Shown one piece after another: positions 1 to 64,000 of a stretch of 64,000 nucleotides of DNA. This DNA comes from Citrus sinensis (taxonomy: Eukaryota; Streptophyta; Magnoliopsida; Sapindales; Rutaceae), in contig NC_068558.1 of NCBI RefSeq assembly GCF_022201045.2, forward strand, positions 47,843,501 through 47,907,500, read 5' to 3'. Positions within the stretch are counted from its first letter, which is position 1. Each line of letters starts with the position of its first letter. The notes under the pieces were generated by a model. That model was not told where the DNA came from. It made no database searches and saw nothing but the letters and a program-made list of their open reading frames with translations. The translations under genes and the position numbers were made by a program.

Positions 1-307
1 TACATCAAATTAATCATAAAGTTAATATGACAGTTCTTGATACAAGTATTTCTTGCCTCCTCTTACTCAACAACATCATTCCCAATCGGCCAATTTCATA
101 CATTTTATTTTTCAATTGTAAATCTGCCCATTACCTTTAAAATGCCTTGTGTCAAGTTTATGGTAAACAAGTTAACAACACACTATGGAAAACTAAGTAG
201 CTATTGCATTCATCCTACTAACAGTTCGTAATTATCAAAACGGCTTATTCCAATTTTTTCTCGATTTACTTTTCTATTAAAAAACATCTGCAGTTAACTG
301 CCAACTA
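1..307. other. Intergenic, no gene seen
   Basis: AT-rich sequence upstream of the tRNA. A 64-codon open frame here has no recognisable family signature or coding bias, so I see nothing functional apart from possible upstream sequence of the tRNA gene. Confidence 0.5.
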
Positions 308-381
308 GGTGTCGTGGTGTAGTTGGTTATCACGTCAGTCTAACACACTGAAGGTCTCCGGTTCGAGTCCGGGCGACGCCA
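308..381 (+). tRNA. tRNA-Val (anticodon AAC)
   Basis: The sequence folds as a standard cloverleaf. The 7-bp acceptor stem GGTGTCG pairs with CGACGCC, with one G-T wobble. The D-arm carries the A-box (TGGTGTAGTTGG), the anticodon loop reads CTAACAC with AAC as anticodon, and the T-arm is GGTTCGAGTCC (B-box). There is no intron, A381 is the discriminator, and CCA is not encoded. A T6 run at 393-398 fits a Pol III terminator. It is the only tRNA I found. It lies about 120 bp upstream of the FKGP start codon on the same strand. Confidence 0.95.
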
Positions 382-392
382 TTGTTGAAAAC

Positions 393-398
393 TTTTTT
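393..398 (+). terminator. Pol III T-run terminator of tRNA-Val
   Basis: Six T residues 12 bp after the tRNA 3' end, the usual RNA polymerase III stop signal. Confidence 0.6.
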
Positions 399-502
399 CC
401 CTTTTAAAAATTTTTGGATTTGACCTCCCTGTATATTTCATTCTTCGCTCAGTGTAGAAGTAGCATAATAATCCAAAAATTTAGCGGGATATCCCGTGCG
501 AA

Positions 503-3500
503 ATGGATCCGCGAAGAGTGGGGAAATTCTCGAGAACCAAACACAAAAGAGCTAAAGCTGACTTAGCGGCAATCCTTCGTAAATCATGGTACCATTTAAG
601 GCTGTCGGTGAGACACCCGTCGCGGGTTCCCACGTGGGACGCTATTGTACTCACGGCGGCTAGCCCCGAGCAAGCCGAGCTTTACGAGTGGCAGCTCAGG
701 CGCGCCAAGCGCATGGGCCGAATCGCCAGTTCCACTGTCACTCTTGCCGTGCCGGACCCCGATGGCCAACGGATCGGCTCCGGTGCAGCCACTCTCAATG
801 CCATCTTTTCCCTCGCTATGCACTATCAAAAGCTCTGCCTGGATATTGGCCCTGAGGTAATTTCACTTAACTACAAGCTGTCAGTATAATTAGCGTCGTC
901 ATTTTCGCCAGGCTTGATTAAAACGAAAATCGAACACTTGGCAGATTTTAAGAATCTTGTATTTCAAAAAAAAAAAAAAAAAGATGATCTTGATTGCTTT
1001 ATGTTATGAGAATACTGGCTTTACAGCTATCTGTTGTGGTATTGGTGAAATGGAAATCCTTTCAGTTTCTGGCTTTAATGGTGTATTTTTATTATCAACA
1101 GGCAATTGCAAATGGTGGGAATTCTGGATCTTTTATGAAGAGTGAAGAATCTCTTAGTGCAATGGTTAAATTCATGGCCAAAAAGCATATACTATTGGTT
1201 CATGCTGGAGGTGACTCCAAGAGAGTCCCATGGGCCAATCCTATGGGGAAAGTTTTCCTTCCGCTTCCTTATTTGGCTGCAGATGACCCGGATGGACCTG
1301 TTCCGCTGCTTTTTGACCATATACTTGCAATTTCTTCTTGTGCAAGACAAGCTTTGAAAAATGAAGGTTATATGTGTGCTTTGTGACGTTTCACTTAGAG
1401 TTGATTGGCAATAGAATACATGCATCCTTATTTAGACATTCATCACATTTGGGGATCAAGAATCTCATTATCATTCAAGTTGAGTGGAGGATGGTATGCT
1501 CTATTGGCTTTCACAGATGAGGATATGTGTGAACCATACGAAGTTATATAACATTACAAATATCAGAATGGCTGTTCAATTTCACTGCATTTTACAGCTT
1601 GATGTATTAATCTTCTATCTTTACTTGAGCTCCTCCAATGCCAATTTATCTTGCTGCTTAATTGTATATAATGGACTTGAGCATGGTTTAGGTTCTGTGC
1701 TGTCAGACCAGTGCATTAGTTTCCTGTAGCCAGAATAATCTCAGTTTTAAACCATTGACCATAACAATAATTTATTTTTATTTCTATCATCCAAATATAA
1801 TAATAATAGTAATAACATCATCATTGCTACATAATATCCATGCATTGACAGTGTCACACTGGTTCACTTTCTTGTTACAACTTTTGATATTCACCTTGGG
1901 AGTTTTTTTTTTTTCCCTTTTTTTATTGCAGGCGGAATATTCACAATGACTGGGGATGTTCTTCCATGTTTTGATGCCTCCACCATGATTCTGCCAGAAG
2001 ATGCATCCTGTATCATAACTGTTCCCATCACCCTTGATATTGCATCTAACCATGGTGTTATTGTGGCAGCAAAAGACGGGATTCTCAATGAAAATTATGC
2101 ACTTAGTCTAGTTGATGATCTCCTTCAGAAACCAAATGTAGATGAGCTTGCTAAGAATCATGCAATTCTAGATGATGGTAGAGCGTTGCTTGACACAGGA
2201 ATAATAGCTGTTAGAGGGAAAGCATGGGAAGAGCTGGTCATGCTTTCTTGTTCCTGCCCACCAATGGTTTCAGAGCTTCTAAAGAGTGGAAAAGAGGCAA
2301 GTTATCGGTTGGCAATTTTATTCTTTGGATTGAAAATGTAATATCAAAAAGAAAATGGATGTATTTCATATATTTTTGTCATCTCTTGGCCTCTGATTGT
2401 CCTTGTTTCCTTATTATGATGTCTTGCTCTATGAAAATTACTTTCATATTTTGTCTCTATCAGAAAACTGTTGATTGCCTCTGAGATGGAACTTGTACCT
2501 TTTGGCAAAGAAACTAGAAAATTTTTTCCCCTTTTTTATTAGTCGTTATATGGATTTCTTACAACAAGATTATAGAACTTTTATCCTGTGCTCACAGTTC
2601 AATTGTTGGCATTTGTTCTTTGTAGATGAGTTTGTATGAAGATCTGGTTGCGGCTTGGGTACCAGCAAAACATGACTGGCTGATGTTACGCCCGTTGGGC
2701 AAAGAACTTGTTAGCAAATTGGGAAAACAGAGGATGTTCAGCTATTGTGCCTGTATGTTAATTACTTTTTTAAATATCAAATCTCGTTTTTCTTTCTTGT
2801 TACTATCTTCATACTTCCTTTATTGATGTTATCCTTGCTTAATTATTCCACTGCAGATGAATTGCTGTTTCTACATTTTGGAACCTCAAGTGAAGTTCTG
2901 GATCACCTAAGTGGGGATGTTTCAGGACTTGTAGGTCGAAGACATTTATGTTCCATCCCAGCAACCACTGTATCTGACATTGCAGCTTCTGCTGTTGTTC
3001 TTTCTAGCAAAATCGCGCATGGCGTCTCCATTGGGGAAGATTCTCTTATATATGATTCAAACATTTCCAGTGGAATACAAATCGGCTCCTTATCCATAGT
3101 TGTTGGCACTAATTTTCCCGAAGAAGCTGGTTCAACAGCAGAAGATTCATTTAGATTCATGCTTCCAGATCGCCATTGTCTTTGGGAGGTTCCCTTAGTA
3201 GGATGCACTGAAAGAGTATTAGTCTATTGTGGCCTCCATGATAATCCAAAAAATTCACTTACCAAGGATGGGACTTTTTGTGGTAAACCTTGGCAGAAAG
3301 TTTGGCATGATCTAGGCATTCAGGAAAGCGACCTGTGGAGCTCCACAGGCAGTCAGGAAAAGTGCTTATGGAATGCAAAAATATTCCCCATTCTTTCATA
3401 CTCTGAGATGCTTACCTTAGCAACATGGTTGATGGGCTTGAGTGACCATAAAACTGGATTCTTGCTTCCCTTGTGGAAAAACTCACGCCGTGTCAGTTTG

Positions 3501-5528
3501 GAGGAGTTGCACAGGTCGATTGACTTTTCAGAAATGTGTACTGGCTCCAGTAATCACCAAGCAGATCTTGCAGCTGGAATTGCCAAAGCATGCATTAATT
3601 ATGGCATGCTTGGGCGCAACTTATCGCAATTATGCGAAGAAATTCTTCAAAAAGAACTCTCTGGGGTTGATATATGCAAAGACATTCTAGACTTGTGTCC
3701 CAGACTTCAGGATCAGAATTCCAAAATTCTTCCGAAAAGCCGGGCATATCAAGCGCAAGTTGATCTTCTCCGTGCATGCAAAGAAGAGACAACAGCTTCT
3801 GAGTTGGAGCATAAAGTTTGGGCTGCAGTTGCTGATGAAACTGCTTCAGCCATAAAATATGGCTTTAGAGGTTCTCATTGCTTTACTATTATCATACTCT
3901 TGTAAAATACTAAAAAGCTGTATAGGCACTAATAAAAGAGTGATCAATCTTAATGTTAATTTATAATCTTCATAACTTATTCAACGGCCCATAGTTTACG
4001 AGCAACTTTTTTTTTCCCCAATTAATTGTAGAATACCTTCTGGAGCCCCTCAGCAGAGGTTCTTCAGCATATCAGAATAAAAATGATGATGGCTTTGTGG
4101 ATCATCCTTTCCAACCAAGAACTGTAAAGGTTGAATTACCAGTTCGGATAGATTTTGCTGGGGGTTGGAGTGATACTCCTCCTTGGAGTTTGGAGCGTGC
4201 TGGTTGTGTTCTCAATGTGGCAATAAGTTTGGAAAGTTCTCTTCCGATTGGCACCATCATAGAGACAACAAAAATGAGTGGCGTATTGATTAGTGATGAT
4301 GCTGGAAACCAGTTACATATTGAAGACCTCACCCCCATTGCTACTCCCTTCGACCATAATGATCCATTTCGGCTCGTCAAATCTGCATTGCTAGTAACTG
4401 GCGTTATTCATGAAAAACTTATTGAATCCATGGGCTTGCAGATCAGGACGTGGGCAAATGTCCCCCGTGGTAGTGGCTTAGGAACTTCTAGCATCTTAGC
4501 AGCTGCTGTTGTAAAAGCTCTTCTGCAGATAACCGATGGAGATCAAAGTAATGAAAATGTTGCGCGGCTTGTTTTGTTGTTAGAGCAGCTCATGGGCACA
4601 GGTGGTGGCTGGCAAGATCAAATTGGAGGTTTGTACCCAGGCATTAAGTTCACTTCAAGTTTCCCTGGAATACCATTGCGGCTCCAGGTGATCCCCCTAC
4701 TGGCTTCTCCTCAGCTGATTCTGGAGTTGCAGCAAAGATTGCTTGTGGTATTTACTGGTCAAGTAAGTATTCTAGCCCCCCCCCCCCCCCCCTTTCTTTA
4801 ATTTTATGGTTCACCCCTTGTTTTCCTATTGGATATTTATTTTTGATTTTTTCCCTGATACAACATTAATTTTTAAGGGTTTTAAGATTGTATTGATTTT
4901 TAAAGCTTTTCGTGTTAGATAGGCTAATTGTGTCAGTCTCAGTTTTTTTTTTCCATCGAATATCCTAAAACTCTGTTACTTGGCCCTCAACTTAAAAAAT
5001 GAATAAACCAACATTTTCAATGGTAGAAAAAAGGATGATATTGAAACAAAGACTTGATTCTCTTTTATTGTTGGGTTTTGTATACAGATATTTTTTTTGT
5101 CCTTGACGAATTTTGCAATTACTTAACAGGTTCGACTTGCACATCAAGTGCTACAAAAGGTGGTGACTCGGTATCTTCAAAGGGATAACCTTCTTATATC
5201 AAGTATCAAGCGTCTGACTGAATTGGCAAAGAATGGGAGAGACGCCTTAATGAACTGTGATGTAGATGAACTGGGAAAGATAATGCTGGAGGCTTGGAGA
5301 TTGCATCAGGAACTTGACCCCCATTGCAGCAACGAATTTGTTGACAGGCTGTTTGCATTTGCTGATCCATACTGTTGCGGCTACAAGCTAGTCGGTGCTG
5401 GTGGAGGGGGCTTTGCATTATTACTCGCCAAGGATGCTGAATCTGCCACAGAATTAAGACGCATGCTGGAAAAAGATTCAAATTTTAACTCTGAAGTATA
5501 CAATTGGAACATCTACTTAGAATCTTAG
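503..5528 (+). CDS. FKGP: Bifunctional L-fucokinase / GDP-L-fucose pyrophosphorylase
   Basis: It converts salvaged L-fucose to fucose-1-phosphate and then to GDP-fucose, in the cytosol, for cell-wall and glycoprotein fucosylation. There are seven exons: 503-856, 1102-1366, 1932-2296, 2626-2752, 2857-3870, 4032-4762 and 5130-5528, giving 1084 aa, close to Arabidopsis FKGP (about 1055). The N-terminal pyrophosphorylase part begins with LRKSWYHLRLSVRHP and holds the nucleotide-binding GSGAATLNAI near residue 95. The C-terminal GHMP kinase part has ELPVRIDFAGGWSDTPP, the ATP loop PRGSGLGTSS near residue 855, and GAGGGGFALLLAKD near 1041. The start is the first in-frame ATG and gives a basic leader (MDPRRVGKFSRTKHKRAK) before the conserved KADLAAILRKSW. 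Intron 3 (2297-2625) begins with GC, not GT. Intron 6 has a C17 run just after its donor. All catalytic motifs look intact. Confidence 0.96.
4776..4792 (+). repeat. Poly-C tract (C17) in FKGP intron 6
   Basis: A run of 17 C that begins 13 bases into intron 6. It is a mononucleotide microsatellite, and its length may be uncertain in the assembly. Confidence 0.9.
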
Positions 5529-6416
5529 CCCGTATGCTGGGAAACTTCAAGAAAATAGCTTATTCTTTGTTGTGTCTTTAGATGCTCATATTGATTCTAT
5601 ATTGAAGTCATTGTTGTATAAGTGAACGAGTCTGTAAGCATGTATACGAGAAAACAAATTAAAATACTTATTCTCGGTAATAAAACACGACAACGAAATT
5701 CAGAAGAAGAAGGCCGATGCATGTGTATTTTGTTTTTTTCAATGAACTTGCTTAGATATTGCTTCCTCTTATTGAGTTGGGGCATGGCCTAGAAAGGGAG
5801 CATCAACTTTCTTGTTCAAATGATGATGACCTGTGACGTAGGCCCAAGCCAAGCATATCTTGCTAAAATGGCAAAGAATCCAAAGCGCTTTGGATTCCTT
5901 TTTCTTAACCGGAAAACGTCACCGCTTTTGCTTACATAGTTGAATTTTATTTTGGTCATGAATGATTTAGGCGTCTCAAATTTCACAATCTTCTTCTTTG
6001 ATCACCTGTTGGTCCCCTTCCTGGCTCGGCAACACAATATGATTCCCACTATTATTATATGACCCTTCAATTTTCCGACTAGAAGCCAAAACGGAAAGAA
6101 AACATTTAGAATTTGGCCATCATTATTATCGTATTTATAGTTCTTTTCATATTCAATGATAGCGAGCCTTTTCTGAAGAAAATAAATCCGGAAAAACAAT
6201 ATCAAACGATATTCGGTAACGGTGGTTGAGCTGACGCTTTGGCTAGCTAGCCAATCAAGTGCTGCCACCGCATTTTATCAAGTTTTTAACTCGAGTGGGG
6301 TCACATCTTCTTCTTCTTCTTTTTACCATTTTTTGGCTTTTGCTTTACCAAAACGAGAACTTATTTTTCACTATCTGCAGTCGCTGCAGACCGGGAAGCA
6401 GAGAGAAAGAGAGCAG
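5529..6416. other. Intergenic between FKGP and LRAT-like gene
   Basis: This holds the FKGP 3' UTR, the promoter and the 5' leader of the next gene. A TTC-rich leader with a GCTAGCTAGC motif at 6241-6250 precedes the ATG at 6417. I see no further gene. Confidence 0.5.
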
Positions 6417-8050
6417 ATGGGTCTGCTCACAAACAGAGTAGAGCGAAATGAGATCAAGGCGGGGGATCATATTTACACTTACAGAGCTGTTTTTGCTTAC
6501 TCTCACCATGGTATTTTCTATCTCTTTCTTTCTCGTCTTTTGTTTGTTTGTTTGTTTTGGCTTACAGATTACGATTTTCTTTAATCTTTCTTGAATTTTG
6601 CAATGTGGGTTCGTCGTTTAATACTCATTCTTTTGTTTTTGCGTTTAAGATTTTTTTTCCTTGTATTTGATTCAATTCCACCGCTGTTTTTGGTTCAATT
6701 TTTTCCTAAATTGCCTTTATTTCATTTTAATTCTTATTTGCACCAATTCTTCTTCTTCTTTTTACCCTTTTGGGTTGCTTTTTTTCTTTGTTTTTCCATA
6801 TCTGTATATTATGAGGGCTCTTTCTTTCAGCTTCTGCAAAGCAAACTATCCAATGGAAGCTGTGAATTGGCTCCCACTGCTTCAGGGTAACCAAAATGCA
6901 AAACAGAATTGTGAAATGAAAGCATGTTTCATTAAAATGCCTGTGCAGATTTATGACTACTATTGTCCATTGCAGTTTTTTTTTTCGCTGATTACTAAGA
7001 TTTTTTAAGTTGACTGTGCAAGAAAACATCTATGCTATTGGATCATTTACTATTTACAGTTATGTTTCTTTTGGTGGCTGAGATGGTGGGAGACCTAAGA
7101 ATATTTTGTGGATTTAGATTTTTCTCTTATTATTGTGCCTTACATAAGATTTGGATAATCTTTTCCCTTCTCAATCAGATATATATCCCATTCTGATGCA
7201 GAATTATTGGTTAATCATCCGTAAAATAATTTGTAACAGTATCTTATGGGGTGGAGTTTAAATGTTCTTGGTCGATTGATAATAAGATCCTTGTGTTTTC
7301 AACAGATTATTTTGTGATTGAATCTACTCTAATCATGAGTTCTGTTGAATATCAAACCATACAGGTATTTATGTCGGGGGAAGCAAGGTAGTGCATTTTA
7401 GACCTGAACGGAACTTAATTGTGGGAGCGGAGACATCTTCTGAGACACAGAATTCAATCCTCCCATCATCCTGTCTGATCTTTCCTGATTGCGGATTCAG
7501 GCAACCCAACAGTGGAGTTATCCTCTCGTGCTTGGACTGTTTCCTTGGAAATGGATCACTGTATTGCTTTGAATATGGAGTTGCCCCATCAGTTTTTCTA
7601 GCCAAAGTACGTGGTGGTACCTGCACAACTGCAACATCTGACCCACCAGAAACAGTCATCCACCGAGCTATGTATCTTCTGCAAAATGGATTTGGTAACT
7701 ACAATGTGTTTCAAAACAACTGTGAGGACTTTGCCCTATACTGCAAAACAGGTCTTCTGATTGTGGATAGGCAAGGGGTTGGATCAAGTGGTCAAGCTTC
7801 TTCTGTAATTGGTGCCCCATTAGCTGCCATTCTTTCTTCTCCACTGAAGTTACTGATGCCTAGTCCTGTTGGTATGGCAACAGTTACTGCTGGGATGTAC
7901 TGTATGAGCAGATATGCTACAGATATTGGTGTTCGATCTGACGTGATCAAGGTGGCAGTGGAGGACTTGGCTGTGAACCTGGGCTGGCTCAGTCGTCATG
8001 AGGAAACAAGTGAAGAAAACAAGTCTTCTAACCAACTGATAACCATGTGA
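6417..8050 (+). CDS. LRAT/NC-domain family protein (NlpC/P60-like thiol hydrolase fold)
   Basis: Two exons, 6417-6510 and 7365-8050, joined at CAT-G|GT, encode 259 aa. The LRAT/NC domain fills roughly residues 10-165. AGDHIYTYR leads to [14 protein letters not shown], with the paired His near 31 and 42, and [13 protein letters not shown] supplies the Cys at about 151, so the His-His-Cys set of permuted NlpC/P60 enzymes is present. Family members in animals are lecithin:retinol acyltransferases and phospholipid acyl-transferases. The plant proteins have this fold, but their substrate is not something I can state. The tail (residues 165-230) has hydrophobic segments that could bind membrane. 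The 854-bp intron splits the gene at the position usual for this plant family. The start is the only ATG in frame with the domain. Confidence 0.9.
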
Positions 8051-8736
8051 CAGTTATCCCTGGTGCATGCAAAGCTGGGTAGATATACTATTGGCAATTA
8101 GCATAACAAGCATTTAGTGCCATCGATGATATGTAACTTATGGTGTTTGTGTTTCTCCTCCCATTCTCTTTTCTCAAGGTTATCCTGCAACTGTATTTTG
8201 GGTGTTAAAACTTAAAAATATGTATCAAATATTGGAAAACTTGGAATAATTGTGGTTTAAATCAAGTATTGGGTGCTCTACCATTTAATGTTATTTAAAC
8301 TTCACTTTTGGACTTTATCAGCTGGTGATATTAGAACATTAGTTGGCAATATGTAAACTGGAGAAATTCTGAAGCCTGATACTTGCTTAAATTGAAGAAA
8401 TGTCAGAAGAGCGTAAAAGCTGAAACTTGACATTGGTATAGGCCTTAGAAAGGCACGCAAGTAATTTGTATGAACTTGTATCAGCCTGTGACAAATGACA
8501 TTGAAGAAAATTCTGTTGTGTTTTGTTTTGTTGTGTCTCGCATTTGGAAAGTTGTTCTTTACTCTTACAATTGATTAATTTATTCTCTCAAAAATCCCAA
8601 ATCATCATCGTAGGTTTTGCTTAATTTCCTAATGGCGTATATCGTTGTATATTAATGACTGGATTCATTGATATATGAAGCCGCCCAACAAGAAATTTAA
8701 GCCACTTGTATAGAGTAGAAACATGAAAGTGTAGAG
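8051..8736. other. 3' UTR and intergenic
   Basis: Downstream sequence of the LRAT-like gene, including short AT-rich stretches. No open frame of interest. It ends with the 8-bp target site of the next element (8729-8736). Confidence 0.5.
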
Positions 8737-9614
8737 TAGGGATGACAATTGTACCCGCAAACTCGCAAACCCGCCCAAACCCACCCGCCAAAATCCGCCC
8801 GTTGCGGGTAATTTTATCCGTTGCGGGCGGGTTTAGTATTATAAATTAAAACCCGCATATGGATGCGGGTGGGTTTGGTATTAACCTTATACCTGGTGGA
8901 TACCCGCATGGATGTCCACCAAACCCGCAATAATTTTTTTCAAATATTTTTAATTTAATTTAAATATAAAAATATATAAAGAAAATAATGTAATTAATCA
9001 AATTATCAAATAGCAAAAGGCTCAAAGTTGTGTATGTGTGTATATGGCTCATCTCTTATTCTAAAGTCATAACCTAAAGAAAACTAAAGGCATTTCCCTT
9101 CGAATTAGTATTTGAAAATATTAATCTTAATTATTATTTTAGGCATTGTGTTAGATGGGTGCTTATGGTGGTGAATAAAATAAATATATTCTCTTTGATC
9201 TTGTTTTAAATGATAATATGAAATGTAATTATTATTTGTAGATATTAGTTTGTGTTTTTTAAATAAATTTGTATAATTTATACTTAAATTTGAGAATTTG
9301 TGTTGAATTGATGTGGAAATTTTAATTTTTCATTTACATTGTTTAAATATAAAATTGAATATGTTATATGGAACTTGAGGTTATTATTATAAATTTATAT
9401 ATTAAATATTTGTGATTTTAAATACGGAAACCCGTAAAAAATCCACCGGATACCATTGCGGGTTTGGTAATTGTTAAAACCCGCTGCGGGTGGATTTTTT
9501 TAAAAAAATTAAAACCCGCTGCGGGTTGCGGGTGGGTTTGGTAATTTAAATTTTGTGCGGGTTTGGATTTGATAATAGCAAACCCGCTGCGGGCGGTGCC
9601 TATTACCATCCCTA
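8737..9614. mobile_element. Non-autonomous hAT-superfamily element, 878 bp, 8-bp TSD
   Basis: The ends are imperfect inverted repeats: TAGGGATGACAAT at the left and ATTACCATCCCTA at the right. The element is flanked by a perfect 8-bp duplication GTGTAGAG at 8729-8736 and 9615-9622. An 8-bp target site and TAGGGATGG-type ends are hAT features. Both subterminal regions are dense in ACCCGC/GCGGGT motifs, probable transposase-binding repeats, around an AT-rich core with no transposase frame. The perfect target duplication suggests a fairly recent insertion. Confidence 0.9.
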
Positions 9615-9622
9615 GTGTAGAG

Positions 9623-10054
9623 CCTATCAAATGAAAGTTAGGCTATGAAATATTGAAATGTACGACATAAACATAACGAATAATTAATGGCACAACGCTG
9701 ATCGCACAATCTACATCGGTGTATTGCATGGTGTAATGCAATAGCCCAAAGTAATGAATTGACCTCTCTGTCTCTCTCGAAAAAAAAAGCAGTAACTTTT
9801 TCTTTTTTTTGTTTACTTACTTTAACGTACATGATAAACAATATCTATCTACTGGTAGAGCAAACTTAAAATTTATTATACATAATAATGAGATGATAGA
9901 ATTTCGGGGAAACAAAACAAAGCTTTATTGGACATTCAAATGCTTCTTTACTGCACAGTATGTCAAGTGTAAATTAAGTACTTTTTGCTAATTGACTCTC
10001 TGGGATCTTCGAAACATTGATAGAATTGATTTCTTCTGTCAAATCAAGATAAAC
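9623..10054. other. Convergent intergenic gap before ALMT 3' end
   Basis: AT-rich, no gene seen. It contains the 3' UTR of the minus-strand ALMT gene. Confidence 0.5.
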
Positions 10055-12389
10055 TCAGACCTTTTGGGGGATCTTAACTGTTTCGGGATCTTGGTTTTCT
10101 GAAGTGAGTTTTTTAGGGGATTGATTGCTTTTAGATTTCTTGTTATCAGTTGTGGGCTTGAATTCTGCAAGGACGGCCAACTCATTGACTCCATTGACAA
10201 TTACTTCGATTTTTGCTGCATTTTCTATCAACAAAGACGCTAAAGTGGCCAGGGGAAGAATCTCCATGAAAGAAGATGAGGCTCTGATACTCGTGATGGG
10301 CTCTGTATTGCAATTTCCAGAAGCTTCCACTGTTGACGGGGATGGGTTTTTAATACTGATGTTGTGATTAGGAAGTGAAATCAAGGCGTGTTTAAGTTCT
10401 TGCACTGCAAAGTTCATTTCTCCAACTGATAAATTTATTTTAGATGATTGTTTCATTGTTTTCAAGGCAAATGCCAATTCTTGCAAGACGTTAGAGGAAC
10501 TGCTACTCAATCTCATGCAAATATTGTTCAAATGCCTCTTTAGATGAGGAGGTGCCTGTGGTCAAAATTATATGATAAGTTGCTTATTGGAGAACAAAAA
10601 ATATCAAAGATTTATTTTTAGTGTTTGGTGAAAGAATTTGAAACTGTGTCCAGCACAAGACTTATTTGATTATAAATATGGGATTCTTTATTGAAATTAA
10701 TTAAGTGGGTTACCTGAGTTTCTGAATCTACGCAACCATGGAGAGTCTCAATACAATAAGCACAGTTACGTATTGAAGCCCCAATCTTGAGATACTGTTT
10801 CCATGGGTGTCTGAAGCTGAAGCGACCATGTGCTGGTTCCCATCTCGCAAAGTTGGCCTGCAAAGAAACATAAATTAAGTTTTAATTTGGATAAATAAAT
10901 TAAATTCAGTGCCATTTATGTATTATCACTTACAATAATTGAACAAATAAAAAGTAGCAAACTACCTTCAATTCTTCTGTCGCCTTTGAATTGAGCGCGC
11001 ATCTATACCCTTTCATTTTCTTACTACAAGCTTCATCTTTAGCAGTCGAAGTTTTGTTGTGTCTAAAGTATTCAACCACGCACTCTGAAAAGAAATGAAA
11101 TTCGACAACGGATTAAAAAACGCCACATCAACATATATATCATGGTATTGCATGTTTCATTGCGTATAGGTTTAATATGGTTTTTGACTTTTTGTGAACA
11201 TACCATCCAATGAATGAGCTAATTTCTCCAAGTTTTGACAAATAAGAAGGTGAAGCTCATCACCTGCCCACATGGGACAGAAAAGCATGCTTATAATTAT
11301 GCAGATGGAGGCTCCAATGGCGATTGTCGATAATCTTTGTTGGGCCAGCTCCAACAATCTGTCCACACGATAGCCTGAAACCGACACTAAGCTGAAAGTG
11401 AGGATGAAGATCATGATACCATAGTCGAATCTGGCTTTGATTGTTGGCATAAATCGAGAGAATGTTGCTGCTGAAGCTGCAGCGAAGAGAATTAATTTGT
11501 TAGTGTATGCGTGTGTGTGTGTGTGTGTGTGTGTATTATATATATAAGACTTAATTAAAATATAAATGGCCAAGCTAGGAATATTTTTCACTTACCTAAA
11601 AGGAAAAGTGAGATTCCAAGAACTATGGGCTCTAAATTTTTTCCAGAGTGAAAAGCAATCCAGTGAACACCAACTCCAAGTGACCCAGCAAGAAACGTTC
11701 CTATTGCTCTATTAATGCATTTTCCGAGTGTTGCACCTGAAATTAACGCGTACCATCAGTTACGTACAGTAATTACATGCATGCATATGCATATATATAT
11801 ATAATTTCTAATTAGTAATTTCTGACCATATTAAAATTAGGGATAAATTAAAACATAAGAAAACATAAATTTTAATATATTATACTACAAAATACGTACA
11901 CTGCATTGGAATTTATAGTTTTATTGTTTTTCAATTTATCCCTGATTTTAATATAGTTAGGGATTTTTAATTGAAGAACGCACAATTTATAATTAATTTT
12001 AGAATAATAATATAACAACATGCACAAAAATGAAATGATTTCGAATACTGACCTACGGAAGATTCAAAAACTACGACGACAGTCATAACTGCCCACATAG
12101 CGTTACCTCCAACGCCATCATACAAAGGCCTCATGTAATAAAAAAGAGATACAAGGGAAATTGCTAGCCCTACTTTGAGACCATGGATGACTTTCTTAGG
12201 CTCGTCAACTGCTAAATTCCAAGCCTTCTCCAAGAACTTGCAGATTTTCAGAATGAACCCTCCTAACATCAGTCTCTTGAACCACGTCCACGCTCTCAGG
12301 ATTGCCCCGGTTTCAGGCTCTAATCTCTCCGACACCCCATCAGATACATTTATCCTCCATTCCAATTTTCTCGACGCTTCCTTTCCCAT
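10055..12389 (-). CDS. ALMT: Aluminium-activated malate transporter family anion channel
   Basis: Six exons on the minus strand, in gene order 12389-12053, 11736-11596, 11476-11204, 11084-10966, 10857-10714 and 10555-10055, encode 504 aa. ALMTs are anion channels of the plasma membrane or tonoplast that pass malate and other anions. The N-terminal half holds the family's six membrane spans at about residues 65-220. Hallmarks are [40 protein letters not shown] and [13 protein letters not shown] second conserved block, [23 protein letters not shown], opens the cytosolic C-terminal half. The tail is Lys/Ser-rich. The start is the ATG at 12389, which gives [11 protein letters not shown]; upstream codons in frame are not ATG. 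The sequence resembles the plasma-membrane ALMT2/7/8/10 group, by memory only. A (GT)13 repeat lies 22 bp upstream of the ATG, and a MITE sits in intron 1. Confidence 0.93.
11513..11534. repeat. (GT)n microsatellite in ALMT intron 2
   Basis: Dinucleotide GT/TG run followed by a short TA run, within the intron between exons 2 and 3. Confidence 0.85.
11810..11972. mobile_element. MITE-like inverted repeat in ALMT intron 1
   Basis: The left arm contains CATATTAAAATTAGGGATAA and the right arm, reversed, TATATTAAAATCAGGGATAA; arms of roughly 55 bp flank a short centre with GCATTGGAA. No convincing target duplication was found. A related element with a similar arm and centre lies in ORMDL intron 2. 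Confidence 0.65.
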
Positions 12390-12405
12390 TATTATGTACA
12401 AGCTT

Positions 12406-12410
<5 letters not shown>

Positions 12411-12436
<26 letters not shown>
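12411..12436. repeat. (GT)13 microsatellite in ALMT 5' leader
   Basis: A 26-bp GT repeat immediately upstream of the ALMT start codon. Transcribed from the minus strand it would be an AC repeat in the 5' UTR or core promoter. Confidence 0.9.
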
Positions 12437-15400
12437 ACAGCTTTCAAATGAGTATATGTGTTTGTGTACGGAAGTATATTTCTGGTTGCTTGAGTTGCTT
12501 AACATATATATTGTGAACCAGAACTGTATATGTGGACGGAAGTGCGAGGAACTTTTTAGGATTTTAGGTAGGTAAGCCCACTGTCGCATCAGTGACCCAT
12601 GGGGGCAGAACAGATAACATAACATGGCCTAAAAAATTGAATCAACTTTTGTGAAGCGTCATCCAACGAGTGGAACTTAATTATATATACCTATATATAT
12701 AAGCATGCACACAGAGATCATATCTCAGTTCATACGTAATTTCCTTGGTCGGAGTAAGTTGGAAGCAGCACAAATCTCTGGAAAGTAAATGCGCTTAAAA
12801 GTACTTTCATTTGCTATCAAGCTCGACAGTAAAATAATTATATCACAAAGGATTCTTGTGAATAGAAATATCACCAATTCGGTTATAGCAGCGTCCTGAT
12901 TGCTTAGAGTATTAAGGGAGGCCAGATTAGGTCGATACATATATCAATTAATTCATGCATAATATCAAACCTTACCAGTCCCTTTCACCACCTATATCTC
13001 ACTCTCGATACTTATGATTAGTTCCATTTGATGAGTATCGCATGAAGGTACTTCTTAATTATTAAATGTCATTTTCTATTATTATTATATCATACACAAA
13101 TATATGACAAGAATATATCATAATATACATGTATGTTAATTCGAAAAATAAAACTTAAATTCTATTAGTAGATATTGTTGGTACGTACACCACATTGTTA
13201 GTAGAAGAAGCTAGTGGGGGATTTATAAATGTGAAAGAAAGTAAAAAAAAAAAAAAACTTAACAGATATTTACTTTTAAGGATAGTATTTTCTCTTATAT
13301 AAATAGTGTGTTTTGTAACCACTTAAAATGAATCAGATCAAGAAATTTACTCTCTTCTTTTTATATTTTTCTAAAATATTATTACTAGTTTTGCTCAGGT
13401 GGTTTCGAAAACAAAAATATTGTACTTTCAGCAAGCAAGTAATTTCAAACTCATATGTTTATGCTACGTACGGCTCGTTAATCATTATCAAGATGCATGT
13501 TTAAATATTAATGACGAAGCCTCCGTGCTCATCATCTCTAAATCATCCTTAACTATATATCCTCGTATTTGTTAAATTAGTTTCTACACATGCAAGGGAC
13601 CTAATTTTTAGGTCTTTCTCTGGAATGAAAGATAAGCAACCTTTTTAATTTCATTGGGTCAGCGAGTGTTTAATTTGCTTAAGTGGAACGATTATCAGCT
13701 CTTAATTAATAATTCTGATTCAAAGATTCTCTTACGTGGCCTACTAGCTATCTACTTTGTGCGTTAGAATGTTGCTCGTGCCTTTAGCTAATCACTATGT
13801 TTGAGATTGTATATTTTAATCTATCTATATATTCATGTCAAAATTAGGTCATGATTTTAAACCCCTTGTTGCTTTTAGGGTTTCCAATTTTTTTTTTTTA
13901 ATAATGGGTTTAACTAATTTAATCATCGTGTTTAGTTATTAAAGATTATGAGAAGCGTGCATACGTGCCTCACTGGTTGGGTGGGCAGGCTAAAAAAAAA
14001 TCCCAAAAATTTTTGGTTGGCCAAGCTGAAAAAAATAATAATAATCCCTGAATACTAAATTAAAATGAGATTTTAACCAACAAGCGTGTAGATCAGTTGA
14101 TATATGATTGTTCTAACTGAATCAAAGTCCTCGATTCGAGACTTATTATTGAGTTGTGTTAAATACTTGTTGGAAGAGTTTTACCGCCCTAGTAGTCTTA
14201 CCGGTTCAAATTAATAAAATCATATAAATTTTATGTTTCGGCCCTTTGGTTTTTATTTTATTTTTTGTAGCCTATGAAATTTTATAATTTATCCATTATA
14301 GCCCCATTATCATTGGGCTCTTCAGTTCTGTAAAATTTATGCCGAATTTATAACTTTTTGGTTTTGCCCGCCCTCGAACCAAAATCCTAATTTTGCCACT
14401 GCAGTGATTGACTCAGTTCTCTTAGAAACATGATTAGGAAAAATTAAGCTACCTCAACTATTAGTTAAATTATTTTAATATAAAATTTATGATATATCAA
14501 CAATAAAAACTTTGGAATGTAACAAAAAGTTATAAGTTCTCTAAAGATAATGATTAGTGTTTTAAAAAAAAAAATTGTATCGTACTTGTACTCAATCAAA
14601 TATCTTATATATAATATGATTGTGTATGATCGTTTAAATGAGAGTGTTACACCTATGATATTAATCAGAAATCAAGTGTAAGTAATAAGCAGCGCAATAG
14701 TGCTCAGTCTTCATAATACAAATTAAGCAAACCGATCATGAAAGGAATAAGAATCCATCACAAAGAAAAAAATTTATGTGATTTTAAGCAATTTTGAGAC
14801 AAGAAAATAACAACGAGATTCTTTCCGATTATTGACTGATACCTTCAGATTTTTCCCAACCTTCTCTCATCGAGCGAAGTAAAGAATTTCAAGAATGGAA
14901 ACCTAACAATGTTTGCAATCGATCCAATTAAATTTTTTTGGGGCGGTTATTTTTCAAACAATTAATCTCATGAAATCTTGATCGTTGATTGAGGGGTCGG
15001 CGCACTGCCCGGGCCGAATCAATAATGGGCTGGATTTTAAAGCCCAAATTAGGAGAATGGAATACTCGAGGCCCGGTTTAGTACGACGTCGTACGGCAGT
15101 GGGACGTTATCACACTTTTCCTAAAATCACACGGACTTTTTGGTTGTTAGCTAGTTGTGTGTAATTATTATGGTCCTAGTAGAAAGTAATCAATATTAGC
15201 TATAAGCTTTCATTACAAATCGCCACGCCATCACCGTCATTGAGGCCATTTGGTTTTTTGGATTGGTCTCCGGAAAAAGCAAAAAATCATCAAATCATTC
15301 AATTTCTCTTTATTAGAACCTGAATCCAAAAACCTGTCATTCAATTTCTCTTTTTCAGAACGTGAACCCAAAAACCTCCATAACAGAACCGTCTAATCGA

Positions 15401-15480
15401 AGAGAGCTGGTAAGCAGTTTGCTTAGGGTTTACAAAAAATTATTATAATAATAATTTGAAAAAGAAAAAAGAGAAATCAT
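12437..15480. other. Intergenic between divergent ALMT and ORMDL
   Basis: About 3 kb holding both promoters. The ALMT side is AT-rich with TATA-like runs. I see no gene; a 58-codon chance frame at 13328-13504 is listed among the rejects. The stretch 13990-14400 reads like a degenerate repeat ending in CCTAATTTTGCCACTGC but could not be assigned to a family. Motifs close to ORMDL are listed separately. Confidence 0.5.
15026..15094 (+). promoter_or_regulatory. Site II motifs and 14-bp palindrome upstream of ORMDL
   Basis: TGGGCT at 15026-15031 and its reverse complement AGCCCA at 15041-15046 are site II (TCP-binding) elements typical of housekeeping plant promoters. At 15081-15094 the perfect palindrome GTACGACGTCGTAC contains GACGTC, a bZIP core. 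All lie about 390-455 bp upstream of the ORMDL start. Confidence 0.55.
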
Positions 15481-18400
15481 ATGATGGCGAATCTATACGT
15501 GAAGGCGACGCCACCGGCGGATCTGAACAGAAACACGGAGTGGTTCACGTATCCAGGAGTATGGACTACGTATATACTGATACTATTCTTCGCTTGGCTT
15601 ATCGTTCTCTCTGTTTTCGGTTGCTCTCCTGGCATGGCTTGGACCATTGTCAATCTCGCCCATTTTCTCGTATGTTTCATTTTCTTTTCTCTATTACTCT
15701 GTTTTTGTTATTGATTAATTTGCTGTATTTTGCTCATTAGGGTTTATTTTGGATTTGATTAGGTGTTTCACGTGTGAATTGCTAATTCTGGCTGGGTAGG
15801 TGTTAACTAGTTGCAAGTTGAATTTGAATTAGGTTATTCTCTGTTTCATGTCGTTTTACTGTCGAATGAAAAGTTTTTAGCTTTCAAGCTCTTAGCTTGT
15901 TTCCTAGTCACGTTCTCTGGAATAAGTTGGGCACCTAGTAAGATTGAGTAGATGGGCATCTATTGGAAGTGGCAGCTGGTGGGACTGAGTAAACTGAAAC
16001 TCTGTGGAGTCCATAATCCAAGTCCTATGGATGGATCTTAATCTTATCACTTGGTGCTAGCAGAGAAAATTGATCCTTTTGACCATTTTCATTTAGAACA
16101 AAGCTCGAGTTGTGTGGATTAAATAAATTTGACAGTTGGATGAATATGTGGCATCCAGATTACATTCCCCTGTGTTAGTATTCTCTATTGCTTTTTGGAT
16201 ATTTTACTTTCAACTGCATGCCTATGAAGTTCTCTATCATATATTTAATTTGTACACAAGGAATTAGGTTAGTGTTTGTGAAATTAAAATTAGATGTTTA
16301 GATGCTGGTCACATGTTTATTCAGCAGAAAGAAAAGATGAGTGTTGAACCAATTAAGTGATGCCCCAATGCTTGTTGATAAAATTGCTGTGATAAATTGA
16401 ATGCAATTTGGACATTTTCTTTTCTGTTATACAGATAATACAACTGCCTTATGTCATTTTCTATGTTATTGATGTACGTACTTCTTCTCGTTTTTACTAC
16501 GTTTTCTGTGTGCACGGATTTTGCTTAAAATGAAAATGTTCTGGCAAGCATGAAGTAGAGCTGACTTGCCAAGTTTAGTTTTTGATATGCATTAGTTATG
16601 TGATCATTATTCTACCTCATTCTGAATTTATCTTGAAGTTGCTTCCAACATCTGTGAAATACTATTGACCAGAATGTTTCGCCTTGCAGATCACGTATCA
16701 CTTCTTTCACTGGAAAAAAGGAACACCCTTTGCTGAAGACCAGGGCATTTATAACGGGTTGACTTGGTGGGAGCAGATAGACAATGGACAGCAGCTTACA
16801 CGCAATAGAAAGTTCCTAACTGTTGTACCTGTGGTGCTGTAAGTTTACATATTCAATATCTTAAAACTTTTGAATTTTTTTATTTTATTTTTAGTTCATT
16901 TCAGTGATCTGAAATGTCTCGCTTTTCCCTCTGTTTTTATGCATAGACAGTGTCTTTCTGATTTTCAAATTTTGCATACTTGTAAGTTGGAAAATCATGA
17001 TAGACTGTATTCTTGAAGGCTTACTTGTAGTTCCTTGAACTTTGGTCATCATTTTATGCAGTTGTTTGGCAAAAGTTATTTGTTGAGACTTAAGAGTAAC
17101 CCTGTTGTTCGACTTTTTGGGGGCTTTGTTGTGTTGTTGTTTTGTGTTGGGGGGTGGGGGGGGGACAGTGAGAAGTACTTTTGGAGCTTGGAGACACGGT
17201 CGTACCTACTTGTTTTGTCTGTCTGTTTAGGCTGGATTTTGTAACCTATACATGCCAGGATTAAGGCCTTCGGTTAATATCTGTTCACACATCCGTGTAC
17301 CTTATTTGATAATAATTAGTCTGAACTAATATTGTTAATTTGACGAATCTTGCTGCTGTTGTTGTGGAGTCCATTAGAACTCAACACAGCGCATTGGCCG
17401 AATTGTGATGTTGGAATTATTTAAGTATCTTTGCTAGGTGTACATTATAAAATTGCCAAGTTCTGGAATATCAGTCCAATCTTTTATCTGTATTACATGG
17501 GTGTATAAATCTCTTATACGGACTTCCTCATAATTTTAAAATGCGGATGCCATTGGAAGAATAAAAAAATAAAATACAAAGTCCAATACACTAAGACAAA
17601 ATACACAATTTTAACGCATTGGAGTTCATATATTCCTAGATTAGACAAAAATTCTCTATATATATAGAATAATTCTTCAATCAGGGATTCCTAATCATAT
17701 AAAAGTTATAGACAAGCTAAAAGAGAAAAAATACACCAACGCCAATGTAGCGTATTGAAGTATTTTTTATTTTTTTAAGTCGTTTAGCTTGTCCCTGACT
17801 TTAATATGGTTGTGGGTCCCTGATTAGAAGCCCACTCTTCACTATATAGTGAAAATTCTCCCTCGTGGATGTCCGCATGAAATAAAGTACAGATTCGGCG
17901 TTTTACGGTCTAGCATGATTAACAATGGTGTAAAACACTAAATCCTCATTTATTTTGCGTGGACATTCGCGGGAGAGAACAACTTTATACATGTATTTGT
18001 GTATTAGGGCTTTTTTTTTTATTTTTTTTTTGTTTCTATCAGTGTTCACTCTATTTATTATCAGGCAGAGGAAGAGTAGAAGACGTTTGTTCTTGTGAAT
18101 TTAAAGCCTAATTCCTATCTTTTCTTTTTTTTTCCCCCTCTTTTCTCCCCACCTTTCTGTGTGAGTAGGGATAGAGTTTCTGAATTCGGCCTTGCTGATT
18201 CTACGTAACGTAGAAAATTCATTTCTCAACCAAAAAGTACAATCACAGGAATTATGTTATTAAGCGGTTACTTCATTTTTAAGACACTCTCTCAGATTGC
18301 ACTAAGTTCTGGTGAGAATGTCTATTTAAGCATGTGCAATATTGAGATTCCTCATTGTGTGTTGATACTATCGCAGTACCTAAAATATAGGTTGTGATTC

Positions 18401-18584
18401 GGTAGATTTGGAAACCACCATGACCATTATCTTTTTTGTTAACAGGTACTTGATAGCCTCGCACACAACTGACTACCAACATCCAATGCTCTTTTTCAAC
18501 ACTTTAGCAGTGTTTGTTCTTGTTGTTGCCAAGTTCCCGAATATGCACAAGGTCCGGATTTTTGGAATCAATGCAGATAAGTGA
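15481..18584 (+). CDS. ORMDL: ORM1-like protein (ORMDL), serine palmitoyltransferase regulator
   Basis: Three exons, 15481-15669, 16690-16838 and 18446-18584, encode 158 aa. ORMDLs are small ER membrane proteins that bind serine palmitoyltransferase and restrain sphingolipid synthesis. The sequence matches the family almost end to end: NRNTEWFTYPGVWTTYILIL, FGCSPGMAWTIVNLAHF, TYHFFHWKKGTPFAEDQG, YNGLTWWEQIDNGQQLT and a C-terminal KVRIFGINADK. Four hydrophobic segments are visible. Two adjacent in-frame ATGs exist. The second (15484) has A at -3 and G at +4 and gives the usual MANLYV start and 157 aa, so it may be the real one; the first is kept as the outer limit. Intron 2 (1.6 kb) contains MITE-like inverted repeats. 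Confidence 0.96.
17648..17859. mobile_element. MITE with long inverted arms in ORMDL intron 2
   Basis: The arms pair over about 100 bp: left AATTCTTCAATCAGGGATTC against right, reversed, GGGCTTCTAATCAGGGACCC, then CATATAAAAG against CATATTAAAG and GACAAGCTAAA in both. The centre contains AACGCCAATGTAGCG. It is related to the element in ALMT intron 1. The ends carry ACTATATAGTGAA-like sequence. Confidence 0.7.
17857..17978. repeat. Second inverted repeat abutting the MITE
   Basis: CTCCCTCGTGGATGTCCGC at the left and, reversed, CTCCCGCGAATGTCCACGC at the right enclose about 75 bp that themselves contain GTTTTAC and GTAAAAC arms. It is probably another small foldback element inserted beside, or part of, the preceding one. 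Confidence 0.55.
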
Positions 18585-20697
18585 GTTGGTATTGTGATAA
18601 AGATAGATGGGATAACCATTACCTACTCAAAAGGAACTGCTCCTATTCTGTATAGAAGACTGAACTGTAATGAACAATATCGTATGTAATGTTCTTTTGC
18701 TGGCTGCTTTCACAAGTTGTCTCTTAGATAACGAAGGAATAAGTGTATCTGTGTCATATTTGTACAGTGGATAATTTATGAATGTGGATTATCTGTCAGT
18801 TTATCACATATTTCGCCCGCTTGATGCCAATTATGTTGTGTCCAATAATGAAATGAAATGCAACAGTTTCTTATAACGATGGTGCAGACAACATTTCTTG
18901 GAGTTATGAGCCTCATCCATGATGATGCATGAAGTTTATGCAAATGTGGATTTGAGCAAAGAGCATGGGTAATTGTTGGGATTTATTTTCCGTTTTCCTT
19001 CCAATTTAATTGGTAGGGGTATAAATATCTCTCCACCTAATGTAGTGGACTAGATATTCCTTCGATGACAGTAAAAATATGTATCTAAAGTTGTGATATA
19101 ATAAATTCTCTCAAGTTTCTTTGTTATGGTATGCATATTAGTGTATTTTACAACATAATAAACAAGGATTCTAAAATTAGTGAAGTTTGTGAGATGTACT
19201 CACCTTCTAATAAGAGAATTCTCATTTTATTAAAAATGTAACATACATATGCAAATTTACATTTAAAGTCGTAATTGTAACTTTACCCAGAATAAATAAA
19301 CAAGCAAAAGAACAATTGCGACTTTATAATCACAGTCATTAATATATACATATATAAAAATAAAGAAGTTGGAGATTCTATGTATGGAGGATTGTCTCGG
19401 TGGAAGATATAATTTGTCTGCACGCTTTGCCCGACCAAAGAAAGGTGGATTTGTCATAATTTTCTCTTCTTCGAATATTAAACAAGTTAAAGCAACATGA
19501 AGTAATGATGATAAAACAACATTAGCGTTGTTCCTTGCTCGAAAGCTAGTGTATCAAACAAAATATTATGTCAGCTAGCTTTTTATAGTTGGGGCAGGTA
19601 AACTGGTTTATTTTTAAACTCAAGTACAATTTGTTCGATTATCATCAGGCTTTGTTGCTTTCAAACTAGATTTTAAGAGATTTTAGCAACTAGTTGTTGC
19701 AATGTATTTTTTTTTAATTATATGAGATTATTGATAAAATTACAACTTATATTTCATGAGATTAGTACACTGATATTTACAATCAAACAATTATTTAAAT
19801 TATTCACATTCACATTTCGAAAGAAAAAAGACGACTACTGCATTCACTCAAATTGAGAAAGAAAATTAAACACTCACACTACATTATGAGAGTTCCTACA
19901 TTGTGAGAGTTCAAATCCATGACCTCACAATTGGAGGTTTGAGTTCTAACCACTGATCAAAAGCCTACTGGCTATTGCAATGCATCTAAACTTTCTGATT
20001 AAGGATATAATTAATTTATTACAATGTGTGATGCAGTTGAGATAGAAATTTGGGATACTGAAGCTAGACTGTTGCCTCCGTAATTTTCTTTTATCTCTGA
20101 ATAACCCCTTTTTATATTTGACTAAGTGCTTTCATGGTTGGAAGAAGAATCTCATTAGATGCTACACATGAGTTGTCAGTGTCAGAACTGACACAAGAGA
20201 CCTGCTTTTGCTGAGTGTAAATGGAAAAGCAAATTAAAGCAAGCTAATAGATAAGTAATATTGTTGATTACAAACTCTCATTCCCATATCCAATTCTCAC
20301 TGCTTACATTTCAACAAAGAAAGAAAAACATAATACAGCAATGTCATCAGCTGGTGCCCTAACTAATAATCATCAACTTCGTCCGATAGAAGAACAAATG
20401 AATACTGGCTATGCAGCTGTATTCACCTCCTCTTCTATGTACATGCAGTCTACACCACACACAAAGTATCTAATTAACTAAAACCCCCTATGAAGCTAAC
20501 CGAAAATGTAGAAGCTCCAAATTTCATACACTGTTCAAATTTTAACAGAAAAGAAAAGAAAAAAAAATATATATATATATATAAATATGGATCTTTTTGT
20601 TAGTTACTTCTAAATATCGAAACAACTTAAAACAATTAACAGTAGTGACCAGCAGAGCGCAGGCAAGTGAAAAAGAAGATAAATAAATAAACTTAAT
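18585..20697. other. Convergent intergenic between ORMDL and Dof genes
   Basis: Holds the 3' UTRs of ORMDL (+) and Dof (-). AT-rich, no gene or clear transposon end recognised. The stretch around 19880-19960 has repeated GAGAGTTC and CTCACA words of unknown origin. Confidence 0.5.
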
Positions 20698-22083
20698 TCA
20701 CCAGGATCCCCCACCAAACATTCCATTCCAGTATCCCGTTGAAGTGGATGTTCCCTTGTTGCTGTGATGATCAACTTCAGTCGTTGAGGCGCTTGAAAGT
20801 TGTTTCAGTTCTCCGAAAGGAAAGAAGAGCCGGCTCCCGTTACCAATATTGTCTTGAATTCCAAACCTATTTGCTTGATCAATTGAAAAACTTAGGGTTG
20901 CTGCTGGTTTGATATCTTGCAAAGGAAACCCAGATGAAAATAAAGTATTTGAATCCGGCATCGGTGTTGGAATAAAATGATCCAAACCCGCCCTCGAAGC
21001 AATTCCTGTCCTCAGGAGATCTAGAGCTGAAACAGGAGACATGTTGTTATTGATATTATCATTGCTGGTAGTATTAGTTTCGGCTTTGGACGCTACTGCT
21101 GGATGATCAGCATATTGAGACATGTCATTTGCGTTATTATGCATGACTTGGAATCCAAGATTAAGATCCTGGCCTCCTTTGAGGATCTTAGGGTTTTCAT
21201 GAGAAGAAAAGTGTGAGAGGCTTGGTGGGTTTAGATCTGGAATAATAAGCTTGTTATAATTATTATTATTATTATTATTATTATTACTACTTGAAGCTGC
21301 TGCTGCTGATGATGATATAGATCTCTTGTTCTTTCTTGATCCTCCTCCCACAGGAACATTTCTAAGAGAGCCACCTTCAGTCCAGTACCTTCTGCAAGTC
21401 TTGCAGAAATATCTTGGCTGTGTGAGACTGTAATTGTTGTAATAACAGAACTTGGTGTTTGTTGAGTTACATCTCGGACAATTCAATTGCTCTTGTGGCC
21501 TTGCCTTTCTTTCTAACATCGGCGGCCTGCTGCTGCTGCTGCTGTTGCATGTATTTGAAACTACCTCTTCCATTGCCTTCACCCCTCCAACCTCCGGAAA
21601 GTTCTGATTGAAAAAAAGAGAGTTAACCGGCCATTATTTTCAAAAAACCAGAAAACAAAATTAGCACACAGAAATTCATAAATCCACAAATTAAAGTAGA
21701 ACAGATTATATAAAAAGAGAAAATTAATAAAAGCATTGAATGCTTTTCTTTTCGACTGAATCGATCAAAATTATACAAAATGAAAAAGAACCCAAAAAAA
21801 AAAAAAAGGGTTAACTTTTTCCCATTCCTTTCCTTTTATCAGTTATTGCATAAACCAGCCAAGAGGTGAAAAAAGATAAAGTGTATGTACTGCTTTCATG
21901 TTTTAATAACATATTTCAAACTTTATATGCATATGATCATCAAAAAGATTATCATTAGATAAAATCAAACTTGCAGCAGCATGAAGAAATAGATACGTAT
22001 ATTTAATCCATCAGTTTTATATGGAAAGAAAATTAATCGAGGAAATAAGATCAACCAACCTGTGGCCATTTAGCGGCATCCAT
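20698..22083 (-). CDS. Dof zinc-finger transcription factor
   Basis: Two exons on the minus strand, 22083-22060 (8 codons, MDAAKWPQ) and 21603-20698, encode 309 aa. The Dof domain begins at about residue 44: [19 protein letters not shown] through [20 protein letters not shown], a complete CX2CX21CX2C finger that binds AAAG sites in the nucleus. A basic [10 protein letters not shown] follows. The remainder is low-complexity: a Ser/Ala stretch, an Asn run coded by an ATT/AAT microsatellite, then DLNLGF and a C-terminal [12 protein letters not shown]. The short first exon MDxAKWPQ and the C-terminal motif resemble the DOF4.6/DOF2.1/DOF5.3 group (vascular-expressed in Arabidopsis), by memory. The start is the ATG of exon 1 after a CT-rich leader. 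Confidence 0.93.
21258..21286 (-). repeat. Trinucleotide repeat coding a poly-Asn run in the Dof protein
   Basis: An ATT repeat on the plus strand, read as AAT (Asn) codons on the minus strand, gives about nine Asn residues just downstream of the Dof domain. Confidence 0.9.
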
Positions 22084-22290
22084 AAATTGAGAAGAACAAA
22101 AGTTAATTGATGAAAAGCAAGTGATGACTTCAGAGAGAGAAAGAAAGAGAGAATTCACCTCTTTTGAGTTTTGTCTGCAGCAGCTGCTATTTGTTCAAAG
22201 AAAGAATGTTTTAGATAGTTTCTGTGCTGGCTTTATGTGTTTGAAAAACCTTTTCTTTCTTTCTTTTTCTTTTTCTTTTTCTTTTTTAAA

Positions 22291-22322
<32 letters not shown>

Positions 22323-24019
22323 AATGATAAAAGAAACAAAGAGGGTGTTTGTTTTGACTACTCACATTTTGTTTTAAATAAAGTAAATGAAATTAAAGGA
22401 TTAAGGTTTTGGTATTTTATATATATTATTAATTATTTGAAGTGGGGAATTTTTGTCGGATTGTATTATAAGAGAAATAGTGGTACTAAATTATTAGTTT
22501 AATGATCGTGGGTGGAATATGAGTGTGTATTACTGTGGTGGGTTTCGACTTTTTGACTTGATAATGGAGAGAAAGTCTTTTTATTCTTTGTATTCTCTTG
22601 TCACTATCCTTTTCAATGTTTCTTTCTCCCCTCGACGACCCTTCATGAGCGTGGGAGTTGGGATTTGTTTGGACTTTGGACTTTGGACAATCCGCTGCCT
22701 AGGAGCCTAGGATAAGATTTTATTCCTCCGTAATTTTGACAACAGATCTCGATCCTTACATTATTAATTCTGCTCTAACTTTTCGTGGTTTCTTATTAAG
22801 TAAAGATCGATAAAGATAGACATACATGGCTTCTAGCTATGTAGCTGCTTTCACGGGACAACTTTTAACGATTTTCAAAAATGGTATTAATTCATGAAAA
22901 ATACATACATTCTTATTAAGTCTGATTTCTCTGTTACCTTAAAAAGGAGGGGGGGAAAAAAAATCATGAACCTAGATTATCGATCTCTCAAAACTTATAT
23001 ATATATATATATATATTCACTAGCTTGATGAAACTCTCATTAAACTATACAATTACCCATAAAAAAAAAATTAACAAATTAATAATTATAGTGTTAAGTA
23101 GCTTATCAAAAACATTTGCAAACTGGAGTGCCCAATATGTATGTATAATAATTAATTACATAAGTGTACATCAAGGACGAGAATTAAGTAGTAATCAAGT
23201 GAACAAATCTAATGAATATATATATATATATATATATTAGTTCGCATCTAACGAACGAATAATAATTCGTTTACAAATTACTACTTGCGGAGGCGTAATC
23301 TTGAGTCATTTGTGAAACGAACAACAAAAAGAAAATTTGAGGACGTAAGAAGGAGTGGAATGATGAATGTAATGTAATGAATGAATTAATTAATTAATAA
23401 ACGAATGGATTCAATTAATGAAAGTGAAAATGGAAAGTTCACGGCGGGAGAAGTGGGGGACTCTCCGACAAGAGGCGACAAAAAGCGACCGCTGTGGGGC
23501 CCATTTAATGCGGTAGGATTGATGAGAAATTTCTGCTTTTGCTTTGTAATTTCATCGTGTTGGTGGCGTTTTGCTGGCCTTTTTCTTTATCTTGATGCTG
23601 ACTGTGCCTTCAATTTCAATTTCAATTTCTATTTCTATTTCTTCGAAGCACCCCTCGCCTTAAATCTCAAATTCGAAATGCTGAACCTTCAAAACCCTAG
23701 AGCACAATAATTCGTATATCGTATCATTTCGTTTTTTTACCCAACCAAAAAAAAATTAAAAAAATTAAAAAATTAAAAAATTCAATTTGAATATTGTCTA
23801 CGTGACATGAGGTTATTACGATTGTACAATTAAATGGCCAACTTTTGTTTTGTTTTTTCTCTTTTGGGGTGTCGTCTCGAAACAAAATGATTATTTATTT
23901 CGTTCAATTACTTTTTTTCCTCAAAAAGTGATCTTTATACATTGCATGATTGCAAATGAACCCTTTTTTTTGTTGTCTCCTTGAAAAGTTAAAATTCTTC
24001 TGCACTATCTATGTACATG

Positions 24020-24041
24020 CACACACACACACACACACACA
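24020..24041. repeat. (CA)n microsatellite
   Basis: A 22-bp CA repeat followed by imperfect TA repeats. Confidence 0.9.
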
Positions 24042-25479
24042 TATATTGATATATATATATATATTTACACACATCAATCAACAGAAATCTGACTTTTGTT
24101 TATTGAAAAAAAATAGAAGAGAATAATAGGGGATTGCTATTGGCTGTTGCAAAGCGGGCACACGGCAGACAGACAGATGCTTTGGTGGGCAAAATAATTA
24201 TTCTCCTTATATTTCAACGTGAATAACATGGATGGATATGTACACATACACATAGTTGCGGTTCTAATGCTCTACACGTCAGTCGCCCGCCCCTTCTTCT
24301 ACCGTTCAAAAATTCCTGCCGTATTGGATGCACCCACCCAGCCCATGCATGCATCAAAATATATTACACACAATATGCGATCGACGCCGCGCATATTAAT
24401 TCATTCGTAAATTAATTATATATTCGTTGATCGATCGACAAATATGCATATATATATATATATATATACATACATATTGCACACAATTTTAATGCGTCTT
24501 TTTTGTTGTTAATTCTGCACGAGGGCTTCCTGCAACTTCATGCGCTTCGGCTTTGCGTTATGGATATATATATCCCCATAATTCGGCGACGCCATTGATA
24601 ATTGCTATTATTTTGATTCCTGAAACTATGCTTTTTCCTGATTTGGGGCCCAAATACTGCGCCTGTTTTGTTTGGTGAGAATTCCTATGTGCTCGTATCT
24701 GATTCTGTTTGAATTTCAACCATTAATTTTGTCTCGCAAACAATTGGAGTCTATTTCCATTTCATGTTCCCCCCATATATAGATCTCTACTTTTTCCTGC
24801 TAGCTTATAGTTATAGATTGTGTGTATGTGTTCGGGTTAATTTAATTAATTATATGATAAAATATCATTAATGAATGCAGAATTATCTTAAAATTCATCA
24901 TTAAATAATAAATAAGTTTTTTCTGTGATTCTATATGAATAATGGGGGAGTTGTGAACTTAGATTTTTTTTTAATCTCTACTATTAGTTTAATTTAGTGA
25001 ATAGATATTTAGTTAATTAATAAATAATGGCTAGCATTAATTAAAATTAAATTAATGAATTTGATCGACAGAGAGGCTGTTGTGATCCATTATAATTCTC
25101 TTTTTTTTTTTAATTTTAAATAATTTTTTAATTGATAACAGTATTTTTTAAGGATTTATATCTTTTTATGGTACAAATATTTTGGCACTATTAATTAAAT
25201 CCAACATGTACAAAAATCATTAGTTCACTATTTTTGTTCAGAGAGATTAATAATGTACAATGGATCATTTTGGTGATCCAATTAGAACTGGTCCAAGAAC
25301 ACATTATGCTGACGATCCAATCCGAAGATCTCCGTACAGGGAAAAAGTAGCCCACTTTTAACATTTTTAACCTTAGTTAAAATTACTTTACAAGCCAGAG
25401 AAAAATGTCATTACAGAGATTCCCTCCCATATTAAAAAAACTAATTCACGCGTCACGCCCCTGCAGATATTTCACTGCC

Positions 25480-25517
25480 TTCTTCTTCTTCTTCTTCTTC
25501 TTCTTCTTCTTCTTCTT
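25480..25517. repeat. (TTC)n microsatellite
   Basis: About twelve TTC units in a row in intergenic DNA. Confidence 0.9.
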
Positions 25518-26172
25518 TTTTTAATTAATAAAATGAAAAAGTTTGCAAAATAACTTGCATGTGAAACATAATTAACACAAAAATCTTATGTATCCTTTAT
25601 TAAGTGGGTCTATATTTTTGGTACCTGGGATTTGATTTATTCAATGATTTTTTTTTTATTTTTTTTGTTGTTGAGAATTTTCCATATCCTTCTTAAGCCA
25701 TGTCTATTTCAATTTTTTTTTCCTTAATTTAAGAACTAACAAATTCTATACATATTCACTGTGTTTTCAAAAGAAAGCGATACCCTACTTGATTAGTCAT
25801 TTGAAATTGGAAAAGAGCAGAGGAAGAAGTTTTTTTTGTATGAACAATACACTACTACTTTATTGTATCTTCACCGATGGCCAATTTAACTTTATACGAT
25901 GTATTTTGGATTGGCACTGAGTGATGAGAGACGAGCGATGCCATCTGGCCCGGATCAACACATGCATTATTTTATTAATATCGGATGTTTGTTACGGAAG
26001 AAGCCTCTATTATTGATTGGTCAAACTAAACAGGCGTTAACAGATGTATTATTTTTTAAACTGTGATCGAAAATTTTGATTATTATTATTATTATTTTAA
26101 AACACAGAAAATTTGGAAATGTTGGAAATAGAGAACAACGGTGCATGCTTTTGCTGGTAAATTACGTGAAAA

Positions 26173-26270
26173 TGGGCTGGATTTGAAATTCTAAAGAAGC
26201 CCAAGGTTTAATTGGGCCTAAGTCTGACATTGGTCTCCTTTGACCTTTCCCCGGCGAAAGCCATATATTA
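26173..26270 (+). promoter_or_regulatory. Orphan promoter-like block (site II cluster plus TATA)
   Basis: TGGGCT at 26173-26178, AGCCCA at 26198-26203 and TGGGCC at 26213-26218 form a site II cluster like those upstream of ORMDL and PPOX2 in this window. A TATA-like CATATATTAG follows at about 26262. No coding gene lies downstream within several kb, so either a non-coding transcript or a relic promoter is possible. Confidence 0.35.
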
Positions 26271-26371
26271 GCATCAACGTCACGACATCCACACAATTCT
26301 TTCATACTAAACCAGGGGCGTGGCCTGGGCTAATTGCTTTGCCCCAGAAAGTTAAAATCGAAAAACAAAAG

Positions 26372-26413
26372 GGGATCATTTCCAAATGAGTGGCGCTATT
26401 TGGAAATGATCCC
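26372..26413. repeat. Perfect 16-bp inverted repeat (hairpin)
   Basis: GGGATCATTTCCAAAT and its exact reverse complement flank a 10-nt loop. A weaker hairpin, CAGGGGC with GCCCCAG, lies just upstream (about 26314-26347). Confidence 0.8.
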
Positions 26414-27340
26414 ACTGCCACGTAAATTTAACTTAATTGACATAGTAGGCCCGAAAATTAAACTTAATTATTGCAGAGACTTTGATAAATATGGAATTTC
26501 ATCCTTGTTTTTATTTATAATGGCAGCCAGGAGAGCCACCTTTTATTAGCATGCGTGGCCCAGAGATGCCAATTCTTCGCTGTTATTATAATTATTATTA
26601 TTCTTATCAAAATCATCATTATCATTTTTTATATCTGCAAAAACTAGATGCACGCGTACAAAACCTTATTATTACTTCCCCGGAACCGCAGTTCGAGCTA
26701 TCTATTTTTATTCTTCTTTAAGGCAGCTAAGCTTTACAGACAATATGGAAACGAAGTAGAAACATTAATTCAAGACGGAAAGGAAAAAAAGAACAGGAAA
26801 GAAAAAAGTTAGACCATAAACTTCCATTTTCATCGTCATATTATTCAGGGTTACATGGCTTGGAGCCCTATATTATACAATTCATCCTCCTTCCTCCTTA
26901 AATGTGATTTGTTGATCATTTAAGAAATAATTTAATGCTTATTGCTAGCCTAGCAAAGCTAGCAGCTTGATGGACAAAATAAGATCATCTATCAATTTTC
27001 AGTATCGCTGAGTTTTCTTTTTCAATTACATACCCCTTTTGGGAGCAGAGGGAGTGGTGCACATTAATTATACTTTTACATATTTACCTGATAATTCATT
27101 AGAGAACCAAATGTTATAATTTTTGAAAGTAATAGGTCCACCTGCCACCGTCTTAAATTTCTACATCTACATTAATATTGGTCCGAAATTGTGTCAACGG
27201 AAACTGTCGTTAACTTTTTTTTGGTTGGTTAAAATTAAATTAAAATCTAAAGATGGTTCTTCGTCCACCAACTCTCTCTTGATGATGAATTGAGAGATGG
27301 GCGAATGCCCGAATAAAAAAAAAAAAAATCAATGTATTTA

Positions 27341-27837
27341 GGCCCCGTTTGGGATTGCTTTTGGGAGGGTTAAAAGTGATTTTAAAAATCTAAAAACTAA
27401 TTTTGGTGTTTGGTAAAAAAAAATCAAAATCAATTTTGTCAGAATCAGCTCCTCCTACAACTAATTTTGAAAAACAGGGAAGGAGTAACTTTTAGATTCT
27501 GATTTTGATAATCAATTTTATCATTTAATATAATTCCATAAATATCCTTACAATTATTACTTAAATCCGAAATTATCCTTATTTAAATTGGAAACAAAAT
27601 CAATATTGATATGTATAAGTAAATTTCATCTTACATTATGTACATTTTAGTCATTTATTTTTTTTACAGCAGTTTAACAATAAGATTTACCAAACACCCA
27701 TAATTGCTTTCAAAATTCACAGTACTTTTGAAAATAAAATTTACCAAACACTTAATTGATTCTCTTCACAACTGATTATTTGTACAGCACAGCTAACAAC
27801 AATTATTTTAAAAGCTGCAGCATTACCAAACTAGCCC
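27341..27837. mobile_element. PIF/Harbinger (Tourist-like) MITE, copy 1, TTA target site
   Basis: Left end GGCCCCGTTTGGGATTGC; right end reversed GGGCTAGTTTGGTAATGC. The flanking 3-bp TTA at 27338-27340 and 27838-27840 fits the TWA preference of PIF/Harbinger. About 497 bp, no transposase. A diverged copy follows 7 bp downstream. Confidence 0.8.
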
Positions 27838-27844
27838 TTAGTAA

Positions 27845-28488
27845 GGCCCATTTAAGATTGTTTTTGAGAAGTTTAAAAGTAATTTTGAAAAGTTAAAAAT
27901 AATTTTAGTATTTAGTAAATTTTTTTAAAATTACTTTTTTGTAAAACCACCCATTCTACAGTAGATTTTGAAAAGCCACTTATTTTAAAAAGAAGGGAAT
28001 GATTAGCTTTTCAAAATATGATTTTGAGAATCATTTTTAAACTTAATACAATTCCATATATATTCTCATATATATTACAAAAATCCAAAATTCTCCTTAT
28101 TAATTAGGAAATAAAATAAATAACTTTAAAGAAATTATTAATATTACCAATTATATTGAGATAACAAAATAGAAAAATAAAATTAATATTATAAAATATT
28201 TATTTTAGTTATCAATTATTATATATGTACACAGAAAATAATATTGCATATACATGTTTATAAACGTGTAAATAAATTTTATTTAGTATTATATCCAATT
28301 CAATCATTTATATTCTTACAACAATTTAATAGTAAGATTTACTAAACATACATTACTGTTTTTAAAACTCACAGTATTTTTAAAATAAATTTTACTAAAT
28401 ATTTAATTGATTTTATTCATAATTGATTATTTCTATAACACAACTAACACCAATTATTTTAAATGTTATAGCATTACCAAACAAGCAC
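27845..28488. mobile_element. PIF/Harbinger-like MITE, copy 2, TAA target site
   Basis: It begins GGCCCATTTAAGATTGTTTT and ends ATTACCAAACAAGCAC, flanked by TAA at 27842-27844 and 28489-28491. The same order of internal words as copy 1 shows common descent: AGTTTAAAAGTAATTTT, then TAGTATTTAGTAAA, then CCAATTATTTTAAA. It is more diverged and more AT-rich than copy 1, so probably older. Confidence 0.75.
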
Positions 28489-28491
28489 TAA

Positions 28492-30757
28492 TTGTTTTGG
28501 TAGATTGTTATATGCTTTCATTTACTTAAGCACTTAGTTATGTAATCACACCATGTATATATACGTGAGGCTAGGAATCATGAAGCAGATGATATCTTCG
28601 TAAAAACTCGCCAACCAAATATAAAAATTTCTTGTGATACGAGCTTTACTTTAGTAAGGATTTAAAGTGTGATATTTAGTTATTAATAGCGAGAGTAAAT
28701 TTCAAAGATATGTATTAATATTTTTTTCCCAAAGATTAGATAAGCTCACATCAGGATTTAATTACTAAATATAAAAATATAGTTTATTCTAATGTATATG
28801 TACATTGAAGGTAAATGAATTTTATGAAAAGTTGGTGATATTTAACTCCCTCATTTTATCTTATTACTGTTTGTATTTTCAATTAATTCTATTTATCTTC
28901 GAAATTATCCTTACTTATCAATAAACAATTTTCGATTTTTAACAAAGCATTGGAGAAGCAAACACAGATCGTGATTCAATTTGATACAAGTAATACAGTG
29001 ATTTTATTTACATTACGGTAGAACATTTTACCATCACATATCATACTCATCAGTTAGGAAGCAAGAGATTAGTTTGCTAAACTCGGAGAACAAACTTTGA
29101 GGAAATCTTTGTAGCAATAGGATAAGGAAACTGATTGAGAAATTACTTGGCGCCAGCTTATTGTGGGGCAACATTGAGTGATGAAAAAGATCGACTGACG
29201 AAATCTTACACGTTGCTGCTGGGTGTGACCATACTATCATTTTGGTGTCAACTGACAAATCACTGAAATCAGTTTTCGCTTTAAAGCTGCTTCTTAAAGT
29301 GATGATGCTAATAAATATCACACTTGAATGATTAGTGGAGTTTTTTTCATTTTTATTTTCTTTTTCACTCAGGAGAAAAGGGGAGGGACGGGGTGTCATG
29401 GCAGGCACACTCAATTCTGGTCTCTCGAAACCCCACGTTCAATCTTAGAAACCGAATTACACAGTCCTGCCAATTGCCAAAGGAGAATAGTTCTTTTCAT
29501 CTCTAATTCAAACACAACTCTTATTTATTTTTCTTCCTTAAATAATCTTCTTTTCCTTCTTTCCCTTTTTTTTATCACTTTACAATTGATCTGCACCTCC
29601 TGATTCTGGGACCAAGTTTCTCCAAATTTTGGGTTGGGAAAAAATTATTAATAAGGGTAATTCTGAAAACAATTGAGAAGTGGAGTTGAAAAGAGAATTT
29701 AAGTAGGTCAAATGCCACTACTCTTTTATGAATAAAATTGAATTGATTACTCATACCAGTTAATAGATATTAATCTTCTCAAAAAAATTAATAGATATTA
29801 AAGCCTGCCAAAAAAAAAAAAAGATATTAGCGATTAATTAGGAATAGTTAACCTCTAATGTTACTTAACCCTACAGTGATTCATTTTCATTGCTTTGGCG
29901 AGTGATATAGAAGCAGCAAGACAGATAACCTAACCCAATTATGCAAAGTAATTAAAACGAGCCTCAACTCTCAAATCTAAAGAAATTAATTTGACCTCTT
30001 CCATTTATCGTCTTTTTTTCTTTTTAGGTGATCATTGTTGAATTGTTCCCGTGTCAACTTTATTTCACTGAGTACATAAGTATGATTTAAAAGATTAAAA
30101 CAAAAATTGTTGAATTTCAGTGCATTGATTAGTCAATTATTTGTAAAGAGTTGAACAAATTAAATTTTGAGCAATACTAGATATCCTAACATATAAATTT
30201 TAATTTGAATCTCAACTGATGTCACATTCATCTATTGAATAGTGTTTACGTAATTTTATTAGATATAAAATACATCATCTAATTGATGAATGACATATAT
30301 TATTAAAATTTAAGTAAGGACTCAAATATTAGAATCTCAAATATTATTGTTAAATTTTTTACTCTTTTAGTAAATTCACAAAATAAATAAATAAATAAGG
30401 GGAAAAGCATGTTGAGCTGGCAAGCAAGCAAGCCCCTTTTGTTTCTCGTGTCCCTGCCCCTTATGAATGAGATGACATTGACTTTTGACGTTTCCAAATG
30501 ATGAGCGGTCCTGATTTGAATGCCATTTGTGGAGCTGATGATGCCGTCCGATTGGTATACGTGGGCATGCATGAGAAGGGCAGATGGCAGAAAGGTTGTT
30601 GAGATATATGTGCAATGTACGAAAGTCTACAATAGGATCATATGACGTAAGAGATTATAAATATCACCATTCTTTTTCTCTCTCAGACTGTACATGCCCA
30701 CTTGCCTATATGGCATTCATTTCACAAATATAATTGGTAGCAGCCCTTCTAAGGGAA
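28492..30757. other. Intergenic upstream of MYB
   Basis: AT-rich, no gene recognised. The region 28980-29420 is less AT-rich and has open frames on both strands without family signature. The MYB core promoter lies at the end. Confidence 0.45.
30655..30662 (+). promoter_or_regulatory. TATA box of the MYB gene
   Basis: TTATAAATAT about 100 bp upstream of the MYB start codon, at a position consistent with a 60-70 nt leader. Confidence 0.6.
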
Positions 30758-31729
30758 ATGGGAAGGGCTCCCTGTTGTTCTAAGGTTGGGTTGCAGCGAG
30801 GTCCATGGACTCCTAGAGAAGACACATTGCTTACTGAGTACATTCAAGTTCACGGTGAAGGTCATTGGAGATCTTTGCCTAAAAAGGCTGGTAAATTAAA
30901 TTAATAATCTTGTAAAATGTAGTATCAATTTTTGTGTATCATGTTCGATCTTATTTATTTATTTTGATAAGATATACATATTATTGATTACATTACAATT
31001 TAGCGATTTATATTTACAGGGCTTCTTAGATGTGGAAAGAGTTGCAGGCTAAGATGGATGAACTATCTAAGACCAGATATCAAGAGAGGCAACATAACGC
31101 CTGATGAGGATGATCTGATTATCAGATTGCATTCGCTTCTCGGGAATCGATGGTCTCTCATCGCAGGGAGGCTGCCGGGTCGAACCGATAACGAGATAAA
31201 GAATTACTGGAATACCCATCTTAGCAAAAGGCTTCGAGTTCAAGGAACCGACCCGAATACCCACAAGAAACTGTCGGAGCCATCTCTTGTTCAAGACGGA
31301 ATTATCAAGAAAAGGAGAAGAATCAGTAAGACAGAGGCTGAGGCTGCGGCTGCGGCTGCATCACCTGTGGAGCCCACAGGAAAGCACAAGCTCCATCTCC
31401 CAAAGCCCATTAGGGTTACGACTACTTACCTGTTGCCAAGAAATGAAAGTTTTGCGCGTACTACTTTTTCCCAAGGAGGGGAAGGGGTCCTTGCTGCGCA
31501 TGTGTTAGAAGAAGTTCCTTCTTACAGTCTCAAAGATGGTGATGATGGGGCAGCTGGGTTTCTTGTTGCGGATCATCATCTTGTTAACGGCTCTGATTTT
31601 GAGTGTCAATCTCAGATTTTTCCTGGTGAAAACTCGCTAGAGAAGCTCTATGAAGAGTATTTACAAATCCTGAAGAATGATGATGAGCAACTTCAGTTGG
31701 ACTGCTTTGCTGAATCTCTTCTAAAATGA
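30758..31729 (+). CDS. R2R3-MYB transcription factor, proanthocyanidin-regulator type
   Basis: Two exons, 30758-30890 and 31020-31729, encode 280 aa. R2 begins [21 protein letters not shown]3 includes [20 protein letters not shown] and ends [15 protein letters not shown], with the spaced Trp residues in place. The bHLH-contact motif [DE]Lx2[RK]x3Lx6Lx3R is complete ([20 protein letters not shown]), so a partner in MYB-bHLH-WD40 complexes is likely. After the domain come GTDPNTHKK and a basic KKRRRIS segment, then an acidic C-terminus ([20 protein letters not shown]) that could activate. The text resembles grape MYBPA1/Arabidopsis MYB5, regulators of proanthocyanidin genes (family knowledge, from memory). 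The intron that usually splits R3 is absent. The start is the conserved MGRAPCC. Confidence 0.94.
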
Positions 31730-32778
31730 TCAGAATTAAGTAAATTCGAAATCCATTTCACTTTTGTTAATTCAAAAAAAAAATTCAATTCCCAATAATT
31801 GTACTTAGAATCTTATATATTGTCTTCACATGCTTACCTTAGCTTCTAGCCCAGATTATGATGGATCCTAAAATTCTCTGTTCGTGTAATGTTATTATAA
31901 TAATTAATACGTACATATTATCTTAATATACGTATCATTATTTTTTCTAGTACGTTATTCGTCTCAATTATCGAACTCATCATGTGCGTCATAAACTAAT
32001 ATTATAAACTATTTGAAGATTTAAAAAATATTCACCAGTTCATTTCACAAGCATCCCATATCATTTAAGGTAAATATTTTTTTTTAGCAATGACTTCATT
32101 AATATCTATGCATGTAAGTATATTAAGTCAAACTAATTTTTTGTAATTTTTAACCGTAATAAACAATATTTCGAGAATTCAATGATCATGCAAGCAAAAA
32201 AAATTAGATTCTTCCGTCATAATTTACCATCCAAGCAATAAACAATACTACATATATAAGACTAATGCTAAGTTTTATAAAGCTGGATAAATAATTTTTA
32301 CTTTAAATTACGTGTCATTTACATGTCACTTATTGAACAGTACCGCTAAATTTTTCTATCACATAATAATGTTATAGAAAGTCAGCATCCACCTAATACA
32401 TAGCAGGAATAATAAAATTATTTATTTATTGGGGAAGACTGAAGAGTTGTTTAAGACTAATTGAGACTGTCCTACCCAAGTATCAATTTCTCTTAGTTTT
32501 ACTAACAAAGAAAAAAATCATGTAGGATATTTATAACTTTTTTTTTTCATTTCTATGATAGTATTTGTTAACTATACAGATTATTAAATAAAATTATTTT
32601 TCTTGATAAATCAAGCCAAAACAAAATAAAATTATATTATTATATTACTAGACATACATGATAAGTCAATAAAATTGGATCTAATTTTGAGTCTTATACA
32701 TACTTCTAGTAATTTTAAACTTTGCTCTTTATTTATACTTAGAGATCGTTTCGAGTTGCTGTCAAAGAGGTTTAAGTC
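31730..32778. other. Intergenic downstream of MYB
   Basis: Very AT-rich with no gene seen. Includes the MYB 3' UTR. Confidence 0.5.
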
Positions 32779-33058
32779 ATGTTCGATATTAAGTGCTATA
32801 GCTTTTAAACTATAATTATTGTGAAAAAAATTTAACTATTTTTTAAATATGAAATAAAAGTTAATAACATGCAATAAATGTGATTTTTAAATAATAATTT
32901 TGGAAAAAAAATATTATAGTTTTTTCATCGTATGAGTAGTGGATCAAATTCACTTAACTTCTAAGTCACAACAGATAATGTTTAGCAAATACTTTAGTGT
33001 TGTACTTTTTAAATTGCAACCATAAAAACTATTGTTGTCCAACCTTAATATCAAATAG
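32779..33058. mobile_element. Possible MITE with short inverted ends
   Basis: Left GTTCGATATTAAGTGCTA and right, reversed, TTTGATATTAAGGTTGGA resemble each other and enclose about 280 bp of AT-rich sequence. No clear target duplication was found, so the limits are approximate. Confidence 0.4.
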
Positions 33059-33214
33059 GGGCTTCGAAAAATGTAAAGTGGACTTGTCTTACAATAACTT
33101 TGAAAAACATGAAAAATAATTTTCAAAATAAGTAAATATATAAGATAATCAATATGGTAATGAGTTTCAATTTTACATTAGTGAGTTTTTATTTTTTAAT
33201 AATTCTTATAATAT

Positions 33215-33955
33215 TTTACTTATTTTACTTTCTATCCACATGTTTCAGGTGTAATCAACAAATCTTTTGTTTTATTTTACAATTAATGTTATTTACAAGT
33301 TTTAATTTACATTTGCAAGCTTTTTTTAACTTTTTAATCAATATTTAATAACACACTAATTTTGCTACTCCAAGGTTAATTTACTTGTTTCGCCTTTTAT
33401 TTACATAATTTATATTTTATTTTACACTTAATATTATTTTACAAGTTTCATATTACATTTGTAAATTTTTGTTTTGTTTACTAATAATACACTAATCACT
33501 GTTACATTAATTTACTTGTTTTATCTTCCATTTACAAGTCAGATGTTCTATTTACTTAATTTATATTTTATTTTGTACTTAATTTATAGGTATTATGTTT
33601 TATTGATAAGTTTTTGTTTTGTTTATCAACAATGCACCAACTTACTACTCTTATGTTTATTTACTTATCTTATCATTCATTTACAAGTTAGATGTTCTAT
33701 TTACCTAATTTATGTTTTATTTTATACTTAATGTCGATTTACTTATTTAATGTTTCATTTGTAAGTTTTTGTTTCTTTTGCTAATAATACACCAACGTAC
33801 TACACCCATGTTAATTTATTTATTTTACCTTATATTTGCAAGTTTTATACCCCATTTACATAATTTATATATTTTATTTTACATTTAATGTTATTTTACA
33901 AATATTATATTAAGTTTACAAGTCTTATATTTTATTTACATAAATTATGATTAAT
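33215..33955. repeat. Diverged AT-rich tandem array, units of about 136-155 bp
   Basis: Successive units start with AATAACACACTAAT (33347), AATAATACACTAATC (33483), AACAATGCACCAACT (33628) and AATAATACACCAACG (33783). Each continues with TTAATTTACTTGTTTTA-like, ATTTACAAGT and TTTATATTTTATTTTACACTT words and ends with AAGTTTTTGTTTTGTTT. A partial, more diverged unit precedes them. No coding potential. Confidence 0.75.
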
Positions 33956-35876
33956 TATGGTATTAATGTCGCGATTAAACCCTTCAATAATTATTTAAAT
34001 TATTAGATTAATTTGGTTTAAACCATAAGGTAAATGTGCTCTTTTTAATTTTTTTCTATACAATTTGAGTATATTACTTGCGTAGTTCTTGTATTTTCAA
34101 AAATCACACAAAACACCTCTGTGATTATTTTTGTAGTTGTTGGATCTAACTTTTTAAGAGAAAAATTAATAATTTTATATGACACAACTTAAAGATAAAT
34201 TCTTACATGCAAAAAGTAAAAAATGTGAATGATAACAAAATACATTTGAATGGAAACAGATCTACAACTGGGATATCTTGAGCAATATTAAAAAATACAA
34301 AATCTTATTGAATAATTAACTCATATTGTATGGATTAAAATTACTTCACCACTTGTTACCTAAGTGAATGTAAAGAGATCTAGAGAAAATTCCTTTTGTT
34401 TTTTTCCGGTGTTTATATATTGGTAAGATAATTTATCTATGATTTATCATTTCCTATGAAATTTTTTTACGGGTAAATTTTAAATTATTCCCCTCGTAAT
34501 ATGATAATTTTCATAATATCTCATAAATTATTATAAACTTCAACTTGCCAATTGCATTCAAAAGATAAGGAAAAACTGGGAGGCGGTTGATGAAAGTTTT
34601 TTTTTTTTAATCTTCTTAATAAAAAATGAAAGCGAATTAAGATTTGCAATAATTTATAGGTATCGTAAAAATTATCATTTCACAATATGGTAATCCAAAA
34701 ATTAACCATTTTCTTAGTTACCTTCGTTCATTTGCCATGGATGTAATGTAGATGCATATACAAGTAGCTTATTACTGATTTTTTTTTAATCAGTAAATTA
34801 ATAAATACAAATGTGGGTAACATTACCGCAAATGGTACCTCTAATTTCTCGAACCATGCACGAGGTATATGATCATTTGCCAAGGTCTGCATATCAAAGT
34901 CCTCTATATATATATATATAAACTATGTTATTGTCACACTCCTGTTCGGATTATTGACCAATCTCGATTCAATGAATACAATAAGGAATAGATACAACCA
35001 TACAAAATTGTTTCGGTCAATTAATTAAGGACTTCTTTAGTTAACCATAATCGTGTTTGAATTGAACAAAACCCCATCAAACACAATGAATGCTGTGAGA
35101 TTACTTACTATTCAATTTCCTTTTATATCACTTCCAAGAGTCACACCCAACATCTTAAACCATAAATTTCTCTTTTACCGGGTTGCCTATCATTTTTTTT
35201 TTTTAACTTTAAAGTTATGTCATACGTGAAGATATCAATTTCATCGGTTTTAATGACATTCTCCCCTTTTTTTTTAATTTTTAATTTTTATTTTTATTTT
35301 TTTTCAAGAAACTTGTACCATCAAAGGACCCAAATTAATTGCTACACGATTAATTCGCCGTTTAGGAATCTAATCAAATGAGTTGTATCATGATTTTGTG
35401 AACAAAAGAAAAGGGGTAAAGTGCCGAAGCATTGTCTCTCGTATTTTTAATGTCATGGGTTGAGAGTTACCAAAACAATTAATATGGTTACGTTGAATTT
35501 GACATCTGATTCCTGGTTGAGTTTGGACTTTGGAGTCAGATAAGCTCGTGACTACTTTATGTTCCATAAATGGTAGTTGGTGATGGAGATTGCATTTGAC
35601 TCATTCTACTAAGGAGATTAAAAATGCAGAATTTATAAATAAATGGTGACCACCTTATTTTACGTTATTTTCCATTAATAAACGCCACTTGGACTTGTTA
35701 CATTTTTAGCTAAACAAAACAACAATGAAAACATGTCTTTGTCATGTATCTAGAAGTTTTATCTTCCCACTTATCAAACTTTGCCCCAACCAAAACTATG
35801 TCTTCACATGCTCCAACTGTTCTTTTTTGCCTTTTACGGATCCTAATGCAACTTCAACGTCATATGAGGCCAAGCT
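33956..35876. other. AT-rich intergenic
   Basis: No gene, RNA or complete transposon recognised. Contains a short TA run near 34904 and several poly-T runs. Confidence 0.5.
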
Positions 35877-36362
35877 ATAATAGCAACACAAATGAAATAT
35901 TATTATTGATAATATAGTACAAAATTAATATTTTTTTAGAATAAAATATTTATTATTATTAATTAAATAATTAATTAATATTTATTAAAATTAATGTTTA
36001 GTATTATTAATTTAAATATCATATTTATTTATTTTTATTTTATTAAATTTAATAAAATAAATATGATATAATTATTATTTTTAATAAATATGATATTATT
36101 TATTTTATTAAATATTATTTATTTAATTAATTATAGAGATAAAATGGGAAGAGGAGGGAGTAGATTCCCATTCCCACCTCTCCTCATGGGAGTAGATTCC
36201 CACTCCCACCTCCCCTCATGGGAGTGGGAATCCCACTCCCCACTCCAAAATTGAGTAGAACCCACGGATTCCCACTCCCACTCCCCCTTTTTTAAGGTAA
36301 GTAAACACTGGAGTGGGAGGAATCCACACTCCACACTCCCACTCCAAAAAGTAAACACTACC
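35877..36362. mobile_element. Truncated GGTAGTGTTTAC-end element (right portion)
   Basis: The right end GTAAACACTACC is followed by TTA. Before it is a striking GTGGGAATCCCAC/GGGAGTGG-rich stretch (36140-36340), and before that an AT-rich core beginning AGCAACACAAATGAAATATT. Core, G/C-rich stretch and right end all match the longer element at 60753-61621, but the left end is missing here. Confidence 0.75.
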
Positions 36363-36749
36363 TTAGCTAAGTTGCATTGCCGACAAATGAAACAAAATTT
36401 TAACATATTTCAAACACACCGGGAGCACTTCAGCTCTTTCCAGTAGAGGAAACACACCAAAAAAATAATTTTGATTATACTTTTCTTCACTTCTTCGGGA
36501 ACTAAACTTTACCTAAAGACGTAAGGGTCAAAATCACAGAACGGCTTCGGGAGCTTGGAGACAATGATGGGCAAATCAATGATTTCAGGTGACGAATGTT
36601 TGTTTAATTACATTTGTAAGTTAAATTGTATGGCAATGACTAAAAAAATTGAAAAGAAAGGAAATTCAGATTGTAGCCGTGGATTGCCAATTCGTAATTT
36701 ATAAACACAAACTAATAATGACGTAAGAGGGAAATATTATAATAAGATA
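36363..36749. other. Spacer between two elements
   Basis: No feature recognised. It ends with the 9-bp target copy AATAAGATA at 36741-36749. Confidence 0.5.
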
Positions 36750-37555
36750 GAGTGATGCTATTAGGACCCCTTGAAAACTCTTTCGAAACCCCTCTTGTGT
36801 GTTTACAATTTTAACCTCTCATAAAATGACAAAAAAACCAATCTTTTTTCTCAACTCAAACTGCAGATTTCTCTCTCTTTTTCTCTCACTCTGCATTTAT
36901 CGTTACCATTGCTTGTTGTTTGCATTTTTGCTGCAAACCTACAATGAATTCTTTATTCGAAATGCTAAATTAAGGATCGTGTATACAAATAACTTCAGAT
37001 GAAATAAATTATTTAAGTTTTAGTTTTATTGGGAAGTTCAAAATAAATTTTTTCTATTTTATATACGCACTTGACTAGTGAGTTTCACAAGTGTTAACTT
37101 GCACTTTTAGGTTTAAAATATGTACAAAATCATTCAATAATCAGTTTAATGGCTATCAACGAAAGGAAAAAAAATCTTAATTATTTCTTAAGAAATATAA
37201 TAATTTAAAGGGTTTAAAGCTTAATTGCAGCTGTAGTTCTGACTTCACCATTAGTTATCTTGTTGTCTAAATCATAGTAGCTTCTTTTAGAAAACTTATT
37301 TATTCGCCATGGAAGAGTCAGTAGTTCCTTTATTTTGATCAAAAATCTATAATAATACACTAAATTGAGTAATTTTGTGGTCTTATGTTATCTTTCCATA
37401 AAAGTCTTTTAGGTCTTAGGAAGAAATAGGTAAGGTCATTTATGAAATTAATCCGTGGGTGATATTAGTGATTATGTTATTTTAATTTTCATTGCAGGTG
37501 CTTTAAACAAAAAGGGTTTTATTAGAGTTATTGAGGGGTGCCAATAGTCCCACTC
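36750..37555. mobile_element. Non-autonomous Mutator-like element (MULE), 806 bp, 9-bp TSD
   Basis: The terminal inverted repeats are about 45 bp: left GAGTGATGCTATTAGGACCC and right, reversed, GAGTGGGACTATTGGCACCC. A perfect 9-bp duplication AATAAGATA flanks it (36741-36749, 37556-37564). A 9-bp target site with long imperfect ends is typical of Mutator-like elements. No transposase frame. It ends about 230 bp upstream of the PPOX2 start codon. Confidence 0.88.
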
Positions 37556-37608
37556 AATAAGATAATACTACTTCCAAGCCCAGCAAAGCAACTTAGTTTC
37601 TGGATATT

Positions 37609-37623
37609 TGGGCCTTATGGGCT
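37609..37623 (+). promoter_or_regulatory. Paired site II elements upstream of PPOX2
   Basis: TGGGCC at 37609-37614 and TGGGCT at 37618-37623, a typical TCP-bound pair, about 165 bp upstream of the start codon. Confidence 0.55.
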
Positions 37624-37783
37624 GGGTAGCTACGGACTAATGGCCTGAGTGGCTTGATTCTTATGAAGGTCCAAAAACAAGTGACCCCGAGAACCTACGA
37701 GTTTCGACAAACGAAAACAGTAAGCCAGAAGCCGAAAGTGCAAAGCTGAAACTGAAAGAAACGACCACAAAAAAAGGACAGAA

Positions 37784-39054
37784 ATGGGAACGCCAGTAAC
37801 AGCGCCATGGAAGCAGCTTCTTCTCCAGGCATTGGAGTCCCAGTCTCACCTCAAGCACTCTATTTACTTTCAGCTTGTACGTTCGTAATTACTAATTATA
37901 ACTATACTTTTCACTCGACTTGCATAATTTAAGAATTGCCACCTTGTTTTTAGGCAACGGTTGGAACCAACGGCAGGCCTTCGAATCGCACTGTCGTTTT
38001 CCGGTACTCTCTCCCTCTTCAAGTGAAAATTTTTATTTAAGAACTTAATTTTTTTTTTCCCGAAGATGTTAATGAGATGCGAGTAATTTGTTGGGTTTTT
38101 AGAGGATTTCAAGACAACACTGACAAGATACAGATCAATTCTGATACACGAAGTCGAAAGGTTCTTTATTTTTCAAAATCAATTTTTATCAATTTTATTC
38201 AGTTTGTATAGTTGTTTAATACACACACACACATGTAAGTGCTTAATTTACCTGAATAAAATTAATAATATGCAGATTGAGGAGCTTAAATCTTGTCCAT
38301 TTTCTGAGGTAATCACTTTTTGAGTTTTACATGTATATTTTTTCTGGTTTCGTTATCTCGTTCTCTTAAGTTTATTTTTAACTGTATATATGATGCATCA
38401 GATATGCTGGTACTTTACTGAATCTTGGGATCAGTTTCGGATCAATGGAAGAGTTGATGTTATTGATGGGTCCAACTCTGATCCTGAAAAACTGCAGGTG
38501 ATGTTGGATCTTTTCTTCTAATGTGCACACAATAACACACCCCAATTTTTAGAACCTGACTTTCAGAGGACTTGGCTATTAAATTGCGTTCTATGGTGCT
38601 AATTCTGGTAGATATACTGTATGTTCTCCTCATTTCCTTTACATTTATTATGCAGATAAGAGAGAAATCATGGTTTGGCTGTTCCATGAAAGCGCGATTG
38701 CAGTACTTGGATCCTGAGCAAGGTTGCCCCAGTGTTAATGAACAACCCAAGGAGTTTTCTCTAGATCCTTGTGCAGGCCCAGTTGATGCATTTTGCGTGC
38801 TGATTCTTGATCCAGATCAGGTTTAAGAACCAACTACTTCAGTTTTCATTTTCCCAGCAAAGGAGGAAAAAAAATTGATTGTATTTTTTTCTTGACATTT
38901 TTGTGTTCGTCTTATAACTTTTTTATGATTTCCATCTTGTTCACAGGTTGATTACTTGAATTTGAAGAGTAACCAGAAGCTAAAATTTATGTCTAGACTA
39001 AGTGACAATGGAGAGAAATACTGGGCTTCATTGAAGACCAGCCCAGAATGTTGA
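37784..39054 (+). CDS. PPOX2: PPOX2-like pyridoxamine 5'-phosphate oxidase family protein (Alr4036-type FMN-binding domain)
   Basis: Seven small exons, 37784-37876, 37954-38003, 38103-38160, 38276-38308, 38402-38497, 38656-38820 and 38947-39054, encode 200 aa. The domain starts at once: APWKQLLLQALESQ, then GTNGRPSNRTVVFRGF, TDKIQINSDTRSRKIEELK, SCPFSEICWYFTESWDQFRI and REKSWFGCSMKARLQYLDP, which is the order seen in plant PPOX2-like (At2g46580-type) proteins. FMN contacts would be expected at the VFRGF and TRS(R)K blocks. The family oxidises pyridoxine or pyridoxamine 5'-phosphate to pyridoxal 5'-phosphate; activity of this type is less well established than for PDX3. No transit peptide is evident, so a cytosolic location is inferred. 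All junctions are GT-AG and in phase. Confidence 0.9.
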
Positions 39055-40761
39055 TTTTACATGTTTAATAATATACATACTGCAGAAAGAATTTCCACCT
39101 GGGAAGTCAAATTTTGACGAGCACTATTATTAGGTTTGAAGTAATACTTATTCGTGCCACATGATGATTGGTTTGTGTGAATTCGATTCCTCTACCTTCG
39201 TAAGTAGAAGGGAGACATAGGTGTGGATGAATCTGATAAAAAGTAAACAAGATAGTAAGATTCGTGAGAAATTCTTGTGTAAATAGTTTTTCATACCTCT
39301 TTGATGTAAAGCACCCGAAACCAGGGAATGCAGTGGTTGTATCTAAGTCTCGCTTGCCCATTGGGCTAAATGAGTGTCCTCCCATGCAAAGCGTCTTGCC
39401 TAAATGAGTATCCCATTACAATGTGTGAAGGAACACTGGAGAATGGTAGAACCAATAATGGGAAACGTCAGTGAGAATTGTTCTTTCCAAGCAGAGGTTG
39501 TGGAATACTCATTTGAGCAAGAGGCTTTTCAATGAAAGGAGTAGGAAATATTATCCATTGCCTTTAGAGAAGAGGTCTACCTCTTCTCTTATATTCTTTC
39601 ATATGCCTTAACTTTTAATGTCTCGAGAGGTGGTTGTACCAGTCTTGCCAATTGAAATTAGTGGGTTTGTTGAAATATTCCTCTCCTAGAAAAAGAAAAT
39701 TGGGGCTGTTAGCTGAGCATGTACAGTATATAAACAAAATTTCCAAGTCCTCCCTTCAGTTTTTGCTCAATTTTAATTTTATTTTTATTTTTATTCTTTT
39801 GAAAGTTATTGGCTTTTTTTTTTTTTTTTTATAAAAGAAATTATTGGTTGATTACTTACTCATATGCGCATTCATTTTATGTATGGCTGTTGTACTGTCT
39901 ATACTGAAGTAGTACATTTGATATATTATAATTTGGGTTTTATGTGTTCCATTATGTGGCTTCTTTTTCAATCATTTCATACTTGTTTCGAAGTCTATTT
40001 GTGTCAGTGGTTGGATTGGGTGGGTGATTAGGTTAGAATCTTGGAACAATGATAATTTTTCAAAATAGCCATTAGAGGATTATGCAACCAACAGGTAATT
40101 AATTGTGTTAAAAGTTCTACTCCGCTTTTAGGCAAGTGTTTGACAATCTTCTCACCCAATATTTATTTTGTGCCACGTGAAACTCATAGGAGGGTGCTAG
40201 TGTGCCATCCACCTTTCAAAGGAGGGGCTTTGATTTTCAGTTATTTCAATTGACTTTCTGATATGGGCTTCTTGCAGATAGGGTAGTCTTGTCTGTGTAC
40301 TTTTGATCATGTTATTTATACGTGAATCGTCACTTATGCTCTCTTATTATTGCATAAATTATCATTATTGTCGTTATTTTGTAACATCAACGACAGTAGG
40401 ATTAGCTAGTTGATTGTCCTAGGGCTTGGTGCGCTTCTTGCAAGTATTGGTCACCACTATTAGTGCTATACTTGTAAATGCCGCTATAGGCACCAATGAT
40501 TGTAGTTACCGTTGACAGCATTGGGGCCTATTTGCCTTGGTGGTTGAGTTTTGCATAAATGCGTCGGTACTGGCTATTGTAATATGTAAGAGAAAGATAA
40601 GGGTAATCCAAAGGAGCGAAAGGAAAAGACGCTTACAGTTTTATTCCTCCAATCATTTTTAATTTACACCCACAATTTCACGGTCTCAATGAAATGAAGA
40701 ACCACAATTACACACTTGCGATTAAAAGAATCCTTTGATTGGATCAACGTTTGTTTATTAT
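39055..40761. other. Convergent intergenic between PPOX2 and laccase
   Basis: Holds both 3' UTRs. The stretch 39090-39560 is of average composition and could be a decayed repeat; no family was recognised. No coding gene seen. Confidence 0.45.
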
Positions 40762-43337
40762 TCAACAACGGGGAAAGTCTGCTGGTGGATGTGGAAGTGT
40801 CTCTAGCTCTCCTTTTCCATTTTTCACTATCAGCACCGTACCTAATCCCCATGACTGGTGTATATCAAAGTGACAATGCATAAACCAAACCCCTGCATTA
40901 AAAAAATTTCAAAAAGAACAAGTCAGTACGTAGTTATTTCTTCTAATTATTTTGCTGAGCTGAGGTATAGAAAAAGAAAAACTTACCTGGATTGTCAGCA
41001 GTGAATCGAATTGCAGCCCATCCGCCCACCGGGACACCGATTGTGTTCATATAAGGAGGATCAATCAAATTGAAATTCGCCGTTTGAGGGTCATAGTTTC
41101 CGGTACCGTACCCGACAACATAGAAGTTATAGCCGTGGAGATGAATTGGGTGATTTTCAGTGGTGACGGTTGCAGTGTCTTGCAAAATAATTTGCACCCT
41201 GGTTCCAAATTCAAGGACCTTGGTCCTAGTCCCATTCATGGAATTTGTGTCATTAGGGATATTATTGGGTGCCCCATTGACAAAGTCATAGAATTTCAAG
41301 GGTGCTTCAGGAAAGTCTTCAGTGAAAATACCATCAATCTTCTTATAATAAGCTTCTAAGACTGAAACATTAGGCTTAATAAAACTAATATTGTTCATAG
41401 AAGCAGCCATAACCCCGTTATTTAGCCCTCGGCAATTTTGTTGAGGGTTCCCAGACCGGCACTTTTGGACATTTAATCCAATAGTGACGAAAAGATTAGC
41501 GTCGATTTCTTTCGGAACTGGTACGGGATTTAGGCTTCTTAATCCATCCATGACAGTTTTAACAGCAAGATTATCATTAAATCTAGGTAATGTAGCGGGT
41601 AAGGCGAGGCTGTTAGGCTGGGCACCCAAGTATTGGAAGTAAGCAATTGCTGATATGTTTTGAAATGAAACCCCTTGTGCTGACATGTAAGGTCCCATGG
41701 CCATTGAATATTTTCCAATTGGCTGATCCGCCGTGACAAGGACGTTCACGGTCTGCCCTGGTCCAAGCATCACACGGTCTGTACTGAATGGCTTTGTGTA
41801 CTCGGCATCAGCTTCAACGATTGTTAATTTGTGATTTGCAATGGCAAAGAAGTTCTCCATGTTTAAGCCTGCGTTTATTAGCCTTAATAGATACGTCTTC
41901 CCCGGAACCACTTCAATCTTATACACATCTGAAATCATATTATTATTAATTATTAGAAAAATTAAATTAATAAACTAAATAGATGAACAACGCACGTACG
42001 CCCTAATAGTGTCAATATATATATATATTTATACAAATACCGTTGGCGGAGCAGTTGTAGTTGGGCCCTGGGTGACCGTTGATCGTATAAGCGTTAGATG
42101 GAGGAGGAGCACCTCCGCTAGCTAGAACTTGTCGTTCAAGTTGCACCACGTCTTGCAGCCAATATTCCCCTAATAGTAATATTTATACATACATGTACTG
42201 TATATATTAATTAATTTCAAAGTAATTAAAACAAAAATGTGCAGAAGGTGCCAAAAAATCTACTAGGTAATTCTACAATTCAGACAGAAACATTGTTGGG
42301 TATGTGACTTGACTTAATTTAAGGTGATTAAGTCTCAATTGAACAGTACACACACATGATAGTTGATGTTCTAATGAGGGATCTCATATTTTATTAATGT
42401 AACGTATCATATAAAAGATAATAAAAATATACACTTTAATATTACAACATATAAAATACACTATATTAGAATGTGTGTTTATGTTTTTTAATTTTTTTTT
42501 GTCTAATTTACTAGTTCTTATTACATAATAACTATATACACACACATATGTTTTAGTATTTAAATTAGGCAGTTACCTAGTATAATGATATGCTCTTGAT
42601 AGGGAAATTGAAAAGGGTAAGGGACTCCGGTCTTGGGATACACAACAATGGCACCGTAAACGGTGCCTCTAAGCCAAGAAACGTGAGCATGCCAGAAAAA
42701 GGTGCCCTTTTGCTGAAACATTGTGAACTCGTACGTGAAAGTTTGTCCAGATTGAATTGGACACTGGGTGATATAAGCTGGACCATCAAACCAGCACGAT
42801 AGTCTCTGCCTCACGCCATGCCTGAAAATTAATTATTAATGGACTCAATAATCAAGTATATATAACGTATATAGATACATAAAAGTATATGCTTGAAACT
42901 TGGACTAATCATTACTATATATATATATAATTACCAGTGAATTGTCGCATTGTAGGGGGATTGATTGGTGACTTTGACAATGATTCTATCGTCTTCTTGG
43001 GCGTAAACGACGGGGCCTGGAAACATGTTGTTGACTGTGACGATGTCTTTGGCGTTACACAGTTTGTTAACTCTCGTGGCTTGTATCTATAATCGTTGAT
43101 CAGTATTCAGCACACAAAATCAAAAGGCAAAATCTTCAGTTCATTAACATAAAGAACGTCATTTGGATTTTATATATTTTATAGCGCGAGCATGTATGTA
43201 TGCATATAACTAGAAGAAACCTTGAATTCGTAAAACCTCGTTGATCTCCCTCGAGGCCACGTTGCCATAACATGAACAGTGTGAACACAGAATAACAAGC
43301 ATAGCCATAGCATCAATGAAGTGGTGAAGCTAGCCAT
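40762..43337 (-). CDS. Laccase (p-diphenol:oxygen oxidoreductase), secreted multicopper oxidase
   Basis: Six exons on the minus strand, in gene order 43337-43221, 43086-42935, 42821-42577, 42169-42041, 41928-40987 and 40892-40762, encode 571 aa, full length for the family. A signal peptide ([19 protein letters not shown]) sends it to the apoplast. Copper sites are all present: HWHG at 89-92, WHAH at 133-136, HPIHLHG at 474-480 and HCHFDIH at 534-540, with Leu545 at the axial position of the type 1 copper. Plant laccases oxidise monolignols, and some oxidise flavonoids in seed coats. Several N-glycosylation sequons (for example NNIS, NGT) are visible. The subgroup could not be fixed; some blocks recall the LAC14/15 side of the tree. 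No catalytic residue is missing. Confidence 0.96.
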
Positions 43338-46300
43338 TTTCGATTCTTGTACTTCTTGAGAGAAATATATAGCTGATTAATAAGTTGAAGTGGAGAAGGG
43401 AATTGAGAGAAGGGCTCTTTTAATAGGGAGTGACCGGTGACGGCTAGTAGTATTTTTTTTGTTGGGAACAAAAATAATGCTTTTAGGTTTGAGAGGGAAA
43501 TTGAGAAGAAAGGCCTGGGTTTGTCTAGTTGTGTAAATGTTTGTCAGCTTTCATGATGCCTCTAACATGGTTTCGTGATAATAAGATGTTGGGGGCGTGA
43601 TTATTTTTATGTGACCCAATGTGGGGAAGGTTTAATTTGGCCTTCTCTTTTCTTGTCCTCAAACAAAAAAGAAACATTTGATCTTTTTTTTTTTTTAATT
43701 TATGCTTGATTTGTCAGCAATATATTTTGCTGTAAAATTAATCATATATTTTGACCGAGAAAGTTAAAGCACACCTGCTCCTAAGCACTGCATGAGAGTG
43801 TTAAAACCCCACCAGCACAGCAAGCCTACTATACAATATACATATTGTAATATAAAACAAAGCCATTCTCTTTACATTTAACTGACAGAAATTCTCTCGG
43901 CCAATGAAACGTTAGAAAAAGCACTTAAAAGACTAGCCGAAATGGAAAGAACCCAGAGAGCTAGATGATTTTAATTAAATTTGTTTGCAGTTCGCAGTAC
44001 TCAAATCGAGTAAAGGGTGGGCTTGTTTGTTGTGCTTTTGTTAGACACTCTCTTTTACTCAATCATACGCAAAGTTGGTGCACGCCTTTCGAATCGTGCC
44101 TCTGCGGGGAACTATACAGCATGAACTTCCTACTTAATTAATTATATCATGAAACCACTCTCTCCATGCATTCAGCTTTTTGAAAAAAATCTTCATTAAT
44201 TAGATTGCTAATCTAGCTAGCCGTTTTCGCGTGTGTTGCGTCAAAGTTTTAACCCTTTTCACTATTGAATCTTTTTTGGTCCGGATTCTACAATATGATC
44301 ATTCAGAGTCGCCATGCATGTGATAATTAAGTCAATTTGCCCACTGACATAATCGCGTATGCATAGATGCACTTATTAGATATGATGCAATATTCACTGT
44401 CCTGAAGGTACTTAACAGAATGACTATGATCATGTATTATGATTCACATTAATTGTGGCCCTAAAATATATTCCATTTGATTCACAATAATATCACCTTG
44501 AGTCTATAGTGGGCTTGATTGAGATTGTATTAGGTGACTCGATCCCTAGGCAATTAAAATTAACCTCAGCAAAATGTAATCATGAGCATTAAGCACAGAC
44601 AACTGTGCGACAACTTTAAAAATAGATTTTTAGAAACGGAACGTGTCGAGCTGTATAGCCAAAATAACAAAAAGGGCAAGCTAAAAGTCGGATTTTACTG
44701 TCGACCAAACTTGAGCCAATAGATGATTGTGTCTAATTGATATGATAATGTAACTTCAGTATCACGCTTCGGGCCTGCGGGTGAATGGTGTCAGGAATTA
44801 ATTCCTGCTGGTTTTAAGAACATTATTATAATATATCTTCCTATACGCACGCATATACATAAGAACCATGAAGATTGTATATACAAATCTCTAAACCCGC
44901 TCCATGCTGAGTTGCTGACACTTTAGGGAGCAGTTGGCCGAGAAAAAGTCCACGTAAATGAATCAAAGACCAAGCTTAAGCCACCCTTTTAACTAATTTC
45001 TAATATCAAATGATTGGAAAACTTGATGATTCCACCTGTAACTTGGACCTTTTCTTTTTCCCTCAAGTATTTTTCGTAATTTTAAAAGTAATCTTAAGTT
45101 TATCTATCGACATCAATCTCTTAGATGGCATCATGTTGCATTGTTTTTGTTTGGAGCAAATGGATCCTTGCATGAACATGTGTTAGTTTAATATATAACG
45201 ATCGACTTAGTATAGATGCCGACACAAAAAAGCTAATCTCCAAAGAGTTGACCTCTTTATTTCTTTATAATACGAGCATAACTAACATGAAAATGAAATA
45301 GATAGAAATCAAAGTGAAACTTGAATTAATTTAATTAACTACTCCGGATATTGCTAAATAATTCTCCTTTCAACCAATGTGATGGAGGGCGAGATTAATT
45401 CCATGCATGTGTTAATGCATTGACTATTAGCCTCTCAACTTAAGATCAATCTAGCTTCAATTTGTTCAATAGGGGACCTCAATTATAATCTAGGTAGATT
45501 TCCAATGTTATTTGGTTCAGAGCATTATATATGTATATATATTTGCGTGTGTGTAAATGTAAAAGAAGATTCTTCTCATGATTTGAGTATCCACTTTTTA
45601 AGCGAATTTCAATTGGTATTAGTCATTGGTTGAGCAATGGTTGGATAAAAATACAAAATAGTAAAAACAAATTATGTGAGCAAAAAGATATTGTATAAAA
45701 TAGGTTTATACAAAAAATTATAACTTTATCATTACTCCTATTTTAAACATATCCAAAGCGCAAAATGTTAACAAATTTGATTATTTTGAACCACCGATTA
45801 GATAAATATATCTTAGCATTTGATTATTTTAAAGGATCGTTTAGATAAATATATCTCAGCGTAACAAAGAACTAATGGATACGGTTTCATAATTATTTGA
45901 AACATTGGAGAGGTGGGATGGTGACTGGTTTAAGAGATTCTGGAGTACATTTATTGAACTACACTCACTTAATATAGTTATGGTATGTGTGCATTTATTT
46001 TAAAAAATCATCGTGTAATTAATATTTATATTTAATTCATACACACATTTCATAAAATATGTTATGCAGGTGTAGTATAATAGAGGTAATTTAGAATCTC
46101 TCTATTGGTTTACTTACAATTGTCTGATTAAAAGGAAATGGTTTACTTATAAATGTCCGATAAAAAGATTGAAGAAAAGTTTGGGCCCAAAACCCGAATG
46201 CTAAATTGTGTGTTTTTCCAGGAGTAATTAAGAATAAGTTATAATTTAATTGGTAGGTTATTATGTAAAATCAAACCTTTATCACGTGATTCATCCAACG

Positions 46301-46640
46301 TCCAGCTTATCTGGCGAGAACTTGGAGGTTGGAAGTGAGGCCAAGACGTTATGCCATGCAGCAAGTAATAATCTTCCATTTGTAGCCTCCGGATCCATGA
46401 GTTACAAAAGTGAGCTTCATATGAAGAGAAGAAGATTTACGGTAAAAAGTAAAAACAAACAAGCATTGATATTAGAATAAGAATGCAAAAAACATTTTAT
46501 GTAAGAAAGCTAATAGAGATTCTCTCCTCCATAAAAATGCCAGTAAAACTTTGAGCAAAACGCATCATTTGAATGCAGAAATTTGGTTTCCAGGAGCTTT
46601 TGCGGAGCTCCCAATGAAGCCAAAATGGCTCCAAATTTCC
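43338..46640. other. Intergenic between divergent laccase and DVL genes
   Basis: About 3.3 kb holding the laccase promoter (TTAAAAG-type TATA near 43420 on the minus strand) and upstream DNA of the DVL gene. AT-rich, no other gene or element recognised. Confidence 0.5.
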
Positions 46641-46647
46641 AATTACA

Positions 46648-46654
46648 ATATAAA
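46648..46654 (+). promoter_or_regulatory. Candidate TATA box of the DVL gene
   Basis: ATATAAACACC lies about 205 bp upstream of the DVL start codon. A second TATA-like ATATAAG lies at about 46748. Which is used cannot be decided from sequence. Confidence 0.4.
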
Positions 46655-46697
46655 CACCCGAGAAAACTCACTGCTCACACCACACCAAGACAAAATT

Positions 46698-46703
46698 ATG
46701 TAA
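46698..46703 (+). promoter_or_regulatory. Minimal AUG-stop upstream ORF (ATGTAA)
   Basis: ATGTAA lies in the probable 5' leader of the DVL gene if the upstream TATA is used. AUGUAA elements are known to stall ribosomes in a boron-dependent way in some plant leaders (NIP5;1). Here the role is untested. Confidence 0.3.
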
Positions 46704-46856
46704 CAAAACCATTGTAACCTCCTCACACTATCGTCTGAAACCCATCATATAAGAAAAGGTGCCCGTTTGTAACTATCAACTAACAGAGACTACTCCGGGT
46801 CGGTAGCAGAATTTTCTTGCTTTCCATCTTTCTTCAAAACCAAGACTCATAAGCTC

Positions 46857-47009
46857 ATGGCCACTAGATGTCTGGGTTTTCCACGGCGCAGGTCAGGCAA
46901 AGTCCAGGTTTCAAGAACTAGGATTCTAGAGGAGAAGCGAGCAAGGCTGTACATTATAAGGCGCTGTGTGTTGATGCTGCTTTGCTGGAGAGACCATGAA
47001 GATGCGTGA
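46857..47009 (+). CDS. DVL: DVL/ROTUNDIFOLIA (RTFL)-family small peptide
   Basis: A single exon encodes 50 aa, too short for usual ORF cut-offs. The family's C-terminal RTF domain is clear: [20 protein letters not shown], compared with the consensus (K/R)xRxYIIRRCVxMLLCW. It is preceded by a basic region ([13 protein letters not shown]). DVL/RTFL peptides are plant-specific, associate with the plasma membrane and restrain cell proliferation along the organ axis. Overexpression gives short, rounded organs. Loss of single genes is usually silent because of redundancy. The start is the first ATG after the presumed leader and fits family length (40-140 aa). Identity rests on the domain alone; the subgroup is not assigned. 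Confidence 0.9.
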
Positions 47010-47449
47010 TTAGATCTTGATGGATATACAGTTGTTGTATGTTATTTATCTGTTTACTAGAAATCCAGGGAAGATAGCGTCACTAGCAATCTAAGTTTTC
47101 CCCATCTGTGTGATGTCAATAATGGTTCATTAACCTAATGTGAATCCACCATGTATGCTCCATTTTTCATCATCATTCTTTCTCCGAGGGATGTTGCCTG
47201 TCAATAGTACTTCATTTGGCTGCACTCTCCTCAAACAAACTAATAAGCTAAGGTGATAATCTGGCACAAGTGAAAGTTTCAAGCTAATAAGGTGATAACA
47301 AGTTAAAGTTTCAAGCTAATAAATGACATGCCATGATCTATGCAAAATCAACTAATAATTTAATAAGCAAATATAGAATTTTCTTTTATAAGCTACAGCA
47401 AACAAAATGAACTTTCCAGCAGATAAAACATCGGTATCTGAAATTCCAT

Positions 47450-48150
47450 CCAAACTTTTTTTTTGCATCAAGATGTGTCTACCAACCAAAGAAGTAGGAA
47501 ACATCCTTGAACTGCCCAAGTAACTACTAGGATTATCAGTCTCATTCTATAAATTGGGATCTGTCAATATCGTAGACCTTACTCCACTGGTACTTGCATG
47601 GACATCACATCTCATTATACCAGAAAAGGAAACCACATTGCGGACTAAAATTCAATCCATGCTCTTTAGCACCAAGATTTCCCAACAACTTCCTGAATCA
47701 AGTCACTCCCCAATGGTTAAAAGGCACGATATTTAGATACCCCGTGGGAAACATTCCTTGAATCAAGTCACTTCCCAACGGTTAAAAGGCACAATGATAG
47801 ACTTCGTCGTATGCAGCAGAAAATTCTCATTTTGGCGGCATTTGAACTTGTCGTATCTAATTATGTACAGAGATATAATAATGACATTTAAAGATCAATC
47901 CACACTCTCTATCACCAAGATCCCTCTACTATGGATACTTCATGAATAACTCGTTAACGACCAAAATAAATGCGAAAAGCAGTAATAAGAAAAATAATAG
48001 ATGTAGTGAAAATCATGCTTTGGCAGCATTCAAATACCATGCCACACACTATCAACCCGGACAAAGATAAAAATTCAACATGTAAACCATAGACCGGAGA
48101 ACCAAGATTTCCCTACAAATTCTGAAGTAAGAAACAGTCCTGAATTCATA
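47450..48150. repeat. Degenerate internal repeats
   Basis: GAATCAAGTCACTCCCCAAT with GGTTAAAAGGCAC (47696-47728) recurs as GAATCAAGTCACTTCCCAAC with GGTTAAAAGGCAC (47760-47791). ACCAAGATTTCCC and TTTGGCGGCATT/TTTGGCAGCATT words also recur. Family unknown. Confidence 0.45.
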
Positions 48151-48269
48151 TTTGCACAATCTTCCATTATAATTAGACAGCAGAAATGAAAGAGGGAAAA
48201 AGAAAAAGAATCAAGGATACACAGATTATAAGTTATTCACTTCATCGTATACTAGCAGTATGACAATGG

Positions 48270-48313
48270 TTTTTTTTTTTTTTGGGTTCTTTTGTTGGGG
48301 GGGGGGGGGGGGG
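48270..48313. repeat. T14 and G17 homopolymer runs
   Basis: T run at 48270-48283 and a run of 17 G at 48297-48313, which may be miscounted in sequencing. Confidence 0.85.
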
Positions 48314-49391
48314 ACTATCTAACATGTAAAGCCCCTGATATAAAATCCTGAATCCTACTCTCAGATCTGATTGCTATTGCAGGTGAACTAGATTTAGCCT
48401 CTTGACTCTCCTTTAACTTAAATGTCACCAAGCTGCACAATACTAAGTCAAAAGCCAGCGAACAAATTAGAAATTAAGGCCTTGAGAAGAATAGTAAACA
48501 AAATGTAATGTTCTGACCAAAGGCAAAATCTCACTTCCAATGGTGCAACATGTTTTCAATTCTAACCACAAACAGATATCTAATTACTTCTTGCTCTTAA
48601 GATCTCAGCAATTAAAATATAAAAGCAATGACTCTACCAGATAGTGGTCTTAGCTCGCCTGATATAGGAACTATGAAAAAGCTATCCAGAGAAAATCAGC
48701 AACCAATAGTCTAATAATTATGGAGAAAGGAGAAAGGAGAAAGGGTGAAGGGGATATAAAGAGTGGAGGAAATCATATAAAAAACATGAAGCATACTATA
48801 TGGATTTGCTGGATTGGCCGAACTAAACAATTAAAAGACTGAAAGAAAATTTTAAAAACCTTCTAGCTCTTACTGACGCACTGATCCTGGCATCTCAACG
48901 GTTCGGAAAATTATTAACGCCGCGACATGTACAGTAAAACAACCAACAAAACCAATATGTTTAGTTAAAATCTCCAAAACTTGAGACAAAAGCAAGTCTA
49001 AATATCAGAACTAAAGAATGTAACAAATACATTTTGATTACAAAAACCGGTACAGGCACGAACCTTATGAAGCCATAAACGATTGGATCAAGAATCAGTA
49101 AGGCCCCACCGAAGTCCACAACTTGAGATGAAAACAGATCATCATTACAAAATAAGAACAAGAATATAACACATAAATTTGCAAAGTGAGAAATTAATAG
49201 GTTTCTAACACAAATAAAAAGAAAAAAGAGTAATTAAAATCGATCAACACCAAATTTCTACAAAGTCATACACGCATTAAAATACACATTCTTACAAAAG
49301 AAAGTTTGTAAACGAAGGCAAATTGTTCTAAAGAGAGAACAATTTACAAACCCTAGAAGATGGAAGGTGATGATTATACGGGAAGCTTGAT

Positions 49392-49649
49392 TTATTGAAG
49401 CTTATTAACATTTGAAACGGTTGTGTTGGCGTGTTGGGCGTCGAGGTCGTAGCGGCCGTGAACAGTGGAGCGGAAGACCATGAGAGGTCGGTCCTTGGCC
49501 TCATCCTCGTCTTCGAATTCAGCGGTGCTGAGGTTGATGCAGGAGCAACGCTCCAGCGAGGCGAAGAATGCGGTGGCGACGTTGGCGCCCACCCAGTTGG
49601 CCACCCGATCCAACTTATCGCACGACATGAAGCTGCAGGGCTTGTCCAT
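49392..49649 (-). CDS. Uncharacterised 85-residue plant protein
   Basis: A single exon on the minus strand. It begins MDKPCSFMSCDKLDRVANWV, continues GANVATAFFASLERCSCINL and then an acidic EFEDEDEAKDRPLM. Four Cys sit in the first 40 residues (CSFMSC, ERCSC), and an amphipathic or weakly hydrophobic segment spans about 18-40. The G/C-rich third positions and higher GC content than the flanks support coding. I believe similar small proteins occur in other plants but cannot name the family. An in-frame upstream ATG at 49799 would add 50 residues that look like untranslated leader, so the inner start is preferred. Function unknown. Confidence 0.7.
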   Translation of the reverse strand: MDKPCSFMSCDKLDRVANWVGANVATAFFASLERCSCINLSTAEFEDEDEAKDRPLMVFRSTVHGRYDLDAQHANTTVSNVNKLQ

Positions 49650-50406
49650 CGCTTCGATTGATTGATTGATACTTACGGGGCAAGAGAGATTGGTTAAATG
49701 GTTCCTTTCTTTTTGTTTGTTGCTATTTTCGTAATGGATCGTTCTTTTTGTCAATTGATGTGTTTGCCGGAACTCCAAAGAATAGCGACAACAGACCATA
49801 TCATATGGAATGGAATGGATCGGTCGTAGGTTTTATTTATTTACTATCCGTTTGTTTTTAACTTTATTTCAAAAGGAAATAAGGAATAGTATGCGTCCTC
49901 CCAAAAAAAAAAAAAGTATGCAAAAGGAAACATTAGTGTTGGTGATGGCATACGATTAAATTTTTATTCAATTTTACTTTATTCTTCTATAGAGGTTAGG
50001 TTTAGGAAAATATAAATTTGATTAATGAGTACCCATGCATTAAGGTCTATATTTCTTTTCATTTCCCCCTAATTATGAGTATATTCCATGTGGAGTTAAT
50101 TTTGGGAACACGATCCTGTTTAAAATTTATGACCACAGCCCAAAAGCAAATAATTTTGAGAAGTAAAGCCCAAAAAACAAAAGGGAAAATCCCATCTAAA
50201 GTGCGGAGAACAATCAGTTTCTACAAACATTTCAATGAATCATAGCAATCAATCAATCAACTCGGAGTCCCAGCATAGTTGATGGCTTTTAACAAAAAAA
50301 TTTTGTGATGACTACTACTGCAGTAGCATCAGCCAATGATTGATTTGTTTGCAATCCTATTCCTGCTACTACAAATGCCTTTGTAATCTCTGCCGTTCAC
50401 GTACTC
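49650..50406. other. Intergenic between 85-residue gene and invertase 3' end
   Basis: Leader and promoter of the minus-strand 85-residue gene, then the 3' UTR of the invertase. No other feature. Confidence 0.5.
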
Positions 50407-53400
50407 TCAAAATGAGGCTGAGCGGCTGAGCCTTGGCTTAGCTATCTTCTTGTCTTCCTCAAGAGAAATCATCAGAAGATTGGAAGGATTCTCAACCATC
50501 ATTTTTGCAACCAAGTAGCCAGCTATGCTCCATGTTTGATATTTTCTTGCCTGCTTCCCAACATAACGCCCAGTCTTACCATCATAGTACTCAGGCCACC
50601 CATCTTTAGAGAGGCGCTGCTCCGCCAGCTCTATAGCTCGTTTTGCAATTTGAGGCCTTCCGGTTTTGATGGATGCTGCTGTAAGCAGCCATAACAGAAC
50701 TACCATAGAGAAACCAAACAGCCGCATGTCAGGAAGAAAAAAAAAAGAGGAACAGCAATGCAAAAAAGATCGTCCACAGAGTCTGAGATTCAATTAGGAA
50801 ATTTCGAAGAGCACAACATACGATCTGAATCTCACTCACGTAAAATTCATTTCATCAATATAATCAGCAAACAACGCTGTGCTACATTGTCAGAAAAAAA
50901 GGTGTATCAAGGAGTAGCTAACTTCAGTTCTTCATTGGTAAGTAATAGTCAAAACTCAAAAAATTAAATATGAGATGTGTGCTTGTACCTGGCCAAGATC
51001 CACCGTTATGGTAACTCCATCGTGTGTTCTTAGGATCGTAACCAGTGACAATCCTCCATTCATGTCCATCCAAGGCTGGGTAAGATATCTTCAATGGCAT
51101 CTCTCCAATCAAGTCCTCCCAACGCTCCTCAATCAAATCCATGATTGCCGTTGCCTGTGCAGGGGTGGCTAGAGAACTCAAAATGGCAATGCAGTTCCCA
51201 ACTAAGAACCACCGGAAGTCCATTCTAGCTGGACTGACATTCCCAATCAAATATCCTCCTCTCAATGGCATGAAATCAAATACCCAATCAGGAATAGAAT
51301 CTGGAATGACATTAAACTTGTTAACAGCTGTGTGGGAGTATTCCTCGGTCTTATAACGGTATATGTTATTTAGCTGCGTAAAATCAAGCCAGTAATATTT
51401 CTGGATGTGATAGCTGAGAGCTGTGATCCTCTTATCAATTCGCTCAATCAATTCCTTGCCATCGCGCTCTGGTTTTAACATCTGACGAGCACACCGCAGT
51501 GCGAAATAGAAGAGAGACTGGATCTCAATTGGATACCCATAAATTCCCTGTAAGTCAAAAGAAACTCGTCAAAGATAATTTTATGAATTACGAAGTAGAT
51601 AAATAAATTCCCAAAACTTGGCTAGCTAGCCAACAAGCTAGAATCAAACATAAGACTTCATGAGGATCATATTCGCTATCCAGCATATCCGATCAACACG
51701 GTAAATGGATGCGCTTTAATTAACTAAAAATTTTGAACCTTACAGGCTAAAAAGAATTTATTATCAGCTATATAACTAGTAGGAATTTCACATCATAACT
51801 AGCAATGAAAAAACTAAGTTGACACTAGCTAGACTGCCTTCTTGTCTAGCTACCAAAAACAGGGACAAATAATTCCAAAGAAGAACAGAAAGCCCAAGTA
51901 GAACTTGGCTCACGTTTAGGACAAAATAATATTCTCGATGAGTAATAATATTTCAACAACTAACAAAAAGACTTACCATCCTCCTGTCAATCATGCTACA
52001 TCCATCTGCACACAAAAGAGTGGGAAAAGTATCAAAGCCATCTGAGAGACAAAGGTTAAGTATCAATTTCATTCCTCTCTGCACCTCAGGCAACTCTGCC
52101 AGAGCATAGTCACGAGTGCACTTGGTATATGATCTTAGCAGTATAATCCACCAAAACCCAGAATCTACAGGTGCAACTCTTCCTATAGCACTGCCACCAA
52201 AATCCGCAACCAAGGTCTCCTTTTGCTGATGCGAGTTAAAGAGTACCTTAAAACTAGCAGGCATCACACCTTCTCCCAGGGTAAAGTTATCGATCCTCTT
52301 CTCCCAACCTTGTAGGTGAAGGGTCTTCAACAGGAAGTTCTTCACAATCTCTGGTTCTGCAGGTTCAATCATCAGGCAAGCTAAGGCCGTGGGAACAAAG
52401 TCCCTCACAAAAACCTTCAGTTATACAATGAAAAATATCATCAACTCTTGGAGAAGCAAAACTAAATTAGATAAAATTGCAGAAATGACTAATAAATTAT
52501 AATGCACGGCTAAAAGTTTCTCAAAACCTCCAGTGGCTTACACTTAGCAATCAGTGTTGACTGGAGGAAAAAAGCAGATAAGAAATACAATCAAAATGAG
52601 ATATGCATTATTACCGAGAAGAAACGCAAAGAAAAATTACGAAAAGTCAATTTTTCTATTTAATCAAATTTATGCACAAATTAGAACGAATGCCACAGCT
52701 CAAATCCTGTACACAGATATAATAAAGAAAACACAAGAATACAATATACAAATTAAGATTAATCGATGGTGCATCTGAGAGTGTTTTCAAAAGCATTTTC
52801 AAAAGTCCTTAATAGATTATTTATGTTTACCTATGGAGAACTTACGAATGAAAAACACTTAATTGATCATAAAGGGCATTTTAAGTGCTTTTACAAGAAA
52901 TCACTTCTACACAAGCGAAAGTTCAATGGACAAGTTACGTTTACCTGATTGTAGTTCAATGCCTCGGCGTTGGGATCCATCGCAGCGAATGTCCCCACAG
53001 GCTTTCCTTTAAAGTACACGTAAGACTTCTTAAGTCTTTCCAACGCCTCTTCCATCATCGCAGCACCAGTACTCTCTCCGTTCTCCTGATGATTACCAAC
53101 GATAGATCTCAGCGCAAGATCAAAGGCCTCAAGATTCGTACCGACACTCGGGCACGGCTTTAACGGCAATGCCTTTGGCAAAATCACGTTCTCGGTGACG
53201 TTGTTCTCGTGGCCCTGCAGTCTCACAGTCTTCTTCGCCTTCTCCGGCTTCAGTATCTCTCCGTTTTGCGAAGCTTCTGAGCTCTCTTTTGTCCAAGCAA
53301 CTGAAGATTTTACATCCTCTAAAGATAGCGAATCGTCTTTCTCTTTAGATTCTTCGGTAGTACGTAAAGTTTCAATCACTATAAACTCGGTCGAAGAAGT

Positions 53401-53634
53401 AACATTCGGTTGAATCTCGACCAAAGGATCCGCCGCTGTGGCTTCATCGACCGATGAGCTGTTCTTTCCAGCAAGTGAAGAAGCCGCTGACATAAATTCC
53501 TTGTGCGACATATTTTCTTGCTCTACCATATCCTCGTCGACAGCCGAGTAGCCACTCGTATGTGCCGGCGCCGGTGGTGGAAAAATGTCTACTTCCTTTG
53601 CATCATGTAAGAGATCTCGCAGCTTTTTTGTCAT
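50407..53634 (-). CDS. Neutral/alkaline invertase (GH100) with long N-terminal region
   Basis: Four coding exons on the minus strand, in gene order 53634-52945, 52414-51977, 51547-50989 and 50699-50407, encode 659 aa. A non-coding first exon upstream is implied by an acceptor directly before the ATG and a CTGTGAAG|GTAATC donor near 53722. The enzyme hydrolyses sucrose to glucose and fructose at neutral pH. The GH100 core begins near residue 192 and includes [79 protein letters not shown] and [17 protein letters not shown]. The core and the four-exon layout look like the cytosolic beta clade. The first 190 residues are acidic and Ser/Thr/Glu-rich, longer than the roughly 100 usual for that clade, and do not look like a transit peptide. 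The C-terminus is RLSRSASF. Confidence 0.94.
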
Positions 53635-54242
53635 TCTAGTGAGAGATTATTATTTATGTGAGATGATATAAAATACTTTTTTTATTTTCATGTTATAATT
53701 ATTGCAGTTAGAGAGAGATTACCTTCACAGTTATTGGTTGCTTTCTTGGAGAGACGGGAAAGAGAGAGAGAGAGAGATTCAGTTACCACAGAGAGAGCAA
53801 TGGAGAGGTCGCTAGGGAGAATTGAACATGCACGGAGTGTGTGCTATTTTTGTTTTGGCGGTTAGAGAGAATTCAAGAATGGAAATTGTAAAATAGGTCT
53901 TCCTTCGAGATTATTTACAAAGTTGCCATCTCAGCTGTATAGCTATTAGCTATATGAAATGTAAGGTCGTTAACAGGATCGTAATTCGAAAATTCGAAAT
54001 CGATTTGCAATTTTGCATGCTTAAGATACTTTCATTAGGGGCGTTTTGGGAATGTAAAGCAGCTAGCGATCCTTTCGGTTACCGAAGCGGGAAAATAATT
54101 CGTGGGTTTATGCTATTGTGCCCCCCGTGGCACATTGATAACTGGAATGAACGATATTTGAATTCTTCCGATCCAGTAGATTCTCTACACGTGTCTCATC
54201 GCGGAGAAAATAACCGTTCTTAATTGTGAGAAGCCCAGTAGT
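53635..54242. other. Invertase 5' UTR exon, promoter and upstream DNA
   Basis: Contains the 5' UTR intron and non-coding exon (GA-repeat at about 53760-53780), then promoter. No other gene seen. Confidence 0.5.
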
Positions 54243-54312
54243 TAGTTTATTGAAGAGAAAGCTTAGCTAGCTAATTAGTTTATTCAAGAGAAAGATAGCT
54301 AGCTAGCAAATT
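54243..54312. repeat. Short tandem duplication
   Basis: AGTTTATTGAAGAGAAAGCT and AGTTTATTCAAGAGAAAGAT, each followed by TAGCTAGC, form two copies of about 36 bp. Confidence 0.75.
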
Positions 54313-54350
54313 CGGTTATTTCAGTCTTCATCTTTGCTTCCTATTTTCTT

Positions 54351-54704
54351 TTAGGCCACGGGATTTGCCTGTTCAATTTGTATTGGGGGCAAGCAACTGC
54401 CATTGGACCTTGGAAGTGTTTTCGTCTGAAAAGCATCACAAGTGTTCATAACAAAATCATGCCAAGAATCCTCCCTTTGAGATGCTGAATAATAAGATGA
54501 GATCAAAATGATATGAGTCAACCGGACAAGGTAAGAAAAGGTGCAATTCCAGTGATGAAAATAAATAACCCATTTTGTAAAAATCGCCGCAACTTTGTGA
54601 TCCTCGAAAAGAGAATTCTCCTCAACTGAACGTGAAATTCCACTATTGAAACTGCAAACAGCTTTTGCAAACTCATTCATGGAAAGCAATATTATCCTGG
54701 CCCA
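54351..54704 (-). pseudogene. Unidentified exon-like open frame, possible gene fragment
   Basis: The minus-strand frame reads YWARIILLSMNEFAKAVCSF, then EENSLFEDHKVAAIFTKW, a hydrophobic T-rich middle that looks intronic and ends at a good acceptor (TCTTATTATTCAG), and SQREDSWHDFVMNTCDAFQT to NPVA-stop. The two outer parts look like real protein, but the only GT at the left edge does not keep phase with the acceptor. It could be the last exons of a gene lost upstream, or a decayed copy. I do not recognise the family. Confidence 0.3.
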
Positions 54705-54849
54705 ATATTACTAGGAGCAAAACTAACATAGCCCTCACCGATAGGCATTTGGTCCAATAGGTGAAGTCTTACACTTATAATATTGAGTTCAAGAATTTGA
54801 GTCTCCATAAGAGTTTTATAGAGATTAATTTCAGTACTTCATCAATTAT

Positions 54850-55225
54850 CAACATAATTGAGTGAAAACAGTCTCTCCCTTACAAAATGTGAGTGGAGTA
54901 GACACCCCTCCATATATGAGTAAGTGTTTCAGTGTGTCAATGTATGACATGATTAAGTGAAGACAGTCTCTCTCTTATGAAATGTAAATAAAGTAAACAC
55001 CCCTCTATATATATATATGAGTAAGTGCTTCATTGTGTCAATGTATGACATAATTGAGTAAATACAATCTCTCCCTTACGAAATGTGAGTGGAGTGGACA
55101 TTTCTCTAATATTATAGATGGTTTAAAATATATGAGTAAGTGTTTCAGTGTGCCAATGTATGACGATAATTATAGAGGATTTAAAATATATGGGTAAGTA
55201 TTTCAATGTGTCAATGTATGACGAT
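54850..55225. repeat. Tandem array, three units of about 95-100 bp plus shorter units
   Basis: Units start at ACATAATTGAGTGAAAACAG (54852), ACATGATTAAGTGAAGACAG (54947) and ACATAATTGAGTAAATACAA (55047). Each includes TCTCTCCCTTAC-like, AAGTAAACACCCCTC-like and GAGTAAGTGTTTCAGTGTGT words. Two shorter units with TTTAAAATATATGAGTAAGT follow. Confidence 0.8.
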
Positions 55226-55746
55226 GGTTCTAGTTATATAATATGATTATAAATATTAATTATAATATCTAATGTAATATCAATAACATCTCTGTATAAT
55301 AGACTTCAAAAAAAATAAAAACTAACATAGCCCTCAACACATTACTCAAGTATCAAGACAATAGCCAGAAATAAAAATATATTTTTTTATGAAGACAAGC
55401 TTAATTTCGAAGGCATGAGGTCAAGGAAGAAGCTCGCCATCCTGCAGCTACACAATTGTATAAACAAATATTACAATCTTGGCTACCCCTAAGTGCAGCA
55501 AATAAAAGGAAGATAAATAGCAAACAAATATTCATCTATCCAACATCCCATATCCTTATTTTTAATGTAAAATTCTAACAAAAATTACACACAGCTAGGA
55601 ACATGAATGTCAATTCCAAACACAGAGCATTCTACTATTTTAGGTTTCCTCCTACAGCCTCTGTATATAACTTTCCAAAAGAATGAAAATAAAAAAAGAT
55701 AAGCAACTGTCTAGAAGGCGGGCAACTCTTCCTATGATCCAGAGCT
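55226..55746. other. Intergenic
   Basis: AT-rich, includes the 3' UTR of the next minus-strand gene. No feature recognised. Confidence 0.45.
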
Positions 55747-58061
55747 CTATTTGTCAAACTCCCATATGACTCCTCCATCCTCTGAAAGACAATGACAAAT
55801 ACGTTAGCCATAACAAAGTACTTAAATGCAAGCGAGTCAAGCCAAAAGGCTTCCAAAATCTACAAATACGATTATTTTCAACCATGATGACAGGGAAATT
55901 CCATGATTCTTAATGGCAAAAGAGAGAGAAAACACTTCGAAGCTGGTCACCTCTGTAAGTACGTGATGGCTACATCAGCTCACAAATATCATTTGCATTA
56001 ATGCATTATGATCAACAATAATGGCAAATGATCCATGTTTTTTGTAATAATCATGAATACTCACAAGAACTACTCTCCCATCAAAACAGGATGCTTAAAA
56101 GGAAAAAAAAAATCTTCTTTCTCATTTCTGTTTCTTTTTTTCTAATTAATTATTTGCTCTTTTTATTTTCTAACAAAAAAATTAAGGGACGAGCCCACAG
56201 AAAAGGGCTGATTATTGTAGATACTCTTACAATCACAATTTACATAAAAAGCTTTCTTAAAGTCATCGTAAGACCCAAAAATGACCATTAGGCACCAAAT
56301 GTCCTTTTCATGTGTTTTTGAATGAATTTTAGCCTGGCACTATATTTTAGGGGTGGCATAACCGAACCTCAAATTTATTTCGGTTTTTGGTTCAGTTCAG
56401 TTTGACCCTAAAAACAAGTTGGTTGAGAATTGAAAACCGATTGGGTTTGAATTCACCTCACGTTAACACCGAACTGAACAACAAATTAAAACAGAGACTC
56501 TAAGCTAAGCCTAACTCATCTCCCTGTCACTAACTGCCATCAGTCATGCTACACCACCACCAGTCATCACACTCAACCACTGGCCACCCTTGTTATCTGT
56601 CACTCTCTTGCAGTAGTCAGTCTTTACTTTGTCGGCGTCGCAGCTCCCAACAGTACCACTGCCTGGTTGTCGCAACTTCCATCTCATCGGCTGTCAGGGT
56701 TGTAGCTCCCATCTAACTCATCAGCGCTGCAGTTCTTCACTTGATGGTAAGTTGGTTGGAACTGAATCTTAGCTTCTATACATTTACATCAAAATTTGAC
56801 TTCCAATAATTTCTGTTTTCACTCTATCTCCTTCTAATTAATTTCCTTTATCTACATATTTTTTCCTCTGTGGATATATTTGCTGCAAGCTCAGATTTCG
56901 AAACTTATCAATGGTTTTTCTTATTCTTTCTTGGAATTAAATCTTTCTCTTACTCTCAGATTGATGAGAATATTGTTTAATTATTTTAATTTTTCATGTT
57001 TGCTTTACTGAACTGTGTTAAATCTTATTGTCGTTGTGTTATTAAAGAATTGATGATTAATAAAGATAATTAGGTAGTTAATTAAGAAGATAAAGTTGAA
57101 ATTAAAAGCTGAAGCCAGAAGTAGCAATACGTGCAGTCTTCTAGGTTCTAATAATTGAGTTTATTACTTTACTGATGCTTGGTTCCCGTCATTGGTTTTG
57201 TAGACTCCTATCTAGACACAGCAAATTTGTCAATCTATATGACAACATTCTGATAAACACAATTGTTTATCTTTTAGCAAAATGGACTGATTACCGATGC
57301 TTCTTTGGTGGAGGTTAATTGTTGCTAATGTAACTGTTGCTTGTCGAGTTGAGCATTCATAGAGATTGAATTTTGGTGTAGAATTTGTAATTCAGTAATT
57401 TTATTATGTTGTTTCTTTTTTTTTTTAAGATTAATTATTTATTTGCTTGGATTTTGGCTTTTGGCTTTTGGAATTTTGAATTTTTTTATTTAAGCTATTT
57501 TTTTTGGCTGAATTTGTAATTAAATTTGAATTTTTAGCTGTAACCCAAAATTGCAACCCAAACCGAATTTTTAACAAAAAATTACAACCTCAATCCGAAC
57601 CGATATTTGAAACCAAACCAAAATAACTTTTCAACTTGTTTGGGTTAAATTCTCCAACCCAAATGGGTTGCAACCCAAACCGAATCCCGAAACATCCACA
57701 CCTAGTATGTTTGTATTAATTTATATCTTATCACTAAAATTATACAGTGACTTAACCTGTCAATAACAGCAATCAAAAAGATTATAGTCATCAAGGTCAT
57801 ACCTTTAACCTTCTTGTTTATCCAGATCTCCAGCAGCATCCCAGCACCAATTCCACCAGCAATGCAAGACCCATAGAAGGCTATGGCCGAGGGTAAAGAT
57901 CTTCGAGGAAGGAAATAGTAGTCTGGAATTTGCCTAATCTTTTTCGGAAGCCGCTTCTTTACAACTGGTTTCACACCTGCACCAGGGTCCTTCTGCAATT
58001 CACTACCAATGGCTTTCCAATCAACCTCCTTCAGAGGATCTTTCGACTCTTCAGTTCTCAT
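55747..58061 (-). CDS. Uncharacterised 97-residue single-membrane-span protein
   Basis: Two exons on the minus strand, 58061-57803 and 55781-55747, join at AAA-G|AG and encode 97 aa. The sequence starts MRTEESKDPLKEVDWKAIGS. A basic stretch (VKKRLPKKIRQIP) is followed by DYYFLPRRSLPSAIAFYGSC and one hydrophobic Gly-rich span (AFYGSCIAGGIGAGMLLEIWI, about 61-81). The protein ends KKVKEDGGVIWEFDK. The second exon is only 11 codons plus stop, but phase, a TTTCAG acceptor and the charged ending make the join convincing. Size and one span suggest a small organelle or ER membrane subunit; this is a guess. The 2.0-kb intron contains a hAT element. Confidence 0.8.
56348..57704. mobile_element. Non-autonomous hAT-like element inside the intron
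   Basis: Left end TAGGGGTGGCATAACCGAAC; right end CCGAATCCCGAAACATCCAC followed by ACCTA, that is TAGGTGTGGATG when reversed. The flanks CTATATTT and GTATGTTT match at 6 of 8 positions, a decayed 8-bp duplication. Subterminal regions are rich in AACCGAA/AACCCAAA motifs. A less AT-rich 200-bp stretch (about 56530-56740) might be captured sequence. No transposase was recognised. Confidence 0.7.
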
Positions 58062-59211
58062 GACCCAACAGATTAGAGCTCAATTCTACAAGTACAAAGC
58101 TAGAAGTTGTTAGATGGTTATGTTCAAAATCTACTACAAGAAAAGCCACAAACAATAATGGGGACCACGGCAACTCAGATTTAAGAGACTCATATGGAAA
58201 TGGGCAACTTGTGTACTCAATGCCATTATCAGATCCAGTGTTTGGAAAAAATAAGAATCTTTGAGGAAAGATAATTTCTGAATCCTTGAAGAAATTTCAT
58301 CTCAACTAATATAACAAGTCTTGCATCACTATCAAGGTGCGCACAAGTCATTCCAAGAAACCTTTCTATATATATATATATATAAGAGTTTAAATTTGTG
58401 CTATCTCCACCATTGAATGATTTACCATTACACTACTAGTTAGACCTATATGAATCAACCCACTTTGAGTAAAAACTGAAACATTTAATTGCCTTTTTCT
58501 TTTGAACAAATAACTCTATTTTATTCACGATAGCACTTTGCATAGTGTTTGTTTGATTTACAGGGAATTCAGAAAAAGTAAAAACTGAAAATAGGAATTA
58601 ACATTTAATTGGTCCAAAATTCCCAACCAAGTCGGGTAACCAAGCAACGAAAATCTTCATTTCTGCAAATGGTTTAAGTTCACACATCAAAGTTTGTTTT
58701 CAATTATACACTTTAGAATTGAAAACCTAAACATATGAAGTGCTCTTAGTGTCATTCCATCAAACAATTATGTGCATACACACATATTCCAATTCTGAAC
58801 ACAATCTAACTGTAAATCCATAAGATATAAATAATCAGATTTGTGGTAATAAACCCACAACACATAAATCTCATATCAATCACACAGTTAACAGCAGCAA
58901 AGCAATTCTCACAAACATTGAAAAAATAATACAATGTTAATTGTCCGCAGAAAAGAGAAGGAAGTCAAAAGTAAATGAAAAACTTGTGCACAGGAGTTCT
59001 CAGCCTAAATTAAGTTAGTTTCCCCATAAAACTTACTGGACTGTCGGATGCAGCTTGTACAAAGTTCCAACAAGCTAAGTCCTTATGCGCATGGATTCGT
59101 TTTTAAACGGCTGCCTTGGCAGTGTGTAGAAAATATAGAAGAAGCTTTAGGCTAGGCGTGTGTCTAGAAGGAAACTAAGAAACCGACTGATTTGGGCTTG
59201 CAGGTTGTATC
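58062..59211. other. Upstream DNA of the 97-residue gene
   Basis: Promoter and probably a non-coding exon. No other gene. Short TA run at about 58368-58382. Confidence 0.45.
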
Positions 59212-60117
59212 TAGGGGTAGGCAATTTCAGATTCAGATTGGATTCGGATGAATCAGATTGCGAAAAAATCATCCAATTCTAACCCAAACCTCAAATCTAA
59301 ATAAATTGGACCAGATGAATATTCCGGATCGATTCAGATGAGTTCTGATTTGAATGATATTTCGGATTTGGGGCTTTTTGGCAATTTTCACAAATTCATG
59401 AAATCTATAATTAGTGAAAACACAAGTAAATGTAAATCATCAGAAAAGAAAAGAAAATTAATCTCATCGTAAGCTTTCCTGATCATATATTCAACATTTA
59501 CTCAAAGCATTTTACATGTTCAAAGAATCAAAATAATCACATTAAGTCAGCAACTCAGCCAGAGCAAGGAAAGTAGTAGTATACCACTGAATCAAAAGAG
59601 AGCCAAAAGAGAATTTTCTAAAGAATTTATATTAGCCAAAAGAGAACCAACCAGGCAACCACAAGCTAATATAAGATAAGAAGCAACCAGGCAATCATGT
59701 TCAAAATGCGTCGGCATTACCATGAACAAGTCGCGAGGTTGCTGTCGGTGTCAGATGCTCGTCTGGAACGTCGATGGCGAGCGGCGTGCAACTGGCCGAC
59801 TGGACTTCGATGTCGACCAAGATGCGGCTGGGATCGTTTGGGTTGCGTCGTCGGCAGCGTGGTTCGCGGCGTCGGTCTGGTCGTCCGGAGAAGCGTCGTT
59901 GCTGATATTTTGGTTTTGGAATTAGCCTTTCACCTAGGAATTTTACTTCTGTGCTTTTATATTTAGTTAATATTATTTTTTTAAATCAGCAGTGCAGTCC
60001 CAATTTACCATCAGATTATTCGGATAGATCCGAATCCGATTCAATCCAAATCAAATCTGATTGGATGATATAAATCACATTCAATCTGATATTAGTTAAA
60101 TTTGAATCCGATAGACT
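59212..60117. mobile_element. hAT-like element, right end not found
   Basis: It starts TAGGGGTAGGCAATTTCAGA. Subterminal repeats are GATTCGGAT/ATCCGAATC in both flanks (59230-59370 and 60014-60117). A terminal CTACCCCTA is lacking, so the right tip seems lost. A GC-rich block at 59700-59930 stands out in an otherwise AT-rich element and may be captured DNA. Confidence 0.55.
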
Positions 60118-60131
60118 CTAAAGTCTAATAA

Positions 60132-60749
60132 GGTGGCTTTTGTTTTTTAACTTAATGACTTAAAATGACTTAACTTAATTAATTAAATTAATTAGAGATG
60201 TTTATTTTTATAACTTAATGAGACTTTTTAGGTAATTTTTACTTAATAAAATAAGCTAATTTTTTTGATTTTTTACTTAATTGAGAAATCTGAATTAAGT
60301 CAATTACTTGCTAATGATAAAAATATCTTTGTTTTATAATTTATTTTTCATGTCTATCCCAAAACTCACCCATAAATATTTACCTCACATAAAAATATCT
60401 CTGTTTTTTCTTTCTTATATTATATACGATAAAATTTAAAATTTATGGTATTTTATATATTAAAATTCCAAAATAATTATGTTTCACTTGAATATAGTTT
60501 TACTTATAAATGTTAAAATATTATGGTATTTAATATATTATTTATTTGACATTCAAATTTAACAAGGATACAAATGTAAAAGTATATATTTTTAGCTTTT
60601 TAAGTTGAAAAAACAAACAACTGAATATTTATTTTCTAAGATTCAGACGAAAAAATAAATATATTATTTAGATTCAAACATTCATACATATTCAGAATTC
60701 AGACTAATTCATATCTATTCAGATTTCAGACAAAAAAACAAACGCCACC
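60132..60749. mobile_element. MITE with GGTGGCKTTTGTTTTTT ends, TAA target site
   Basis: Left GGTGGCTTTTGTTTTTTAAC and right, reversed, GGTGGCGTTTGTTTTTTTGT. TAA flanks both ends (60129-60131, 60750-60752). 618 bp, AT-rich, no coding. PIF/Harbinger-like by its TWA target. Confidence 0.75.
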
Positions 60750-60752
60750 TAA

Positions 60753-61621
60753 GTTAGCGTTTACATTTTAAATTAGAGTGGTAATTCTGAGGAGTGGAAA
60801 TTCTGATATTAGGAGTGTGGAATGAGAGTAGTGTGGGTAGGTTGTTTACTTACATTAGAGTGAGAGTATAGAATTGTCTTGAATTAAAAGTAAATGGTTT
60901 TAAATTACAGTTTTATCTTTATTTAAAGAATTATAATATTTAATTACAAAATTAATAAAAAATATATTTAAAAAATAAAATATTTATTTTATTATATTTA
61001 TAAATTAATAATTATTAATATTCTTAATTATGTAAATCATAATTTTTTTATTAATTTTAATTTTAATTATGTAAATAAAAAAATTATTAATAATAGCAAT
61101 ACAAATGAAACATTATCATTGATAATATAGTACAAAATTAATATTTTTTAAAATAAAATATTTATTATTATTATTAATTAAATAAATAAATAAATATAAT
61201 AATATTATATTTTCAAATAAAGATATAATATAGTAATATTATTAATTCTCTATGAGTATAATAATATTATTTTTAAAACAATTTAATTTAGAACCACTGC
61301 AACTTATTATTTTTAACTAAATATAATAATATTATATTTAAATATGTTTAATAGTATTATTTTAATAAATTTAATTTATAAAATAACATACTAATGTTAT
61401 TTAAATAACTATAATATTATTTATTTTATTTTAAATATGAGGGTAAAAAAAAAAGAAGGGGGAGTAGATTTACACTCCCACTTCCCCCGTAGGAGTGAGA
61501 ATCCCACTCCCTACTTTAAATTTGGGTGGAGTCCACAGAGTGAGATTCCTACTCTCTTCTTAAAAATTGTAAATAAAAGAATCCACACTCCTCATTTTCA
61601 TTTCAGAGAATAAACACTACC
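60753..61621. mobile_element. GGTAGTGTTTAC-end element, full copy, TAA target site
   Basis: Left GTTAGCGTTTACATTTTAAA and right, reversed, GGTAGTGTTTATTCTCTGAA, flanked by TAA at 60750-60752 and 61622-61624. Subterminal GGAGTG/CACTCC-rich blocks sit at both ends. 869 bp. The right two-thirds match the truncated copy at 35877-36362. Confidence 0.75.
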
Positions 61622-61674
61622 TAAATTATAAAGGCTGAATTGAATTGTAACTCGGTTTGTTTCTTTTTAAGTTG

Positions 61675-62669
61675 TAGTATGTTTATTAATTAGTAATTGA
61701 AATGAATTGAAATAAATTCAAATGAGAATAGGCTGAATTCAAAAAAAGAAATAAGATTCTTAATAAATTACTTTCTTTATTTTAGAATTAGAATGAATTA
61801 TTTTAAGTTATTAAAATATCCTTAATTTATTATTATTATTAAAATATTTGTTATATTATCATTATTCAAAAAACTTATTGTTAATAACAATAAGAAATAA
61901 TAATAACTTTGTTTCAATAATGATAATAATAAAATTAATAATAATAAACATGACAACAACAATAATAATAACATTATATATTATGCCCAAAAAAAAATAA
62001 TAATAATCATCATCATTTTTGGAGACAAAAATAATCATCGTCATCGTTTAAAAAAAAAAATAATAATAATCATCATCATCATCATTTTTGCAACAACTGC
62101 CGTCGAGCCAGATTGATTGCTGGTTTCATGCGAGATTGGAAGGAGATGCGTCACCGGCTACTATTTCCAGCAACGGCATGTGTTGCTGCAACAATTTGGG
62201 GAGGAGCTACTCCGGTGCTCTGACAATAGCAAGTGCTGTTGCTCAACGCGAGATCCATAGCTGGTCGTCAGTGGCTTCATAATCAGCAATGGTAGGTGCT
62301 GTTGGTTCAATTTTGGTTTGGGTGTTGTTTATTCGATTTTGGGTGGTGTCCAATTCCATTATCGTGGTTTTAATTTGATTTTTTTTTCTTTTATACTCGT
62401 GAATTAATTAGGACAAAGTAAGAATTAAGAATTTAAAATAGGGGGTATTTTTGTCAATCATGGGAATAGAGCTTTGATTCCCAACCCCTTTTTAGGAATC
62501 AGGATCTTAGTGATAGATTTAAGGTTGGGAATTAGAACTTCAGTAATGAATCCTTAAATCATAGTCTCGCAAGAATTCAATTCCGATTCCAAGCTTCAAA
62601 TTTGTAAGTAAACACGTCAATAATTCCTATTCTAAAATTTTCATTCTAATTACGGGTAAATAAACACAC
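61675..62669. mobile_element. Possible MITE with GTRTGTTTATT ends
   Basis: Left AGTATGTTTATTAATTAGTA with ATTGAAATGAA and right, reversed, GGTGTGTTTATTTACCCGTA with ATTAGAATGAA. Target duplication is not clear. It contains ATA/ATC trinucleotide runs (61890-62080) and a less AT-rich block (62085-62285). Confidence 0.5.
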
Positions 62670-63440
62670 CATTAATATTTTCAAAAAATAATATGACTCT
62701 TGAATATAAATAAAACAATGATTTTGTCAGCACTTATCATTAACAACAAGTACATAAGTTAAAATTTGCTTACTAGTGATATAATTTGGATATATGATCT
62801 AAATCATCTCCCATCAATAAGTAAACTTTAATATTCGAAATGCAATAGTTATAATGCAATACTATTCAAATCCATTTATTTACAAATTAATTTATTGCCT
62901 TTTCATTGGATTTCATGGTTAATAAATTTTTAAAATTAATTGATATTAAGTTTTTAATGATAAATTTTATTCCTTTGGAGTTGATATAGTGTAGAAAGGA
63001 ACCAATTTTTATGGGCTGTGTTGATGCTGATTTTAAGTCAACTAGAAAATTAAATAAACGAAAAAAAAAATCAAATACAGAGAATTTACATAGTTCAATG
63101 CTTGGCGTACGACCATGAGAGTAAAAGAGCAATTTTTACTATTTAATAAGAATTATAATGAAGTTTTTTCTTTTAGCTATTTGCTTATGTCCTCTATGCA
63201 TGAAGGACTCTCTATTTATAATACAATTTTTATGTATCCAAAGTCGTTGATAATTCTTTATTTTGATGGGCTTTTACTACTTAGAGTTTTTTTTTTTTTC
63301 AAAATCTATATTTATCTCTTTCTCAAATTGGATTTCTGAAACTTCTAAATTTTTCCTAATAGATTTTTTCTTCTGAATTTGCAATCATTTGTGGCTTCAT
63401 GCTTCGTGCTTTAAATCACTTTACACCAGTATTCTTCCAA
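62670..63440. other. AT-rich intergenic
   Basis: No gene, RNA or complete element recognised. Confidence 0.45.
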
Positions 63441-63444
63441 CATG

Positions 63445-63637
63445 CATGCTTCCTACTCCTCTTTACGTTGCTCCAACGTGTTTCCTGCATGTATATTTCC
63501 TACTTCACGTTACTTGGTTCTATGCTCCAGCATATTTTCCACACACATGCTTCCTACTCTACTATACTTTGCTATTGCATACTTTCACATGCATGCCTCC
63601 TGCTCTATCTTACTTGGCTCCAACATATTTTCCACGT
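63445..63637. repeat. Four-unit tandem repeat, units of 43-58 bp
   Basis: Units begin at 63445, 63488, 63546 and 63592 with CATGCTTCCTACTC-like sequence, followed by TTACTTGGCTCCA and ACATATTTTCCAC. Overlapping open frames here are a by-product of the repeat. Confidence 0.75.
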
Positions 63638-63642
63638 CCATA

Positions 63643-64000
63643 CATGGATAGCAATGGTACCAACAAACTCACAAATCCACCTAATCCCGTCCGCGCAAAA
63701 CACGCCTATCGCAAGTAATTTTGTAGGCTGCAGAAGAGTTTGATATTATAAATTTAAACTCGCACTAGGTTGCGAGTGTGTTTAGTTTTAGTCAAATTGC
63801 GGGTATCCAACAACTATCAGCTTTTTAAAATTTTAAATTTAATTTTAATTGAAAATATTTTTATCTAAAAATATACTTATTATAATTTTGATTGAACCTT
63901 TTTAAATTTAATGCATGAATTATTATATACTTATTATAATTTTATATGAACTATTATTTTTTAGCTTAATGCACGGACTATTTCATTATTATAATTTTGT
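63643..64000. mobile_element. Left part of a hAT element related to the one at 8737
   Basis: GGATAGCAATGGTACCAACA followed by CTCACAAATCCACC and AGTTTGATATTATAAATTTA keeps the word order of the first 150 bp of the 8737-9614 element, but with CpG-to-TpG-like decay of its ACCCGC motifs. It runs off the window edge. Confidence 0.65.

Follow-up and report, generated by a model that had tools for sequence, protein, structure and literature searches.

A predicted RTFL/DVL peptide gene of 50 codons, lying in a near-identical direct repeat of the Citrus sinensis assembly

Background

The ROT FOUR LIKE/DEVIL (RTFL/DVL) peptides of plants are defined by a conserved C-terminal RTF domain of ~30 residues and range from 40 to 144 residues in Arabidopsis (PMC4408365), which carries more than 20 members of the family (PMC10613268). 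Overexpression of the RTF domain alone suffices for a short-leaf phenotype, and loss-of-function lines had no noticeable phenotype (PMC4408365). At the molecular level, Arabidopsis ROT4 was found to be S-acylated mainly at C42, a modification that is required for its association with the plasma membrane, and to bind the brassinosteroid-signalling kinase (BSK) BSK5, while most but not all members of the Arabidopsis family have a cysteine equivalent to C42 (PMC10897394). RTFL18 binds BSK3 and BSK6, with C-terminal residues making contact in a modelled complex, and reduces brassinosteroid signalling and PIF4 (PMC10613268).

The window analysed here, i.e. the whole stretch of 64,000 nucleotides of Citrus sinensis (contig NC_068558.1, positions 47,843,501 to 47,907,500, this contig being referred to as C3), contains a short frame on the plus strand that closely resembles these systems. 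In common with ROT4 and DVL1/RTFL18, it is a short frame with a variable, basic N-terminus and a C-terminal RTF domain, and it has the 20-residue core in which a cysteine precedes a tryptophan. Its hydropathy (mean values of -0.31 to -0.74 in 18-residue windows with odd starts from 1 to 15) argues against a hydrophobic leader. Its length falls inside the Arabidopsis family range, and its RTF domain aligns with those of 17 other distinct loci in its own genome.

Results and discussion

The frame runs from the ATG to the stop codon at 46857-47009 (+), where its translation gives 50 residues followed by the stop, and no intron is necessary within it. The original prediction of such a frame with a DVL/RTFL motif in its last third proved accurate, the 17-residue motif occupying residues 28-44. 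The profile search that it had proposed likewise bore out the family assignment, as the peptide scores 38.9 bits against the Pfam DVL family (PF08137; E = 7.3e-10), roughly double the curated cut-off of 19.6. The matched core, within the C-terminal RTF domain, spans 46932-46985 (+) (residues 26-43, equal to positions 2-19 of the 19 in the profile). An independent test of identity was a six-frame DVL search of the whole genome, in which the window locus scores E = 2.6e-7, while the same search returned no loci in 14 control genomes. A search of the six frames of the window for the DVL core pattern gave a single occurrence, where residue composition predicts ~9e-7, an expectation that is indicative only because the pattern was composed after the paralogues had been seen. 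A frame that resembles the DVL motif by chance, as might be supposed from a length of just 50 codons, was rejected in view of the profile and genome-wide matches, with which the pattern expectation agrees, and its probability is very small. Following these results, the 50-residue frame almost certainly belongs to the RTFL/DVL family, as judged from its sequence. A PDB sequence search with the peptide gave no match at E up to 1. An RNA gene at this locus was also considered and rejected, since scanning the window with Rfam (gathering thresholds) returned only a tRNA-Val at 308-381.

An in-frame stop precedes 46773, from where the frame is open, and a TATA-like site at 46748-46753 (+), ~109 bases 5' of the ATG, may represent a core promoter; a second TATA-like site is located at 46649. 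There is no ATG in 46701-46856 (hence none between the site at 46748 and the DVL start), which makes the DVL ATG the first one downstream of the nearer site. From the farther site, the first ATG is at 46698 and is directly followed by a stop codon. Position -3 of the DVL start codon, where a purine is usually favoured, is occupied by C, which was counted against a functional gene. On the family match and the conservation described below, the frame is very probably a functional family member, and presumably an expressed one.

The gene lies between two genes on the opposite strand. To its left are the exons of a laccase-type multicopper oxidase (40765-42832, -), of which 40946-41974 and 42563-42832 are recognised by Pfam and 40765-40908 contains the copper-binding HCH motif. 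The odd end of one exon frame raised the possibility of a broken laccase, which was rejected because the HCH exon at 40765-40908 comes next. To its right are the exons of an alkaline/neutral invertase (50927-53646, -), with Pfam GH100 matches for 50927-51568 and 52894-53646; further invertase-like open frames were seen by eye at 50410-50793 and 51956-52420 (-), so that the invertase gene probably continues to ~50410. The seemingly empty interval of ~6 kb from which the gene had been reported is roughly as described, with ~8 kb separating the Pfam-recognised laccase and invertase exons (ending at 42832 and starting from 50927, respectively) and ~5.4 kb separating the nearest minus-strand frames of at least 75 residues on either side (43543 and 48964). 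Nine stop-to-stop frames of at least 75 residues, the DVL frame included, lie in this gap if it is counted only as far as the invertase-like frame from 50410, and a Pfam scan of two of the eight others gave no match. The frame at 49395-49832 (-), between the DVL gene and the invertase, has 146 residues and no Pfam match, and might be a small gene in its own right.

In the genome as a whole (299.7 Mb, 11 contigs), the six-frame search identified at least 20 DVL loci, all 20 of which score over the cut-off. Each of them can be read as a frame of 41-98 residues that starts with ATG and carries the domain close to its C-terminus. Two near-identical pairs are found among them, one formed by the window gene and C3:47635796, the other by C3:649093 and C4:15445860, and merging these leaves 18 distinct loci. 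The members of the latter pair, although on different contigs, are 98-99% identical over ~2.7 kb and 91% identical over a further 0.36 kb.

The original prediction had named synonymous-biased conservation in related genomes as a mark of a real gene, and such a bias is displayed by the paralogues within this genome. When the 26 core codons of the window gene were compared with those of 17 other loci, pN values were 0.14-0.35 (mean 0.30) and pS values 0.49-1.01 (mean 0.79); besides the gene and its identical copy, C4:15445860 was omitted, which encodes the same protein as C3:649093. It should be noted that the use of paralogues found by protein similarity biases pN downwards relative to pS. Because synonymous sites are saturated (dS is not finite or exceeds 2 in 12 of the 17 pairs), no dN/dS value is given. 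The comparison supports a protein-level constraint on the DVL core, though it is no proof by itself.

The best match to the window gene at another DVL locus is the C3:649093/C4:15445860 pair, with 55% identity over 38 residues, and in a tree built from the 18 short proteins, where support for many of the deeper branches is low, the window gene and C3:649093 cluster at 98% ultrafast bootstrap. In tblastx the two frames are aligned in register with E = 1.5e-12; the antisense reading of the same columns is also scored, more weakly (E = 2.8e-7), as is expected for any conserved codons. A blastn comparison of the two 3-kb loci found nothing within the frame. Elsewhere in these loci it gave short matches only. 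These fall mostly within a single stretch ~1.4 kb downstream, which has matches at several places and includes the best of them, of 36 bases (E = 3.5e-7). Like the window gene, this pair has a lysine in the eighth core column and an arginine after the tryptophan, and unlike it, it encodes 46 residues with a different N-terminus. Compared with the family at large, the window gene begins its 26-residue core with an arginine (cysteine in 11 of the 18 distinct loci), has a lysine in the eighth column (glutamine in 14 of the 18), and carries an arginine after the tryptophan, which it shares with a minority (4 of 18 loci, histidine being found in 10). These are differences of degree inside the RTFL/DVL family.

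A protein search revealed an identical copy of the peptide 254.6 kb upstream, at C3:47635721. In fact, the whole window (1-64000) lies within the downstream member of a near-identical repeat in direct orientation, the other copy of which lies ~255-258 kb upstream on the same contig. When the window was compared with C3:47586514-47652914, nearly all of it was aligned in five direct pieces of at least 1 kb, which are 98.9-99.6% identical with gaps counted; if only substitutions are counted, there are 270 differences in 62,699 aligned bases (0.43%, i.e. 99.57% alike). Outside the long matches are window positions 8737-9613, which are ~0.9 kb extra in this copy, and 35882-36187 (0.3 kb), in place of which the upstream copy holds ~3.4 kb. 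The most divergent 4-kb bin is 60000-64000, with 58 substitutions in 3,993 aligned bases, and it overlaps a 2-kb stretch of only 19% G+C.

The repeat extends beyond the window on both sides. To the left, C3:47578032-47585013 corresponds to 47835001-47842000 and 47585001-47586513 to 47841988-47843500, and to the right C3:47695001-47703629 corresponds to 47949634-47958885, so that the samples span ~125.6 kb of the upstream copy and 123.9 kb of the downstream one, with 47652915-47695000 outside the comparison. Two 10-kb probes farther to the right (47745001-47755000 and 47775001-47785000) returned dispersed repeats only and not even themselves, and thus carry no information on how far the block reaches.

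The DVL frame is intact and identical in both copies. More generally, all seven neighbouring gene pieces that were tested are stop-free in both copies and six are identical in protein, the seventh (LRAT) having 2 changes in 233 between the copies. The gene is surrounded by a run of 1,331 bases without any difference. Five such runs in the window are longer, and special conservation of the DVL gene between the copies was rejected on that ground. For the same reason, the identity of the copies says little against the view that the window gene is a DVL-derived relic, i.e. a copy of intact appearance that was silenced recently or is not expressed. Such decay might be expected of a redundant copy, given that the locus is present twice in the assembly, but the intact frame in both copies and the protein-level constraint relative to the paralogues count against it, and we regard a relic as very unlikely compared with a functional gene.

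Whether the plant itself carries both copies of the block is a separate question. We lean towards an assembly artefact, in which two haplotypes of one heterozygous locus were left uncollapsed and placed in succession. Alleles could show a level of 0.43% substitutions over 62.7 kb together with indels of ~0.9 and 3 kb, and the preservation of the gene pieces in both copies would fit this as well. The second near-identical pair of DVL loci (C3:649093 and C4:15445860) points in the same direction, as do BSK-type loci at C3:49.018 and 50.362 Mb, which also appear to be paired, judged by identical scores only. Against an artefact it can be said that C3:47585001-47785000, the window, and 47835001-47842000 contain no N, which means that no contig join is visible in the stretches read (47785001-47835000 being outside this check), and that a real recent duplication would look alike. 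A real and very recent direct segmental duplication, by which the DVL gene and its neighbours were doubled, is plausible, if short of likely: the direct orientation and the nearly constant offset of 255-258 kb agree with it, and so do the stop-free gene pieces in both copies and the stretches free of N, but the points that favour an artefact all weigh against it, and neither boundary was found within the regions sampled. It can be proposed only tentatively, then, that a genuine recent duplication of more than 120 kb doubled the dose of the peptide along with laccase, invertase, Dof and Myb genes. If the repeat is indeed the artefact that we favour, expression and variant work could be misled, since reads of either copy map to both.

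With regard to function, the window peptide retains the key cysteine of the Arabidopsis mechanism. C43 (codon at 46983-46985, +), directly before W44, is the register equivalent of the S-acylated C42 of ROT4, the register being derived from the Cys-Trp motif. RTFL18 is taken by us to end in Cys-Trp-H50-D51, and the register of the contact residues rests on this. In that assumed register, five of the eight RTFL18 residues named as contacts (PMC10613268) are identical here (I39, R40, L46, L47 and D51 correspond to I34, R35, L41, L42 and D46), and the three that differ (I36, M43 and H50, corresponding to L31, V38 and R45) were counted against the proposed mechanism. The S-acylated cysteine is not universal among the paralogues, as C1:22017649 (-) has an arginine in its place (LLRW); Arabidopsis RTFL13 is described as likewise being without this cysteine and having an arginine instead (PMC10897394).

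Possible binding partners are encoded in the same genome, where the BSK C-terminal TPR family (PF25575) gave 28 exon-wise matches at eight places. Of these matches, 20 exceed the cut-off, 2 of the 20 only when taken together with their neighbours. Two of the BSK-type loci, C3:49017761-49018724 and C3:50362294-50363257, have identical scores for three exons each and are 1.34 Mb apart; they may represent a further duplicated block of near-identical sequence on that contig arm.

By analogy with the Arabidopsis members, it seems that the peptide would be synthesised in the cytosol without a signal peptide and would be held at the plasma membrane through S-acylation of C43. From there its C-terminal helix (the helix being taken from the literature) may bind BSKs and dampen their signalling, through which growth along the organ axis would be restrained. 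We consider it reasonably likely that the gene acts in this way, i.e. as a non-secreted, S-acylated membrane peptide that dampens BSK signalling and restrains organ growth. For the window peptide itself, expression is inferred, as are, from this analogy, its attachment to the membrane, its binding to BSKs and its effect on growth.

Conclusions

A reader of the sequence alone correctly recognised a 50-codon gene in this window. What it found is new but ordinary within a plant peptide family that is already known, and the gene matters little for this genome, which has at least 18 distinct loci of the family. If the repeat is a true duplication, it would provide a natural copy-number difference for testing effects on organ shape.
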